A DNA stretch of 46,294 nt from Oscillospiraceae bacterium (lineage in GTDB: Bacteria; Bacillota; Clostridia; Oscillospirales; Oscillospiraceae): positions 1 through 46,294 of the forward strand of contig WQXY01000018.1 in NCBI GenBank assembly GCA_009781515.1. Reading direction: 5' to 3'. Below, piece by piece: positions 1-46,294 of the stretch (the first letter of the stretch is position 1; every line of letters begins with the position of its first letter). The translations under genes and the position numbers were made by a program. The notes beneath the pieces were generated by a model. It was not told where the DNA came from, made no database searches, and was given only the letters and a program-made list of their open reading frames with translations.

Positions 1-1
1 A

Positions 2-142
2 ATAGACAAAATTCTGCTGTACAAAAACCATGCCATTGATATATACTTTAAACACATTAACACCCCTGTGCGTTTAGAGTATGCCACATACAGCAAAGGG
101 GAATTTTACAGAGTTGAATGCAAGGTAAGACAAGCAGCGTGA
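2..142 (+). CDS. C-terminal end of probable large serine recombinase (partial)
   Basis: The left window edge cuts this gene. Only the last 46 codons are present, in an open frame from base 2 to the TGA at 140-142. The residues DKILLYKN, then IDIYFK about ten residues on, resemble the beta-strand motif that closes many Firmicutes large serine recombinases (typically DKI.VY...IEI.F). That match is short, so the call rests on family memory and not on catalytic residues, which would lie outside the window. A perfect palindrome and a terminator follow directly. If correct, this is the edge of an integrated or formerly mobile element. It could also be an unrelated short tail. Confidence 0.45.
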   Translation: MDKILLYKNHAIDIYFKHINTPVRLEYATYSKGEFYRVECKVRQAA

Positions 143-165
143 TATTCTAACAAGAGTAGTTATAA

Positions 166-183
166 GGTGATGTATACATCACC
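166..183. repeat. Perfect 18-bp palindrome after the recombinase tail
   Basis: GGTGATGTATACATCACC is a perfect inverted repeat with central TA and no loop. It lies 24 bp after the stop of the putative recombinase and touches the following terminator. A loopless palindrome suits a dimeric protein site better than an RNA hairpin. A recombination half-site or operator are both possible. Confidence 0.6.
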
Positions 184-185
184 AG

Positions 186-221
186 AAACGAAAAACCTCA
201 TTTTGGGGGTTTTCGTTTTTT
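186..221 (+). terminator. Rho-independent terminator after the recombinase tail
   Basis: The arms AAACGAAAAACC and GGTTTTCGTTT pair with one bulged A around a short T/G-containing loop, and a T-run follows. It ends transcription of the left-hand gene before the next promoter. Confidence 0.65.
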
Positions 222-238
222 CTGTTGACAAAAAGGTG

Positions 239-267
239 TTGCAACACAAGCGGAAAACCGTTATAAT
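239..267 (+). promoter_or_regulatory. Sigma-A type promoter of the Asp-rich protein gene
   Basis: TTGCAA (239-244) and TATAAT (262-267) are separated by 17 bp. They lie between the terminator and the start codon at 335, giving a leader of about 60 nt. Confidence 0.6.
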
Positions 268-334
268 GACCATACAAATTCAAAATATTGCAAAAAATGT
301 AATCAAACTGATTTATAGAAAGAGGAGTGTTGGT

Positions 335-1042
335 ATGAAAGACAAAATTATACATTTCTTATTTTTCAAGAAACCGACGCATAACATAGTCGTTGTGACA
401 ATTATGTTGATAACAATACTATGTGTCGGATTTACAATGCTTCAGCTGAGTGATTATGAAAACGAAAACGAGCAGGAGTTGCCGGTAATAAACGAACCGG
501 ATTTGCCCGAAGAGGGAGACGAAGACGGGGCAGATAATTCGGGGCTCAATGTTAGTGACGGTGTTGACATAGACGTTCCTGATTTTACTGACGATGACGA
601 TGATGATGACGACGATGACGATGATGATACAAACATTATAGATGATATAGTTGTTTATCCCAAGAATTTAGGCGGTTCAATACACTTTGTAGAGAAAAGT
701 ACAATCATTACAGATAAGGACTTATGGTTTTCCATAGAGTTAGAGAACCTTTCGGACAAAAACTATATTATTACAGAGCGTTTTATCGAGAAAGAAGATG
801 ATGAAAACTGGATAAACATAGATGCAGGATATGACGGCTATGGGTTTACGCTTCAATCGGAGTATTCTTCAAGTATTATATTTACGTTTTCATTAGAAGC
901 GGGTAATTACAGATGCAGAGTTGTAATGCATGTTGAAAATTCTGAGGATATCGTTGAAGTTATTTATGAGTTTGCTGTAACCCCACCACCGGAGGGATAT
1001 GAAGTTATAGATTGGCCACCTTACATATGGGCGGGTGACTAA
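335..1042 (+). CDS. Membrane-anchored protein with poly-Asp stalk, function unknown
   Basis: Not recognised as a known family. The ATG at 335 follows GAGGAG by 7 nt and gives 235 residues; an in-frame extension to 167 has no ribosome site and crosses the terminator. Residues about 18-40 form one hydrophobic segment, probably an uncleaved anchor. An acidic stalk follows, rich in Glu, Asp and Pro and ending in a run of 13 Asp (591-629). The last 130 residues look like a beta-rich extracellular domain. The C-terminus is Pro/Trp-rich. It has its own promoter and no operon partner. The Asp run is encoded by a GAY trinucleotide tract that could vary in length by slippage. Confidence 0.75.
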   Translation: MKDKIIHFLFFKKPTHNIVVVTIMLITILCVGFTMLQLSDYENENEQELPVINEPDLPEEGDEDGADNSGLNVSDGVDIDVPDFTDDDDDDDDDDDDDTNIIDDIVVYPKNLGGSIHFVEKSTIITDKDLWFSIELENLSDKNYIITERFIEKEDDENWINIDAGYDGYGFTLQSEYSSSIIFTFSLEAGNYRCRVVMHVENSEDIVEVIYEFAVTPPPEGYEVIDWPPYIWAGD

Positions 1043-1062
1043 AAACAATCCCAACATAGCAC

Positions 1063-1117
1063 TTGACAAGTTTTTTGTCAGGTGCTATATTTATACACAC
1101 AGTATCGACACTCGATA
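1063..1117 (+). promoter_or_regulatory. Promoter and PadR-type operator of the padR-DUF2812 unit
   Basis: TTGACA (1063-1068) and TATATT (1086-1091) have a 17-bp spacer. Just downstream, where transcription should begin, lies a perfect inverted repeat, TATCGA-cac-TCGATA (1103-1117). A related CGACACTCG repeat recurs 15 bp further on (1121-1129). PadR proteins usually repress their own operon through such palindromes, so autoregulation is inferred. The promoter also sits in an imperfect hairpin (1056-1088), which may double as the preceding gene's terminator. Confidence 0.65.
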
Positions 1118-1147
1118 TAACGACACTCGGCATAAAAGGAGATAGGC

Positions 1148-1483
1148 ATGGCACGAGAGCAACTGCAAACCCTAAGTGAGCCAATGTATTATATTCTGCT
1201 TGCACTGCTAAAACCAATGCACGGCTACGAAATAATGCAAACGGTTGCAGTAATTTCAAAAGACCGTGTAAAGGTTGGCGCAGGCACTTTATATGCGCTT
1301 TTAACACGGTTTGAAAAAGATAAAATAATCAGCCATGTCAGCGACGACGGCAGACGGAAAATATACAGGCTCGAAGACAAAGGGCGTGAACTTTTATATA
1401 AAGAATATAATCGTATGCAAGAGTCGCTCGGGGCATATAACGACTATGTACAAACTCTCGCCAAGGAAGAAAAAGGAGAATAG
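1148..1483 (+). CDS. PadR family transcriptional regulator
   Basis: A 111-residue winged-helix repressor, the usual length for the short PadR subgroup. The pattern LLALLKPMHGYEIMQ, then GAGTLYALLTRFEKD and GRRKIYRLEDKG, shows helix-turn-helix and wing elements of the family. AAAGGAG precedes the ATG by 7 nt. The next gene follows after 4 nt, so the two are an operon. In the standard arrangement PadR controls its partner membrane protein and itself; the palindrome at 1103-1117 is the likely operator. The ligand is unknown. Confidence 0.92.
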   Translation: MAREQLQTLSEPMYYILLALLKPMHGYEIMQTVAVISKDRVKVGAGTLYALLTRFEKDKIISHVSDDGRRKIYRLEDKGRELLYKEYNRMQESLGAYNDYVQTLAKEEKGE

Positions 1484-1487
1484 AAGA

Positions 1488-2837
1488 GTGAAGATAAAAT
1501 ACAAACATCAGCTATATATGGGAAGTATTTCCGATATGAAAAGCCTTGAAGAGCATTTCTCCAAAATGGCAGAGCGGGGTTGGATGATTGATAAAATCGG
1601 TGCGGTTAATCATAGGTATCGCGCTGCCGAGCCGTGCAAAAAACGTTTCTTTGTAGACCTGCTGCCGTCTATAGGAACATTTGATTATCCCGATAATGAT
1701 GATGCAAAATCATACCGCCAAATCTGCGAGGAGTCCGGATGGACGTTTATTTCGGCAAACGGGCAGTTTCATGTGTTTTGTGCCGAGGGTGATGAAAATG
1801 AAATAACACCAATTCATACAGACAATAAAATCCAAGCAAAACTTCATATTAAAGCAATTGTGAAATTTGAACTACTGACATACATATATTGTTTGGTCAT
1901 GTTCTCGATTTTCGCATTTTTGCAATTTCGATTTACAGGCTACGATATATATCTGTCAAACATGGCGATTTTTTCATTATTCGGTTGGATGTTTTTTCTG
2001 CTCGGTGTGTTGTGGTCGCTGACTTTTGTGCTGGTGCGAATATTTAAGCTCGCAAAAGCCGCAAAAGAAGACCTCCCAATGCCGAAAATCAGCTACCGCT
2101 CCGCCAAAGCGCGAACAGGGGTTCAATTAACATTATTTGCCATAGCAATAACTTTTTTCTTTGGCGGAATGGTGCTTGAAATTGCAGGCGGTATGTCACT
2201 TGCAATTATTTCCCCGTCACTTGCGTGTATTGTCGGTACGTTCGTAGGTTTTTGGATAAGGCGGCAAATAAACACCAAGGAGCGTACACGCAAGCAAAAC
2301 AGAAATCTTTTTATTGGAGCCATGGCAATAATGGTGGTTGTACTTATGGTGCTCTCCGTTTTTTCAATGTACTTAATATTTACCTTGGAAGAAAACGCAG
2401 CAAAACCAGTCAAGCTTCCGGTTATTACGCTGAGTGATGTAACTGAGGCAATGACACCGAACAATACATATTATGATGTGTTTGGAAGCATTGCTGTGCC
2501 GCTTCACTACAGTTATGGTGAAACTACCAATAAATCCGATTTGAGCATGGAAGTGTTTCGTCCGATAAACAAAAAAATCGCCCAAGACTTATTTAATCAT
2601 TATGCAAAGATGATTGAAAGTGACGATGAAATGACTTATTTTCATTTGGGAACACGCGAGGCTGCACTATGGGGAGCAGATGTCGCAGTGGAGACGGCGT
2701 ACGGCTCTAACGTAGGGTTACTTCTAATGCGGGATAAAACAATATTGCGTGTTTGGTTTTGCAATGAGTGTATAGAACAGGAAGCCGTGCAACAAGCTGT
2801 GCAAAGCTTCTGGTTGGAGCTGGCTCTTGTAAAATAA
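1488..2837 (+). CDS. DUF2812 domain membrane protein, PadR partner
   Basis: The GTG at 1488 follows AAAGGAGAA and gives 449 residues; longer in-frame readings would overlap padR. Residues about 1-110 match the DUF2812 pattern (H.L.MG...D...LE..F.KMA..GWM...IG...HR). Five hydrophobic segments follow, between about residues 120 and 310, and then a soluble C-terminal part. DUF2812 proteins are typically co-encoded with PadR regulators in Clostridia, as here. The biochemical role is not established; sensing or response to membrane-active compounds is an inference from the PadR pairing. It converges with the mannanase gene, stops 7 bp apart, with no terminator visible between. Confidence 0.85.
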   Translation: MKIKYKHQLYMGSISDMKSLEEHFSKMAERGWMIDKIGAVNHRYRAAEPCKKRFFVDLLPSIGTFDYPDNDDAKSYRQICEESGWTFISANGQFHVFCAEGDENEITPIHTDNKIQAKLHIKAIVKFELLTYIYCLVMFSIFAFLQFRFTGYDIYLSNMAIFSLFGWMFFLLGVLWSLTFVLVRIFKLAKAAKEDLPMPKISYRSAKARTGVQLTLFAIAITFFFGGMVLEIAGGMSLAIISPSLACIVGTFVGFWIRRQINTKERTRKQNRNLFIGAMAIMVVVLMVLSVFSMYLIFTLEENAAKPVKLPVITLSDVTEAMTPNNTYYDVFGSIAVPLHYSYGETTNKSDLSMEVFRPINKKIAQDLFNHYAKMIESDDEMTYFHLGTREAALWGADVAVETAYGSNVGLLLMRDKTILRVWFCNECIEQEAVQQAVQSFWLELALVK

Positions 2838-2844
2838 GGCACTC

Positions 2845-3795
2845 CTACAAAGAGAGCTTATCTAATGTTATTGCATACGGGTGATTGTACGCATCAAGCA
2901 AGGTTTTTCTGCTTGTAAATTCCTCGCGGCACACGCCTTTGCTCCATGTCATAAACCATGTCCAAGGAATGCCCGTTTTAGACAGCTTGTCAACATCGGG
3001 TATCGGACCCGTTTCGCCCAAAGCTGTGATTTTCTTCGTTTTTGTTATTTTAATCAGCTCGTCATATTGCTCTTTGTAGTCTGAATGTGTAAGCTTTGGA
3101 AGATAAATATCCCGCGAAATAATATCGCAAACATCATCTCCGACATAACCCTCAGCAAGCGGCGAGTTCCACACCCAAATCAGATTGTTTAATTCGTACA
3201 AGTTGGTAAACCTCTCGAACATCAAACGGTATAATCCTTTTGCCGTTTCAGGTCCGCGACTGCCCCACCAGAACCACTCTCCCTCGGCTTCGTGGAACGG
3301 ACGCCACAAAATCGGCACTTTTTTCTCGCAAAACGGCCTCAGCAAATCTGCCATAACTCCGATATCGCTCAAAAACGCTTCTCTTTCGGGTGTGTCGTCT
3401 ACCAATACCCGGCGGGCGTCAAAGTCGGTGTATCTTTGATAAAATGCCTTATCACTGCCGCCGAGCGGTGAGTACCAGTGCCATGTAAATGTAATAAGCC
3501 CGCCGCGGCTTGCCCACTCCCACGCTTTGTCGAGTGTGTTTTTATTTTCTTTAACCTCAGTCAAACATTCATCACTGCTGTTTTTATAGTCGATATTCGG
3601 AGAGTACGCCAAAAGCTCAAATCCGCAAAGTGCGGGCTCTTTGCCCGTAACTTCTCGGATATATTCAAGCTCCTCTTGAGCCATAGTCTGAGTATGTTGA
3701 CCCATGAGAATACCCTTGCCCCGCAAGTCGGCGAGGTATTGCAGGGTTTTTTTCGCTTCCGGGGAAGCGTTTTTATTACATGGCAGATATTCCAT
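2845..3795 (-). CDS. Glycoside hydrolase family 26 beta-mannanase, probably cytoplasmic
   Basis: GH26 enzymes hydrolyse beta-1,4-mannan backbones with a retaining mechanism. Seen here: GQHTQT near residue 30, FTWHWYSPLGG, WRPFHEAEGEWFWWG holding the probable acid/base Glu, and GETGPIPD holding the probable nucleophile Glu. The ATG at 3795 gives 316 residues; a GTG 12 codons upstream has no ribosome site. There is no signal peptide, so it probably acts on imported manno-oligosaccharides. No mannan transporter is adjacent; the importer at 18893-23019 is a candidate partner only. An inverted repeat (TGACCA at 3801, TGGTCA at 3853) lies in its leader region. Confidence 0.85.
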   Translation of the reverse strand: MEYLPCNKNASPEAKKTLQYLADLRGKGILMGQHTQTMAQEELEYIREVTGKEPALCGFELLAYSPNIDYKNSSDECLTEVKENKNTLDKAWEWASRGGLITFTWHWYSPLGGSDKAFYQRYTDFDARRVLVDDTPEREAFLSDIGVMADLLRPFCEKKVPILWRPFHEAEGEWFWWGSRGPETAKGLYRLMFERFTNLYELNNLIWVWNSPLAEGYVGDDVCDIISRDIYLPKLTHSDYKEQYDELIKITKTKKITALGETGPIPDVDKLSKTGIPWTWFMTWSKGVCREEFTSRKTLLDAYNHPYAITLDKLSL

Positions 3796-3979
3796 AAAAA
3801 TGACCAGTCCTTTTTTAATTTTATCAGGCACAAAATAACTATGAAAAAGGGATGGTCATTATGTGCATGAATTGCGTTTAATCTAATGACGGCAGAGTAT
3901 CACATTATACCCAAGTTTTCAACAGGGCAATTATTTCGTACCTCTTACCGTGATATTATGTACCTGATGCTGATTTTTA

Positions 3980-4008
3980 TTGTAAGCTCACAAAAGGTTA
4001 TATATAAT
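3980..4008 (+). promoter_or_regulatory. Promoter 7 nt before the ABC exporter start codon
   Basis: TTGTAA (3980-3985) and TATAAT (4003-4008) have a 17-bp spacer. Only 7 nt separate the -10 box from the ATG at 4016, so the transcript would begin at or next to the start codon. The rest of the 3796-4015 gap shows no gene. Confidence 0.6.
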
Positions 4009-4015
4009 CATTATT

Positions 4016-5854
4016 ATGAGAGAAAAGATAATGTTATCGGGGAAAACATATAAAACCTTTGATACGCTGCGGATTGTGTTTCGCGCGTCGCCTGTATGTG
4101 CGTTTTTGCACATGCTGCTGTCTGTTGTTCACGCAATTATGCCGACAGCGGCAATGGCGCTTGCAACGGCAAACTTTGTTGACACGGCAACAACGATATT
4201 ACAAGGCGAAAGGCCGCATGATGATATTTATCTGCCGTTGATTATGCTTTTGTTGGTGCTTGGTATATTTACAACAATCGGCTCTGTCTTGCAGCTGATA
4301 AGTGCGAGAATAAGTCTAAGCCTACAACGTAGCCTCAAGCCCGAAATTGTTAGAATTAACGCAGCGCTTGATTTTAAGCATATTGAAAACGCCGAAAGCT
4401 GGGAGCTCATTTCGCGAGTTTCTCGTGACCCCGTAAAGTCTGTCATGGAAGGCTTCGGGTCAATGATGCAGTTTATGCAAATTGTGGTTTGCGTCGTTTC
4501 TGTTTTAACCCTTATTGCCTCGCAGATTTGGTGGGCGGCACTTATTATTATCGGGTTTTCCGCTCCGATGTTTTGGCTCTCAATACGTGCGGGAAAAAAG
4601 AATTATCAGGCAGGGCGTGATGCTGAAAAGTTTAATCGCCGCAGAGATTACTTAAACGATGTATTAACGGGTCGCGATGCTGCAGACGAGCGGACATTGT
4701 TTGGTTTTAGTGATGAAATAAACAAACGCTGGAAGCAGCAATACGAGCTTGGACGCAAGCTTCAGCTAAAGGTCACGCTGCGAATGTTCTTAATAACCAA
4801 AGGTTCGAGCTTGATACTTGCACTTATTGCAATGCTCGTAGCCCTAACTCTTATCAGCTCGGTTGTGTCGGGCGATTTGAGCGCGGGGATGTTTATGGGT
4901 ATCATGAGCGCAGTGTTTGGAATGGTACAGCAGCTCGGCTGGCAGATGTCAGACTCGCTCGAAAAAACATCAAAAGTCGGGGAGTACATGAAGGATTTAA
5001 CCGAATTTGTCGAACTGGGCAGATGCCAAGGGGACGGGGGTTTGTCACCCTCAGGCAACCTATGTGAGCCTGACACTGAGCCAATAGAGCTTGAAACACT
5101 TGAATTTCGTAATGTCAGCTTTAAGTATCCGAGTGGTGAGCATCTTGTGCTTGACGGTTTGTCTTTTTTTCTTAAATCGGGTCGGCATTATGCGTTTGTC
5201 GGAAAAAACGGAGCAGGAAAAACCACTATTACAAAACTGCTTACAGGGCTTTACACAGAGTATGAGGGGGAAATTTTTGTAAACGGCAAGGAACTGAGGG
5301 AATATCCGGAGGGCACGGTAAAAGCCATGTTTTCCGTTGTTTATCAGGATTTTGCGAGATACTATGTGTCGCTTAAAGAAAACATTAAATTGGGTGATGT
5401 TGCGGGAATTAACACAATCAGTGATTTTGACAGTAAAATAACTGCCGCCTCGGAGCAGGCAGGTCTTGAAGAAACGATTGCCGAGTTGAAAGACGGCATG
5501 GATACGCCGCTCGGAAAAATAATAGAGGACGGGCAGGATATATCGGGCGGTCAGTGGCAAAGGGTAGCAATCGCACGCTCGCTCATCAGCCGTGCTCCTG
5601 TGAAAATTTTGGACGAACCGACTGCCGCGCTCGACCCTATTAGCGAGAGCAGGGTATACAGCGAGTTTGAAAAGCTGATGCATGGCAAAACAACAATTTT
5701 TATCAGTCACCGTCTCGGCTCAACCAAGCTTGCCGATGAAATACTTGTCATTGATGACGGAAAAATCATAGAACGCGGGACACATGAGAAGCTAATGAAC
5801 GAAAACGGCGACTACGCAGAGATGTTTGAAGCCCAACGGGGGTGGTATCTATGA
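4016..5854 (+). CDS. ABC transporter half-exporter, permease plus ATPase, first subunit
   Basis: 612 residues: an N-terminal six-helix exporter domain (about 25-325) and a C-terminal ATPase. Motifs seen are Walker A GKNGAGKTT (about 396), signature SGGQWQR (about 509), Walker B VKILDEPTAALDP and the H-loop SHRLGS. It overlaps the next gene by 4 nt (ATGA), and both encode complete half-transporters, so a heterodimeric exporter is likely. The substrate is unknown. The start is uncertain: the ATG at 4016 would be nearly leaderless, while the ATG at 4031 has a weak GAGAGAAAAG behind it. The linker before the ATPase is unusually long and contains a dispersed G-rich repeat (5027-5047). Walker B begins LDEP as expected. 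Confidence 0.9.
   Translation: MREKIMLSGKTYKTFDTLRIVFRASPVCAFLHMLLSVVHAIMPTAAMALATANFVDTATTILQGERPHDDIYLPLIMLLLVLGIFTTIGSVLQLISARISLSLQRSLKPEIVRINAALDFKHIENAESWELISRVSRDPVKSVMEGFGSMMQFMQIVVCVVSVLTLIASQIWWAALIIIGFSAPMFWLSIRAGKKNYQAGRDAEKFNRRRDYLNDVLTGRDAADERTLFGFSDEINKRWKQQYELGRKLQLKVTLRMFLITKGSSLILALIAMLVALTLISSVVSGDLSAGMFMGIMSAVFGMVQQLGWQMSDSLEKTSKVGEYMKDLTEFVELGRCQGDGGLSPSGNLCEPDTEPIELETLEFRNVSFKYPSGEHLVLDGLSFFLKSGRHYAFVGKNGAGKTTITKLLTGLYTEYEGEIFVNGKELREYPEGTVKAMFSVVYQDFARYYVSLKENIKLGDVAGINTISDFDSKITAASEQAGLEETIAELKDGMDTPLGKIIEDGQDISGGQWQRVAIARSLISRAPVKILDEPTAALDPISESRVYSEFEKLMHGKTTIFISHRLGSTKLADEILVIDDGKIIERGTHEKLMNENGDYAEMFEAQRGWYL
5027..5047 (+). repeat. G-rich dispersed repeat, copy 1 (inside the ABC coding sequence)
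   Basis: Its last 18 bases, GGGGACGGGGGTTTGTCA, are identical to those of the copy at 43648-43671, and both flanks recur on the minus strand at 32296-32334. Here it encodes part of the linker between permease and ATPase (about residues 338-345) without breaking the frame. A TCAGGC/GCCTGA hairpin follows directly. Confidence 0.7.
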
Positions 5855-7599
5855 AAACGATGCTGCGTATTATCCCCATTTCGTATAGAGCGACACCATG
5901 GCATAACATACTCAGCAATTTAATGGGAATTGTCCATGGGGCAAGCTTTGCGGTCACGGTTGTTGCAACAAAGTATTTGTTTGATGTAATTGCAGATGCT
6001 GCTGTCGGGAACGCCGGTTTTTGGGATTGTGTTATTCCGCTCTTGGTTTTAGCGGGTGTAACATTTGGCAACCAAATCCTCAATGGTGTGCACAATTTCC
6101 ACGGGCATGCACAGTTTGCGATAGCAACGGGCAGAGTTACGACTATTTTGCACCGTAAGCTTTCACGGATTGACCCCGCAAGATTTGAAGAAACTGATTT
6201 TTTAGATGACTTAAATAAAGCAAGAGAAGGTCTGTTTGTGCTGCCTTATGTTTCAATGACGCTGTCGATGCTTGTTTGTTTCTACGGCACATATTTTACA
6301 TTTATCGGAGTTTATCTGTTTAGCTTAAAACCAATTCTTCTCATTACGCTGCTGATTGCGTTTATACCTGCAATGTGTGCTCAAATAGTTCGCGTAAAAG
6401 TTTTTACAAAGCTCGAGGAACAAAGCGCGCCGATACGGCGTGAAAACGAGTATTACCAGAGAACCCTTTGCGACAGGGAATATTTTAAGGAAACACGCAT
6501 ATTAGGTGCATACAACTTTTTCCACAAACTGTTTTCAGAAACGTTGTCACTTCTTATGCAAAAAACATGGCGGGCAGAACGCAAAACCGCCCTGCTGCAG
6601 CTTACGCTGAATATTACAACTTTTATAGGCATGGCAATATCGGCATACCTGCTGTTTTCGGCTACAATGTCGGGTGAAATTACAGTTGGTGCATTTGCGG
6701 CGGTATTTTCTGCATTGGGCATGGTGTTTTATATTATGCAAGAGATAATTGATATGCATATGAGCAACCTTAACAAAGACCTTGGCAAACTCGTGAATTT
6801 TATAAAAATGCTCGACCTGCCCGAGCGAACAGGCACAGAGCAGTCGCCGGATTACACAAAAGGAATAAGCGCAGAAAATATCAGCTTTACCTACCACGGA
6901 AGAGAAGAACCTGCCGTAAATAATGTGTCGCTGTCAATCGCAAACGGCGAAACCATTGCAATAGTCGGTGAAAACGGAGCGGGTAAAAGCACGCTTGTGC
7001 GGCTACTCACAGGGATATACAGACCGTCGAGCGGAGCGGTAAAAGTTGGCGGAGTTGATACTCTCGAGACCGCACCTGCTTCGATATATAACGGCATATC
7101 GGGAGTGTTTCAAAAATATCAGCGATACAAAATGACGCTTGGCGAGAATGTGGCAATCAGCGACACAAAAGCGAAGCTGTCAGAAGCCTTGGTTGAAACA
7201 GCTTTAAGCGAAGCGGGTGTTGAACGCGAAGACGTTGAATTTGATACTATGCTTTCTCCGGAGTTTGACGGCATCGACCTTTCGGGCGGTCAATGGCAGA
7301 GGCTCGCTATTGCACGTGGCTTATATCGCATAAATGACTTTATCGTACTTGATGAACCGACAGCGGCGATAGACCCTATCGAAGAAACGAGGGTTTACAC
7401 ACAATTTCAAAAGCTTGCAGAGGGCAAATGTGCGGTGATTGTAACACACCGTCTCGGCTCTGCTAAGCTTGCGCACAAAATTGTTGTAATGGAAAACGGC
7501 GAAATCGTCGATATAGGTACACATGAGCAGTTATTGTCCCGAAAGGGGAAATATGCGGACATGTGGAACGCCCAGTCAGTGTGGTATGAGCGGGAGTAG
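5851..7599 (+). CDS. ABC transporter half-exporter, permease plus ATPase, second subunit
   Basis: 582 residues from the ATG at 5851, which overlaps the upstream stop and follows a GGGGGTGG ribosome site. An exporter membrane domain (about 15-310) precedes the ATPase: Walker A GENGAGKST near 373, LSGGQWQR near 477, FIVLDEPTAAIDP near 497, then THRLGS. Its linker is shorter than in the first subunit and lacks the repeat. Translational coupling and shared style (GGQWQR, DEPTAA) point to a heterodimer exporting a peptide, lipid or drug; the sequence does not tell which. No dedicated regulator is adjacent. Confidence 0.9.
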   Translation: MKTMLRIIPISYRATPWHNILSNLMGIVHGASFAVTVVATKYLFDVIADAAVGNAGFWDCVIPLLVLAGVTFGNQILNGVHNFHGHAQFAIATGRVTTILHRKLSRIDPARFEETDFLDDLNKAREGLFVLPYVSMTLSMLVCFYGTYFTFIGVYLFSLKPILLITLLIAFIPAMCAQIVRVKVFTKLEEQSAPIRRENEYYQRTLCDREYFKETRILGAYNFFHKLFSETLSLLMQKTWRAERKTALLQLTLNITTFIGMAISAYLLFSATMSGEITVGAFAAVFSALGMVFYIMQEIIDMHMSNLNKDLGKLVNFIKMLDLPERTGTEQSPDYTKGISAENISFTYHGREEPAVNNVSLSIANGETIAIVGENGAGKSTLVRLLTGIYRPSSGAVKVGGVDTLETAPASIYNGISGVFQKYQRYKMTLGENVAISDTKAKLSEALVETALSEAGVEREDVEFDTMLSPEFDGIDLSGGQWQRLAIARGLYRINDFIVLDEPTAAIDPIEETRVYTQFQKLAEGKCAVIVTHRLGSAKLAHKIVVMENGEIVDIGTHEQLLSRKGKYADMWNAQSVWYERE

Positions 7600-7617
7600 T
7601 AATTAAGCAAAGATTTA

Positions 7618-7646
7618 TTGACTTTTTTGCAAATTCGGTGTATGTT
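7618..7646 (+). promoter_or_regulatory. Promoter of the FliL-like lipoprotein gene
   Basis: TTGACT (7618-7623) and TATGTT (7641-7646) are separated by 17 bp. The leader is about 30 nt and carries GGAGG before the ATG at 7685. Confidence 0.5.
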
Positions 7647-7684
7647 ATTTATCACAATCCGATTATGTGGAGGATGTCATAATA

Positions 7685-8098
7685 ATGAAAAAGGTTTTTA
7701 ACCGTTTAATACCGATAGTGGCAGTATTACTGCTTGCTTTATTTGTGCTTGCGGCATGTGACTCGCCGGACCCGAGAATTGCTTCCGTTGTTACATACAG
7801 CCCCGGTGGTCAGTTCTCTACCAATTTCAGTTGGGAGCAGAACCAGCGTGCACAGGTCAGATGTTTAATAACATTTACGGTAGTTGACGAGCGGGCTATT
7901 GAAGAGCTTACAGACCACAATTTTGTTATACGCAACTCTGTGCTGTCGGTACTCGGCGAGCTGACAATCGAAGAAATTACAACGGAAAGAGATTTGAACA
8001 GTTTGGCAGAGAGAATAGTTGCGAGGGTCAACGAAGACCTCGGCGCCAGTGTTGAACTGATAACCGGAGCATACTTCACGGAGTTCGGCTTAGCATAG
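7685..8098 (+). CDS. FliL-like lipoprotein
   Basis: 137 residues. The signal peptide ends in a lipobox, VLAAC, so the protein should be lipid-anchored on the outer face of the membrane. The C-terminal half follows the FliL pattern: an extended strand with a TFTV segment, VIRNSVLSVLGELTIEEI, a helix with two Leu/Ala heptads, then AYFTEFGLA as in the common VYFTEF.IQ ending. FliL normally has an uncleaved transmembrane helix, binds the stator ring of the flagellar motor and lies in a flagellar operon. This copy stands alone with its own promoter, about 15 kb from the flagellin gene. A motor-related role is inference; a diverged periplasmic adaptor is possible. GGAGG lies 11 nt before the ATG. 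Confidence 0.7.
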   Translation: MKKVFNRLIPIVAVLLLALFVLAACDSPDPRIASVVTYSPGGQFSTNFSWEQNQRAQVRCLITFTVVDERAIEELTDHNFVIRNSVLSVLGELTIEEITTERDLNSLAERIVARVNEDLGASVELITGAYFTEFGLA

Positions 8099-8125
8099 TA
8101 ATCGCCAAAGGCAATATGTTATAGC

Positions 8126-8154
8126 TTGACAAGATGATACATATAATGTAACAT
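8126..8154 (+). promoter_or_regulatory. Promoter of tRNA-Asn
   Basis: TTGACA (8126-8131) and TAACAT (8149-8154) have a 17-bp spacer, with the tRNA beginning 15 nt downstream. A TATAAT inside the spacer is too close to the -35 box to be used with it. Confidence 0.6.
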
Positions 8155-8168
8155 GCCAGTTGCCACAT

Positions 8169-8244
8169 TCCTCAATAGCTCAGCTGGTAGAGCATGCGGC
8201 TGTTAACCGCAGGGTCGTTGGTTCGAGTCCAACTTGAGGAGCCA
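8169..8244 (+). tRNA. tRNA-Asn (GTT), CCA encoded
   Basis: Acceptor arms TCCTCAA and TTGAGGA pair fully. The D-loop AGCTCAGCTGGTAGAG, anticodon loop CTGTTAA and T-loop GGTTCGAGTCC are canonical. The discriminator base is G and CCA is encoded (8242-8244). The last 15 bases, CAACTTGAGGAGCCA, are repeated at 9173-9187, so this gene is the integration target of the adjoining island and was restored by it. Confidence 0.95.
8230..8244 (+). repeat. Left att-like repeat (tRNA-Asn 3' end)
   Basis: CAACTTGAGGAGCCA is the end of the intact tRNA gene including CCA. It is identical to 9173-9187, 943 bp away. Confidence 0.8.
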
Positions 8245-8302
8245 ACTGCGCCATAGACGAACCTTTTACAGGTCTGTTTATGGCGTAGTTTATTTTTATT
8301 TG
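8245..8302 (+). terminator. Rho-independent terminator behind tRNA-Asn, carried by the island
   Basis: ACTGCGCCATA (8245-8255) pairs with TATGGCGTAGT (8279-8289), with one G-T wobble, and TTTATTTTTATTT follows. It starts at the first base after the CCA, so the island itself supplies the tRNA's present terminator. Confidence 0.7.
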
Positions 8303-8319
8303 TTAGGTTGGAGATTTTC

Positions 8320-8348
8320 TTGCGTTTATTACTACGAAAGTCTATAAT
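8320..8348 (+). promoter_or_regulatory. Promoter of the island gene pair
   Basis: TTGCGT (8320-8325) and TATAAT (8343-8348) are separated by 17 bp. CAGGAGG follows before the ATG at 8368. Confidence 0.5.
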
Positions 8349-8367
8349 ATAAGCAGGAGGATGCACC

Positions 8368-8901
8368 ATGAGCATTGATGTAATAATTGACAAATTGACA
8401 CCATGTTTAGAAGAAGTTTCAACTGGTGATATATATCAAACAACATTCTCAACAACTGAAATAGAAGAACTTGATGACCTACAAGCTAAAGGTTGGAATT
8501 TTGACTGGACAGATAATGAGTTGAGTCGGTATAATATATATAAGTTGCAACTAAAAGATGACGATATTATTCAAGGCTTGGTTGCTGCAGAGGTTGTACG
8601 CGGAGCAGTGCATATTCGATTAACAGAAAGTGCTCCACATAACATTGGGAAAGATAAAAAATACATCGGTGTTGGCGGACATCTGTTTGCAATAGCAATA
8701 AAACTTTCAAACGCAATGGGATTCAACGGGTATGTGTTCTTTGACGCAAAAAACATGAAACTAGTTGACCACTATACAGAGAGTTTCGGCGCAAATCGCA
8801 TACCTACCAGAGTGCATATATACCGAATGGAAATAAACGAGATTAACGCTCAAGAATTACTCGAAAAATACACGTTGGAGGGCGACTTAAATGTGCGATA
8901 A
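8368..8901 (+). CDS. GNAT-like acetyltransferase domain protein on the island
   Basis: 177 residues; AGGAGG lies 6 nt before the ATG. The centre and C-terminal half have a GNAT outline: a strand around 68-84, then YIGVGGHLFAIAIKLSNAMGF (about 99-119) in place of the acetyl-CoA loop and helix, a GYVFFDAK strand, and LVDHYTESFGA as the usual helix with Tyr and Phe before the last strand. The CoA loop is GVGGHL, short of the full R-x-x-G-x-G/A, so activity is uncertain. It overlaps the next gene by 11 nt. Roles in defence, toxin action or metabolism are all possible; the sequence does not decide. Confidence 0.6.
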   Translation: MSIDVIIDKLTPCLEEVSTGDIYQTTFSTTEIEELDDLQAKGWNFDWTDNELSRYNIYKLQLKDDDIIQGLVAAEVVRGAVHIRLTESAPHNIGKDKKYIGVGGHLFAIAIKLSNAMGFNGYVFFDAKNMKLVDHYTESFGANRIPTRVHIYRMEINEINAQELLEKYTLEGDLNVR

Positions 8902-9103
8902 TGCAATCAGAGAACAAACACTGGACGAAATTGCTGAAGAAGCCGGTGGTTATGTAAGTTATACTCCCGGAGTTCCTCTTGTAGTGGATGCGGACTACCG
9001 TGCTATGTCAAAGTATTGTATAGAAAAGGGAATTAAGCCAATGGACTTAACAGATGAGGAATACAGTATGTTCCTCTACGATGAACCATTGGTCTACGCA
9101 TAA
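8891..9103 (+). CDS. Small acidic protein co-encoded with the GNAT-like gene
   Basis: 70 residues, starting inside the last codons of the GNAT-like gene, so translation is probably coupled; a second ATG at 8901 is out of frame. It is strongly acidic, without Cys pairs, membrane segment or helix-turn-helix. The pattern is IAEEAGGY, PLVVDADYRAMSKYC, then PMDLTDEEYSMFLYDEP. I do not recognise a named family. It could be a partner or inhibitor of the GNAT-like protein. The final 69 bp before the right repeat hold no gene. Confidence 0.65.
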   Translation: MCDNAIREQTLDEIAEEAGGYVSYTPGVPLVVDADYRAMSKYCIEKGIKPMDLTDEEYSMFLYDEPLVYA

Positions 9104-9172
9104 TTGTTATTTTAGAGGCGTGGTAATAATAAAACCGCAGGGCAATGTATAATGCCGTTTCGTATTTGGCGA

Positions 9173-9187
9173 CAACTTGAGGAGCCA
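9173..9187 (+). repeat. Right att-like repeat
   Basis: This second copy of CAACTTGAGGAGCCA lacks any preceding tRNA body. The sequence upstream is unrelated to the tRNA, so it is the distal junction of the island. Confidence 0.8.
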
Positions 9188-9190
9188 CGC

Positions 9191-9218
9191 AAAAAGTCCG
9201 AGAAATCGGACTTTTTGT
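9191..9218. terminator. Palindromic terminator next to the island
   Basis: AAAAAGTCCGA and TCGGACTTTTT form a perfect 11-bp stem with a GAAA loop and work in either direction. It is probably the original terminator of tRNA-Asn. Confidence 0.85.
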
Positions 9219-9245
9219 CATATTCAAACACAATACTATCTAAGC

Positions 9246-9348
9246 ATGGTATAATGATTGCTGCGCAATCATCATACTACGGATTTAAGCCGTGGCGCGG
9301 GACGCGCTACATGACACTTTATACCATTCGCTACGCTCATGGTATAAT
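9246..9348. repeat. Cluster of three hairpins with ATGGTATAAT repeats
   Basis: ATGGTATAAT occurs at 9246 and 9339, and its complement TTATACCAT at 9319. Three stems follow each other: ATGATTGC/GCAATCAT (9254-9272), GTGGCGCG/CGCGCTAC (9292-9310) and TATACCAT/ATGGTATA (9320-9346). The last TATAAT (9343-9348) may serve as -10 box of the response regulator gene at 9378. No coding sequence lies here. It resembles a small palindromic interspersed element. Confidence 0.6.
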
Positions 9349-9377
9349 ATACTTACTACAAATGTGGGGGAATTGGT

Positions 9378-10040
9378 TTGGATATCCTGATAATAGAAGA
9401 CAGTTTTGATATTGCAGATATGCTTATGAAGTTTTTGAAAAAAGCGGGATATACTTCATATAACGCAAAAAGCGGAGAAGAGGGATTGGAGTACATTAAG
9501 TATCATGATGTAAAAATCGTTTTGCTTGATATAATGCTGCCCGGAATTGACGGCTTTCAGGTGTGTAAGAAAATTTCTGACGAGAAAAATCTTCCGCTTA
9601 TAATCCTCAGCGCAAAAACAGATAAGGATGATAAACTGAGCGGCCTCATTTTAGGTGCTGATGACTACATAGAAAAACCGTTTGACGTTGATTTGCTGAT
9701 TGCGAAAGTAAGTTCGCTTTACCGCAGACATTATAAAAAAGACCCGATAATAAAAGTACCTGATATAAAAATCGATATAGAAGCAAGAAGCGTAACATTC
9801 AAAAAAATACCTCTTGAGCTTAATGTAAAAGAGTTTGATTTGCTCCTGCTTCTTGTGCAAAGCCGCGGCAAGGCACTGCGGAAGGAATATATATTAGGAA
9901 AAGTATGGGGAATGGATAATTTTAGCGAGCCGCAAACCCTGACTGTTCATATCAACCGGTTACGTGAGAAAATTGAAGATGACCCGAGAAAACCAACGCG
10001 AATTGTTACCGTTTGGGGTGTGGGGTATAAATTCGTATGA
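9378..10040 (+). CDS. OmpR-family response regulator
   Basis: 220 residues from a TTG start, preceded by GTGGGGGAA. The receiver domain has the acidic pair ED near residue 8, phospho-acceptor Asp51 in LLDIMLPG, and the conserved SAKTDKDDK loop with Lys in IEKPFD. The C-terminal winged helix (about 125-220) ends in TVWGVGYKFV, typical of OmpR/PhoB proteins. It overlaps the kinase gene by 4 nt. The convergent ABC transporter genes next door are likely targets, as in many peptide-response modules, but no operator was identified. Confidence 0.93.
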   Translation: MDILIIEDSFDIADMLMKFLKKAGYTSYNAKSGEEGLEYIKYHDVKIVLLDIMLPGIDGFQVCKKISDEKNLPLIILSAKTDKDDKLSGLILGADDYIEKPFDVDLLIAKVSSLYRRHYKKDPIIKVPDIKIDIEARSVTFKKIPLELNVKEFDLLLLLVQSRGKALRKEYILGKVWGMDNFSEPQTLTVHINRLREKIEDDPRKPTRIVTVWGVGYKFV

Positions 10041-11245
10041 TCAACTTTAACAGGATTATAATTATTATAACTGTTTTATTTATATTGTTGATTACTTCGG
10101 CGAATATAATATTAATTAACTTTACACACTCTGACGAGAAACACCATCTTGTCGAAATCAATCGTGCTTTCACCGAAATAATCGAAAACGGATTTAGCGA
10201 TAACATAAGCGGATATCAATATATCACGGGAATTTCATTAATAGAAAATGATTTTGGATTTAATGATAATAACCCCTACGTTATAAGAGCATATAATGAC
10301 AGATATATTAAATTCAATTACACTAATGATACTTCAAATAACAATATAATAATTCTTAATGTATTTTTTGCGATTGTAGTTATTGTTATTTTTGTAATTC
10401 TTGTGTATATAAAACAACAAATCATAAAACCCTTTAATAAAATCAGCGAAATGCCGTACGAATTGTCAAAAGGACATTTAGTAAAGGGTCTTAAAGAAGA
10501 AAAAAACCGGTTTTTCGGGAAATTTATTTGGGGGCTTGACCTACTACGCGAAACATTGGAAAAACGAAAAACAAAAGAGCTAATGCTCCTTAAGGAGAAA
10601 AAAACGCTTGTGCTTTCTATTTCGCATGATATAAAAACGCCACTCTCCGCAATAAAACTGTATACTAAAGCAATGTCCGAGGGGCTCGGGAGCAGTGATG
10701 AATTAGCAGAAAAAATTGACCAAAACGCAGACAAAATCGAAACATTTATTAACGATATAATTAAAACTTCAAAGGAAGATATCCTTGATATAGAAGTCCG
10801 CAACAGTGAGTTTTATCTTATTGATTTACTAAGCAGAGTTGATGATTATTACTGCGACAAAATGGAGCTGCTAAAAATTGAATTTGAAATTAAATCGTTT
10901 GAAGACTGCTTAATTTATGGTGATATTGACAGAACAGTGGAAGCGTTTGAAAACATAATCGAAAACGCGATAAAATACGGCGACGGAAAATCGATTTCAA
11001 TAAATGCCGTACGGGAAGAAGCCTGCTGTCTTGTAACAATTTCTAACTCCGGCAACACGCTTCCCGCAGAGGAAATGATCCGCGTTTTTGACAGCTTCTG
11101 GCGAGGCTCCAATGCAAAAGATAAAAAAGGCAGCGGACTGGGCTTATATATCTGCCGTCGTATCCTCACGCAAATGAGTGGTGATATATTTATAGAAGAA
11201 GACGGCGACAATATAAAAATCACCGCCGTCTTAAAGGTACTTTAG
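10037..11245 (+). CDS. Two-component sensor histidine kinase
   Basis: 402 residues. Two membrane segments (about 6-27 and 103-125) enclose a roughly 75-residue external domain of unknown ligand. A HAMP-like region follows, then the H-box SISHDIKTPLSAIK with His197, the N-box ENIIENAIKYGD, and the G-box GSGLGLYICRRI. The external loop is larger than in BceS-type kinases, so direct ligand sensing is possible. Its last codons contain a GACGGCG/CGCCGTC stem (11201-11230) followed by T-rich sequence, perhaps an overlapping terminator. It converges with the ABC ATPase gene, 18 bp apart. Confidence 0.92.
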   Translation: MINFNRIIIIITVLFILLITSANIILINFTHSDEKHHLVEINRAFTEIIENGFSDNISGYQYITGISLIENDFGFNDNNPYVIRAYNDRYIKFNYTNDTSNNNIIILNVFFAIVVIVIFVILVYIKQQIIKPFNKISEMPYELSKGHLVKGLKEEKNRFFGKFIWGLDLLRETLEKRKTKELMLLKEKKTLVLSISHDIKTPLSAIKLYTKAMSEGLGSSDELAEKIDQNADKIETFINDIIKTSKEDILDIEVRNSEFYLIDLLSRVDDYYCDKMELLKIEFEIKSFEDCLIYGDIDRTVEAFENIIENAIKYGDGKSISINAVREEACCLVTISNSGNTLPAEEMIRVFDSFWRGSNAKDKKGSGLGLYICRRILTQMSGDIFIEEDGDNIKITAVLKVL

Positions 11246-11263
11246 TTTAGTGCCGCAGGAGTT

Positions 11264-12025
11264 TTACCAACCCATGTCAAGCAGCCAGTTGTTCAACGTT
11301 CTTTCACGTTCTTTTAATGTACTTTCGCCTGTATATTTACCAAGCGTGTTTTCTCCGTGAATATTGCCATCCGAAATATACAAAACGCGGTCGCTTTTTG
11401 CGGCAACACGAACATCATGTGTAACAAGCAGAACTGCCGTCCCCTCGCGGTTGACACGCAGAATTTCATCCATTACCTCTGTGGAGGATTGTTTGTTGAG
11501 CGACCCTGTCGGTTCGTCTGCAAAGAGCATTTTCGGTTTGTTGATAATACTTCTGCAAATACACGCCCGTTGCAACTGTCCGCCTGAAACTTCATTAATA
11601 TCGTTATCGGCAACTTCAATAATTCCCATTTTCTTCATAAGCTCTTTTGCATACTCATTTTTTTCCTTGCGTGTCCCGTTTTTGGTTTTATAAGCCGGCA
11701 GGATTATATTATCAAAAACAGTTAAGTTTTTAAGCATATACATTTGTTGGAATATAAACCCCATTTCCGTAAGCCGGACATCAGCAATCCGGTTTTTTTT
11801 CAATTTGGCGATTTCTTTACCCCAAAACGTAACGCTTCCTGCGGTGGGATTATCCATTCCGCTGACTGTGTAAAGAAGTGTTGATTTACCCGAACCCGAC
11901 GCTCCCATAACAGCGACCATTTCACCCTCTGACATTGAAAAGTTTGCGTTTTTAAGGACATTATTCTGCCTTTTGCCGATTATATATGTTTTGCATAAGT
12001 CTCTTACAGTTAGTACGTTTGTCAT
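11264..12025 (-). CDS. ABC transporter ATPase, MacB/LolD type
   Basis: 253 residues from the ATG at 12025; the in-frame ATG 4 codons upstream touches the ribosome site. Motifs: Walker A GASGSGKST, Q-loop FIFQQMYML, signature VSGGQLQRA, Walker B MLFADEPTG and switch His in VTHDVR. This ATPase class pairs with FtsX-like permeases, and that gene lies just upstream with 16 bp between. Together they would form a mechanotransmission-type transporter for peptides or lipoproteins. The C-terminal 30 residues are an extension beyond the core fold. Confidence 0.92.
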   Translation of the reverse strand: MTNVLTVRDLCKTYIIGKRQNNVLKNANFSMSEGEMVAVMGASGSGKSTLLYTVSGMDNPTAGSVTFWGKEIAKLKKNRIADVRLTEMGFIFQQMYMLKNLTVFDNIILPAYKTKNGTRKEKNEYAKELMKKMGIIEVADNDINEVSGGQLQRACICRSIINKPKMLFADEPTGSLNKQSSTEVMDEILRVNREGTAVLLVTHDVRVAAKSDRVLYISDGNIHGENTLGKYTGESTLKERERTLNNWLLDMGW

Positions 12026-12041
12026 GACGATTACCATTCCT

Positions 12042-14390
12042 TTACTCTACATTATTGATTTCTCTAAAATCGATTTTATTAACAGCGACTGAACCGAATA
12101 TTGCTGCCGCAGCTGTTCCGAAAAGCAGAAGCATCGGATATAGAAAATATACTTCAAAAGCTACGACATTGAGCGGCATTTGCGGAGCGCCCATAATTCC
12201 GAATGTATAACGTGAAATTACAGGGTTTAGCGGATTTGACAGTAGTGTGCCAAGTGTCACGGAAACAAACAACACAATAATAATTCTTATAATCTGCCAT
12301 AACTTGAGGAAACGGTTATTAAATCCAATATTTTTCATAAGTGAAATTTCGCCGCGTTCTCGCGTAACAAATGTCCGAATAAGCAAGATAGTGATTAACC
12401 CGTTAATGAATAAAACTACAAAGAGGACAAGGAATTTCATGTCTTCAATTATTTCGATTGAACTTCCAATGTATTGATCGAGCCACTGCCCGGCAGTTTT
12501 GATTTGATAATCGGGAGTTATTTCGGTCATTTGCTTAATTAGTTCTTCTGTAGTTTCAAAACCTGTACGGTTAATGAAATTACCTTGCAGCGTCATTGTC
12601 GAGGTGTGCGGAGCATCAATATCTGCCGCTTTTGAAAAAAGCATACTGATACCCATATTATTCATAGACTGCATACTTGCCGTGATAATGTAGTCACTAA
12701 TATCCGTTCCGATTTTGACACTCACCGTGTCTCCAATTACAACACCCAATCTATCCATGGCAAGGTTTGTGACTGCAATTTCGTTAGGTAATACAGGCGG
12801 TGTTCCCCCGGTGTAATTTTTATTCATATCAGTTTCATAAACCGATGATTGAAGCCCTAACATTTGAATACCGCTGTCCATGTCGTCCGTATATAACCAT
12901 GGAAATATCAGTAAAACCGTATTAAGCTCAAGCTCTATACCGTTTTCCTTATATAGCTGCTCAAGCTCACCTGCTTTTTTTATGTCGGCTTCAACGGTGG
13001 TATCGGGTGAAACAATGTAAACATCACTTTTTACAACCCCAAATAAATAGATTACATCATCGCCTTTTAATGTGTTCAGTGCATTAAGCGGCATGATAAT
13101 GAGCAGCGTTCCCAAAACAAAAGTAATTATAAGCACCGTATAACTTTTTGCTGCGCTCAGTATACTGTTAAAAGCCATATAAAATACAGTCGGTATGCTT
13201 TTTCGCCTGTTGAGGTGGAAGAAGCGTTTCTTTTTGAAACGTTCGCCGGTTGAACCGCCGCGTATAGCTTGTATAGCAGTGAACTTATCCACACTTCCCG
13301 AGCTTAATCGGCAGAATATTAAAACCAACCCGATTATCACAACACCGCAGATTATATTAATACCCATACTACCATCGGATTGAATAGCCATGTTATCCTG
13401 AACGCTTTCAAGCATCATAGTACCAAAAGGAATACTTATTATTGTTCCGCCAGTTGCGGCAACAAGTGAAATAGCAAAATATTTAACTATATAGATATTT
13501 TTGATTGCGGAATTCTTAAGTCCGATTGCTTTCATAATCCCGATTTCTCTGTAGTCCTCCTGTAATGTAAAAACAATCGTAAATCGCAATATTGCAAATG
13601 CGATAATTATAAGCACCACCCCGATTACTACAAGCAGGGAAGCTAAAACCATCTCAAGTGTTAGCGTTTGCTCAATCATCGCACGGTCGCCTGTCATTTG
13701 AACTATAAAACCTTGCTTTTGCAGTTCGCGATGTACGGTCTGTGGATAAGCGGTGCTAATAGAATAAGCTAAGTATAATACAGGTTGTTCGCCACTCGTG
13801 GCCATGAAATAATCATAATCTTCATCGCTTATTATTAACCTTTTTGTGTCTACATACGGAGAGCCGTACATAATGTCTTTTGTTGTATAGGTTAATGTAA
13901 ACGTCCTCTCCCTGTCTCCAACCCTTATGGTTATCTCATCCCCGATTTTTAGTTCCGAACGTCTTGCGTCAAAACGTGACAGTGCAATTTCGCCACCGCT
14001 TAAAACAGGTATTGGATTATTATCATCACCTAATGGAAAGCCGTACCTTTCCGGCCTTGTTGTTAATGCGCAGACACCCATAAGCGTAAAATAGTCGTCG
14101 TTTATAAAGTTTTCGTCGTTGACAATGATGCCTATATCCTTTTCAAAGTCATCAACGTAAGATAAGGACGACAACCATTCTTCAAATTGTTCGGTATCAT
14201 TATCACTTTTGAATATGAAAAAATCGGTTAATCTGCTTTTTTCGGTATAAAATTCTACCGCACCTGTCACAACAATAAGATTACTCACACTTGAAGCTGT
14301 AAACATCGCACAAAGCGTTATAAAGAGCAACAAGATAATATTCATCGATTTTTTGCGTTTCAGGTCTTTTCTTAAGATACTAAAGAACAT
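12042..14390 (-). CDS. FtsX-like ABC permease, two FtsX domains
   Basis: 782 residues from the ATG at 14390, with GGGAG upstream; a TTG 11 codons earlier is less likely. One N-terminal membrane segment (about 18-40) precedes a large external domain (about 45-240), then three segments in a first FtsX block, a second external domain with a GDTVSVKIG pattern, and a final three-segment FtsX block. The two blocks share the EIGIMKAIGLKNSAIK and EISLMKNIGFNNRFLK pattern, typical of FtsX. First gene of the leftward pair with the ATPase. The facing two-component system is the probable regulator. Substrate unknown; antimicrobial peptides are the usual guess. Confidence 0.88.
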   Translation of the reverse strand: MFFSILRKDLKRKKSMNIILLLFITLCAMFTASSVSNLIVVTGAVEFYTEKSRLTDFFIFKSDNDTEQFEEWLSSLSYVDDFEKDIGIIVNDENFINDDYFTLMGVCALTTRPERYGFPLGDDNNPIPVLSGGEIALSRFDARRSELKIGDEITIRVGDRERTFTLTYTTKDIMYGSPYVDTKRLIISDEDYDYFMATSGEQPVLYLAYSISTAYPQTVHRELQKQGFIVQMTGDRAMIEQTLTLEMVLASLLVVIGVVLIIIAFAILRFTIVFTLQEDYREIGIMKAIGLKNSAIKNIYIVKYFAISLVAATGGTIISIPFGTMMLESVQDNMAIQSDGSMGINIICGVVIIGLVLIFCRLSSGSVDKFTAIQAIRGGSTGERFKKKRFFHLNRRKSIPTVFYMAFNSILSAAKSYTVLIITFVLGTLLIIMPLNALNTLKGDDVIYLFGVVKSDVYIVSPDTTVEADIKKAGELEQLYKENGIELELNTVLLIFPWLYTDDMDSGIQMLGLQSSVYETDMNKNYTGGTPPVLPNEIAVTNLAMDRLGVVIGDTVSVKIGTDISDYIITASMQSMNNMGISMLFSKAADIDAPHTSTMTLQGNFINRTGFETTEELIKQMTEITPDYQIKTAGQWLDQYIGSSIEIIEDMKFLVLFVVLFINGLITILLIRTFVTRERGEISLMKNIGFNNRFLKLWQIIRIIIVLFVSVTLGTLLSNPLNPVISRYTFGIMGAPQMPLNVVAFEVYFLYPMLLLFGTAAAAIFGSVAVNKIDFREINNVE

Positions 14391-14560
14391 AATACTTTTC
14401 ACTTCTCCCTTCTTGAAGCCCAAAATACCATGTCAAATATTAAAAAAACCTTAAAAATAAAAAAACAAATCTTGATAAAATACTGAGATAATCTTGACAA
14501 TCTTCGTAATAAATGTTAAAAAAGACGCTGTGTGAATTTCATTATTTGAGGAGTGAAAGT

Positions 14561-15574
14561 TTGGGACATACAGCAGATAAAATGCTTGCATATATCAGAG
14601 GCATTGTTAATGAAACTGACGATACCGTATCGGATATTGACGACATTCCGGAGGATTTCCGTGAGTTAGCGGAAGAACTGAAAACTTTCGGCAACTACGT
14701 CGTTGAGACGAGGGAAAAGTATAACGAAACCTTAAAAGGAATACAGATGCACAACGCATCGATTGAACAGTTCAACCTGCTCTTTTCGGAGCTTATACAT
14801 TATATTCCGCAGCAAATTATGGTCGTTGAGAAAGAAACCCTCGCAATTTTGCTAATGAACGAAACAGCAATTATGGAAATGCACATAAACCATGAGTACA
14901 TCGAAACTATCACCGGGCTCATGGAAGAACATCTCGTTTCCGCAAGTGGAGTTGAAGTTGAAATTGATTATACTTACGAAAGCGTAACGCGTCATTTGAA
15001 TGTAAGAGCGTATGAAGTGGAATGGGACAAAAAAACAGCCGTTATTTATGCGGTGCTGGACATAAGCGATACCAAGCAGGAAATTATGGAGCTGGAAGTC
15101 CATGCCTACCACGATAGTCTGACAAATCTTTATAACAGAGCATATGGTATGAAAATATTAGAGGAATGGATTGAAGAAAAAAAGCGTTTTGTTTTAGTTT
15201 TTGCGGATTTAGACAGGCTGAAATATGTAAATGACGAGTTCGGGCATAACGAGGGTGATATGTATATTATTAATGCCGCAAAGCATCTGCTGACTTTCCC
15301 GGAAGACGCAGTGATTTGCCGTCTCGGCGGCGATGAATACATGGCGCTTATCCCTGATGTCGGAAGCAAAGAGGTTGAGGAAAAGTCTGCGGCTATATAC
15401 AACAGCCTGAGTAATGATGATTATTTATCCGATAAGGAATATTCATACAGCATAAGCTTCGGATATGTGGCGGTTGATACGGATAATGAGCTTAGTTCAA
15501 GCGTGATATTAAATATTGCCGACGAGAATATGTACGAAACTAAAAAAGCAAATAAAAAAGCGAGATTAAAGTAA
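14561..15574 (+). CDS. PAS-like and GGDEF diguanylate cyclase
   Basis: The TTG at 14561 is preceded by GAGGAG with 7-nt spacing, giving 337 residues; the upstream ATG at 14513 has no ribosome site. Residues about 1-95 are helical, 95-170 look PAS-like, and the GGDEF domain covers about 175-335 with RLGGDEY near 254. The motif is GGDEY; Tyr at the last position is seen in some active cyclases, so c-di-GMP synthesis is likely but not assured. No membrane segment, so cytoplasmic. A palindromic terminator follows. Confidence 0.88.
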   Translation: MGHTADKMLAYIRGIVNETDDTVSDIDDIPEDFRELAEELKTFGNYVVETREKYNETLKGIQMHNASIEQFNLLFSELIHYIPQQIMVVEKETLAILLMNETAIMEMHINHEYIETITGLMEEHLVSASGVEVEIDYTYESVTRHLNVRAYEVEWDKKTAVIYAVLDISDTKQEIMELEVHAYHDSLTNLYNRAYGMKILEEWIEEKKRFVLVFADLDRLKYVNDEFGHNEGDMYIINAAKHLLTFPEDAVICRLGGDEYMALIPDVGSKEVEEKSAAIYNSLSNDDYLSDKEYSYSISFGYVAVDTDNELSSSVILNIADENMYETKKANKKARLK

Positions 15575-15600
15575 ACCTCTGAGACCTATGTGCAATTAAA

Positions 15601-15631
15601 AATAAAGCTGTGACAAAACACAGCTTTATTT
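15601..15631. terminator. Bidirectional terminator
   Basis: AATAAAGCTGTG (15601-15612) pairs perfectly with CACAGCTTTATT (15619-15630). It separates the cyclase gene from the sigma factor gene. A TATAAT at 15636 may be the -10 box of the latter, without a good -35. Confidence 0.8.
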
Positions 15632-15677
15632 CGTGTATAATACAGAACGTTCTAAAATTGTGAAAGGCAGCAAAAGT

Positions 15678-16175
15678 ATGACCCAAGAACAACTGGGCAA
15701 AGATGTTTGTACATATCGCCCCATTATCTATCGACTTGCGTTTAGTTGCATGGGCAACAGATTTGACGCAGAAGATGTTGTGCAGGACACCTTTCTCAAG
15801 TTATATCAGTGCAAAAAGGATTTTGCGGACGATGAGCACAAAAAAGCGTTTTTGCTGCGTGTGGCGAGCAACAGGTGCAAGGATTTGCATAAATCTGCGT
15901 GGTTTAGAAAGCGTGCTGATTTGGACGAAAGCTTACCCGCGGCTGATTGCTTCATTAAAAGCGAAAATACTTTGCGGGAATATGTACTTCGCCTAAAGCC
16001 TGCTTTCCGTGCAGTAATCTTCCTTTTCTATTATGAGGGGTACTCGGCTGCACAAATAGCAAATATCCTGAAAATGTCAGAAACTGCCGTAACAACAAGG
16101 CTCAGCAGAGCAAGAAGACAACTAAAAGTTGAACTAATAAACAACAAGGAGGAACTAATCAATGAATACATATAA
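15678..16175 (+). CDS. ECF-type RNA polymerase sigma factor
   Basis: 165 residues from the ATG at 15678, behind GAAAGGCAG. Region 2 is seen in YRLAFSCMGNRFDAEDVVQDTFLKLY (split here: YRLAFSCMGN then DAEDVVQDTF) and region 4 in YYEGYSAAQIANIL then TAVTTRLSRARR. No N-terminal extension. It overlaps the next gene by 14 nt. The pairing with a DUF4179 membrane protein is the usual sigma/anti-sigma arrangement of Clostridia, often linked to envelope stress; its own promoter could not be matched. Confidence 0.92.
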   Translation: MTQEQLGKDVCTYRPIIYRLAFSCMGNRFDAEDVVQDTFLKLYQCKKDFADDEHKKAFLLRVASNRCKDLHKSAWFRKRADLDESLPAADCFIKSENTLREYVLRLKPAFRAVIFLFYYEGYSAAQIANILKMSETAVTTRLSRARRQLKVELINNKEELINEYI

Positions 16176-17190
16176 TGAATTATTAAGTAACATTAAATCT
16201 GCATCAAGCGATGAAGATGTGGTGTCAGCCGTTTTAAGCAAGAGCCGAAAAATAAAGAGAAGAAAAACGCGTTTTGCATTTGCTTCGGTGCTTATCTTTA
16301 CGACACTTGCAGTTTCGACGCTGACGGTCGGAGCGGTGAATGATTGGGATTACACGACGGTGCTTCAAAGAATTTTTACTAACAACCAAACCGTGGCAGA
16401 AAGTATGGAAAGTGATATAAACTACAAGATTGTAAACAATACTTACAAAGATATCACGTTTGAACTCTCGGCGCTCTATACCGACACTAATTCTTTGTTT
16501 ATGATTGTAGATGTAATTTCCGAAAAACCGATGTTTTATGAGCATCTTGAATTTGGCGGCGGCAGCATACCGAGCATATTGAAATTGGTGCCGGGAGGGC
16601 AAGCGGACTTGCCGATAAATGATTTCAGTTGTTATGTGGTAGATGAAAACCGCATGATAGTAGTGTTTTTCTTTACAAAAATAATAACTGCAGGTGAGCA
16701 TCCCGATTATACCGGTTATGTATTGTATCCAATTGCGCTTAGTGAAGCCGTAGAAGACGGCAGAGAGTTTGCTCTTCTTTTTGGAAAGGGCGGGTTTTCG
16801 CTAAGCGGTGGCAGTGCAGAGCTTCGTTTTACCATTGACAAGATTAGTGAGCAAAACAATATAGTGTTAAATCCGGACCTGCCGCTTGAAAACGGCAATG
16901 TGCTAAAGGAAGCGAGAATTACCCCGTTTAACATTGTGCTCAGTTATGAAAAAGAAACAGTGGATAAAACATGGGTTGAAAAAATCAGCATCATAATGAA
17001 AGACGGCGAAGAAAGAAAATTAGATGCGTGGAGCTATGATGAGGGGTGGGCAAAAAGCATTAGCGGCGGGCACTTCTCTGAATATGAGAATTACAGCTGG
17101 ATTGCGTTTTTCCACCATGACAAACTGCTCGACCTTGATGAGGTGGCAACGATTGTCTTCGACGGAACTCCGTTTCCGATTGTAAGGTAA
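16162..17190 (+). CDS. DUF4179 membrane protein, probable anti-sigma factor
   Basis: 342 residues; AAGGAGGAA lies just before the ATG, within the sigma gene. The N-terminal 35 residues are cytoplasmic, positively charged (KSRKIKRRKTR) and would hold the sigma factor. One membrane segment follows (about 36-58), then an external domain of about 280 residues that begins like DUF4179 proteins (YKIVNNTYKDITFELSALYTD, quoted only in part: VNNTYKDITF). The partner role is inferred from family and overlap. No zinc-binding anti-sigma motif is visible. Confidence 0.82.
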   Translation: MNTYNELLSNIKSASSDEDVVSAVLSKSRKIKRRKTRFAFASVLIFTTLAVSTLTVGAVNDWDYTTVLQRIFTNNQTVAESMESDINYKIVNNTYKDITFELSALYTDTNSLFMIVDVISEKPMFYEHLEFGGGSIPSILKLVPGGQADLPINDFSCYVVDENRMIVVFFFTKIITAGEHPDYTGYVLYPIALSEAVEDGREFALLFGKGGFSLSGGSAELRFTIDKISEQNNIVLNPDLPLENGNVLKEARITPFNIVLSYEKETVDKTWVEKISIIMKDGEERKLDAWSYDEGWAKSISGGHFSEYENYSWIAFFHHDKLLDLDEVATIVFDGTPFPIVR

Positions 17191-17199
17191 ACTTTTTCC

Positions 17200-17229
17200 T
17201 TGTATTCAATTAAGAAAAAATGTTATACT
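17200..17229 (+). promoter_or_regulatory. Extended -10 promoter 7 nt before a start codon
   Basis: TTGTAT (17200-17205) and TATACT (17224-17229) have an 18-bp spacer, with TG one base before the -10 box. The ATG at 17237 follows after 7 nt with no ribosome site, so the mRNA is probably leaderless. Confidence 0.7.
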
Positions 17230-17236
17230 GTGCCAC

Positions 17237-18781
17237 ATGAATGAAGTCGTATCCGGTATTTTAATACTTGCATTGGTAGCCACAACATATATATTTGTGC
17301 TCGTAATAAACCAGCACGACAGCAATAAGCGAACATATTTTTTGTTGCTTATTGCTTGCGTCTGGTTGTATGTTATGGGATATCTCTTTGAAATGAACTG
17401 TATCACTACCGAGGCGTCTTTTATGGCACATATGGTTATGTATACAGGCGCATGTTTCGTTGCGGCATTCTTTTTGCTGTTTGTGCTTGATTATTTGAGC
17501 TATAAAATAAAGCCGTGGTGGGTAATGCTTCTTGTTGGCTTATCAACAGCAAATTTCATTTTTGCAGTCACAAGTCCATTTCATAAACTATATTATGAGG
17601 GCTACTGGGTTGAACATTCAACGGCGCTATATCATTTCAGCTTTGAGCCGGGGCCGCTCTACATGCCGCTACACTTGGTGCATTATGTAGCGGTTGCAGT
17701 TGCGGTAGTTCTTCTTGTGCTTAATTTCTTCCGGGCAAGCGTCCATATGAAATATCAAGCTCCGCTGCTGCTCATTGCAGGAATAATACCGGTGGTCGGA
17801 AATGTACTGTTTGCGCTTCGCTTAAATCTGCTCCAAGGGATAAACCTAACACCACTGTCAATGGTTTTATCAATTTATCTTTTTTATGTTGCAATAAAAA
17901 GGTTCAATTTATTTGGTCTTATTCCGCTCGCGTCAAAGCAGGCGATAAAATCGATGAAAGAGCTGTATATCATACTCGATAAAAACAAGTTTATACTTGA
18001 AGCAAACCCTGCAGCCGTTGAAATGTTCCCGGAGCTTAGCAGTGATATGGGGAAACTGACGTTTGATGATGTTAAAAGCTGGGCAGAGGTTGTGACGGAA
18101 GAAGCATTTGACAAATCGTTGACTTTGCAAAAAAACATTGAAATTACGCTTAGCGATAAAAGCGTTCACCACTTTAGATTAAGCACAACCCCGATATACA
18201 ACAATGAAAAACTGCTTGGTTGGTTGATACTGCTCCATGATGTGACAGACACTGTTGACCTTGTGAATAAATTAGAGCAGCAAGCTACAACCGATGCACT
18301 TACGGGGATAAGAAACAGGCTCTTTTTCATGGAACACGCGACAGTCAGGCTGCAGGAGAGTAAAAGAAAAGAAGAAACAACAGCAATACTGTTGTTTGAT
18401 ATTGACGAATTCAAATCGGTCAACGATACATACGGTCACACGGCGGGTGATGAAATACTCCGCTCTACGGTAAGTGTTGTTTCAAAGCTGCTTCGCCCAT
18501 ATGACCTGTTTGCGCGCTATGGCGGCGAGGAATTTATACTTATGCTCAGTGATGCAAACGAAGAAATGGTAAAAGATGTTGCAGAGCGTATCCGCAGAGC
18601 AGTTGAGGGGCATACAATTGTATATGAAGACGCCTCAATAAACCGCACGGTCAGCATAGGAGTTGCTTTGAGCAAAAACAGCTCTGCGCAGCTTCAAACA
18701 ATGATAGATGCTGCTGATACTGTTTTATATAATGCAAAAGAAAGCGGAAAAAACAAAGTGAGCTTACAGATTTTGGGTTAA
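17237..18781 (+). CDS. Seven-helix sensor, PAS and GGDEF diguanylate cyclase
   Basis: 514 residues. Seven hydrophobic segments (about 5-220) resemble the 7TM N-terminal domain of histidine kinases (HisK_N type). A PAS-like domain spans about 230-340, then GGDEF about 350-510. Conserved features: DALTGIRNR, LLFDIDEFKSVNDTYGH, and YGGEEF near residue 428, a functional form of the motif. It should make c-di-GMP at the membrane. The start is fixed by the promoter; no ribosome site exists. Second cyclase within 4 kb; no EAL or HD-GYP phosphodiesterase is in the window. Confidence 0.92.
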   Translation: MNEVVSGILILALVATTYIFVLVINQHDSNKRTYFLLLIACVWLYVMGYLFEMNCITTEASFMAHMVMYTGACFVAAFFLLFVLDYLSYKIKPWWVMLLVGLSTANFIFAVTSPFHKLYYEGYWVEHSTALYHFSFEPGPLYMPLHLVHYVAVAVAVVLLVLNFFRASVHMKYQAPLLLIAGIIPVVGNVLFALRLNLLQGINLTPLSMVLSIYLFYVAIKRFNLFGLIPLASKQAIKSMKELYIILDKNKFILEANPAAVEMFPELSSDMGKLTFDDVKSWAEVVTEEAFDKSLTLQKNIEITLSDKSVHHFRLSTTPIYNNEKLLGWLILLHDVTDTVDLVNKLEQQATTDALTGIRNRLFFMEHATVRLQESKRKEETTAILLFDIDEFKSVNDTYGHTAGDEILRSTVSVVSKLLRPYDLFARYGGEEFILMLSDANEEMVKDVAERIRRAVEGHTIVYEDASINRTVSIGVALSKNSSAQLQTMIDAADTVLYNAKESGKNKVSLQILG

Positions 18782-18807
18782 TGTATATTAAAAAAGCACT
18801 ATTGATT

Positions 18808-18836
18808 TTGACGGCTGCAAGTGTTAAAATCATAAT
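18808..18836 (+). promoter_or_regulatory. Promoter of the carbohydrate ABC importer
   Basis: TTGACG (18808-18813) and CATAAT (18831-18836) are 17 bp apart. The leader is about 50 nt before the TTG start at 18893. Confidence 0.55.
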
Positions 18837-18892
18837 TAACAGAATTTTAACATTTAGGTAAATGTATTTAGTGTAAATGAAGGTGAGTTTTA

Positions 18893-20317
18893 TTGTCAGA
18901 TAATCCAAATCAGGTGCACCTAAATAATGAGAATTTTCCCGGAAAACTAAAAACAGCAATAGGGGCGTTTCCCATGAGGGTAAACGCTACAATTGCAGGA
19001 ACTATTCTTGTGCTGGTTTTTTCGCTTCTCGAATGGGTAAACTTAGGTGGTGGCGTCAGATTTAACCTCTTTACACTACAACTGCTCGACATGAGAAGCA
19101 AAGTAGAAGCCGCACAGCTCGAATGGGTTTTTGACGGTATGGAAGGATTTATGAACTTTAGATCCTTCTTGTCTATTTTCCTTATAATCCTTGTAGTGTC
19201 TATATTGTTCTTAGTGATATCAATAATTTGGCATAAATCAAAGTTTTTAAGGGCGCTTTCTTATTGGGGTTTCGGCGGAGCTATTTTATCTTCAACAGTA
19301 TTTATATTTTCAATACTAATCACAGTCGGAGACCGAGGGTCAGATGTTTTGACCGCGATCCCGCTGTGTATATTATTTGCATCTGTAATAACAATGTTTT
19401 TCTTTCCTTTTGATACACCTGCCAAATTTGTAAACTATATAAAACGTTATTGGGTACTTTATATACTTTTAATTCTACCGCTCGCGCAAATAATCGTTTT
19501 CAGATACGGCCCGATGATAAATATTTTGGCTGCATTCAAAGATAACGCATTCTTATCACCTGTTCTTGACCGCTCTTGGGCGGGAAATGACGGGTTCGAA
19601 TTTTTCATTGAGGCATTTAACGACTTGGAGTTTAGAGAAGCGTTCAGAAATACGCTTGTGCTCAGCTTTTTGGAAATTGTCATGGGCTTTCCTGTGCCGA
19701 TTATTCTCGCTATTTTACTTAATGAACTGCGTTTGCGAAAATTTAAGCGTGTAACACAAACCATATTATATTTGCCGCACTTTCTTTCGTGGGCAATAGT
19801 TGCCGGTATCGCGACTACAGTCCTCGGCACTTCGGGCCTACTCAACAATTTCCTCGGCACCGAGATACGGTTCTTGCAGGATCAAACTAATTGGGTATTT
19901 TCATATATTGTAATAGGTATATGGAAAGGTATGGGATGGGGGACTATCATATATCTTGCGGCTATAACAGGTATCAACCCCGAACTCTACGAAGCTGCTG
20001 CTGTTGACGGAGCTAAGCGGTTCCGCCTTATATGGCATATCACTTTGCCCGGTATCCGTCCGGTTATAATATTACTCCTTATACTCAGCATTGGCGGTAT
20101 TATGGGTAATAGTTTCGAGCGTATTATGGCTATGAGAAATCCTCTCGTTCATAGAGTTTCAGATGTTATAGAAGTATATACTTACGTCAGAGGTGTTGCG
20201 GGTATGCAACAAGCATTGGCTGCCGCTGTCGGACTCTTCCAGTCGGTTGTATCGGTCATTCTTCTGTTTGGTGCAAATTACTTTGCAAAAAAGACCGGCG
20301 AACGCGGATTACTGTAA
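18893..20317 (+). CDS. Carbohydrate ABC permease, LplB type, with long N-terminal extension
   Basis: 474 residues from a TTG with AAGGTGAG upstream. The part from about 185 on is a standard LplB/aldouronate permease: RYWVLYILLILPLAQIIVF opening, GxxNF-type segments, and the EAA loop EAAAVDGAKRFRLIWHITLPG (about 366; first part quoted: EAAAVDGAKRFRLIW). The N-terminal 185 residues, with about four extra membrane segments, are not usual, since LplB proteins run to about 300-320. It forms an importer with the next two genes. No ATPase is encoded here, as is usual when a shared MsmK-like ATPase is used. Confidence 0.88.
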   Translation: MSDNPNQVHLNNENFPGKLKTAIGAFPMRVNATIAGTILVLVFSLLEWVNLGGGVRFNLFTLQLLDMRSKVEAAQLEWVFDGMEGFMNFRSFLSIFLIILVVSILFLVISIIWHKSKFLRALSYWGFGGAILSSTVFIFSILITVGDRGSDVLTAIPLCILFASVITMFFFPFDTPAKFVNYIKRYWVLYILLILPLAQIIVFRYGPMINILAAFKDNAFLSPVLDRSWAGNDGFEFFIEAFNDLEFREAFRNTLVLSFLEIVMGFPVPIILAILLNELRLRKFKRVTQTILYLPHFLSWAIVAGIATTVLGTSGLLNNFLGTEIRFLQDQTNWVFSYIVIGIWKGMGWGTIIYLAAITGINPELYEAAAVDGAKRFRLIWHITLPGIRPVIILLLILSIGGIMGNSFERIMAMRNPLVHRVSDVIEVYTYVRGVAGMQQALAAAVGLFQSVVSVILLFGANYFAKKTGERGLL

Positions 20318-20335
20318 GAAATAGGGGTGTAGGAT

Positions 20336-21211
20336 ATGAACTTGAATAAATCAAAACTCGGAGATTTTTTAATTGTTGTATGTTTTATATTATTAATATG
20401 CGTTTGCCTGTTTCCGATGATGAATGTTTTTGCCAGATCTATGAGTGCACCCGAACACTTAATAAGAGGCGAAGTAAGTCTGCTGCCAAAAGGCTTCAAT
20501 TTAGACGCATTTCAACTCGTATGGAACGATACAAAATATACATGGTCTCTGGCTTGGACTGTTATACTCACAGTTATATGTACGGTCGTTTCAATGGTGT
20601 TAACAGTCTTATGCGCATTTCCGTTTGTTTATAAAGGTCTAAAGGGCAGAAAAACGCTTAATGTATTTATGATTTTTACAATGTACTTCGGTGCCGGTAT
20701 GATACCCACTTTTTTGCTTATGAGGAGCTTAGGATTGGTTGATCATCCTTTAGTGCTTATATTGCCGTCTGCGCTGAGTATATTTAATGTAATACTAATG
20801 CGCTCGTTCTTTTACGGAATACCGGATAGTATTCGCGAATCTGCCGAGATTGACGGAGCGGGGCCTTTCAAAACTCTTATGATGATATATCTGCCGCTTT
20901 CAAAACCCGTCCTTGCCACCATATCTTTGTTTTATGCCGTCGGGCGTTGGAACGGGTATGGGGATGCGCTTTTATTTCTGCGAACACCGGATTCAAGAAA
21001 GTGGGACCCTATTCAGCTTCTTCTCTACAGAGTACAGCAAAGGATGACCTCTATTGATGTAAGTCAATTTGATAGCTCAACAGGTGATGCCCCGACGGAA
21101 GCAGTGATTATGGCGACAATAGTTATAGCAACAGTTCCAATTCTACTTGTTTATCCGTTTTTGCAAAAATATTTCGTAGCCGGGGTTACGCTCGGTTCGG
21201 TAAAAGAATAA
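20336..21211 (+). CDS. Carbohydrate ABC permease, YtcP/LplC type
   Basis: 291 residues, about six membrane segments. AGGGGTGTAGGAT precedes the ATG. The EAA-type loop is ESAEIDGAGPFKTLMMIYLPL near 168. It is the normal length for the family, 18 bp behind the first permease, and ends in the typical KYFVAGVTLGSVKE. Partner of the LplB-type permease; imports oligosaccharide or derivative of unknown type. Confidence 0.93.
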   Translation: MNLNKSKLGDFLIVVCFILLICVCLFPMMNVFARSMSAPEHLIRGEVSLLPKGFNLDAFQLVWNDTKYTWSLAWTVILTVICTVVSMVLTVLCAFPFVYKGLKGRKTLNVFMIFTMYFGAGMIPTFLLMRSLGLVDHPLVLILPSALSIFNVILMRSFFYGIPDSIRESAEIDGAGPFKTLMMIYLPLSKPVLATISLFYAVGRWNGYGDALLFLRTPDSRKWDPIQLLLYRVQQRMTSIDVSQFDSSTGDAPTEAVIMATIVIATVPILLVYPFLQKYFVAGVTLGSVKE

Positions 21212-21264
21212 TTAGGAGCATAATGTTCCTTGTTATAAATTAAAGCATTTTAGGAGGAAAAAGA

Positions 21265-23019
21265 ATGAAAAGAATTTTTGCACTTTTTTTGGCAATGTTG
21301 ATGTGCTTAACTATCATTGCTGCCTGCGGCGGTAATGATGAGCCGGTGTTGACACCGCCACCGACACAAGGTCCGCCGGTGGGTGCACCTCCGGATGAGC
21401 CGCCCCCGACAACACAAGACCGCTTTGAAGAATTGGGACTGGAAATTGATGCCAACGGTAATGTCCGTTTCATCGAGCCGCGTGAAATAAGAGTTCTTAC
21501 ATGGGACCGCAGTGATAATGAAGACCCAAACACAGCTTTTACAGCATATCTTGCAGAAAAAGCACTTGAGTGGCACAACATTATAGTTACCGAGTTTGTC
21601 GACTCGCCGCGCCATGGTGAGGATCAAAACATGTTGTTGCTTCTCACTGAACAAATCGCACCCGATGTATGCGTGACATACAACTATCAGGCAGTTAATG
21701 AGTTTGCAAGACAAGGTGCAGTTGTAGACATAGCTCCATACTTGGAGGGTAGCGGAGATATCTTCCCGAACCTTTGGAGTTGGCTTGGTGCAGGTCGTCT
21801 CTATGCAAACCAAGATAGAGACACAGGTGAAATCTTTTCGTTTGTAAGTAAAATGCCGACAAACCAAAGATACATTCCGTTTATCCGCGAAGATTGGGTA
21901 GCAAAGCTGGAAATGGAACTGCCGACAAACCTCGAAGAGTTTGAAGCATTACTCTACGCTTTCAAAGACAATGCGAAGCTGCTTCTCGGCGATGATGCGG
22001 AACATATGATACCTCTTCACATGACAGATGATCCGGGTTGGGTTGCGGGACAAATGATAGGCAGCTTTATTCCCGATGACATCACAGACAAGGACCTCTA
22101 TGTTTACGGGTGGGGGGGTGAAAGAAACATCTTCTATCCGGGCATAAAAGAAGCTATCCGTTATTTGAATAAATGGTTTAATGACGGGCTTATTCATTCC
22201 GACTTTGCACTTTTTTCAAACACCAATAGTACGCCCGATAACTATATCAAAGCAGGTTGGGTCGGTGCAGTAGCTTCGCATAGCTTCGATATGCCATACC
22301 GTGGCGATGCAGATGGTTGGAACGGGAGTATTCAAGCTCTTGTCGGACCGGAAGCAAACTATATTGCTGTTGACACATTCAAAAACGACGCAGGTGTCTA
22401 CCGCAAGCTCCTCGGCGGCGGTAATGACCGTACACTATTCATCCCGGCAATAAACACAGACCCGGTAGCAGCACTTTTGTATTATGATATGCTGTGCAGA
22501 CCCGAAGTTAGATTTACGCTTCAAATCGGATTTGAGGGCATCAACTACGAGGTGCTTGACAATGGTGCGTTCTTAAGCATTCCAATCGAAGATACAACAG
22601 ACCCCTACTATATGAGAGTGGGAAGAAACCACGATATAGCTCTTGTTACAAACTCGGCAGGACTCAGTCTCCAGCCATATATAAGTGCCGAGGTTGAGGG
22701 CTTAACTCTTGCGCTTGGGTTCCCTCTTTTTGAACCGCGTATTATAGCAAGAGCAATAGAAGTTCAAGCAACTGATATAAGGGAGTTCGATGTGGGCAAT
22801 ATAGCCAACATTGAAGCAGAACAAGGCAGGGCAAATATCACCGACAGGAGTAACAGGGTTTTCGTAAGGGCGATGGCCGCTTCCAAAGATGACTTTGATG
22901 CAGTATATGATTTTGAAATGGAAGAGCTATTGTCATGGCGCGGCACCGAAGTTATTAATGAGCGTCGCGCTGCATGGGAAGACGTCTTTGGCGATATTCT
23001 AATGCTCCCGCAAGGGTAA
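21265..23019 (+). CDS. Extracellular solute-binding lipoprotein of the ABC importer
   Basis: 584 residues. The signal peptide ends IIAAC, a lipobox, followed by a Pro/Thr-rich linker (about 30-50) and a family 1 solute-binding fold. GGAGGAAAAAGA stands before the ATG. Length and style match LplA/YtcQ-type lipoproteins that feed LplB/YtcP permeases. The sugar cannot be told from sequence; a plant or host polysaccharide fragment is a reasonable guess. A strong terminator closes the operon. Confidence 0.9.
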   Translation: MKRIFALFLAMLMCLTIIAACGGNDEPVLTPPPTQGPPVGAPPDEPPPTTQDRFEELGLEIDANGNVRFIEPREIRVLTWDRSDNEDPNTAFTAYLAEKALEWHNIIVTEFVDSPRHGEDQNMLLLLTEQIAPDVCVTYNYQAVNEFARQGAVVDIAPYLEGSGDIFPNLWSWLGAGRLYANQDRDTGEIFSFVSKMPTNQRYIPFIREDWVAKLEMELPTNLEEFEALLYAFKDNAKLLLGDDAEHMIPLHMTDDPGWVAGQMIGSFIPDDITDKDLYVYGWGGERNIFYPGIKEAIRYLNKWFNDGLIHSDFALFSNTNSTPDNYIKAGWVGAVASHSFDMPYRGDADGWNGSIQALVGPEANYIAVDTFKNDAGVYRKLLGGGNDRTLFIPAINTDPVAALLYYDMLCRPEVRFTLQIGFEGINYEVLDNGAFLSIPIEDTTDPYYMRVGRNHDIALVTNSAGLSLQPYISAEVEGLTLALGFPLFEPRIIARAIEVQATDIREFDVGNIANIEAEQGRANITDRSNRVFVRAMAASKDDFDAVYDFEMEELLSWRGTEVINERRAAWEDVFGDILMLPQG

Positions 23020-23035
23020 TAGCGTACAGAATGTA

Positions 23036-23082
23036 AACCCACCTGAAATCATGTCCTCTCTCGCAAAGATTTCAGGTGGGTT
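23036..23082. terminator. Bidirectional terminator between importer and flagellin
   Basis: AACCCACCTGAAATC pairs perfectly over 15 bp with GATTTCAGGTGGGTT around a 17-nt loop. It serves the importer operon and the converging flagellin gene. Confidence 0.85.
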
Positions 23083-23111
23083 GCATTTAATTTTGTTATG
23101 TTCGCATTCTC

Positions 23112-25019
23112 CTAACCTAACAGTTGAAGCACTCCCTGCGGCAGGGTGTTTGACTGCGCGAGCATTGCAATACTCGACTGCTGCAATATTTGATTTTTAA
23201 CAAGTTCGGTTTTTTCGGCAGCCATGTCTGCATCTCTGATGCGTGACTCGGCTGCTTGCAGATTTTCTGCGGTATTGTCAACATTGCTCATGGCGTACTC
23301 AAGCCGGTTTTGCTGTGCGCCGATACGTGCACGCTCTATGCTGATGATATTAATTGCGTTTGACAGAACCGTTATAGCGGCAGACGCTGTGTCATGTGAT
23401 GTGACATCAAGGCTGTGTTCCATGGGGTTGCCCGCAACGTTTGCGGCAACTGCGTATCCGTCTGCGCCAAGTCTGTTAATATGCTCGTTTCCACCGTCGG
23501 CAGCATCTCTTTCGTCTTCGGGGCGTCTTATGGAAAGTCCCAAAGAGCGTGTGCAAAGACGCGGAATTTCTATTTCAATTCCGTCGCCCTCGTTAGCTCC
23601 GGATTGGATTAGCAGATAGCCGCCGGGTTCGCGCTCCGTCGTAACAGCACCAAGTGTTCCAAACCCGAGAAGCGCTGCAGATGTGCCGGGGTTTGTTGTG
23701 AGGGTAACGGGAGGATTTGTGCCGTCTTTACTCACTGTTGTAATAAGCAGTCTGCCTGTCTCGCTGTCTATGTCAAGGTTAAAGCCACGCGGCATAGCGG
23801 TTTCAAAGGCTCTCTTGTTTGCATTAACAAACGCCTCGATACTTGTGTAGTTGCCCGGCACGAGATTTAGTGTTGTGGGTGTGCCGCCGACGGTTAGGGT
23901 TACGCTTGTAAAACCTCCGCTCGGTGCATTTGCGCCTGCGGGTGGCAGCAGGGTGTCATTGCTGCCAAAAAAGGCATCATTTACAAAAACAGTAGAAGCA
24001 TTAATAATTACGCCATGTGGGTTTGTCCTAAAAGGAGAAGATGACCAGAGTGTAGGTGTGCCGTTTAATGAGTTGCGCTGGTCTGCGCCGGCATATCCCG
24101 GAAACTCAAAGCCGCCTGAAGAACCAACTCCGACGAAAACGCGTGGAAGCGATGTAGCGGGTGCGGGAAAAACAGCTCCCGGTTTTCCCATAATTCCTGT
24201 TAGCGTGCTGCCGTCCATTGGGAAATCAAAAACAATTCCGGTGCCTGTATAACGAATGTTGTCTACAACGTGACCCACCCCTAAGTTGTTAAATTCGTTA
24301 CGGAAGTAAGTTAGAATGTTATTTAAGGATAAATCCCCCGGTGTGCTGTTATAAACACTTGCAAAATCTAATACCACATTGAGCGTGCCGTCTGCAGGGG
24401 TAACAATTTGCATGGCAAATACTCCGCTTGACGGAAAAGTTGCAGTATCCAAGTTGGGAACCGGTGTGGGAAAAACGCCAAAACCGACAGGAGGAGTCCA
24501 ACCCGGAACAGGGAGCGGTGCAACAAAATCGCCGCCTGCGGGAATGCTTGTGGTGAATGGTGTTGTTATTTTGCCGAGATTATATTCCCAAGACGCACCA
24601 ACATTACCGTCAAATAATAATCTGCCGTTAAAGTTTGTCATAGATACAACGCTGTTTATTTCGGAAGTCAACTCTCCGAACTCTAATTGTATTGCATTTC
24701 GGTCAAGCTCTTGGTTTGTGCCGTTGGCAGATTGCACGGCAAGCTCGCGTAATCTTTGCATTTTGGTATGAAGCGACTGCAAAGCGCCGTCGCCAACCTG
24801 CAAGAGAGATACGCCGTCTTGAATATTTAGGCTTGCGCGATTTAGTCCCCGCACTTGGGTTCTCATCTTTTCGGAAATAGCAAGACCCGCAGCGTCATCT
24901 GCTGCGCGGTTTACCCGAAATCCTGAGCTAAGTCTTTCGATATTAACTCCGGAACTGCTTGTGTTTAATCCAAGCTGTCGGTGAGAATTATCGGCAATTA
25001 TGTTGTTTTGTATTCTCAT
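23112..25019 (-). CDS. Flagellin
   Basis: 635 residues. The N-terminal D0/D1 block has the standard patterns (LSSGFRVNRAADDAAGLAISEKM, quoted in part: SSGFRVNRAADDAAG; then NIQDGVSLLQVGDGAL and MTNFNGRLLFDG). The C-terminal block has ERARIGAQQNRLEYA, NLQAAESRIRDADMA and QILQQSSIAMLAQSN. Roughly residues 140-550 form a large variable D2/D3 insert, rich in Gly, Pro, Thr, well beyond a 280-residue hag-type protein. It is transcribed leftward from a sigma-D promoter. No CsrA, FliW or FliD gene lies beside it, so it is an isolated filament gene. Its leader carries three GGA motifs that might bind CsrA. Confidence 0.97.
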   Translation of the reverse strand: MRIQNNIIADNSHRQLGLNTSSSGVNIERLSSGFRVNRAADDAAGLAISEKMRTQVRGLNRASLNIQDGVSLLQVGDGALQSLHTKMQRLRELAVQSANGTNQELDRNAIQLEFGELTSEINSVVSMTNFNGRLLFDGNVGASWEYNLGKITTPFTTSIPAGGDFVAPLPVPGWTPPVGFGVFPTPVPNLDTATFPSSGVFAMQIVTPADGTLNVVLDFASVYNSTPGDLSLNNILTYFRNEFNNLGVGHVVDNIRYTGTGIVFDFPMDGSTLTGIMGKPGAVFPAPATSLPRVFVGVGSSGGFEFPGYAGADQRNSLNGTPTLWSSSPFRTNPHGVIINASTVFVNDAFFGSNDTLLPPAGANAPSGGFTSVTLTVGGTPTTLNLVPGNYTSIEAFVNANKRAFETAMPRGFNLDIDSETGRLLITTVSKDGTNPPVTLTTNPGTSAALLGFGTLGAVTTEREPGGYLLIQSGANEGDGIEIEIPRLCTRSLGLSIRRPEDERDAADGGNEHINRLGADGYAVAANVAGNPMEHSLDVTSHDTASAAITVLSNAINIISIERARIGAQQNRLEYAMSNVDNTAENLQAAESRIRDADMAAEKTELVKNQILQQSSIAMLAQSNTLPQGVLQLLG

Positions 25020-25093
25020 AGTTTTGAGTTTCTTTCCGCTTGTTTGTAAAACTCGTCCATGAATAAAATCGAAAAATCCTTTTTCTACTTTTA

Positions 25094-25121
25094 ATATCGG
25101 AATTTTTTGGTCAAAACTTTA
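25094..25121 (-). promoter_or_regulatory. Sigma-D (FliA) promoter of flagellin
   Basis: On the minus strand TAAA (25121-25118) and TCCGATAT (25101-25094) stand 16 bp apart, against the consensus TAAA-N14-16-GCCGATAT. It leaves a leader of about 65 nt. Only one position of the -10 box differs from consensus. Confidence 0.8.
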
Positions 25122-25134
25122 GGGCAACATAGCA

Positions 25135-25163
25135 TTGAAACTGCACCTGCTATGCTGTATAAT
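25135..25163 (+). promoter_or_regulatory. Sigma-A type promoter of the 2191-residue protein gene
   Basis: TTGAAA (25135-25140) and TATAAT (25158-25163) with a 17-bp spacer. It lies back-to-back with the flagellin promoter and shares the 206-bp gap 25020-25225. Confidence 0.7.
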
Positions 25164-25225
25164 AAAGTGGTATTGATATGTCGTTTTGACGATTGATTTA
25201 TCTTAAAGAAAGGAGTTGGTAATTT

Positions 25226-28200
25226 ATGCGTTATACACTTACAGATAAAGCTATTGCCATACTTCTTTCATTTGTTTTGTTTATAGGGTCTGCTTCGGGA
25301 TTTATGACGGGTTTTGATGAGCAGGAAAATACAACCGAACAACCATTGGCACAAAATGAGTTTATGCCGTTTAATGCGACATCGTACACCCTAACAGTGT
25401 ACATAAATAGTGGGAATGGTTCTTTGTTAGCTAATGGGAATATCGCGTTCCCGATATGGTTGTTGGAGCCTACACCTACGTCACTATTAGCAGATACTCT
25501 TGTAACGTTCGCAGCAAATCCGTCTCCAGGTCTTGGCACAAAGTGGACGATTATAGGAGGTAGCTTTGCAAGTGGCGGTGAAGACGGCAATAACTCTGCA
25601 ACACTAAATATGACAGGGAATATTACAGTATATGTAGATTTTGCACTTCTTACTTCAAAGCTGTTTTTTGACGATACCGACAAAATAATCACAGCAACGG
25701 CAGGTGCAACGACGTATGACCCCGGAGATGATGTCTTGGCAGGGACAAACATTACTTTCTCGGCGCCTGCTCCGGGGGGCAACTTTTTCGTTAGGTGGTT
25801 TGCTCATAAAGGGACGACACCGACAGACGTTAACCCGGGAGTTATAGGAGATGGAAATACTGTCAGTTTTTTAATGCCTGCAAATGATGTCTTTGTTGAG
25901 AGGCGACTTATACCGGGTCGCACGGTGAGTTATGGAGTTGTCGGTACTCATAGTGGGGGAATATCTGCAAAACTCGCCAATGATACACAAATAACAAGTG
26001 GTGCGGTAATAGAAGACGGCTCCACAGTCGTTTTCACAGCGTCGCTACCAACCGCCCCCGGGTTCTATCGTGTTGCACAGTGGACAGTTGGCGGAACACC
26101 TCAAGAAGCAGATGCATCATCCGGTGGTTTGGTACTGACACTAAGTAACATTAACAGCAATACAGATGTGCGTGTGCGTTTTGAACGGATAAACTTAAAT
26201 CTGTCTTCTGAAATTGTGACAATTAGCACACTCGGAACAATAACGATAAATGTCACGTTGACAGGGGATGTTACAATCGGGACAATCACACCCGCAGGCA
26301 CATTAACTGCTGTGCCTGCTTCTGCTTTGCCTACAGGTTTGACAGTTACGCCAAGCGGAAACAATACAATACTTGTTCAAAGCACATCATACCTGACAGA
26401 TGCTGATAATACTGAGGGAAGTCCGCATGAAGTAACTATCAGCCTTGACGGAGTGGATAAAACGCTGTTAATACATATAGACCTGCCGTTTTTAGAAATC
26501 ATACCACCCGCTAAAATTGATATTACCAACACAGCACTTAGTGACAGCTTTATTTTAAGCACTAATGTATCAGAAACTATTTCAATCGGTGATATTACAT
26601 TTACACCCGCACTACCGACTGAATTGACAGCTTTGATAGAACCTGTTATTGCTCAAAGTCATCAATTCAAAATAACAATCAGTGGCAGTCGTACAGCGCC
26701 GGTAACAATAACTGACAGAGAGGTAACGGTATCTGTCGGTGGATTTGAAGATGTATTTGTGCTTAACGTAAAAATTACACCGCCGCCGCAGATTACTTCG
26801 ATTACACCGACTGCGCCGACCGTAACAGCGTTTGCAAATGTCAGCGTGCACGGCAGCGGAGCACCGGTTAATGCAGTTTTTAATGTTAGCGGTACGAATT
26901 TCTCGGATAATGTAGATGAAGTAAAAGCGTCAATCCGTGCTCAGTTTCTTAGTGTGCCCGCATGGATTACTGCAGGAAGTATTAATGTAGAAGTAACAGG
27001 CAACAACACGGCTACTGTTACCATTGCGCTGACGGTACCCTTAAATAATCCGGGAACATTACGTAGCGGTACGGTTACAATCGGCACAGACCCCGCGATT
27101 TCTTCGGGAATTACAGGCACGCTCTCCGTGTCTCAAGTTGGTCCAATATCGCTTTCCCCAACAACTGTGAGCGTCACAGAGGCAAATAATACAACTAATC
27201 CGGGAGAAGTGGCAGTGGCAGGCTCGGGGACTATAACTCTTGTGAGAAATGATACAGGACATGGAACTTTTACAGAAAATGTTCATATTTCGTTTTCAAC
27301 AAATGCCGACGAAAACAAAATAATTATAACAACCACCCGTCCTGCGGTTGATATTGTAGGCAGAAGCTTTACGGTTACGTTTACCCGCGACGGCATATCT
27401 GCAACACTTACAATAAATGTAAGCATAAAGGCACTTGACATGCCGAGTGTAACATGGCCGACAGGTTTTTCAGCAACATACGGGCAAACGCTTTCAAGTG
27501 TATCAACAGCCGGAACAACAACCGCCGGCTCGGCAGTTTTTGAAAGCACTCCCGTGCCCGGAACATTCGTCTGGTCGGTGGTTGCAGCGGCTCCCGATAC
27601 TCGTGTCGGAAATGCAGGCACACAATCACACAGCATGACCTTTATTCCGACTGATGAAACTACATATGCCAGAGTTACAACAACGGGCGCATCGGGGTTT
27701 GAGCTGCGGTCAGTAGCTGTCGCAAAGGCAAACCCAAGCGTAACATGGCCGACAGGTTTAACGTTAACATACGAGGATACGCTTTCCCAAGCGGCTGCAC
27801 TCGGCATAGCAGGCTCTGCAACGTTTAACGGTATGGCTGTCAGCGGTACATTTACGTTTACAAGAGGTGATGCGGCAACATTCAAACCGACAGTAGCACA
27901 AAGCGGTTCATATGAAATGATTTTTACACCGACGGGCACAGATGCGATTACAGGTGATTTAGCGGCAAACTTTAATACAGCTACGACAAATGTGCCTGTC
28001 ACCGTCCTCAAGAAAAATCAGGATGCACCCGCTGCCCCGACAGCAAACGCTTCTCTCACAACGGCAGTGAGCATAACTTTGTATAATATTACAGATGCAC
28101 AGTTTATTATGCGAACGTCAAATACACCACCGTCAAGTGAGGCAGATTGGGCTGACGCACAATCAATCCTTACATTCCTTACGTTTGATAACTTATCACC

Positions 28201-31200
28201 GCACACACCATACTACTTCTTTGCAAGGTTGCCGGGTGATGATAACCATAATGCATCTTCGTCAAGTCCGAGCAGAGAGGTTTGGACACTAAAAGCTGCG
28301 CTCGACGGAACTCTTGCAATTTCCGGAAGTGCTGTATATCGCGAGACGCTGACAGCAGATATAAGCGGACTTTTTGCCGACCCGCCGGGCGCCCCCGAGG
28401 GACATAGTGTTTTATACGGTTTTACCTACCAGTGGAACAGAAACGACATACCAATAACAGGTGCAACAAATTCCACATATACCCTCACAGCTGCTGATAT
28501 AGAAGCGACAATAAGCGTTACGGTCGGCACAGAAAACACAAACAACGAGCTAACTTCGCCCGCGACGGCAGAGGTGGCAAGAAGAACACCTGTGCTTGCT
28601 GACTTGAGCTATACTCCAACTTCCGTACCATATAACAAGAGTCAGCAGCAGGCTACCGTGACAGGTGCTGCAGGGATTGGCGGAATTACTGTTGAGTATA
28701 GTGAAAACGGAACAACATGGAGCAGCACAGCTCCGACAAATGCCGGAAATTATCAAATCAGAGCACAGATAGAACAGGGCGCGCGATATACTGCGGCAAC
28801 TGTTTCGCTCGACAGCCTGTTTATTATAACCAAAATAGAGCCAAAGGCGGCAGAGCTGACAGCCACTATGCCCGGTGTCACTATTTCGTGGCAGGAGGGT
28901 TTCTTGACTACGCCCCCCGTTGCCGAAGTCGTCGCTGCTTCCGGTGTAGAGCGATTGGGAAGTATCACGGTTTTGTACAGCCTCAACGGCGATGCGCTCA
29001 CAGAAACTCCGCCTGTGTCGACGGGTACAATAAGAGTGTATGCAAATATAGCAGAGGGTGGTAACTACACCGCAGCAACGGCTATTTATGTGGGGACATA
29101 TACAATTACAGGAATAGATATTCCCGGTGTTACTGCGCAGGGAGTTGATGTTACATACGACGGGGACTATCATAGTATATCGGTAAGTATAGCTGCCGGA
29201 GGCGGCGAAATACATTACAGCACAGTAGCCGGAGGGGGCGAGGGAGGTCCGTGGACACAGGTCAATCCGCAGTTTAGAAACGTAACAACGGACACAAAAG
29301 TATTTTATAGGATAACACGCCCGGGTACAGGATATTATCCGTATTTTGGTGAAGTAACCGTGACCATTGAAGCTATCGAGCTAACATGGAGCACAGGGAG
29401 CACGGTAAATAATAAACCTTATGACGGAAAGTCAGATGCAACGGTACTTATAACCCCGACACTGTTAGGAATAATTGAAGATGATGATGTTACAGTGGTC
29501 GCAGGCACAGTAAGTTTTGATAGAATAAACGTCGAAGACGGTATAGGGATTACTGCTGCAAGTTGGGGCGTAGAGGGCGAGGACATAGGAAACTACATAG
29601 CGCCAACAGCCGAGCCGCTCTTTGAAAATGCAAACATCACACCGCGTCAGCTCACATGGAGCACAGGAAATACGGTAAATGATAAGCCTTATGACGGAAC
29701 GAACTCAGCAACAGTGCTTAGCGCTCCGACGCTGGTGGGGGTAGTTGAGGGTGATGATATCACGGTAGCCACCGGCACAGTAAACTTTGAGAGCATAAAC
29801 GCCGAGGACGGTATAGAGATTACAGCGGCAGATTGGGGTGTCGATTGGGGCATCAGCGGTGACGGCAACTATACCGCGCCCTCACAGCAGCCCGTGTTTG
29901 CGCTTGCAAATATTACAAAAGTTACATTAACACCCATACTTGATGTCTCGGATGTTACAGGTAGAGAGTATAACGGCGAGACCACAATTACAGGGGCACA
30001 GCCGACTATTTCACTTGAGGGCGCCGTAGGCGATGAAGAGCCCGAAGTGACGGCTTCGTTTGCTTTTGTTGATATGAATGCAGGAACAAACAAGAATGTG
30101 ATAGCAACAGATATTACACTGACCGAAGACTGGGAAGTTAATTACGAACTGTCGGAAGATGAGCTTACGGAAGAAAGCGACGCAGAGATTACTTCGTTGC
30201 AGCTGTCTTGGTCTGTCGGCAGCGCAAATGATAAAATATATGACGGTAACAAAAATGCAACAGTAGCGCTCGCGCCAACACTTATTGGTGTTTTACCGAT
30301 TGATATCGAGAAGATTACGGTAAGAGCAGGAAGCGTTTTGTTTGACAGCTCTGATGTGGGAGAGGATGTTGAAATAACAGCGTTAGAGTGGGGTATTAAC
30401 GGTAATGAAAATTACGATGCGCCTGTGGAAGAGCCGCTGTTTGGCACGGCAAATATTGACCCGCGACCACTAACGGGCAATGTCGCTATTATTGTCACAG
30501 ATACCGACCCGATTGACGGGCGGATAGCTGAGGGCAGTATTTTGACGGCAGACTTGACAAGCGTTATTGGTGTTCCCGCAGGTGCAAAAATTACAGAAGT
30601 TGACCTCATCTTCGCGTGGTATAGAGACGGTTTGTTAATAGATGACGCGACAGGTAATACTTATATAATAGGTGCGCCGGAGCAAGACCCCGAAAATTCA
30701 AGTATCACGGTCAAAATAACAGGCATTGATAATTACACGGGAACTCTCGAAAGCAGAGCTGAAACAGTGGGGCAAATTCCAACACCGCTTATGCCGTCGG
30801 AGATTTTATCAATATCGCCCTGCCTTGAAACAGCACAGATATTTGAAAATATATCGGAAGAGGGTATAATCTACACGGCAAAGTTTGATGTAATAGGCAT
30901 AAATCTAACACAGGAGCTGCTTGAAGAAGCAAATGTATTTGGTATTACAGAGTTTCCCGCATGGTTATTGCCGAGTAATCTTCAAGTTGAATTTGTAAGC
31001 GACGAGAGCGCAACAGTCACAGTAACCTTGAGCATCGGTGTAAACACAGGGGAACAGCGCTCGGGCACTGTTGGTATCGGCAACACAATCACCGAAGAAA
31101 TAACAGGTTCGCTTTTAGTATCGCAAGCGGCGGCGACGCTACCGCCTGTAACATATCAAGTGATAATACTCAACTCACCTACAGGAGTTACTGCTCCGAC

Positions 31201-31801
31201 GGGTCAATCTGACCCTGTTCGTGTGTTTGAACCCCGTATGCCCGTTACGCTTGATGCGGGTATTGCCGACGGCTATTCATTTGAAAACTGGAGCACAAAC
31301 TCACAGGGAGTGGAATTTGAAGATGAAAACGAAGCTGTTACAAGTTTTGTTATGCCCGATAATGATGTAATTATAACCGCAAATTGGAAAGAATTTGAAG
31401 AAGAGCCGCCCGAGCAATCCCCCGAACCGCCGACGGAGGAGTTGCCGCCGACGGAAGAGCCGCCAACCCCCGAGCCGACCCCCGAAACCCCGTCGCCGAC
31501 TGAACCCCCGGCGACACCATCGCCCTCGCCCGAACCCGATGATAATACTCCGCATACGCCCGTGCGTCCGCCCGTGCGTCCGCCCGATGACGGCGAGCCG
31601 CCTGAGCCGCCGCCGGATGTTACTGTACCCCCGTTCAAAGAACCCGAAAGTGGAGCAGGGCTTGGAGCGTGGCTTAGGAGCAATTTATGGTGGATAATAC
31701 TATCATTTGGAGCATTGGTCGTGGTTGGAGCAGTGTTTATGGCTCTACGGCAAAAAACTATGAAGAGAAAAGTGATGAAATTGACGTCGCCAAGCAAGTA
31801 A
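25226..31801 (+). CDS. Giant cell-surface protein with YDG, MBG-like and bacterial-repeat modules
   Basis: 2191 residues; AAAGGAG precedes the ATG by 10 nt. A signal peptide (about 1-27) opens it. From about 50 on come beta-rich modules: several Ig/BACON-like units (about 320-720), MBG-like units with VTWPTG and TYGQTLS or TYEDTLS (about 735-930), an Fn3-like stretch, a TYTLTAADI module near 1085, four YDG repeats of about 90 residues (1390-1745), and an InlB/Flg_new-type repeat with GYSFENW (about 1990-2060). A Pro/Glu-rich stalk (2057-2140) and a final membrane helix (about 2152-2174) with a basic tail anchor it. There is no LPXTG. An adhesin or surface layer component is inferred. Confidence 0.85.
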   Translation: MRYTLTDKAIAILLSFVLFIGSASGFMTGFDEQENTTEQPLAQNEFMPFNATSYTLTVYINSGNGSLLANGNIAFPIWLLEPTPTSLLADTLVTFAANPSPGLGTKWTIIGGSFASGGEDGNNSATLNMTGNITVYVDFALLTSKLFFDDTDKIITATAGATTYDPGDDVLAGTNITFSAPAPGGNFFVRWFAHKGTTPTDVNPGVIGDGNTVSFLMPANDVFVERRLIPGRTVSYGVVGTHSGGISAKLANDTQITSGAVIEDGSTVVFTASLPTAPGFYRVAQWTVGGTPQEADASSGGLVLTLSNINSNTDVRVRFERINLNLSSEIVTISTLGTITINVTLTGDVTIGTITPAGTLTAVPASALPTGLTVTPSGNNTILVQSTSYLTDADNTEGSPHEVTISLDGVDKTLLIHIDLPFLEIIPPAKIDITNTALSDSFILSTNVSETISIGDITFTPALPTELTALIEPVIAQSHQFKITISGSRTAPVTITDREVTVSVGGFEDVFVLNVKITPPPQITSITPTAPTVTAFANVSVHGSGAPVNAVFNVSGTNFSDNVDEVKASIRAQFLSVPAWITAGSINVEVTGNNTATVTIALTVPLNNPGTLRSGTVTIGTDPAISSGITGTLSVSQVGPISLSPTTVSVTEANNTTNPGEVAVAGSGTITLVRNDTGHGTFTENVHISFSTNADENKIIITTTRPAVDIVGRSFTVTFTRDGISATLTINVSIKALDMPSVTWPTGFSATYGQTLSSVSTAGTTTAGSAVFESTPVPGTFVWSVVAAAPDTRVGNAGTQSHSMTFIPTDETTYARVTTTGASGFELRSVAVAKANPSVTWPTGLTLTYEDTLSQAAALGIAGSATFNGMAVSGTFTFTRGDAATFKPTVAQSGSYEMIFTPTGTDAITGDLAANFNTATTNVPVTVLKKNQDAPAAPTANASLTTAVSITLYNITDAQFIMRTSNTPPSSEADWADAQSILTFLTFDNLSPHTPYYFFARLPGDDNHNASSSSPSREVWTLKAALDGTLAISGSAVYRETLTADISGLFADPPGAPEGHSVLYGFTYQWNRNDIPITGATNSTYTLTAADIEATISVTVGTENTNNELTSPATAEVARRTPVLADLSYTPTSVPYNKSQQQATVTGAAGIGGITVEYSENGTTWSSTAPTNAGNYQIRAQIEQGARYTAATVSLDSLFIITKIEPKAAELTATMPGVTISWQEGFLTTPPVAEVVAASGVERLGSITVLYSLNGDALTETPPVSTGTIRVYANIAEGGNYTAATAIYVGTYTITGIDIPGVTAQGVDVTYDGDYHSISVSIAAGGGEIHYSTVAGGGEGGPWTQVNPQFRNVTTDTKVFYRITRPGTGYYPYFGEVTVTIEAIELTWSTGSTVNNKPYDGKSDATVLITPTLLGIIEDDDVTVVAGTVSFDRINVEDGIGITAASWGVEGEDIGNYIAPTAEPLFENANITPRQLTWSTGNTVNDKPYDGTNSATVLSAPTLVGVVEGDDITVATGTVNFESINAEDGIEITAADWGVDWGISGDGNYTAPSQQPVFALANITKVTLTPILDVSDVTGREYNGETTITGAQPTISLEGAVGDEEPEVTASFAFVDMNAGTNKNVIATDITLTEDWEVNYELSEDELTEESDAEITSLQLSWSVGSANDKIYDGNKNATVALAPTLIGVLPIDIEKITVRAGSVLFDSSDVGEDVEITALEWGINGNENYDAPVEEPLFGTANIDPRPLTGNVAIIVTDTDPIDGRIAEGSILTADLTSVIGVPAGAKITEVDLIFAWYRDGLLIDDATGNTYIIGAPEQDPENSSITVKITGIDNYTGTLESRAETVGQIPTPLMPSEILSISPCLETAQIFENISEEGIIYTAKFDVIGINLTQELLEEANVFGITEFPAWLLPSNLQVEFVSDESATVTVTLSIGVNTGEQRSGTVGIGNTITEEITGSLLVSQAAATLPPVTYQVIILNSPTGVTAPTGQSDPVRVFEPRMPVTLDAGIADGYSFENWSTNSQGVEFEDENEAVTSFVMPDNDVIITANWKEFEEEPPEQSPEPPTEELPPTEEPPTPEPTPETPSPTEPPATPSPSPEPDDNTPHTPVRPPVRPPDDGEPPEPPPDVTVPPFKEPESGAGLGAWLRSNLWWIILSFGALVVVGAVFMALRQKTMKRKVMKLTSPSK
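29381..30470 (+). repeat. Four tandem YDG-type repeats in the giant protein
   Basis: Each about 270 bp (90 residues). Key residues: PYDGKSDATV, PYDGTNSATV, EYNGETTIT and IYDGNKNATV. The first two are close in DNA sequence (ATGGAGCACAGG at 29386 and 29656, exactly 270 bp apart). The third and fourth have diverged. Recent duplication of the first two is indicated. Confidence 0.75.
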
Positions 31802-31813
31802 GGAAAACAAGGA

Positions 31814-32293
31814 ATGAGAAATTATGTCTTAACCGAACGCGGAAAATTCTTGGTTGTAACAATTGTTGCATTTTTTCTTATTGTTTTGTCATTGGTTCTT
31901 GCTGTTTTATCGCTACTGAGGGAAGCTCCCGAGCTGCCTCCCGAAAACAACCAAAACGGAACAGATGTGACAGACCCGTCGTCTAATCTTGTTGATTTTA
32001 ATTTGAATGCCGGTGTGATGACGTTTTTATTTTCACCCGGGCAGCAGTCGGCTCTTGACGAAAATATTATTTCTTTAATCGCAGAGCTATTAAACTCACC
32101 GCAAAACACAGCAGAGGCAAAAATTGCAGTTGAAATACCACAACTGGGTGACGAAAATACGGCAGTAATCACAAATGCAGTGATTGCTGCCTTAGAGGCG
32201 CTTGAAGTGTCAATTAATGACATTACTTTCTTTGTGTATATGATAGAAACAAAAACGGAAGATTACGAAATCAACATATCGTTTCGAGATTGA
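31814..32293 (+). CDS. Small single-pass membrane protein, function unknown
   Basis: 159 residues. It starts 12 bp after the giant protein's stop, with AAGGA spaced before the ATG, so it is co-transcribed. A short cytoplasmic N-terminus (TERGKF) leads into one hydrophobic helix (about 12-36), then an acidic external part that seems alpha/beta. No known domain recognised. Position suggests a role in the export or anchoring of the giant protein. Confidence 0.7.
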   Translation: MRNYVLTERGKFLVVTIVAFFLIVLSLVLAVLSLLREAPELPPENNQNGTDVTDPSSNLVDFNLNAGVMTFLFSPGQQSALDENIISLIAELLNSPQNTAEAKIAVEIPQLGDENTAVITNAVIAALEALEVSINDITFFVYMIETKTEDYEINISFRD

Positions 32294-32295
32294 GT

Positions 32296-32334
32296 TGACA
32301 AACCCCTCCCCCTCGCAGGGATTGCGTCCCCTTG
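32296..32334 (-). repeat. G-rich dispersed repeat, copy 3, interrupted
   Basis: Read on the minus strand it begins CAAGGGGACG and ends GGGGTTTGTCA, matching copy 1 at both flanks, with 18-19 extra bases (including CCCTGCGAGGG) between. It directly abuts the stop codon of the CDF-like gene and lies in the 41-bp gap between convergent genes. Confidence 0.6.
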
Positions 32335-33222
32335 TTATTCGCCGATGACAAATGAGGTTATGCTGTCGGGGAGAACCTCTTTTACTGCAAGCTCAAACTC
32401 CTTATACACCTCATAAATTTCGCTGTACCTCTTATCGTCGTCAAATGTTACCAACAAATCAATAAAGACAGTATGACTGGAACGCCTTGTACGCACACCC
32501 TTAAACTCATCAATGTCGCTCCATATTTTTGTTACGCAATTTATTATTTGCAGCTGCGTTTCTTCATCGAGTGTTTTATCAAGCAGATTTGACATGGAGC
32601 TGCGTATTTGCTTTACATTTAAGAACGCAACATATATTACACATAAAATACATACCACAGGCTCAAAGTATACGATAAGCGGCTGTGCTCTGAAAATGTA
32701 CGCAACGGCAACGGTTATAAGCACGACCAAATCTGTTAAAAGGTCTTTTTTCAAAAATATCAAAGCTGAGCGCACCATAGGGCTGTCGCTCATTTTTACG
32801 ACTTTATTTTGCTTGTAGAGAAGATATATATCAAAGATGACATTGATGACTTTTATTATGACAGCCAAAATAAGCAAATCAGACGGGCTGCTCGGGTTGA
32901 TAATCGCATTTATTGAGCCTGCAAGGATTGCGGCAAGTCCGATAAATAAAATCGAAGCTGAAATAAAGCTGCCGAATGCGTCAATTTTCCCCATGCCGTA
33001 ATCATACTTAAAGCTGGGGTCGCCCTGCATCTTTTTCGAGAGCTTATATGTAAGTGTGCCTTGAATGACATTTGCAATGGACTCAAATGTGTCCAAAGCC
33101 ATTATGACAGAACCGCTGAGAAATGTCATAACGGTTAGAGCAATAACATTTGGCAGCTCGGATATAATAGTTATGACAGATACCTTTTGCTGCGACTTAT
33201 ACGCGTCGTTTTGATTGTCCAC
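32335..33222 (-). CDS. CDF-family-like cation transporter, metal site altered
   Basis: 295 residues from a GTG with AGGTGAT upstream, 4 bp behind the phosphatase gene. Membrane segments (about 15-210) and a C-terminal cytoplasmic ferredoxin-like domain give the CDF layout, with YDYGMGKIDAFGSF after helix 2 as in many CDF proteins. The usual metal ligands are changed: helix 2 has LDTFESIAN rather than D-x-x-x-D, and helix 5 has FLKKDLLTD without the usual His. Zinc, manganese or iron efflux is the family role, but metal choice here is doubtful. Last gene of a leftward operon of four. Confidence 0.78.
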   Translation of the reverse strand: MDNQNDAYKSQQKVSVITIISELPNVIALTVMTFLSGSVIMALDTFESIANVIQGTLTYKLSKKMQGDPSFKYDYGMGKIDAFGSFISASILFIGLAAILAGSINAIINPSSPSDLLILAVIIKVINVIFDIYLLYKQNKVVKMSDSPMVRSALIFLKKDLLTDLVVLITVAVAYIFRAQPLIVYFEPVVCILCVIYVAFLNVKQIRSSMSNLLDKTLDEETQLQIINCVTKIWSDIDEFKGVRTRRSSHTVFIDLLVTFDDDKRYSEIYEVYKEFELAVKEVLPDSITSFVIGE

Positions 33223-33226
33223 TTAA

Positions 33227-34822
33227 TCACCTGCTAAGCTCAAAAGCGAGCATTGTTATATCGTCGGCTTGGTCTGCGCCGTTTGCGAAAATATCCACTT
33301 CTTTTTTTACCGCGGAAATAAATTCCTCTGCCGAGCCACTTGAATTTTTATTTGCCGTTTCAAGAAGCCGCTCGCCGGTAAAAAGCCGCCTGCCCTTATC
33401 TGCTGCTTCCGTAACACCGTCGGTATACAAAAATAACATATCCCCGGCTTTTAGTAAAACTTCCCCTTGCGAATATTGCATATCTTCCATGTATGCAAGC
33501 ATAAGACACGGATCCGGCTCCATAAACCGATAGTGACCGTTTTGTTTAATAAGCGGCGGGTTATGCCCTGCGTTTACATAGGTCAAGCGTCCTGAGGGAA
33601 TGTCGATATATGCCATAAATGCCGTAACAAACATTCCTGCATCGTTATTTTCGCAAAGCAGATTATTTACCGCTTCAAAAACGTCTTTTGGTGAGCTGCC
33701 GTCCAAAGCGGCTTTTTTTATGAGCGTTTTCGCAATGACCATAAAGAGCGCTGCGGGGATACCCTTGTCTGAAACATCTGCAATAACCACAGCAAGAGTA
33801 TTCTCGTCGATTAAGAAAAAATCGTAGAAATCGCCGCCAACTTCCCGTGCGGGAAACATAGCAGCGTAAATATCAAAATCACCCCGCCCGGGAAATGCAG
33901 GAAAAGTACAAGGCAGCATACTTGCTTGAATTTGCGTTGCGACATCAAGCTCGGTGGCTATGCGCTCGCGGTCTGCAGTGACTGTGGCAAGATTTTCCAT
34001 ATAGTAGCGAATGTCCCTAACCATACGGTTAAAGCTCTCTGCTATGGTTTGAAATTCGTCGCCGGTTTCGGGCAGTTCTATAGCATCTAATTTTCCGTCA
34101 TCGGGGTCAAAGCAGTCCATATGCTCTGAGAGTTTCATGGTGGGAGTGACAATTTGCTTACCTGCATTAAAACGCAGTATATATAAGAGTATTGCAAGAA
34201 CCGCAATCGTCATAAAAAGCATTTGCAAAGATTGCATTACAATTTCGCCGATTATACGGTTCATCGAAATATCAGCACCCATAACCGCAGTGACCGAGCC
34301 GTCGGAGGCGAAAATCGGTACATATGCGGAAACAAGCCAACCGTAATAAGTGAGTGAAACAATTGAACGCTCTTCAATGTTTCCCGTGCGGTATGCCTCT
34401 ACTCCCATGGTAAAAGCGGCAGACTCCGAGTCTAATAAAACTTCACCCAAATCACCGACAAGCGCGGGGTCATTACCCTCGGTAAAAATATCAAAAATAT
34501 ATAAAACGGAGTCGGTTTCAAATTCCGGCACAACGACATAAAGATATGTAATATCAAGAGCTGATTTTATTTCTTTTAACGCAGCGTATGTTTCAAGGTA
34601 TTCATCATTTTTTCCGCTCTCGAGAAAGCCTGCAACAGTGTCGCCGTTTACGAGCATTCGTGCGGTTTTTGCGGAAGCAAAAGCATGTCTTGAATACTGT
34701 GCAGACACATGTGTGTAGCTTATAAGAAAGACCCCTATACCTACAAACAGGGATAAGAATATCCCCATTACGATAATCGCAACGGTTATTTTACTTTTTA
34801 TGCCCCGTTTTTTTCTTTTCAT
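33227..34822 (-). CDS. SpoIIE-type serine phosphatase with membrane sensor and HAMP
   Basis: 531 residues from the ATG at 34822; a TTG four codons earlier is possible. A first helix (about 14-37), a Cache-like external domain (about 40-185), a second helix, then HAMP (about 225-275), and the PP2C domain (about 295-530). Metal-binding Asp residues lie in REVGGDFYDFF and IADVSDKG, and in YTDGVTEA near the end. Such RsbU/SpoIIE enzymes dephosphorylate STAS proteins, and one is encoded just upstream. A partner-switching kinase (RsbW-like) is not in the window. The sensed signal is unknown; a sugar handled by the co-encoded symporter is a possibility. Confidence 0.92.
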   Translation of the reverse strand: MKRKKRGIKSKITVAIIVMGIFLSLFVGIGVFLISYTHVSAQYSRHAFASAKTARMLVNGDTVAGFLESGKNDEYLETYAALKEIKSALDITYLYVVVPEFETDSVLYIFDIFTEGNDPALVGDLGEVLLDSESAAFTMGVEAYRTGNIEERSIVSLTYYGWLVSAYVPIFASDGSVTAVMGADISMNRIIGEIVMQSLQMLFMTIAVLAILLYILRFNAGKQIVTPTMKLSEHMDCFDPDDGKLDAIELPETGDEFQTIAESFNRMVRDIRYYMENLATVTADRERIATELDVATQIQASMLPCTFPAFPGRGDFDIYAAMFPAREVGGDFYDFFLIDENTLAVVIADVSDKGIPAALFMVIAKTLIKKAALDGSSPKDVFEAVNNLLCENNDAGMFVTAFMAYIDIPSGRLTYVNAGHNPPLIKQNGHYRFMEPDPCLMLAYMEDMQYSQGEVLLKAGDMLFLYTDGVTEAADKGRRLFTGERLLETANKNSSGSAEEFISAVKKEVDIFANGADQADDITMLAFELSR

Positions 34823-34849
34823 CAGCTTTTCCAAGCCCCCGCAAATAAG

Positions 34850-35149
34850 TTAAACAATGTTAAATATTTTTGAAACACCGGTAAAATCAAACACTTCCAT
34901 TACCCCCGGGGATACATTTTCAAAAGTCATCTTTATCTCTGATTTTTGAAAGGTTTTTTGTGCCTGCAACAGAACACGAAGCCCCGCAGAAGAAACTAAT
35001 GCAGTGTTTGAAAAGTCAAGTTCTACATTTTTTGTCGCCGAAATTACGTCAGTCAGGATGTTTTTTAGAAACGGGGATGTCAAAACGTCGAGGTGCTCAG
35101 GAATGGCAATAACGGTTGTGTCGCCGTCTTGTGTCACAGAAATATCCAT
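34850..35149 (-). CDS. STAS domain anti-anti-sigma-like protein
   Basis: 99 residues, the full length of a stand-alone STAS domain of the SpoIIAA/RsbV type. The stretch LDFSNTALVSSAGLRVLL contains the usual phosphorylation site, Ser in SSAG. GGAAAGGGTAAATACT precedes the ATG. It is the presumed substrate of the phosphatase encoded 27 bp downstream, and would release a sigma factor or other target when unphosphorylated. Gene order with a sugar symporter is unusual. Confidence 0.92.
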   Translation of the reverse strand: MDISVTQDGDTTVIAIPEHLDVLTSPFLKNILTDVISATKNVELDFSNTALVSSAGLRVLLQAQKTFQKSEIKMTFENVSPGVMEVFDFTGVSKIFNIV

Positions 35150-35172
35150 AGTATTTACCCTTTCCGATTAGT

Positions 35173-36600
35173 TTATAAAATATCTGCAAAACCCTCTGTT
35201 GAATATTCTTCTCCTGCTCTTTTACGCTCCAAAGCGGAATGCAGCAGATTGTATTTTTTCTTTGTTACCGGATAAAACCACAAGAACATAAAAGATATGA
35301 AAGAAAGTAGGGCAGGTATTATTGTAGCAATGGTAATGATGCCGGAGAGTGCGGTTTCGGACTGAGCCTTTGCCGTCCCGTCATATCCGGTCAGTTCTAA
35401 GAAAAAGCCCGTGAAAGGCAGCGCCAGAGCCAAACCTATTTGGTGTGCGAGAGAAGCGAGTGCTGATAAAGAGCCGTCCCGCCTTTTGCCTGTCTTAAAC
35501 TCATCAATCTCAACGCAGTCATGGGCAAATGCAAGATAAAATGTAAAAAAGCAAGAAGAACTAATTGCAATAACAGCGGCGTAGAGATACATCACAAGAT
35601 ATGAGTTTACTCCGGTAAAAAACAGTATAACTCCCAAAACAATGGCAGGTATCATAACAGCGAGAGTCACAGGGCGCTTACCAAATATATTACATAGTTT
35701 TGTCACAAAAGGCAAGGTTGTACATATAATTGCAATATAAACTACCCAAAACACTGCCTGCTCACCCTCGCTCATTGACATGTTGTAAGTCAAGAAATAC
35801 ACAATTACCGTATTAATCATCGAAAACCCAAGCATGTTTGCAATTATAAAAATGATTATTTTCTTAAAGCTTTTGTGCTGCCACAACTCTTTCCAAATCT
35901 TGAAATAATTTTTCTTTTCGTCGTTTCGCGCCTGTTTATTTTCAAGAGCGGTTATTATTGAGCTCTTTTCGCTTTTTCGGAGCAAAAAAAGACCGATGCC
36001 GCAAAAAATCAGAAGAAGAACTGCAAAAACAACGCCGACCAATCCCCAAGCCGCGCGGTCCGAAAATCCGGCTTCTTCCGCCATTTCCCAAATGAGCATA
36101 GGACCGGATGTTGCAATAAGAAGAATGGGATAGTAGAAAATCATTGCTGAAAAACGCAGGACATTTCGCTCCTCGTGCTTTGGTGTGATTTCTGAAGACA
36201 GGGCAAAGTATGGTATCGCAAATGCCGAATAAGCGGAGCAGACAAATATAGCAGCAAAGAGATAAAAGAGGGTTTCGATAAGCTGATTATTTATTTCAAG
36301 AGGTAAAAACAAGAGAAAAATCGCAATAGCTAAAGGTAAAAGGCTAAGCTTCATCCAAGTAAGCCGCCGCCCCTTTTTTGTTACATAATTATCCGATAAG
36401 CCGCCGATTATCGGGTCGATGAGTGCGTCCCACAAAAGGACAATGAAGAAAATTATTCCTGCAATATATGCCCTGACGCCAACGATATCGGTCAGAAAAA
36501 AGACAAAATAAACCGCCAAGAGATTACCGGGAATAGACTCTGCGGCAGCACAAAAGCCGTATCCGATTTTAGTTCTTAAAGAAAGCCCGATTTTACTCAT
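35173..36600 (-). CDS. GPH-family sugar:cation symporter (MFS)
   Basis: 475 residues from the ATG at 36600, with CGGGAG in front; a longer in-frame start has no ribosome site. Twelve hydrophobic segments. The GPH/MelB signature is visible in DALIDPIIGGLSDN after helix 2, with the conserved Asp and Gly, and in the RDGSLSALASLAHQ region. It would import a glycoside with Na+ or H+. It heads the leftward operon with STAS, phosphatase and CDF-like genes. Confidence 0.9.
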   Translation of the reverse strand: MSKIGLSLRTKIGYGFCAAAESIPGNLLAVYFVFFLTDIVGVRAYIAGIIFFIVLLWDALIDPIIGGLSDNYVTKKGRRLTWMKLSLLPLAIAIFLLFLPLEINNQLIETLFYLFAAIFVCSAYSAFAIPYFALSSEITPKHEERNVLRFSAMIFYYPILLIATSGPMLIWEMAEEAGFSDRAAWGLVGVVFAVLLLIFCGIGLFLLRKSEKSSIITALENKQARNDEKKNYFKIWKELWQHKSFKKIIIFIIANMLGFSMINTVIVYFLTYNMSMSEGEQAVFWVVYIAIICTTLPFVTKLCNIFGKRPVTLAVMIPAIVLGVILFFTGVNSYLVMYLYAAVIAISSSCFFTFYLAFAHDCVEIDEFKTGKRRDGSLSALASLAHQIGLALALPFTGFFLELTGYDGTAKAQSETALSGIITIATIIPALLSFISFMFLWFYPVTKKKYNLLHSALERKRAGEEYSTEGFADIL

Positions 36601-36635
36601 TGGTGAACTCCCGAAAATTAACAAAGTATTGTTAG

Positions 36636-36664
36636 AATATAGCAAAAACTCTACATATTGTCTA
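36636..36664 (-). promoter_or_regulatory. Promoter of the symporter-STAS-phosphatase-CDF operon
   Basis: On the minus strand TAGACA and TATATT are 17 bp apart, with TG placed one base before the -10 box. The leader is about 30 nt. Confidence 0.65.
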
Positions 36665-36699
36665 TATTTTGAACCTTACATTTTTGTGCTTTGCATTTA

Positions 36700-36708
36700 T
36701 GTTATAAT
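36700..36708 (+). promoter_or_regulatory. Extended -10 promoter of the HD-domain gene
   Basis: TGTTATAAT holds an extended -10 element with a poor -35 box. It is divergent from the symporter promoter and about 20 nt before the GGAGG of the HD gene. Confidence 0.5.
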
Positions 36709-36734
36709 AACTTCACGCTTATATGGAGGAAATT

Positions 36735-37310
36735 ATGCAACCAAGGAAGTTAATTGAGTTTTTAAGTATCATTGAAAAGTTAAAATGTAACACACGCCAC
36801 AGCTGGACATCGAGCGGAAAACAGGAGAGTGTAGCTGAGCACAGTTGGCGTGCCGCTGTTATGGCACTTTTGGTGGCTGATGAATTTCCTGATGTTTGCA
36901 TTGAGAAAGTCGTCAAGATGTGTTTAATTCACGACCTTGGCGAAGCAATAACAGGTGATATTCCGTCGTTTTACAAAACTAAAGAAGACACAAAAAAGGA
37001 AGAACAGGCGACGAGGGAGCTGCTTGAGCATCTTCCCGATAGCCTGTCTTGCGAATTTAAGGAGCTTTTTGCAGAAATGGCGAAACTCGAGACGCAGGAA
37101 GCAAAGTTGTTCAAAGCGCTTGATAAGCTTGAAGCAATTGCGTCTCACAATGAAGCGGATATTAAAACATGGCTTCCTCTTGAATATACGGAAAATTTAA
37201 CATACGGCACAGAAAATGTTGAATATTCCGAGTATCTAAAAGAGATAAAAAGAGAAATGGAAAAAGACTCCCTTAGAAAAATTGAGGAAGCCCTTTCAAG
37301 CCCTCTTTAG
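36735..37310 (+). CDS. HD-domain phosphohydrolase, YfbR/HDDC2 type
   Basis: 191 residues from the ATG at 36735, 5 nt after GGAGG; an ATG at 36723 overlaps the ribosome site. Metal ligands: His in TRHSW, EHSWR, the HD pair in CLIHDLGEAITGDIP, and Asp in KALDKLEA. This set matches the HDDC2/YfbR 5'-deoxynucleotidase family, which dephosphorylates deoxynucleoside monophosphates. It stands alone, transcribed divergently from the symporter. Its stop codon lies inside the first hairpin of its terminator region. Confidence 0.88.
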   Translation: MQPRKLIEFLSIIEKLKCNTRHSWTSSGKQESVAEHSWRAAVMALLVADEFPDVCIEKVVKMCLIHDLGEAITGDIPSFYKTKEDTKKEEQATRELLEHLPDSLSCEFKELFAEMAKLETQEAKLFKALDKLEAIASHNEADIKTWLPLEYTENLTYGTENVEYSEYLKEIKREMEKDSLRKIEEALSSPL

Positions 37311-37346
37311 TAAAGAGGGTGCCGCCGCAGCGGCGGGTGTTTTTCA
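37301..37346. terminator. Double hairpin terminator
   Basis: CCCTCTTTA/TAAAGAGGG (37301-37319) is followed by CCGCCGC/GCGGCGG (37322-37336) and GTGTTTTTC. It lies between convergent genes and could serve both. Confidence 0.75.
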
Positions 37347-38015
37347 TCAAGCTTTGGTTAGCACATATCCTTTGCCGCGGATTGAAACAATATCATATCC
37401 CGAGGGCTCAAGCTTTTTGCGAAGACGTGCAATAGCAACCTGCAGGGCATTTTTGTCGCCAACCATAGGCTGCCGCCAGAGCTTTTCATAAATATCATCG
37501 GCGCTTATAATATTGCCCTCGTTTTGCGCGAAAAAGCGTATTAGACCGAATTCTTTTTCCGTTAAGTTCAAGTCCTCGTCATTTATATACGCACGGTTTG
37601 AGATTAAATCCAACCTAAGCTCGCCGACAGATATCGTGTCTGCCACCCGCACAGCGTCTTGGAGCAGATTTTTTGCGCGAACAAGCAACACATCAAAGGT
37701 ATAAGGCTTGGCTAAATAATCATTGCAGCCGCTTTCAAAACCTGCAATGATGTTCTTATCCTTGTCATAACCGGTTAAAATAAGCACAGGAACTTTTGAA
37801 ACCTTTCGCAGTTCCTGCAAAAAATCAAGACCACTTCCGTCGGGCAGGTTTACATCTAAAATGATTAGGTCGGGTTCTTCATGCTCAAGGGCTTCCTTAG
37901 CTTGCGCTATTGTCGTGACGGCACCCACAGAAAAGCCGCGTCCCTCAAAGAGCGCTTTGTTAAAAGCCAATATTTTTTCGTCGTCTTCAACTAACAGAAG
38001 TTTTTTACCTAACAT
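37347..38015 (-). CDS. OmpR-family response regulator, orphan
   Basis: 222 residues from the ATG at 38015, which has AAAAGGAG at 7-8 nt; an ATG two codons upstream is too close. Receiver: EDD at 10-12, phospho-acceptor Asp54 in LILDVNLPDGSG, Lys in LAKPYTFD. Winged helix at about 130-222, ending SIRGKGYVLTKA. No kinase gene is adjacent on the same strand. The neighbour across the gap is a LytTR-type regulator. Confidence 0.92.
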   Translation of the reverse strand: MLGKKLLLVEDDEKILAFNKALFEGRGFSVGAVTTIAQAKEALEHEEPDLIILDVNLPDGSGLDFLQELRKVSKVPVLILTGYDKDKNIIAGFESGCNDYLAKPYTFDVLLVRAKNLLQDAVRVADTISVGELRLDLISNRAYINDEDLNLTEKEFGLIRFFAQNEGNIISADDIYEKLWRQPMVGDKNALQVAIARLRKKLEPSGYDIVSIRGKGYVLTKA

Positions 38016-38173
38016 AAACATACTCCTTTTCTGCTGTAAACTACCGTGTGCAAAACTTCGATACTTTAATATAAGGTATTGATTTACATATAAAAAAGCA
38101 ATAGAAATGGCATAAACGGACAGTTTTTGGCATGAAAGGTACATTACTAATTTGAAAGATGTGCAAAATATGA

Positions 38174-38179
38174 TATAGT
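38174..38179 (+). promoter_or_regulatory. Extended -10 box of the LytTR regulator gene
   Basis: TATAGT with TG one base ahead; TTGAAA (38152-38157) lies 16 bp upstream. An ATG stands 8 nt downstream (38188), but a TTG with a ribosome site follows at 38215. Confidence 0.55.
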
Positions 38180-38214
38180 AGTATATAATGAGCATGGAAA
38201 AGGTGACAACTGCA

Positions 38215-38940
38215 TTGAAAATTATCATTTGTGACGATGTTTTGGCAGACAGAACTTCATTGCAATCCATTATTGAAACGTATCTGAATGAAATAAACGC
38301 AACAGTGGATATTTGCGCTTATGAAAACGGAGAAGCGTTTACCCGCGAGTTGAGTTACATAAAAACAGATGAGCCGTCTATTGTTTTTTTAGATATCTAT
38401 ATGCCGGGAATTGACGGGATAGAGGTTGCAAGAAAAATCCGCGAAACCAATAAAAACATGATTATTGTTTTTACTACAACCAGTCCGGACCACGGACTTG
38501 ACGGATATTCGGTAAAAGCGCTCCAGTATTTATTAAAGCCGATAACCTACCCGCAGCTTAAAGACACCCTCGATGACTGCATGTCGGTATTTGCCGATGC
38601 ACTTCGATATATCGAGGTTGTTACGAATAAAATCACAACAAAAATTCCGCTCAAGGATGTACTGTATATAGAAATCCTTGCGCACGACTGCCTGATACAC
38701 ACAATGACAGGTATAACAAAATGCCGCTTTACACTTGATGAAATGGAGCAGCAACTTATCGGGAGCACCTTTCTTCGCACTCACCGCAGTTTTATTGTGA
38801 ATATGCGCTTTATTAAAAGCGTTGCGGAAAATGATTTTATACTAATCGATTACACAGCCGTTCCTATACGCAAGAATGGAAAACTTCTTGTAAAGCAAGC
38901 GTATACGGACTATGTATTCGCACAAGCAAGGGGGATTTAA
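38215..38940 (+). CDS. LytTR-family response regulator (AgrA-like)
   Basis: 241 residues from the TTG at 38215, which follows AAAAGGTG at 9 nt and makes the protein begin KIIICDD, as response regulators do. Starts at ATG 38188 or 38194 would add 9 or 7 residues and the first would be nearly leaderless. The receiver has IICDD and Asp in FLDIYMPGIDG; the C-terminal LytTR domain has YIEI, RTHRSFIVN and the final basic stretch. The GHKL sensor gene follows at once, so this is an AgrA/AgrC-like pair. No peptide or AgrB gene is seen. Confidence 0.9.
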   Translation: MKIIICDDVLADRTSLQSIIETYLNEINATVDICAYENGEAFTRELSYIKTDEPSIVFLDIYMPGIDGIEVARKIRETNKNMIIVFTTTSPDHGLDGYSVKALQYLLKPITYPQLKDTLDDCMSVFADALRYIEVVTNKITTKIPLKDVLYIEILAHDCLIHTMTGITKCRFTLDEMEQQLIGSTFLRTHRSFIVNMRFIKSVAENDFILIDYTAVPIRKNGKLLVKQAYTDYVFAQARGI

Positions 38941-40263
38941 GTGGTTCTTTCAAATTATATCAGTATTTCGCTAAGCTCTTTTTGTATCGTTATTTTACTT
39001 CTCGTTTATGCCTGTGTGCTCATAGAGCATGACAAGGGCACTAAGATGATACGCCTTTTTATGAGTTATATCATGTGCAGTCTCGGTCTTGTTGTATTTG
39101 ATATTGTTGCGTACTTAACGGGAGGAAATCCGGAGCCATATGCGTATTATTTAGTCCGCATCTCTAATTTCCTGCACTATGCTTTTGGTCCGTTGGCGCT
39201 AACGGCTTTTACATTTTATATGTTTGCATATCTTGAAGTAAAAACAAAGGTTCCGCAAAGCCTAAAAGCCGCAATGCTTTCCATGTGTGCGTTTTCGCTT
39301 GTTTTGACTGTAATTTCTCAATTTACGGGGATTTACTATACAATTGATGAGAACAACATATATCACAGAGGTGAGATTTTTTGGCTGTCGCAGCTGTTGC
39401 CGCTGGCGGGTTTGATTATGAATATGGGAATTGTGGTTTATTACCGAAAGATTTTTGAACGAAAATTCTTGATTTTCTCATTGGCATATATGGTGCTGCC
39501 CGTAATGGCTCTTTGTATGGCGATGTTATATTACGGTGTAACATTTATAAATATCGCGACAACACTGTCTGTGCTTGTCCTTTATATCGGTGTTCAAATT
39601 GAACACTCACAAAGCAAGACCATTCGCATCAAGGAAATGGATAATCAGCTTGAGCTGCAAAGAGAATATTATTTGATGCTCCAAACACATATCGACGAAA
39701 CAAAAAAAGCACGGCATGACCTGCGGCATCATTTATCCGTGTTTCAATCATTTGCCGACACGGGCGAAACTGAAAAACTCGCAGGCTATATTAACGAGTA
39801 TGAGGCTTCTCTGCCGGATGATACGGGACTTGCTTTTTGTGAAAATTACGCGGTTAGCTCCATTTTGCGTTACTATGTCGACATAGCGAAGCGTGAGGGC
39901 ATCAGTGTTGAAGTGCATACCGAACTGCCCGAAAAAACATCGGTGGGTGATACGGATTTATGTATTGTTTTTGGTAACTGTATTGAAAATGCAATTGAGG
40001 CCGCGAGAAAAGTAACAGGGAAAAAATTTATTAAGGTAAATTCTATGATTATCGGAGATATGCTCGCTATCGTCATTGATAACAGCTTTGCCGGTGATAT
40101 CATAAAAAAAGGTGACACATTTGCATCGAGCAAACGCGGCGGCGGCATAGGGGTTTCGTCGGTAAAAGCAGTTGCCCGCAGATATAACGGCGAAACAAAG
40201 TTTGAAGCAAAGGATAATGTATTCCAAGCATCGGTCATGCTGCCGGTGGGTACAGGCAGGTGA
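38941..40263 (+). CDS. GHKL-domain sensor histidine kinase (AgrC-like)
   Basis: 440 residues from a GTG directly after the regulator's stop, with GGGGGATT upstream. Six or seven hydrophobic segments (about 8-220), a helical linker, then the His box KARHDLRHHLSVFQSF and a GHKL ATPase with the N-box CIENAIEAARK and GGGIGVSSVKAV. This is the AgrC/ComD/VirS layout, where the membrane part senses a peptide. The inducing signal is not encoded nearby. It overlaps the ArsC-like gene by 4 nt. Confidence 0.9.
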   Translation: MVLSNYISISLSSFCIVILLLVYACVLIEHDKGTKMIRLFMSYIMCSLGLVVFDIVAYLTGGNPEPYAYYLVRISNFLHYAFGPLALTAFTFYMFAYLEVKTKVPQSLKAAMLSMCAFSLVLTVISQFTGIYYTIDENNIYHRGEIFWLSQLLPLAGLIMNMGIVVYYRKIFERKFLIFSLAYMVLPVMALCMAMLYYGVTFINIATTLSVLVLYIGVQIEHSQSKTIRIKEMDNQLELQREYYLMLQTHIDETKKARHDLRHHLSVFQSFADTGETEKLAGYINEYEASLPDDTGLAFCENYAVSSILRYYVDIAKREGISVEVHTELPEKTSVGDTDLCIVFGNCIENAIEAARKVTGKKFIKVNSMIIGDMLAIVIDNSFAGDIIKKGDTFASSKRGGGIGVSSVKAVARRYNGETKFEAKDNVFQASVMLPVGTGR

Positions 40264-40592
40264 ACATTCAGATTTTTGGAAAATCTAAATGCCATGATAC
40301 AAAAAAAGCCGAGCGGTTCTTTAAGGAAAGGCGCGTCAAATTTCAGCGTATAGATATTTTGGACAAGGGTCTCAGCAGAGGGGAGCTGACGAGTGTTAAG
40401 GCGGTCGTCGGTTTTGAGGCGTTGGTTGATGACAAGGCACAGGGGGTCGAAATACTTAGGTATTTGGCTCGCGAAACGGATAAGGAAGAAAAGCTGCTTG
40501 ATAATCCGTCGTTTTTTAAGACTCCGATAGTAAGAAACAGCAAAGTGGCAACCGTGGGCTACTGCCCAGAGGTTTGGAAAAGCTGGGAGTGA
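40260..40592 (+). CDS. ArsC/Spx-family reductase-like protein
   Basis: 110 residues from a GTG that overlaps the kinase stop. Thioredoxin-like fold with a single Cys in KSKCHDTKKAERFF near residue 11, in place of the CxxC of Spx. The TPIVRNSKVATVGY segment is typical of ArsC-like proteins. The Arg of the ArsC triad is not clearly visible, so it may be a YffB/ArsC relative of unknown substrate. It overlaps the convergent ECF gene by 34 bp. Confidence 0.85.
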   Translation: MNIQIFGKSKCHDTKKAERFFKERRVKFQRIDILDKGLSRGELTSVKAVVGFEALVDDKAQGVEILRYLARETDKEEKLLDNPSFFKTPIVRNSKVATVGYCPEVWKSWE

Positions 40593-41113
40593 TAAAGCTT
40601 TTTTAACAATTCAGCCAGTGGGACAATCAGTGTGCCGAGGGCGATGTTGCTGATGCAATGTATTATGTCGGCGGGTATTCCTGCGATTATCCAAGCTATG
40701 GTTGCATTAAAGCTCAGCCCCATATAAAGCGCCCAAGCGGGAGCATACATAATTCCAAAGAGCAGTCCGTGCATGCCGCACAAGACCATAAATATCGGGA
40801 CTTGTGCGATTTTTGGCAGCTTTAGTTTGCCTGCAGCCATAAACATTAGCCATAAGGGCAACCATATATATAAGTATGGCTGCCACCAGAATGCAAAGCC
40901 TGTAAATATGCCGTCAAGCATGATGTAAAGATATATCGGGATAAGCGCCCGCGCCCGATACACCAATGTTATCGCTGCAATAAACAGACCGAGCAAGTGA
41001 ATGTTTAAGATTAGCTGCATGCTTATGCGCGATACGAGCATTATCGTAGCGAGTGCGGCAAATATTGCCATATCACGAATGGGTAGCCTACTCGATGTTA
41101 TAGATAAACGCAT
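40559..41113 (-). CDS. ECF transporter S component, probable cobalamin uptake (CbrT-like)
   Basis: 184 residues with six hydrophobic segments and AxxAALATI near the N-terminus, a substrate-binding ECF subunit. It overlaps the DUF4430 gene by 26 bp, behind a cobalamin riboswitch. That context, known for CbrT-type systems, supports vitamin B12 or precursor uptake. The energising ECF A, A' and T subunits are not in the window and are presumably shared. Substrate assignment is inferred from riboswitch and partner. Confidence 0.82.
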   Translation of the reverse strand: MRLSITSSRLPIRDMAIFAALATIMLVSRISMQLILNIHLLGLFIAAITLVYRARALIPIYLYIMLDGIFTGFAFWWQPYLYIWLPLWLMFMAAGKLKLPKIAQVPIFMVLCGMHGLLFGIMYAPAWALYMGLSFNATIAWIIAGIPADIIHCISNIALGTLIVPLAELLKKLYHSQLFQTSGQ

Positions 41114-41525
41114 AAACTTTACTCATTTCAATGTCGGTTCCGTCAACGCCTGCCATTGCCATTTCGCCGTCGATATAAAAACCCCACCATGACTCGTTTG
41201 CCATGTAATCTGCAACAAGCCCGTTTACTTCCGTAACGTACAAGCCGAGGCTTCCCGCCTCGCCGCTGATTAGTCCGACCTCAAGGAGCGCTTCGCCGAC
41301 TATTGATTGGTCTGTGTTTACGTTCCATGCTTTTATTGTTCCTGTGTCGTCGGTTACTTCAAATCTGAATGTAACTCTGCCGTCGCCGATTTCCTGTGCG
41401 GGAACCTTTTCGCGGCCTGTTGCTCCCGACGTTGTGCCGCTGCCGTTTTCGGTGCAGGCAGTGAGCGTAAAAAGGGAAGCTAAGATTACGATTGCGAGTG
41501 AAAGTGCTGTTAGTTTGGTTTTCAT
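41088..41525 (-). CDS. DUF4430 lipoprotein, probable cobalamin-binding
   Basis: 145 residues from the ATG at 41525; AAGGAGAATACC is upstream. The signal peptide ends with the lipobox TLTAC. A single DUF4430 domain follows, related to the beta-domain of transcobalamin-like proteins: TFRFEVTD, VGEALLEVGLI, and a final ESWWGFYIDGE...KVYAFIYN. It would capture B12 outside the cell and hand it to the S component encoded next. It is the first gene after the riboswitch. Confidence 0.85.
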   Translation of the reverse strand: MKTKLTALSLAIVILASLFTLTACTENGSGTTSGATGREKVPAQEIGDGRVTFRFEVTDDTGTIKAWNVNTDQSIVGEALLEVGLISGEAGSLGLYVTEVNGLVADYMANESWWGFYIDGEMAMAGVDGTDIEMSKVYAFIYNIE

Positions 41526-41619
41526 TTTGGTATTCTCCTTATCTTTCATTGAGAATAACACAAATGCAGTGTTCCATTCTCTGTGGAAGCACTACAGAGC
41601 GGCGCGCTGTAGCTGCCGC

Positions 41620-41750
41620 AAAATGAAGCAGGTTTTCTGACTTGTTAGGTGTCGCAGTGCGACGCCTATTTTACAGTAGCAGGACTGTTCGGGATTTTCA
41701 CACAAGTGTCACGTAGTGACACTTTTCCGATTACCCATGACATTCATTTT
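41620..41750 (-). promoter_or_regulatory. Cobalamin riboswitch
   Basis: On the minus strand the conserved blocks follow in order: GTGTGAAAATCC, then GTCCTGCTACTGTAA (B12 box type), then AAGTCAG and ACCTGC. Two peripheral stems carry perfect arms (GTGTCAC/GTGACAC and GGTGTCGCA/TGCGACACC). A CTACAG/CTGTAG stem (41586-41613) lies between aptamer and ribosome site and may form the expression platform. Adding B12 would repress the two downstream genes. The exact 5' and 3' limits are approximate. Confidence 0.88.
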
Positions 41751-41770
41751 TGGTTATTCGATTATTGTGT

Positions 41771-41799
41771 AATATAAATAAAAAAGATGTATTTGTCAA
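41771..41799 (-). promoter_or_regulatory. Promoter of the cobalamin riboswitch transcript
   Basis: On the minus strand TTGACA (41799-41794) and TATATT (41776-41771) have a 17-bp spacer, near consensus. Transcription would begin about 15 bp before the riboswitch. Confidence 0.75.
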
Positions 41800-41822
41800 G
41801 AATTTTATGGAAAGGCTGTGTC

Positions 41823-41851
41823 TTGCACTGTGTTTTTCCATGGTATATAAT
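41823..41851 (+). promoter_or_regulatory. Promoter 7 nt before the peptidase start codon
   Basis: TTGCAC (41823-41828) and TATAAT (41846-41851) with a 17-bp spacer. The ATG at 41859 follows after 7 nt, without ribosome site. The transcript would be leaderless. Confidence 0.7.
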
Positions 41852-41858
41852 GCACGTT

Positions 41859-42917
41859 ATGAAAATCATTGTTTCTATAATTTTAAGTCTTTTAATACTT
41901 GCAGGTATATCTTCGCCTGCTCTGTCGGCGAGTGAGGAAAATGCTTCTTTGCCGTATCTGAGCCTGTCTGAATTTTTAGATGAAATGGACATGGACTTAG
42001 AGCGATTTATCGCGCAGATGAAAGAATTTGCACAAAGCGGAGTTTATCCGCATTATCTCGAAAAAAATGCCGCACGATATGAGGCGTATCGGGCAGAACA
42101 TCCGGATATCCCGTTTGCCAACGTAATAGCATATGTAAATGTTGATTTGGATAAAGAACACTATCTCGATGTTAAGGAAGCGCAGGATTTTACTGAAAGC
42201 AGCATATTATTAAATAAAACATTCTTTTTACCGTCGTTTTGGTCGCCGGATGATTTAACAGAAATTGGCTCGAGATATTTAATGAGAGCGGAAGCGGCGG
42301 AGAATATACTTTTAATGCAAAATGCCATAACAGAGGACGGGCTTAGATTACATATAGTTTCAACCTACCGCCCGCACGAGAGGCAAGTAAGTTTATATAA
42401 TAGAGGGGCGCGCTCACGGGGCGTAGCAGCTGCAGACAGAAACTACGCAAGGCCGGGACATTCCGAGCATCAGACAGGACTTGCGGTTGATTTGCTGCAC
42501 AGGTCGCATGGCGGCAGTTTAACAAGTGCGCGATTTGAAAATTCAGAATTATTTACATGGCTCATGCAAAACGCCCATGAATACGGCTTTATTTTGCGAT
42601 ATCCCGAGGAGTATAAAGAATTTCATGGGTACATATTTGAACCTTGGCATTGGCGCTTCGTCGGGGTTTCGATTGCGACGGCGATGCATAATGAGAAAAT
42701 GGCTTTATACGAGGAATTTTACGGAAGATATATCACGTCCGACGTGCTCCACAGAGCAAGAGAGCTGATATATGAGCACCGGGCGGCAATAGATGCGGAG
42801 GCTGCGGCGGTTTTAGCTGCCGAGGAAGCGGCTGCGCAGGAAGCCCAAAAGCGTGATAAGACGATTTTAAGAAAGGATATTATTAATGGAAACAAAAAGA
42901 CTGATAGCCTGCTTTGA
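41859..42917 (+). CDS. M15-family D-alanyl-D-alanine carboxypeptidase (VanY-like)
   Basis: 352 residues from the ATG at 41859, which gives a signal peptide (MKIIVSIILSLLILAG, then SPALSAS). An earlier in-frame start would lie inside the promoter. The domain (about 130-300) has zinc ligands in GHSEHQTGLAVDL (about 200) and EPWHWRFVG (about 261). It trims D-Ala from peptidoglycan stem peptides outside the cell. The C-terminal 60 residues, Ala/Glu-rich, form a coiled or flexible tail. It overlaps the HisF-like gene by 32 bp. The cobalamin riboswitch unit is divergent. Confidence 0.9.
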   Translation: MKIIVSIILSLLILAGISSPALSASEENASLPYLSLSEFLDEMDMDLERFIAQMKEFAQSGVYPHYLEKNAARYEAYRAEHPDIPFANVIAYVNVDLDKEHYLDVKEAQDFTESSILLNKTFFLPSFWSPDDLTEIGSRYLMRAEAAENILLMQNAITEDGLRLHIVSTYRPHERQVSLYNRGARSRGVAAADRNYARPGHSEHQTGLAVDLLHRSHGGSLTSARFENSELFTWLMQNAHEYGFILRYPEEYKEFHGYIFEPWHWRFVGVSIATAMHNEKMALYEEFYGRYITSDVLHRARELIYEHRAAIDAEAAAVLAAEEAAAQEAQKRDKTILRKDIINGNKKTDSLL

Positions 42918-43650
42918 TGTTATCGGCGGCAGGATTACAAAAGGATATAAGTTTCAAGATAACATAGATATTGCCTCGGCAGAAGAAATGGCTGAAATTA
43001 TGAGCCGTGAACAAATTGACGAGATAATTTTCTTTGACATTATGGCAAGCGCGGAAAAGCGCAATATTGATGCCCAAACGATGAAAAAGGTTGCCGCTCG
43101 TGTGTCGGTGCCGTTTATTGTGGGTGGCGGGATAAAAGACGTAGACGGCATGAGAGAAGCGTTTGACGCGGGAGCGGGAAAAATCAGCATTGACTCCATG
43201 GCTGTGAGAAATCCGCAGCTTATTGCAGACGGTGCAAAAGCTTTTGGCTCGGAGCGTATTGTGCTTTCAACTCAAGTGTTGAAGACGCCGTCTAAGCCGA
43301 GCGGGTACGAGGTGTACATTGACGCGGCAAAAACGGCGACCGGGCTTGATTTGATTGAATGGATTAAACGTGGGGAGCAGCTCGGCGCGGGTGAGATTTG
43401 CATCAACAGCATTGACAATGACGGTGCTGCAGGCGGATACGACATTGAAATGATGAAGCTTGCCGAGGCAAATGTTTCGGTGCCGCTTATTGCTTCGGGG
43501 GGTGCGGGGAAACCCGAGCACTTGAAAGAGGTGTTTACGGAAACAAACGCAGCCGCAGCAATCATCAGCAGCATGCTCTACTCGCCAAGACTTGAGCGCA
43601 ATTATACGGTCCGTGAGCTGAAAGAGTATCTGAAAGCCGAGGGTATATGA
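42886..43650 (+). CDS. HisF-like (imidazole glycerol phosphate synthase) barrel, catalytic Asp replaced
   Basis: 254 residues, full HisF length, with AGAAAGGAT before the ATG inside the preceding gene. The fold signature is kept: ACFDV with Asp11, GGGIKDVDG, KISIDSMAV, NSIDNDG, IASGGAGKPEH. HisF of Thermotoga uses Asp11 and Asp130; here residue 130 is Gln (VLSTQVLKT). There is no HisH or other his gene. So the usual cyclase reaction may be lost or changed. Similar stray HisF paralogs appear in sugar nucleotide pathways. The stop codon is the first base triplet of a dispersed repeat (43648-43671). Confidence 0.82.
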   Translation: METKRLIACFDVIGGRITKGYKFQDNIDIASAEEMAEIMSREQIDEIIFFDIMASAEKRNIDAQTMKKVAARVSVPFIVGGGIKDVDGMREAFDAGAGKISIDSMAVRNPQLIADGAKAFGSERIVLSTQVLKTPSKPSGYEVYIDAAKTATGLDLIEWIKRGEQLGAGEICINSIDNDGAAGGYDIEMMKLAEANVSVPLIASGGAGKPEHLKEVFTETNAAAAIISSMLYSPRLERNYTVRELKEYLKAEGI

Positions 43651-43671
43651 CAGGGGGACGGGGGTTTGTCA
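43648..43671 (+). repeat. G-rich dispersed repeat, copy 2
   Basis: TGACA at the left end and TGTCA at the right end form terminal inverted repeats around GGGGGACGGGGGTT. It shares 18 identical bases with copy 1. The first three bases are the HisF stop codon. Confidence 0.7.
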
Positions 43672-43703
43672 TAAACTAAAACAATGTCATCTACCGTCAG
43701 GCA

Positions 43704-45050
43704 TTAAATTACTCCTTGGGCTATCATGGCTTCGGCGATTTTCTTGAAGCCTGAAATGTTAGCGCCTGCAACGAGGTTATAGCCAAGTCCGTAATCTTTT
43801 GCTGCTTTTGCAGAGGCGTCGTGAATGTTTTTCATGATGCCTTTCAGTTTTGCGTCGACTTCTTCGGCAGACCATGCAAGTCTCATGGAGTTTTGGCTCA
43901 TCTCAAGGCATGATGTAGCCACGCCGCCTGCATTAACTGCTTTTGACGGTGCTAAAATTACGCCGTTTTTCTGGAAGTAGTCCATTGCTTCGTTGCTGCA
44001 GGGCATATTTGAAACTTCAACAACGTACTTTGTGCCGTTTGCGACGATTTGTTTGGCGTCGTCCATGTTGATTTCATTTTGTGTGGCACAGGGCATAACG
44101 ACATCGGCTTTGACTTCCCACGGCTTTTTGCCTGCGTGGAAAGGCAGTCCGAATTTATCAGCATAATCAATCGCCACATCACGACCGGAAGCACGCATAA
44201 CTGTCAGATAGTGTATTTTTTCATCGGTGCTTACACCGTCGGGGTCGTAGACATAACCGTCACGTCCGCTGATTGTGATAACTTTGCCGCCAAGCTCTGT
44301 GATTTTGAGGGCACTGCCCCATGTTACGTTGCCAAAACCCGAAAGTGCAAATGTCAGACCTTTCATGTCGACACCCTCGTGCTTGAACATTTCTGCGGCG
44401 TAGTATGTTGCGCCGTAGCCTGTTGCTTCGGGGCGAATGAGTGAGCCGCCGTATGTAAGACCTTTTCCGGTCAAAACACCGTTTTCCCATACAGCTTTAA
44501 TGCGTTTGTATTGTCCGTACATATAACCGACTTCGCGCGCTCCGACACCAACGTCACCTGCGGGAACGTCCACATCGGGTCCGATATGCCTGTAAAGCTC
44601 TGTCATGTATGCCTGACAAAAACGCATAATCTCACCATCGGAGCGACCACGCGGGTCAAAGTCAGCGCCGCCCTTACCGCCGCCGATAGGCAGACCTGTC
44701 AGAGAATTTTTGAGCGTTTGCTCAAAAGCGAGAAACTTCATAATGCTCATATTAACAGACGGGTCGAAGCGAAGCCCGCCCTTGTACGGTCCGATTGAGC
44801 CGTTAAACTGCACTCTAAAGCCACGGTTTACTTGTGCTTGTCCGCTGTCGTCAACCCAGCTTATTCTGAAAACTATTGTGCGTTCGGGTTCTGTCATTCG
44901 CTCAAGCAATCCCATTTTTTGGTATTCCGGGTGCTTGTCTATAACCACTTCAAGTGACTTAAATACTTCTTCAACTGCCTGCAGAAATTCCGGTTCGCTT
45001 GCATCGCGTTTTTTTACTTTCTCAAGGACTTCTTTAACATATGCGTTCAC
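43704..45050 (-). CDS. gdhA: NADP-type glutamate dehydrogenase
   Basis: 448 residues from the GTG at 45050, which is 8 nt behind GGAGG and gives the typical beginning NAYVKEVLEKV; two upstream codons fit less well. Active-site pattern PIGGGKGGADFDP holds the catalytic Lys; DVPAGDVGVG binds substrate; the NAD(P)-binding domain includes ALSGFGNVTWG. Length and motifs match the hexameric bacterial class that makes glutamate from 2-oxoglutarate and ammonia. Monocistronic. Confidence 0.96.
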   Translation of the reverse strand: MNAYVKEVLEKVKKRDASEPEFLQAVEEVFKSLEVVIDKHPEYQKMGLLERMTEPERTIVFRISWVDDSGQAQVNRGFRVQFNGSIGPYKGGLRFDPSVNMSIMKFLAFEQTLKNSLTGLPIGGGKGGADFDPRGRSDGEIMRFCQAYMTELYRHIGPDVDVPAGDVGVGAREVGYMYGQYKRIKAVWENGVLTGKGLTYGGSLIRPEATGYGATYYAAEMFKHEGVDMKGLTFALSGFGNVTWGSALKITELGGKVITISGRDGYVYDPDGVSTDEKIHYLTVMRASGRDVAIDYADKFGLPFHAGKKPWEVKADVVMPCATQNEINMDDAKQIVANGTKYVVEVSNMPCSNEAMDYFQKNGVILAPSKAVNAGGVATSCLEMSQNSMRLAWSAEEVDAKLKGIMKNIHDASAKAAKDYGLGYNLVAGANISGFKKIAEAMIAQGVI

Positions 45051-45079
45051 TATCATAACCTCCAAAATAATTTCGGCTT

Positions 45080-45109
45080 AGTATATCACACACATTTATT
45101 TGACGTAAA
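45080..45109 (-). promoter_or_regulatory. Promoter of gdhA
   Basis: On the minus strand TTTACG and TATACT are separated by 18 bp, with TG one base ahead of the -10 box (extended -10). Confidence 0.6.
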
Positions 45110-45118
45110 GCGTTTTTC

Positions 45119-45148
45119 TTGACAATCTGCTCCACAGTGTGCTAATAT
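45119..45148 (+). promoter_or_regulatory. Promoter of tRNA-Met
   Basis: TTGACA (45119-45124) and TAATAT (45143-45148) with an 18-bp spacer. It is divergent from the gdhA promoter; the -35 boxes are 9 bp apart. Confidence 0.65.
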
Positions 45149-45169
45149 AACGCCTGCGTACAGCAATGG

Positions 45170-45246
45170 GGGCCTTTAGCTCAGTTGGTTAGAGCAACCG
45201 GCTCATAACCGGTCGGTCCGCGGTTCGAGTCCGTGAAGGCCCACCA
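45170..45246 (+). tRNA. tRNA-Met (CAT), elongator
   Basis: Acceptor arms GGGCCTT and AAGGCCC, anticodon loop CTCATAA, T-loop GGTTCGAGTCC, discriminator A and encoded CCA (45244-45246). The full-length pairing of the first base pair (G-C) and no C-A mismatch exclude the initiator. A lysidine-modified Ile tRNA is a less likely reading. Confidence 0.92.
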
Positions 45247-45272
45247 CGTCGGAGCAAACTACACTCCATTTC

Positions 45273-45295
45273 ATCAGCCGCATAATGCGGCTGAT
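45273..45295. terminator. Hairpin terminator after tRNA-Met
   Basis: ATCAGCCGCAT and ATGCGGCTGAT form a perfect 11-bp stem with a one-base loop. The T-run downstream is weak. It also stands in front of the stop of the converging gene. Confidence 0.65.
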
Positions 45296-45336
45296 ATTCA
45301 TTACGCTATAAGTCAACCACCGACCCCGTGACATTT

Positions 45337-46294
45337 TTAACCATAACCATATGTTGCCCAATGGACTGCTCCGCAAGAGCAGGTTTCAGTTATCCCTTGA
45401 CCGAAAGGTACCACAAGAGTTATGGTTACGCCACACACGCATGTCTGAACAAATGTACGTGTTGGTTCCGGTGGGGTGTTACCGCCGGAACTGCCGCCGC
45501 CGGAAGTATTTCTCAAGTTATGCCAATAATCAGTGTCACAACTATGACTCATTCTATATGACCCAGCAGGAAGGTTTCTGGTTGTGCTGGCTTCACAGGC
45601 CGAACAGATAAATGTCATTGGATAAGTTTGACTACCGCCTCCGCCTGAGTTGCCTCCGCCACCGGATGAGCTACCGCCACTACTATTCCCGCCACTACTA
45701 CCGCTACTGCCGCTGCGGCGTTCCTGTTCCAAGATTTTGTCATGCTCAGCTTGACCGAAAACAATAGCCTCCTGCAACATATCATCAAATGTATTCAAAT
45801 GCTCGCTGTCTTTGTGAGTTTCTTTCCAATCTTCAAACAATTCGTCAAACAGCTCAAGGGTCATTTCGTTTGCTTCGCCGCGGAAATCCTTATCGTTAAT
45901 TGTTTGGATACCAAGCTCTTTAAGACCACTGAGAGTAGAGAGCACAGCCTCATCAAGCTTACTGTAAATTGCATCTATATCCGACGGGGAAAACAGCAGC
46001 TCGCGTTCAAGGGAAAATAATGTGGTGAGGTCATTTAATTCAACTAAAGCGTTAATGAAAAGCTCAAGCATATGCGTGTAATCATCGGTATTATCTTCTT
46101 TCTTAAAAGTAGACAATAAATCAATTCTTGTATCATACCAATGCGAAAACCAAGAAACAGCATTTAATCGGGCAAGCTCTAATATTTCAAATACAGCAAT
46201 GTTGTCAAAATCGCTTTTTTCATATTCCAAAAGCATATCAGCTATTTCACCGAAAATAATGAACCTTTCATCTCTGTTTGCCTTGTCGAAGCGG
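45337..46294 (-). CDS. Cys-rich protein with Ser/Gly linker and helical region (partial)
   Basis: The gene enters from the right edge; the frame is open to the last base, so the start lies outside. At least 318 residues are present. The first 190 are helical, acidic and without a known domain. A Ser/Gly-only linker of about 30 residues follows, then two small Cys modules: F-x-C-x-x-C ... H-S-C ... W (about 240-275) and C-x-C-G ... C-x-C-G ... W at the end. Each could bind zinc. Not recognised as a family. The linker DNA is TCC/GCC-rich and repetitive, so length variation or assembly errors are possible. Confidence 0.7.
   Translation of the reverse strand, partial: RFDKANRDERFIIFGEIADMLLEYEKSDFDNIAVFEILELARLNAVSWFSHWYDTRIDLLSTFKKEDNTDDYTHMLELFINALVELNDLTTLFSLERELLFSPSDIDAIYSKLDEAVLSTLSGLKELGIQTINDKDFRGEANEMTLELFDELFEDWKETHKDSEHLNTFDDMLQEAIVFGQAEHDKILEQERRSGSSGSSGGNSSGGSSSGGGGNSGGGGSQTYPMTFICSACEASTTRNLPAGSYRMSHSCDTDYWHNLRNTSGGGSSGGNTPPEPTRTFVQTCVCGVTITLVVPFGQGITETCSCGAVHWATYGYG

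Follow-up and report, generated by a model that had tools for sequence, protein, structure and literature searches.

The SCC elements of staphylococci insert by serine recombination at the 3' end of a gene, occur as tandem elements and include recombinase-less members (the ccr-less pseudo-SCC elements), while integron cassettes are small units, often of a single gene or a toxin-antitoxin pair, that form arrays and carry a folded attC for a tyrosine recombinase (IntI) encoded elsewhere. Islands at tRNA and tmRNA genes are reportedly credited to tyrosine integrases in Islander. The closest described system to the locus considered here is that of the ssrA-specific islands of Dehalococcoides with the large serine recombinase (LSR) DsiB (PMC3146451). 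Their integration module lies on the reverse strand adjoining attL, which is embedded in the LSR gene, a 20-bp direct repeat of the 3' end of the RNA gene is present, and the islands occur in tandem, with 15 of 31 being without an integration module (PMC3146451). Our locus lies in a window of 46,294 nt, the whole stretch of Oscillospiraceae DNA analysed (contig WQXY01000018.1), and shares with the Dehalococcoides type a repeat of the target's 3' end at both borders (15-bp perfect copies), an LSR-type left end with attL embedded in the 3' end of the LSR gene, here vestigial, and a cognate right arm, TTCGTATTTGG, whose spacing is off by one and whose profile match alone is weak (E=0.17). The target is ssrA in Dehalococcoides, whereas here it is tRNA-Asn, several tRNA-Arg genes, tRNA-Met (decayed) and tmRNA, and the 6-gene modules and rdhA cargo described in that source contrast with a two-gene unit of 943 bp (PMC3146451). 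A predicted terminator forms part of the att end here, a feature not mentioned for the Dehalococcoides islands in the passages on them (PMC3146451). Since no LSR is encoded, the segment in the window is a recombinase-less derivative of LSR islands at tDNA ends and not a full member.

The segment also fits the definition of a CIME, in that attL and attR are kept and integration and transfer genes are absent; CIMEs are described there as decayed ICEs or IMEs, and serine-recombinase IMEs are shown to disrupt dispensable genes (PMC5704250). It differs from what is described there in being one operon and in having as its recombinase an LSR at a tRNA 3' end (PMC5704250). CIME-like mobilisation by another element is conceivable from the predicted att sites, with the 18-nt spacing of the right arm as a warning. 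SCC elements target rlmH and have ccr genes, whereas the target here is tRNA-Asn and ccr genes are absent; integrons use attC and a tyrosine recombinase, whereas the borders here are tRNA tails with LSR arms. A literature search on LSRs at tRNA genes, on LSR cassettes and on termite gut with serine recombinase, with preprints and most subscription papers outside its scope, turned up no account of cassettes of this kind from this lineage. Within that scope, it is new that a range of tRNAs serve as targets, that a unit can be as small as one operon and that the left end has several uses at once.

The target gene, tRNA-Asn (gtt), is found by ARAGORN at 8169..8244 on the forward strand and is complete including CCA. 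Its 3' end, CAACTTGAGGAGCCA, forms a 15-bp direct repeat on the forward strand, with the left copy at 8230-8244 and the right copy at 9173-9187, and no further copy was found in the whole window on both strands with up to 3 mismatches allowed; a second exact copy is expected by chance about 1e-4 times (92.6 kb, both strands counted). The initial annotation had described an integrase-free island of 943 bp with two genes between two perfect copies of the tRNA-Asn 3' end, and this description holds throughout: both copies are exact, two overlapping genes lie between them, and 8245-9187 comes to 943 bp with the right copy counted in. The segment is likewise without a recombinase gene, and the missing enzyme can be identified from its vestiges as an LSR. 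The caveat that the repeat might be frequent by chance does not apply, with only the two copies in the window. A search for tyrosine recombinases gave six PF00589 matches in the assembly, on six other contigs, and none on the contig of the window. Upstream of the gene pair we noticed by eye a promoter-like TTGCGT-17-TATAAT (8320..8348, forward strand), with a similar stretch, also seen by eye, upstream of the pair in two relatives (G009 and G008), and a ribosome-binding-like AGGAGG is present in the segment. After the right copy a second hairpin (9189..9218, forward strand; -18.7 kcal/mol, z -7.4) with the loop GAGAAATC is, from its fold and from comparison with relatives, the displaced terminator of the tRNA.

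The left end of the element (8245..8294, forward strand), delimited by profile, covariation and fold, comprises a hairpin right after CCA, predicted to be a terminator, and includes the left arm CCATAGACGAA (8251-8261, forward strand). The hairpin begins at the first base past CCA and folds over 8245-8289 (-26.6 kcal/mol, z -8.7) as ACTGCGCCATAGACGAAC...GTCTGTTTATGGCGTAGT, followed by TTATT, and a similar hairpin is present in the 50 bases past CCA at tRNA-Arg, tRNA-Met, tmRNA and tRNA-Asn loci of relatives. An nhmmer profile trained on ten other left ends, the window sequence being excluded, matches exactly 8245-8294 with E=5.7e-12, and besides the opposite-strand reading of the same hairpin the next match in the window has E=1.4. 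After two rows with hairpins of other subtypes (G010_Asn and G010_ArgCCG) had been dropped from the 13-row alignment, 91.4% of cells in the stem were paired among the remaining 11 left ends, compared with 33-43% when one side was slid by 1-3 columns; both sides had changed in 9 of 18 pairs. Shuffles scored as high in 0 of 500 cases for four of five measures and in 5 of 500 for further pair types. Because the stem covaries, the hairpin after CCA is a structure kept by selection, and its simplest role is that of terminator of the tRNA, a function that we predict from the sequence; in complete elements these bases also serve as LSR codons and as an att arm. A fresh terminator directly past CCA had been proposed for this locus at the outset, and the hairpin is indeed there, covaries and is conserved where LSR elements occupy other tRNAs, termination itself being a prediction.

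A scan of genome contigs with the left-end pattern gave 10 matches, of which six lie in Oscillospiraceae MAGs; five of these are the G018, G004, G009, G010 and G005 loci, and the new one, L223, is a tRNA-tail junction with an LSR remnant and without a complete tRNA. The other four matches (in Pseudomonas, a Clostridiales MAG, Labilithrix and Parabacteroides) are without a tRNA tail and look like chance. A family-wide scan that allowed 3 mismatches matched 208 of 400 genomes, with frequent matches in the reversed control too, and was set aside. Neither the left-end pattern nor the circular attP pattern was found in viral contigs.

At the opposite border, pattern, profile and comparison identify the right arm TTCGTATTTGG (9159..9169, forward strand), which adjoins the right repeat copy, is the only exact match to this motif in the window and lies 18 nt from the end of CCA (17 in relatives). 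The two arms are inverted partners that form a 9/11 dyad around the tRNA tail, as expected of a candidate LSR attP, and 17 consecutive nucleotides, TTCGTATTTGGCGACAA, are common to this right end and that of a relative (G016:C20). The only LSR-bearing element with both ends clear is the tmRNA element of G018 (12.5 kb, 14-bp repeat, right arm GTTCGTATTTGG ahead of the repeat), and its arm, 17 nt ahead of the CCA end, has 15 exact occurrences in 19 genomes, that element included. With up to 1 mismatch the pattern matched 38 times in the 19 genomes (the 15 exact ones among them) against 21 times in the reversed control. A right-end profile was built from 20 ends with an extended tail chosen by eye, 11 of them exact and 9 with one mismatch, all of which match it by construction; the exact ends G006:C58, G006:C72, G011:C6 and G017:C167 were left out. 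In the window its best match is the left arm mirrored (E=0.027) and the right end comes second (9159-9176, E=0.17). The host assembly holds a further right end (G000:C38:21695), which departs from the pattern by a single mismatch and was itself part of the training set of the profile.

In the same genus, complete LSR elements occur at the 3' ends of tRNA-Arg, tRNA-Asn and tmRNA genes. The one complete LSR at tRNA-Asn, of 509 aa and with Resolvase, Recombinase and Zn-ribbon domains, follows the tRNA in G010 and reads towards it, its stop codon lying within the tRNA, and related complete LSRs are found at tRNA-Arg-UCU (G004, G009), tRNA-Arg-ACG (G018) and tmRNA (G018). The LSR frame enters the tDNA antisense in all five, as it does in a sixth, more distant LSR at tRNA-Leu; it ends inside the RNA gene in G010 and at the G018 tmRNA and runs beyond it in the three at tRNA-Arg. 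At the G018 tmRNA the frame runs across the virtual circular attP junction into the tail PNTNPVRILAYGFVVTISLER and a stop, and therefore attP lies inside the LSR gene and the C-terminus is exchanged on integration. A similar tail, PNPVYFFKKVFAVVVNFTRK, ends the related integrase (flagged incomplete or pseudo) in the record of Roseburia phage Shimadzu. The G010 tRNA-Asn element has a left end of a different subtype from the window's, and a repeat search in about 139 kb found no right end for it; a candidate from the pattern search, 10.8 kb downstream (1 mismatch, profile E=0.0025), ends in CTGCCGAGCCA and shares only GAGCCA with the tRNA-Asn tail.

Both sides of the segment bear traces of such a gene. 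A vestige of the LSR C-terminus runs antisense to the tRNA at 8186..8281 on the reverse strand, with 72% to residues 476-508 of the G010 LSR, of which about residues 487-508 are simply the antisense of the tRNA. This 33-residue stub is the only match to the G010 LSR at E<=0.001 in the host assembly (90.4% complete), in which no LSR of this clade was found. On the right, the reverse strand of 9107..9169 gives, set beside 22 other right ends, a vestige of the C-terminal tail that reads PNTKRHYTLPCGFIITTPLK and a stop. Most of those 22 also yield a tail ending in a stop when read in reverse (for example PNTNSLRVSAYGFAVVVTL), the exceptions being L330, L335 and L201, which are without such a tail in this frame, and L331, in which it is shortened. 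The left and right vestiges in the window are out of frame with each other, and together with the arm-to-CCA spacing of 18 instead of 17 this means that the predicted attR may be damaged.

Some tRNA-Asn loci of relatives are without an island. In the window tRNA-Asn is preceded by a FliL-like gene, which is also present in 7 of 13 relative loci compared, and the tRNA is complete in six of these seven (G005, G008, G010, G013 and two loci of G007). At G008:C247, G007:C88 and G007:C149 a terminator-like hairpin was read no more than about 60 bp past tRNA-Asn (that of G008 was also folded), and no second tRNA tail turned up in a pattern search. Their left flank is syntenic with the window and their right flanks are not, so that these three island-free loci are empty-site analogues and not proof. 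Comparison of relatives had been suggested as a means of confirming the insertion, and it succeeds in part: left-syntenic, island-free loci with a terminator close to the tRNA exist, but their right flanks differ and no same-species empty site was found among the loci compared. The opposite case, in which all close relatives would carry the same 943 bp in place, did not arise. The loop GAGAAATC of the displaced terminator recurs past tRNA-Asn tails in G008, G007:C88, G006 and G004, and its position after tRNA-Asn in G008 and G007:C88 bears out the earlier suggestion that the original terminator is stranded beyond the right copy. A search for the same gene pair located it at the same tRNA in G005, with a left end of a different subtype and no right repeat copy in about 1.5 kb past the pair. 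An LSR-type left end follows tRNA-Asn in G005 and G010, and probably also, in a diverged form, in G013.

The cargo consists of a 177-aa protein (8368..8901, forward strand) and a 70-aa partner (8891..9103, forward strand) whose genes overlap by 11 nt. The larger protein has a predicted GNAT fold with a likeness to tRNA-acetylating toxins, at 9-17% identity to the solved TacT/AtaT chains, and in a structure search with its model NatD and other acetyltransferases score within 1 Z unit of these. The partner is antitoxin-like by position and persistence: it adjoins the GNAT gene in all 11 loci, the window included, that retain over 50 residues of the GNAT protein, and is kept in two loci where the GNAT protein is lost or cut down. 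Its own model is of low confidence (pLDDT 70, pTM 0.42). Pfam, PADLOC, NCBIfam and PHROGs provided no convincing family for either gene, with weak Pfam and PHROGs rows at E 0.05-0.25, and for the partner Pfam, PADLOC and NCBIfam gave none at all. We infer a toxin-antitoxin-like pair of a GNAT acetyltransferase and a 70-aa putative neutraliser; the fold and the small co-encoded partner resemble TacAT/AtaRT, from which the pair differs in that the partner lies downstream. The target of the GNAT protein is likely to be a tRNA or another part of translation.

Similar LSR-free units of 1.2-2.4 kb occur in relatives, with borders less clear than those in the window. One (G010:C2) extends over 1198 bp from tRNA-Arg-CCG to a right end, carries a CorA-like gene and has the 9-base tail GGCATACCA at both borders, its left hairpin being of another subtype to which the left-end profile gives no match. 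A second (G005:C44) extends over 1579 bp from tRNA-Arg-CCU to a right end, carries DUF3800 and has a left end that matches the profile; since its right copy, GGCGTGCCA, does not match the tRNA tail, GGGGAGCCA, it is perhaps composite. Three tandem stretches lie between successive right ends: 1702 bp with an SLFN_AlbA_2 protein (G006:C204), 2363 bp in which a small gene precedes a sub-threshold GNAT match (G005:C148), and 1616 bp with a YhcG/DUF1016 nuclease that matches PADLOC PDC-S02 (G010:C23). The profile found no left end for these stretches, and no tRNA was found on their contigs. Units of about 1.5 kb with DUF3990 and DUF3791 (G016:C20) and of 0.78 kb (G006:C90) each have a degenerate second end, and no LSR-free unit was found at two sites.

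The 943-bp segment carries both ends of an LSR element without the LSR gene, and we think it likely that LSR recombination brought it into the 3' end of tRNA-Asn and that it would now need the LSR of another element to move. An LSR, provided in trans or once encoded here and then deleted, would have recombined attP with the tRNA tail; integration would have rebuilt the tRNA, supplied a new terminator and moved the old one 943 bp away, and the toxin-antitoxin-like cargo would favour retention of the cassette. In support of this, vestiges of the 3' end of the LSR gene flank the segment on both sides, that end straddles attP in a complete relative, and the left-end hairpin sits where the tRNA needs its terminator. 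An autonomous element is rejected, the LSR gene being absent. As to the present state of the segment, decayed LSR genes also occur, with residues 335-508 interrupted by stops at a tRNA-Met (G013:C32), residues 416-504 with one stop (G011:C7) and fragments (G010:C50), and we therefore place first, and are somewhat inclined to accept, the account that a longer LSR island lost its recombinase and most of its cargo, the rest becoming fixed and the left end being kept as a hairpin that terminates the tRNA. The 18-nt spacing, the frame break between the vestiges and the absence of an LSR from the host assembly agree with such decay, but both arms survive, both genes are open and in operon order, and there are other LSR-free units that combine a right end with a single gene or operon, an outcome not easily expected of random deletion.

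Those units instead favour the possible, though doubtful, alternative of an active satellite cassette, in which units of one operon with LSR arms travel in trans from one tRNA 3' end to another and maybe become stacked into arrays. The two units at tRNA-Arg genes and the three tandem stretches would be its other products, and the arms in the window are closest to those of tRNA-Arg elements though the site is tRNA-Asn. Set against this account are the right copy of G005:C44 that is mismatched to its tRNA-Arg-CCU, the missing profile left ends of the tandem stretches and of the unit at tRNA-Arg-CCG, the lack of tRNAs on the tandem contigs, the degenerate second ends of G016:C20 and G006:C90, the occurrence of no unit at two sites, the host assembly without an LSR and, once more, the spacing of 18. 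A wider proposal, which we regard as unlikely as it stands, is an integron-like LSR system in which tRNA and tmRNA 3' ends would be the docking sites, the LSR C-terminus would be exchanged per integration, and single-operon cassettes of sub-kb to 2 kb, some toxin-antitoxin-like or defence-like, would be shuffled in trans and stacked in arrays, each with a terminator that preserves the tRNA; the window would then hold the smallest cassette with both borders seen. Tail copies of about 59 bp that start in the D arm of the tRNA are the usual pattern for tyrosine integrases, and their presence in G002 and G006, in one case (G006:C194) with a copy of the 70-aa gene 86 bp away, lends something to a remnant of a tyrosine-integrase island at tRNA-Asn, but we rejected this as highly improbable on the 15-bp repeat and the LSR arms on both sides in the window. 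A chance repeat beside an ordinary operon, for which one can say that this genome has one instance only, deserves practically no credence in view of the roughly 1e-4 expected copies, the left-end profile match and the displaced terminator.

In the locus and its relatives, an LSR clade occupies the tails of tRNA and tmRNA genes, one short stretch serves as att arm, LSR codons and covarying hairpin, and a unit without a recombinase can be as small as a single operon. If such units move in trans, they would represent a further cassette economy beside integrons and SCC elements, and a source of natural att sites for several tRNAs. Other examples could be spotted by a simple rule, namely a tRNA, a hairpin directly past CCA, and a second tRNA tail with GTTCGKATTTGR placed 17 nt ahead of its end.

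Several further observations concern the surroundings of these elements. In six loci with related LSRs, L340 and L342 (human faecal phage scaffolds), L100, L101, L104 and L112, an arm like GTTCGGATTTG and a tRNA-like tail with CCA at its end lie on the strand of the LSR and downstream of it, a layout that therefore places the LSR at the right border there; this suggests that LSRs at tRNA tails are more widely spread in gut Clostridia. At L320 (G005:C148) the genes before and after the tandem stretch are mutually similar when compared by eye, one of them with a sub-threshold aspartyl-protease match, and the same cargo was possibly captured twice. The two G007 loci with a FliL-like gene followed by tRNA-Asn (L036, C88; L037, C149) reflect a duplication or a mixed bin. 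The 5'-truncated tRNA-Asn copies at L039 (G002:C83) and L044-L046 (G006:C194, C30, C185) are each preceded by unrelated sequence and are probably attR of tyrosine-integrase islands; at G002:C83 an LSR-type left end comes directly after such a copy, so that two systems stand in tandem. In the window itself, a palindrome-rich intergenic repeat of about 100 bp (9245-9348), between the displaced terminator and a response-regulator gene, has matches of 73-100%, at several places in G012, G014 and G015 and at one place each in others, and looks like a small dispersed repeat. Beyond it, 9378-14423 encodes the response regulator (Pfam) followed by a histidine kinase, an ABC ATPase and a 793-aa probable permease (by eye), presumably a module resembling the Bce-type peptide-sensing ones.
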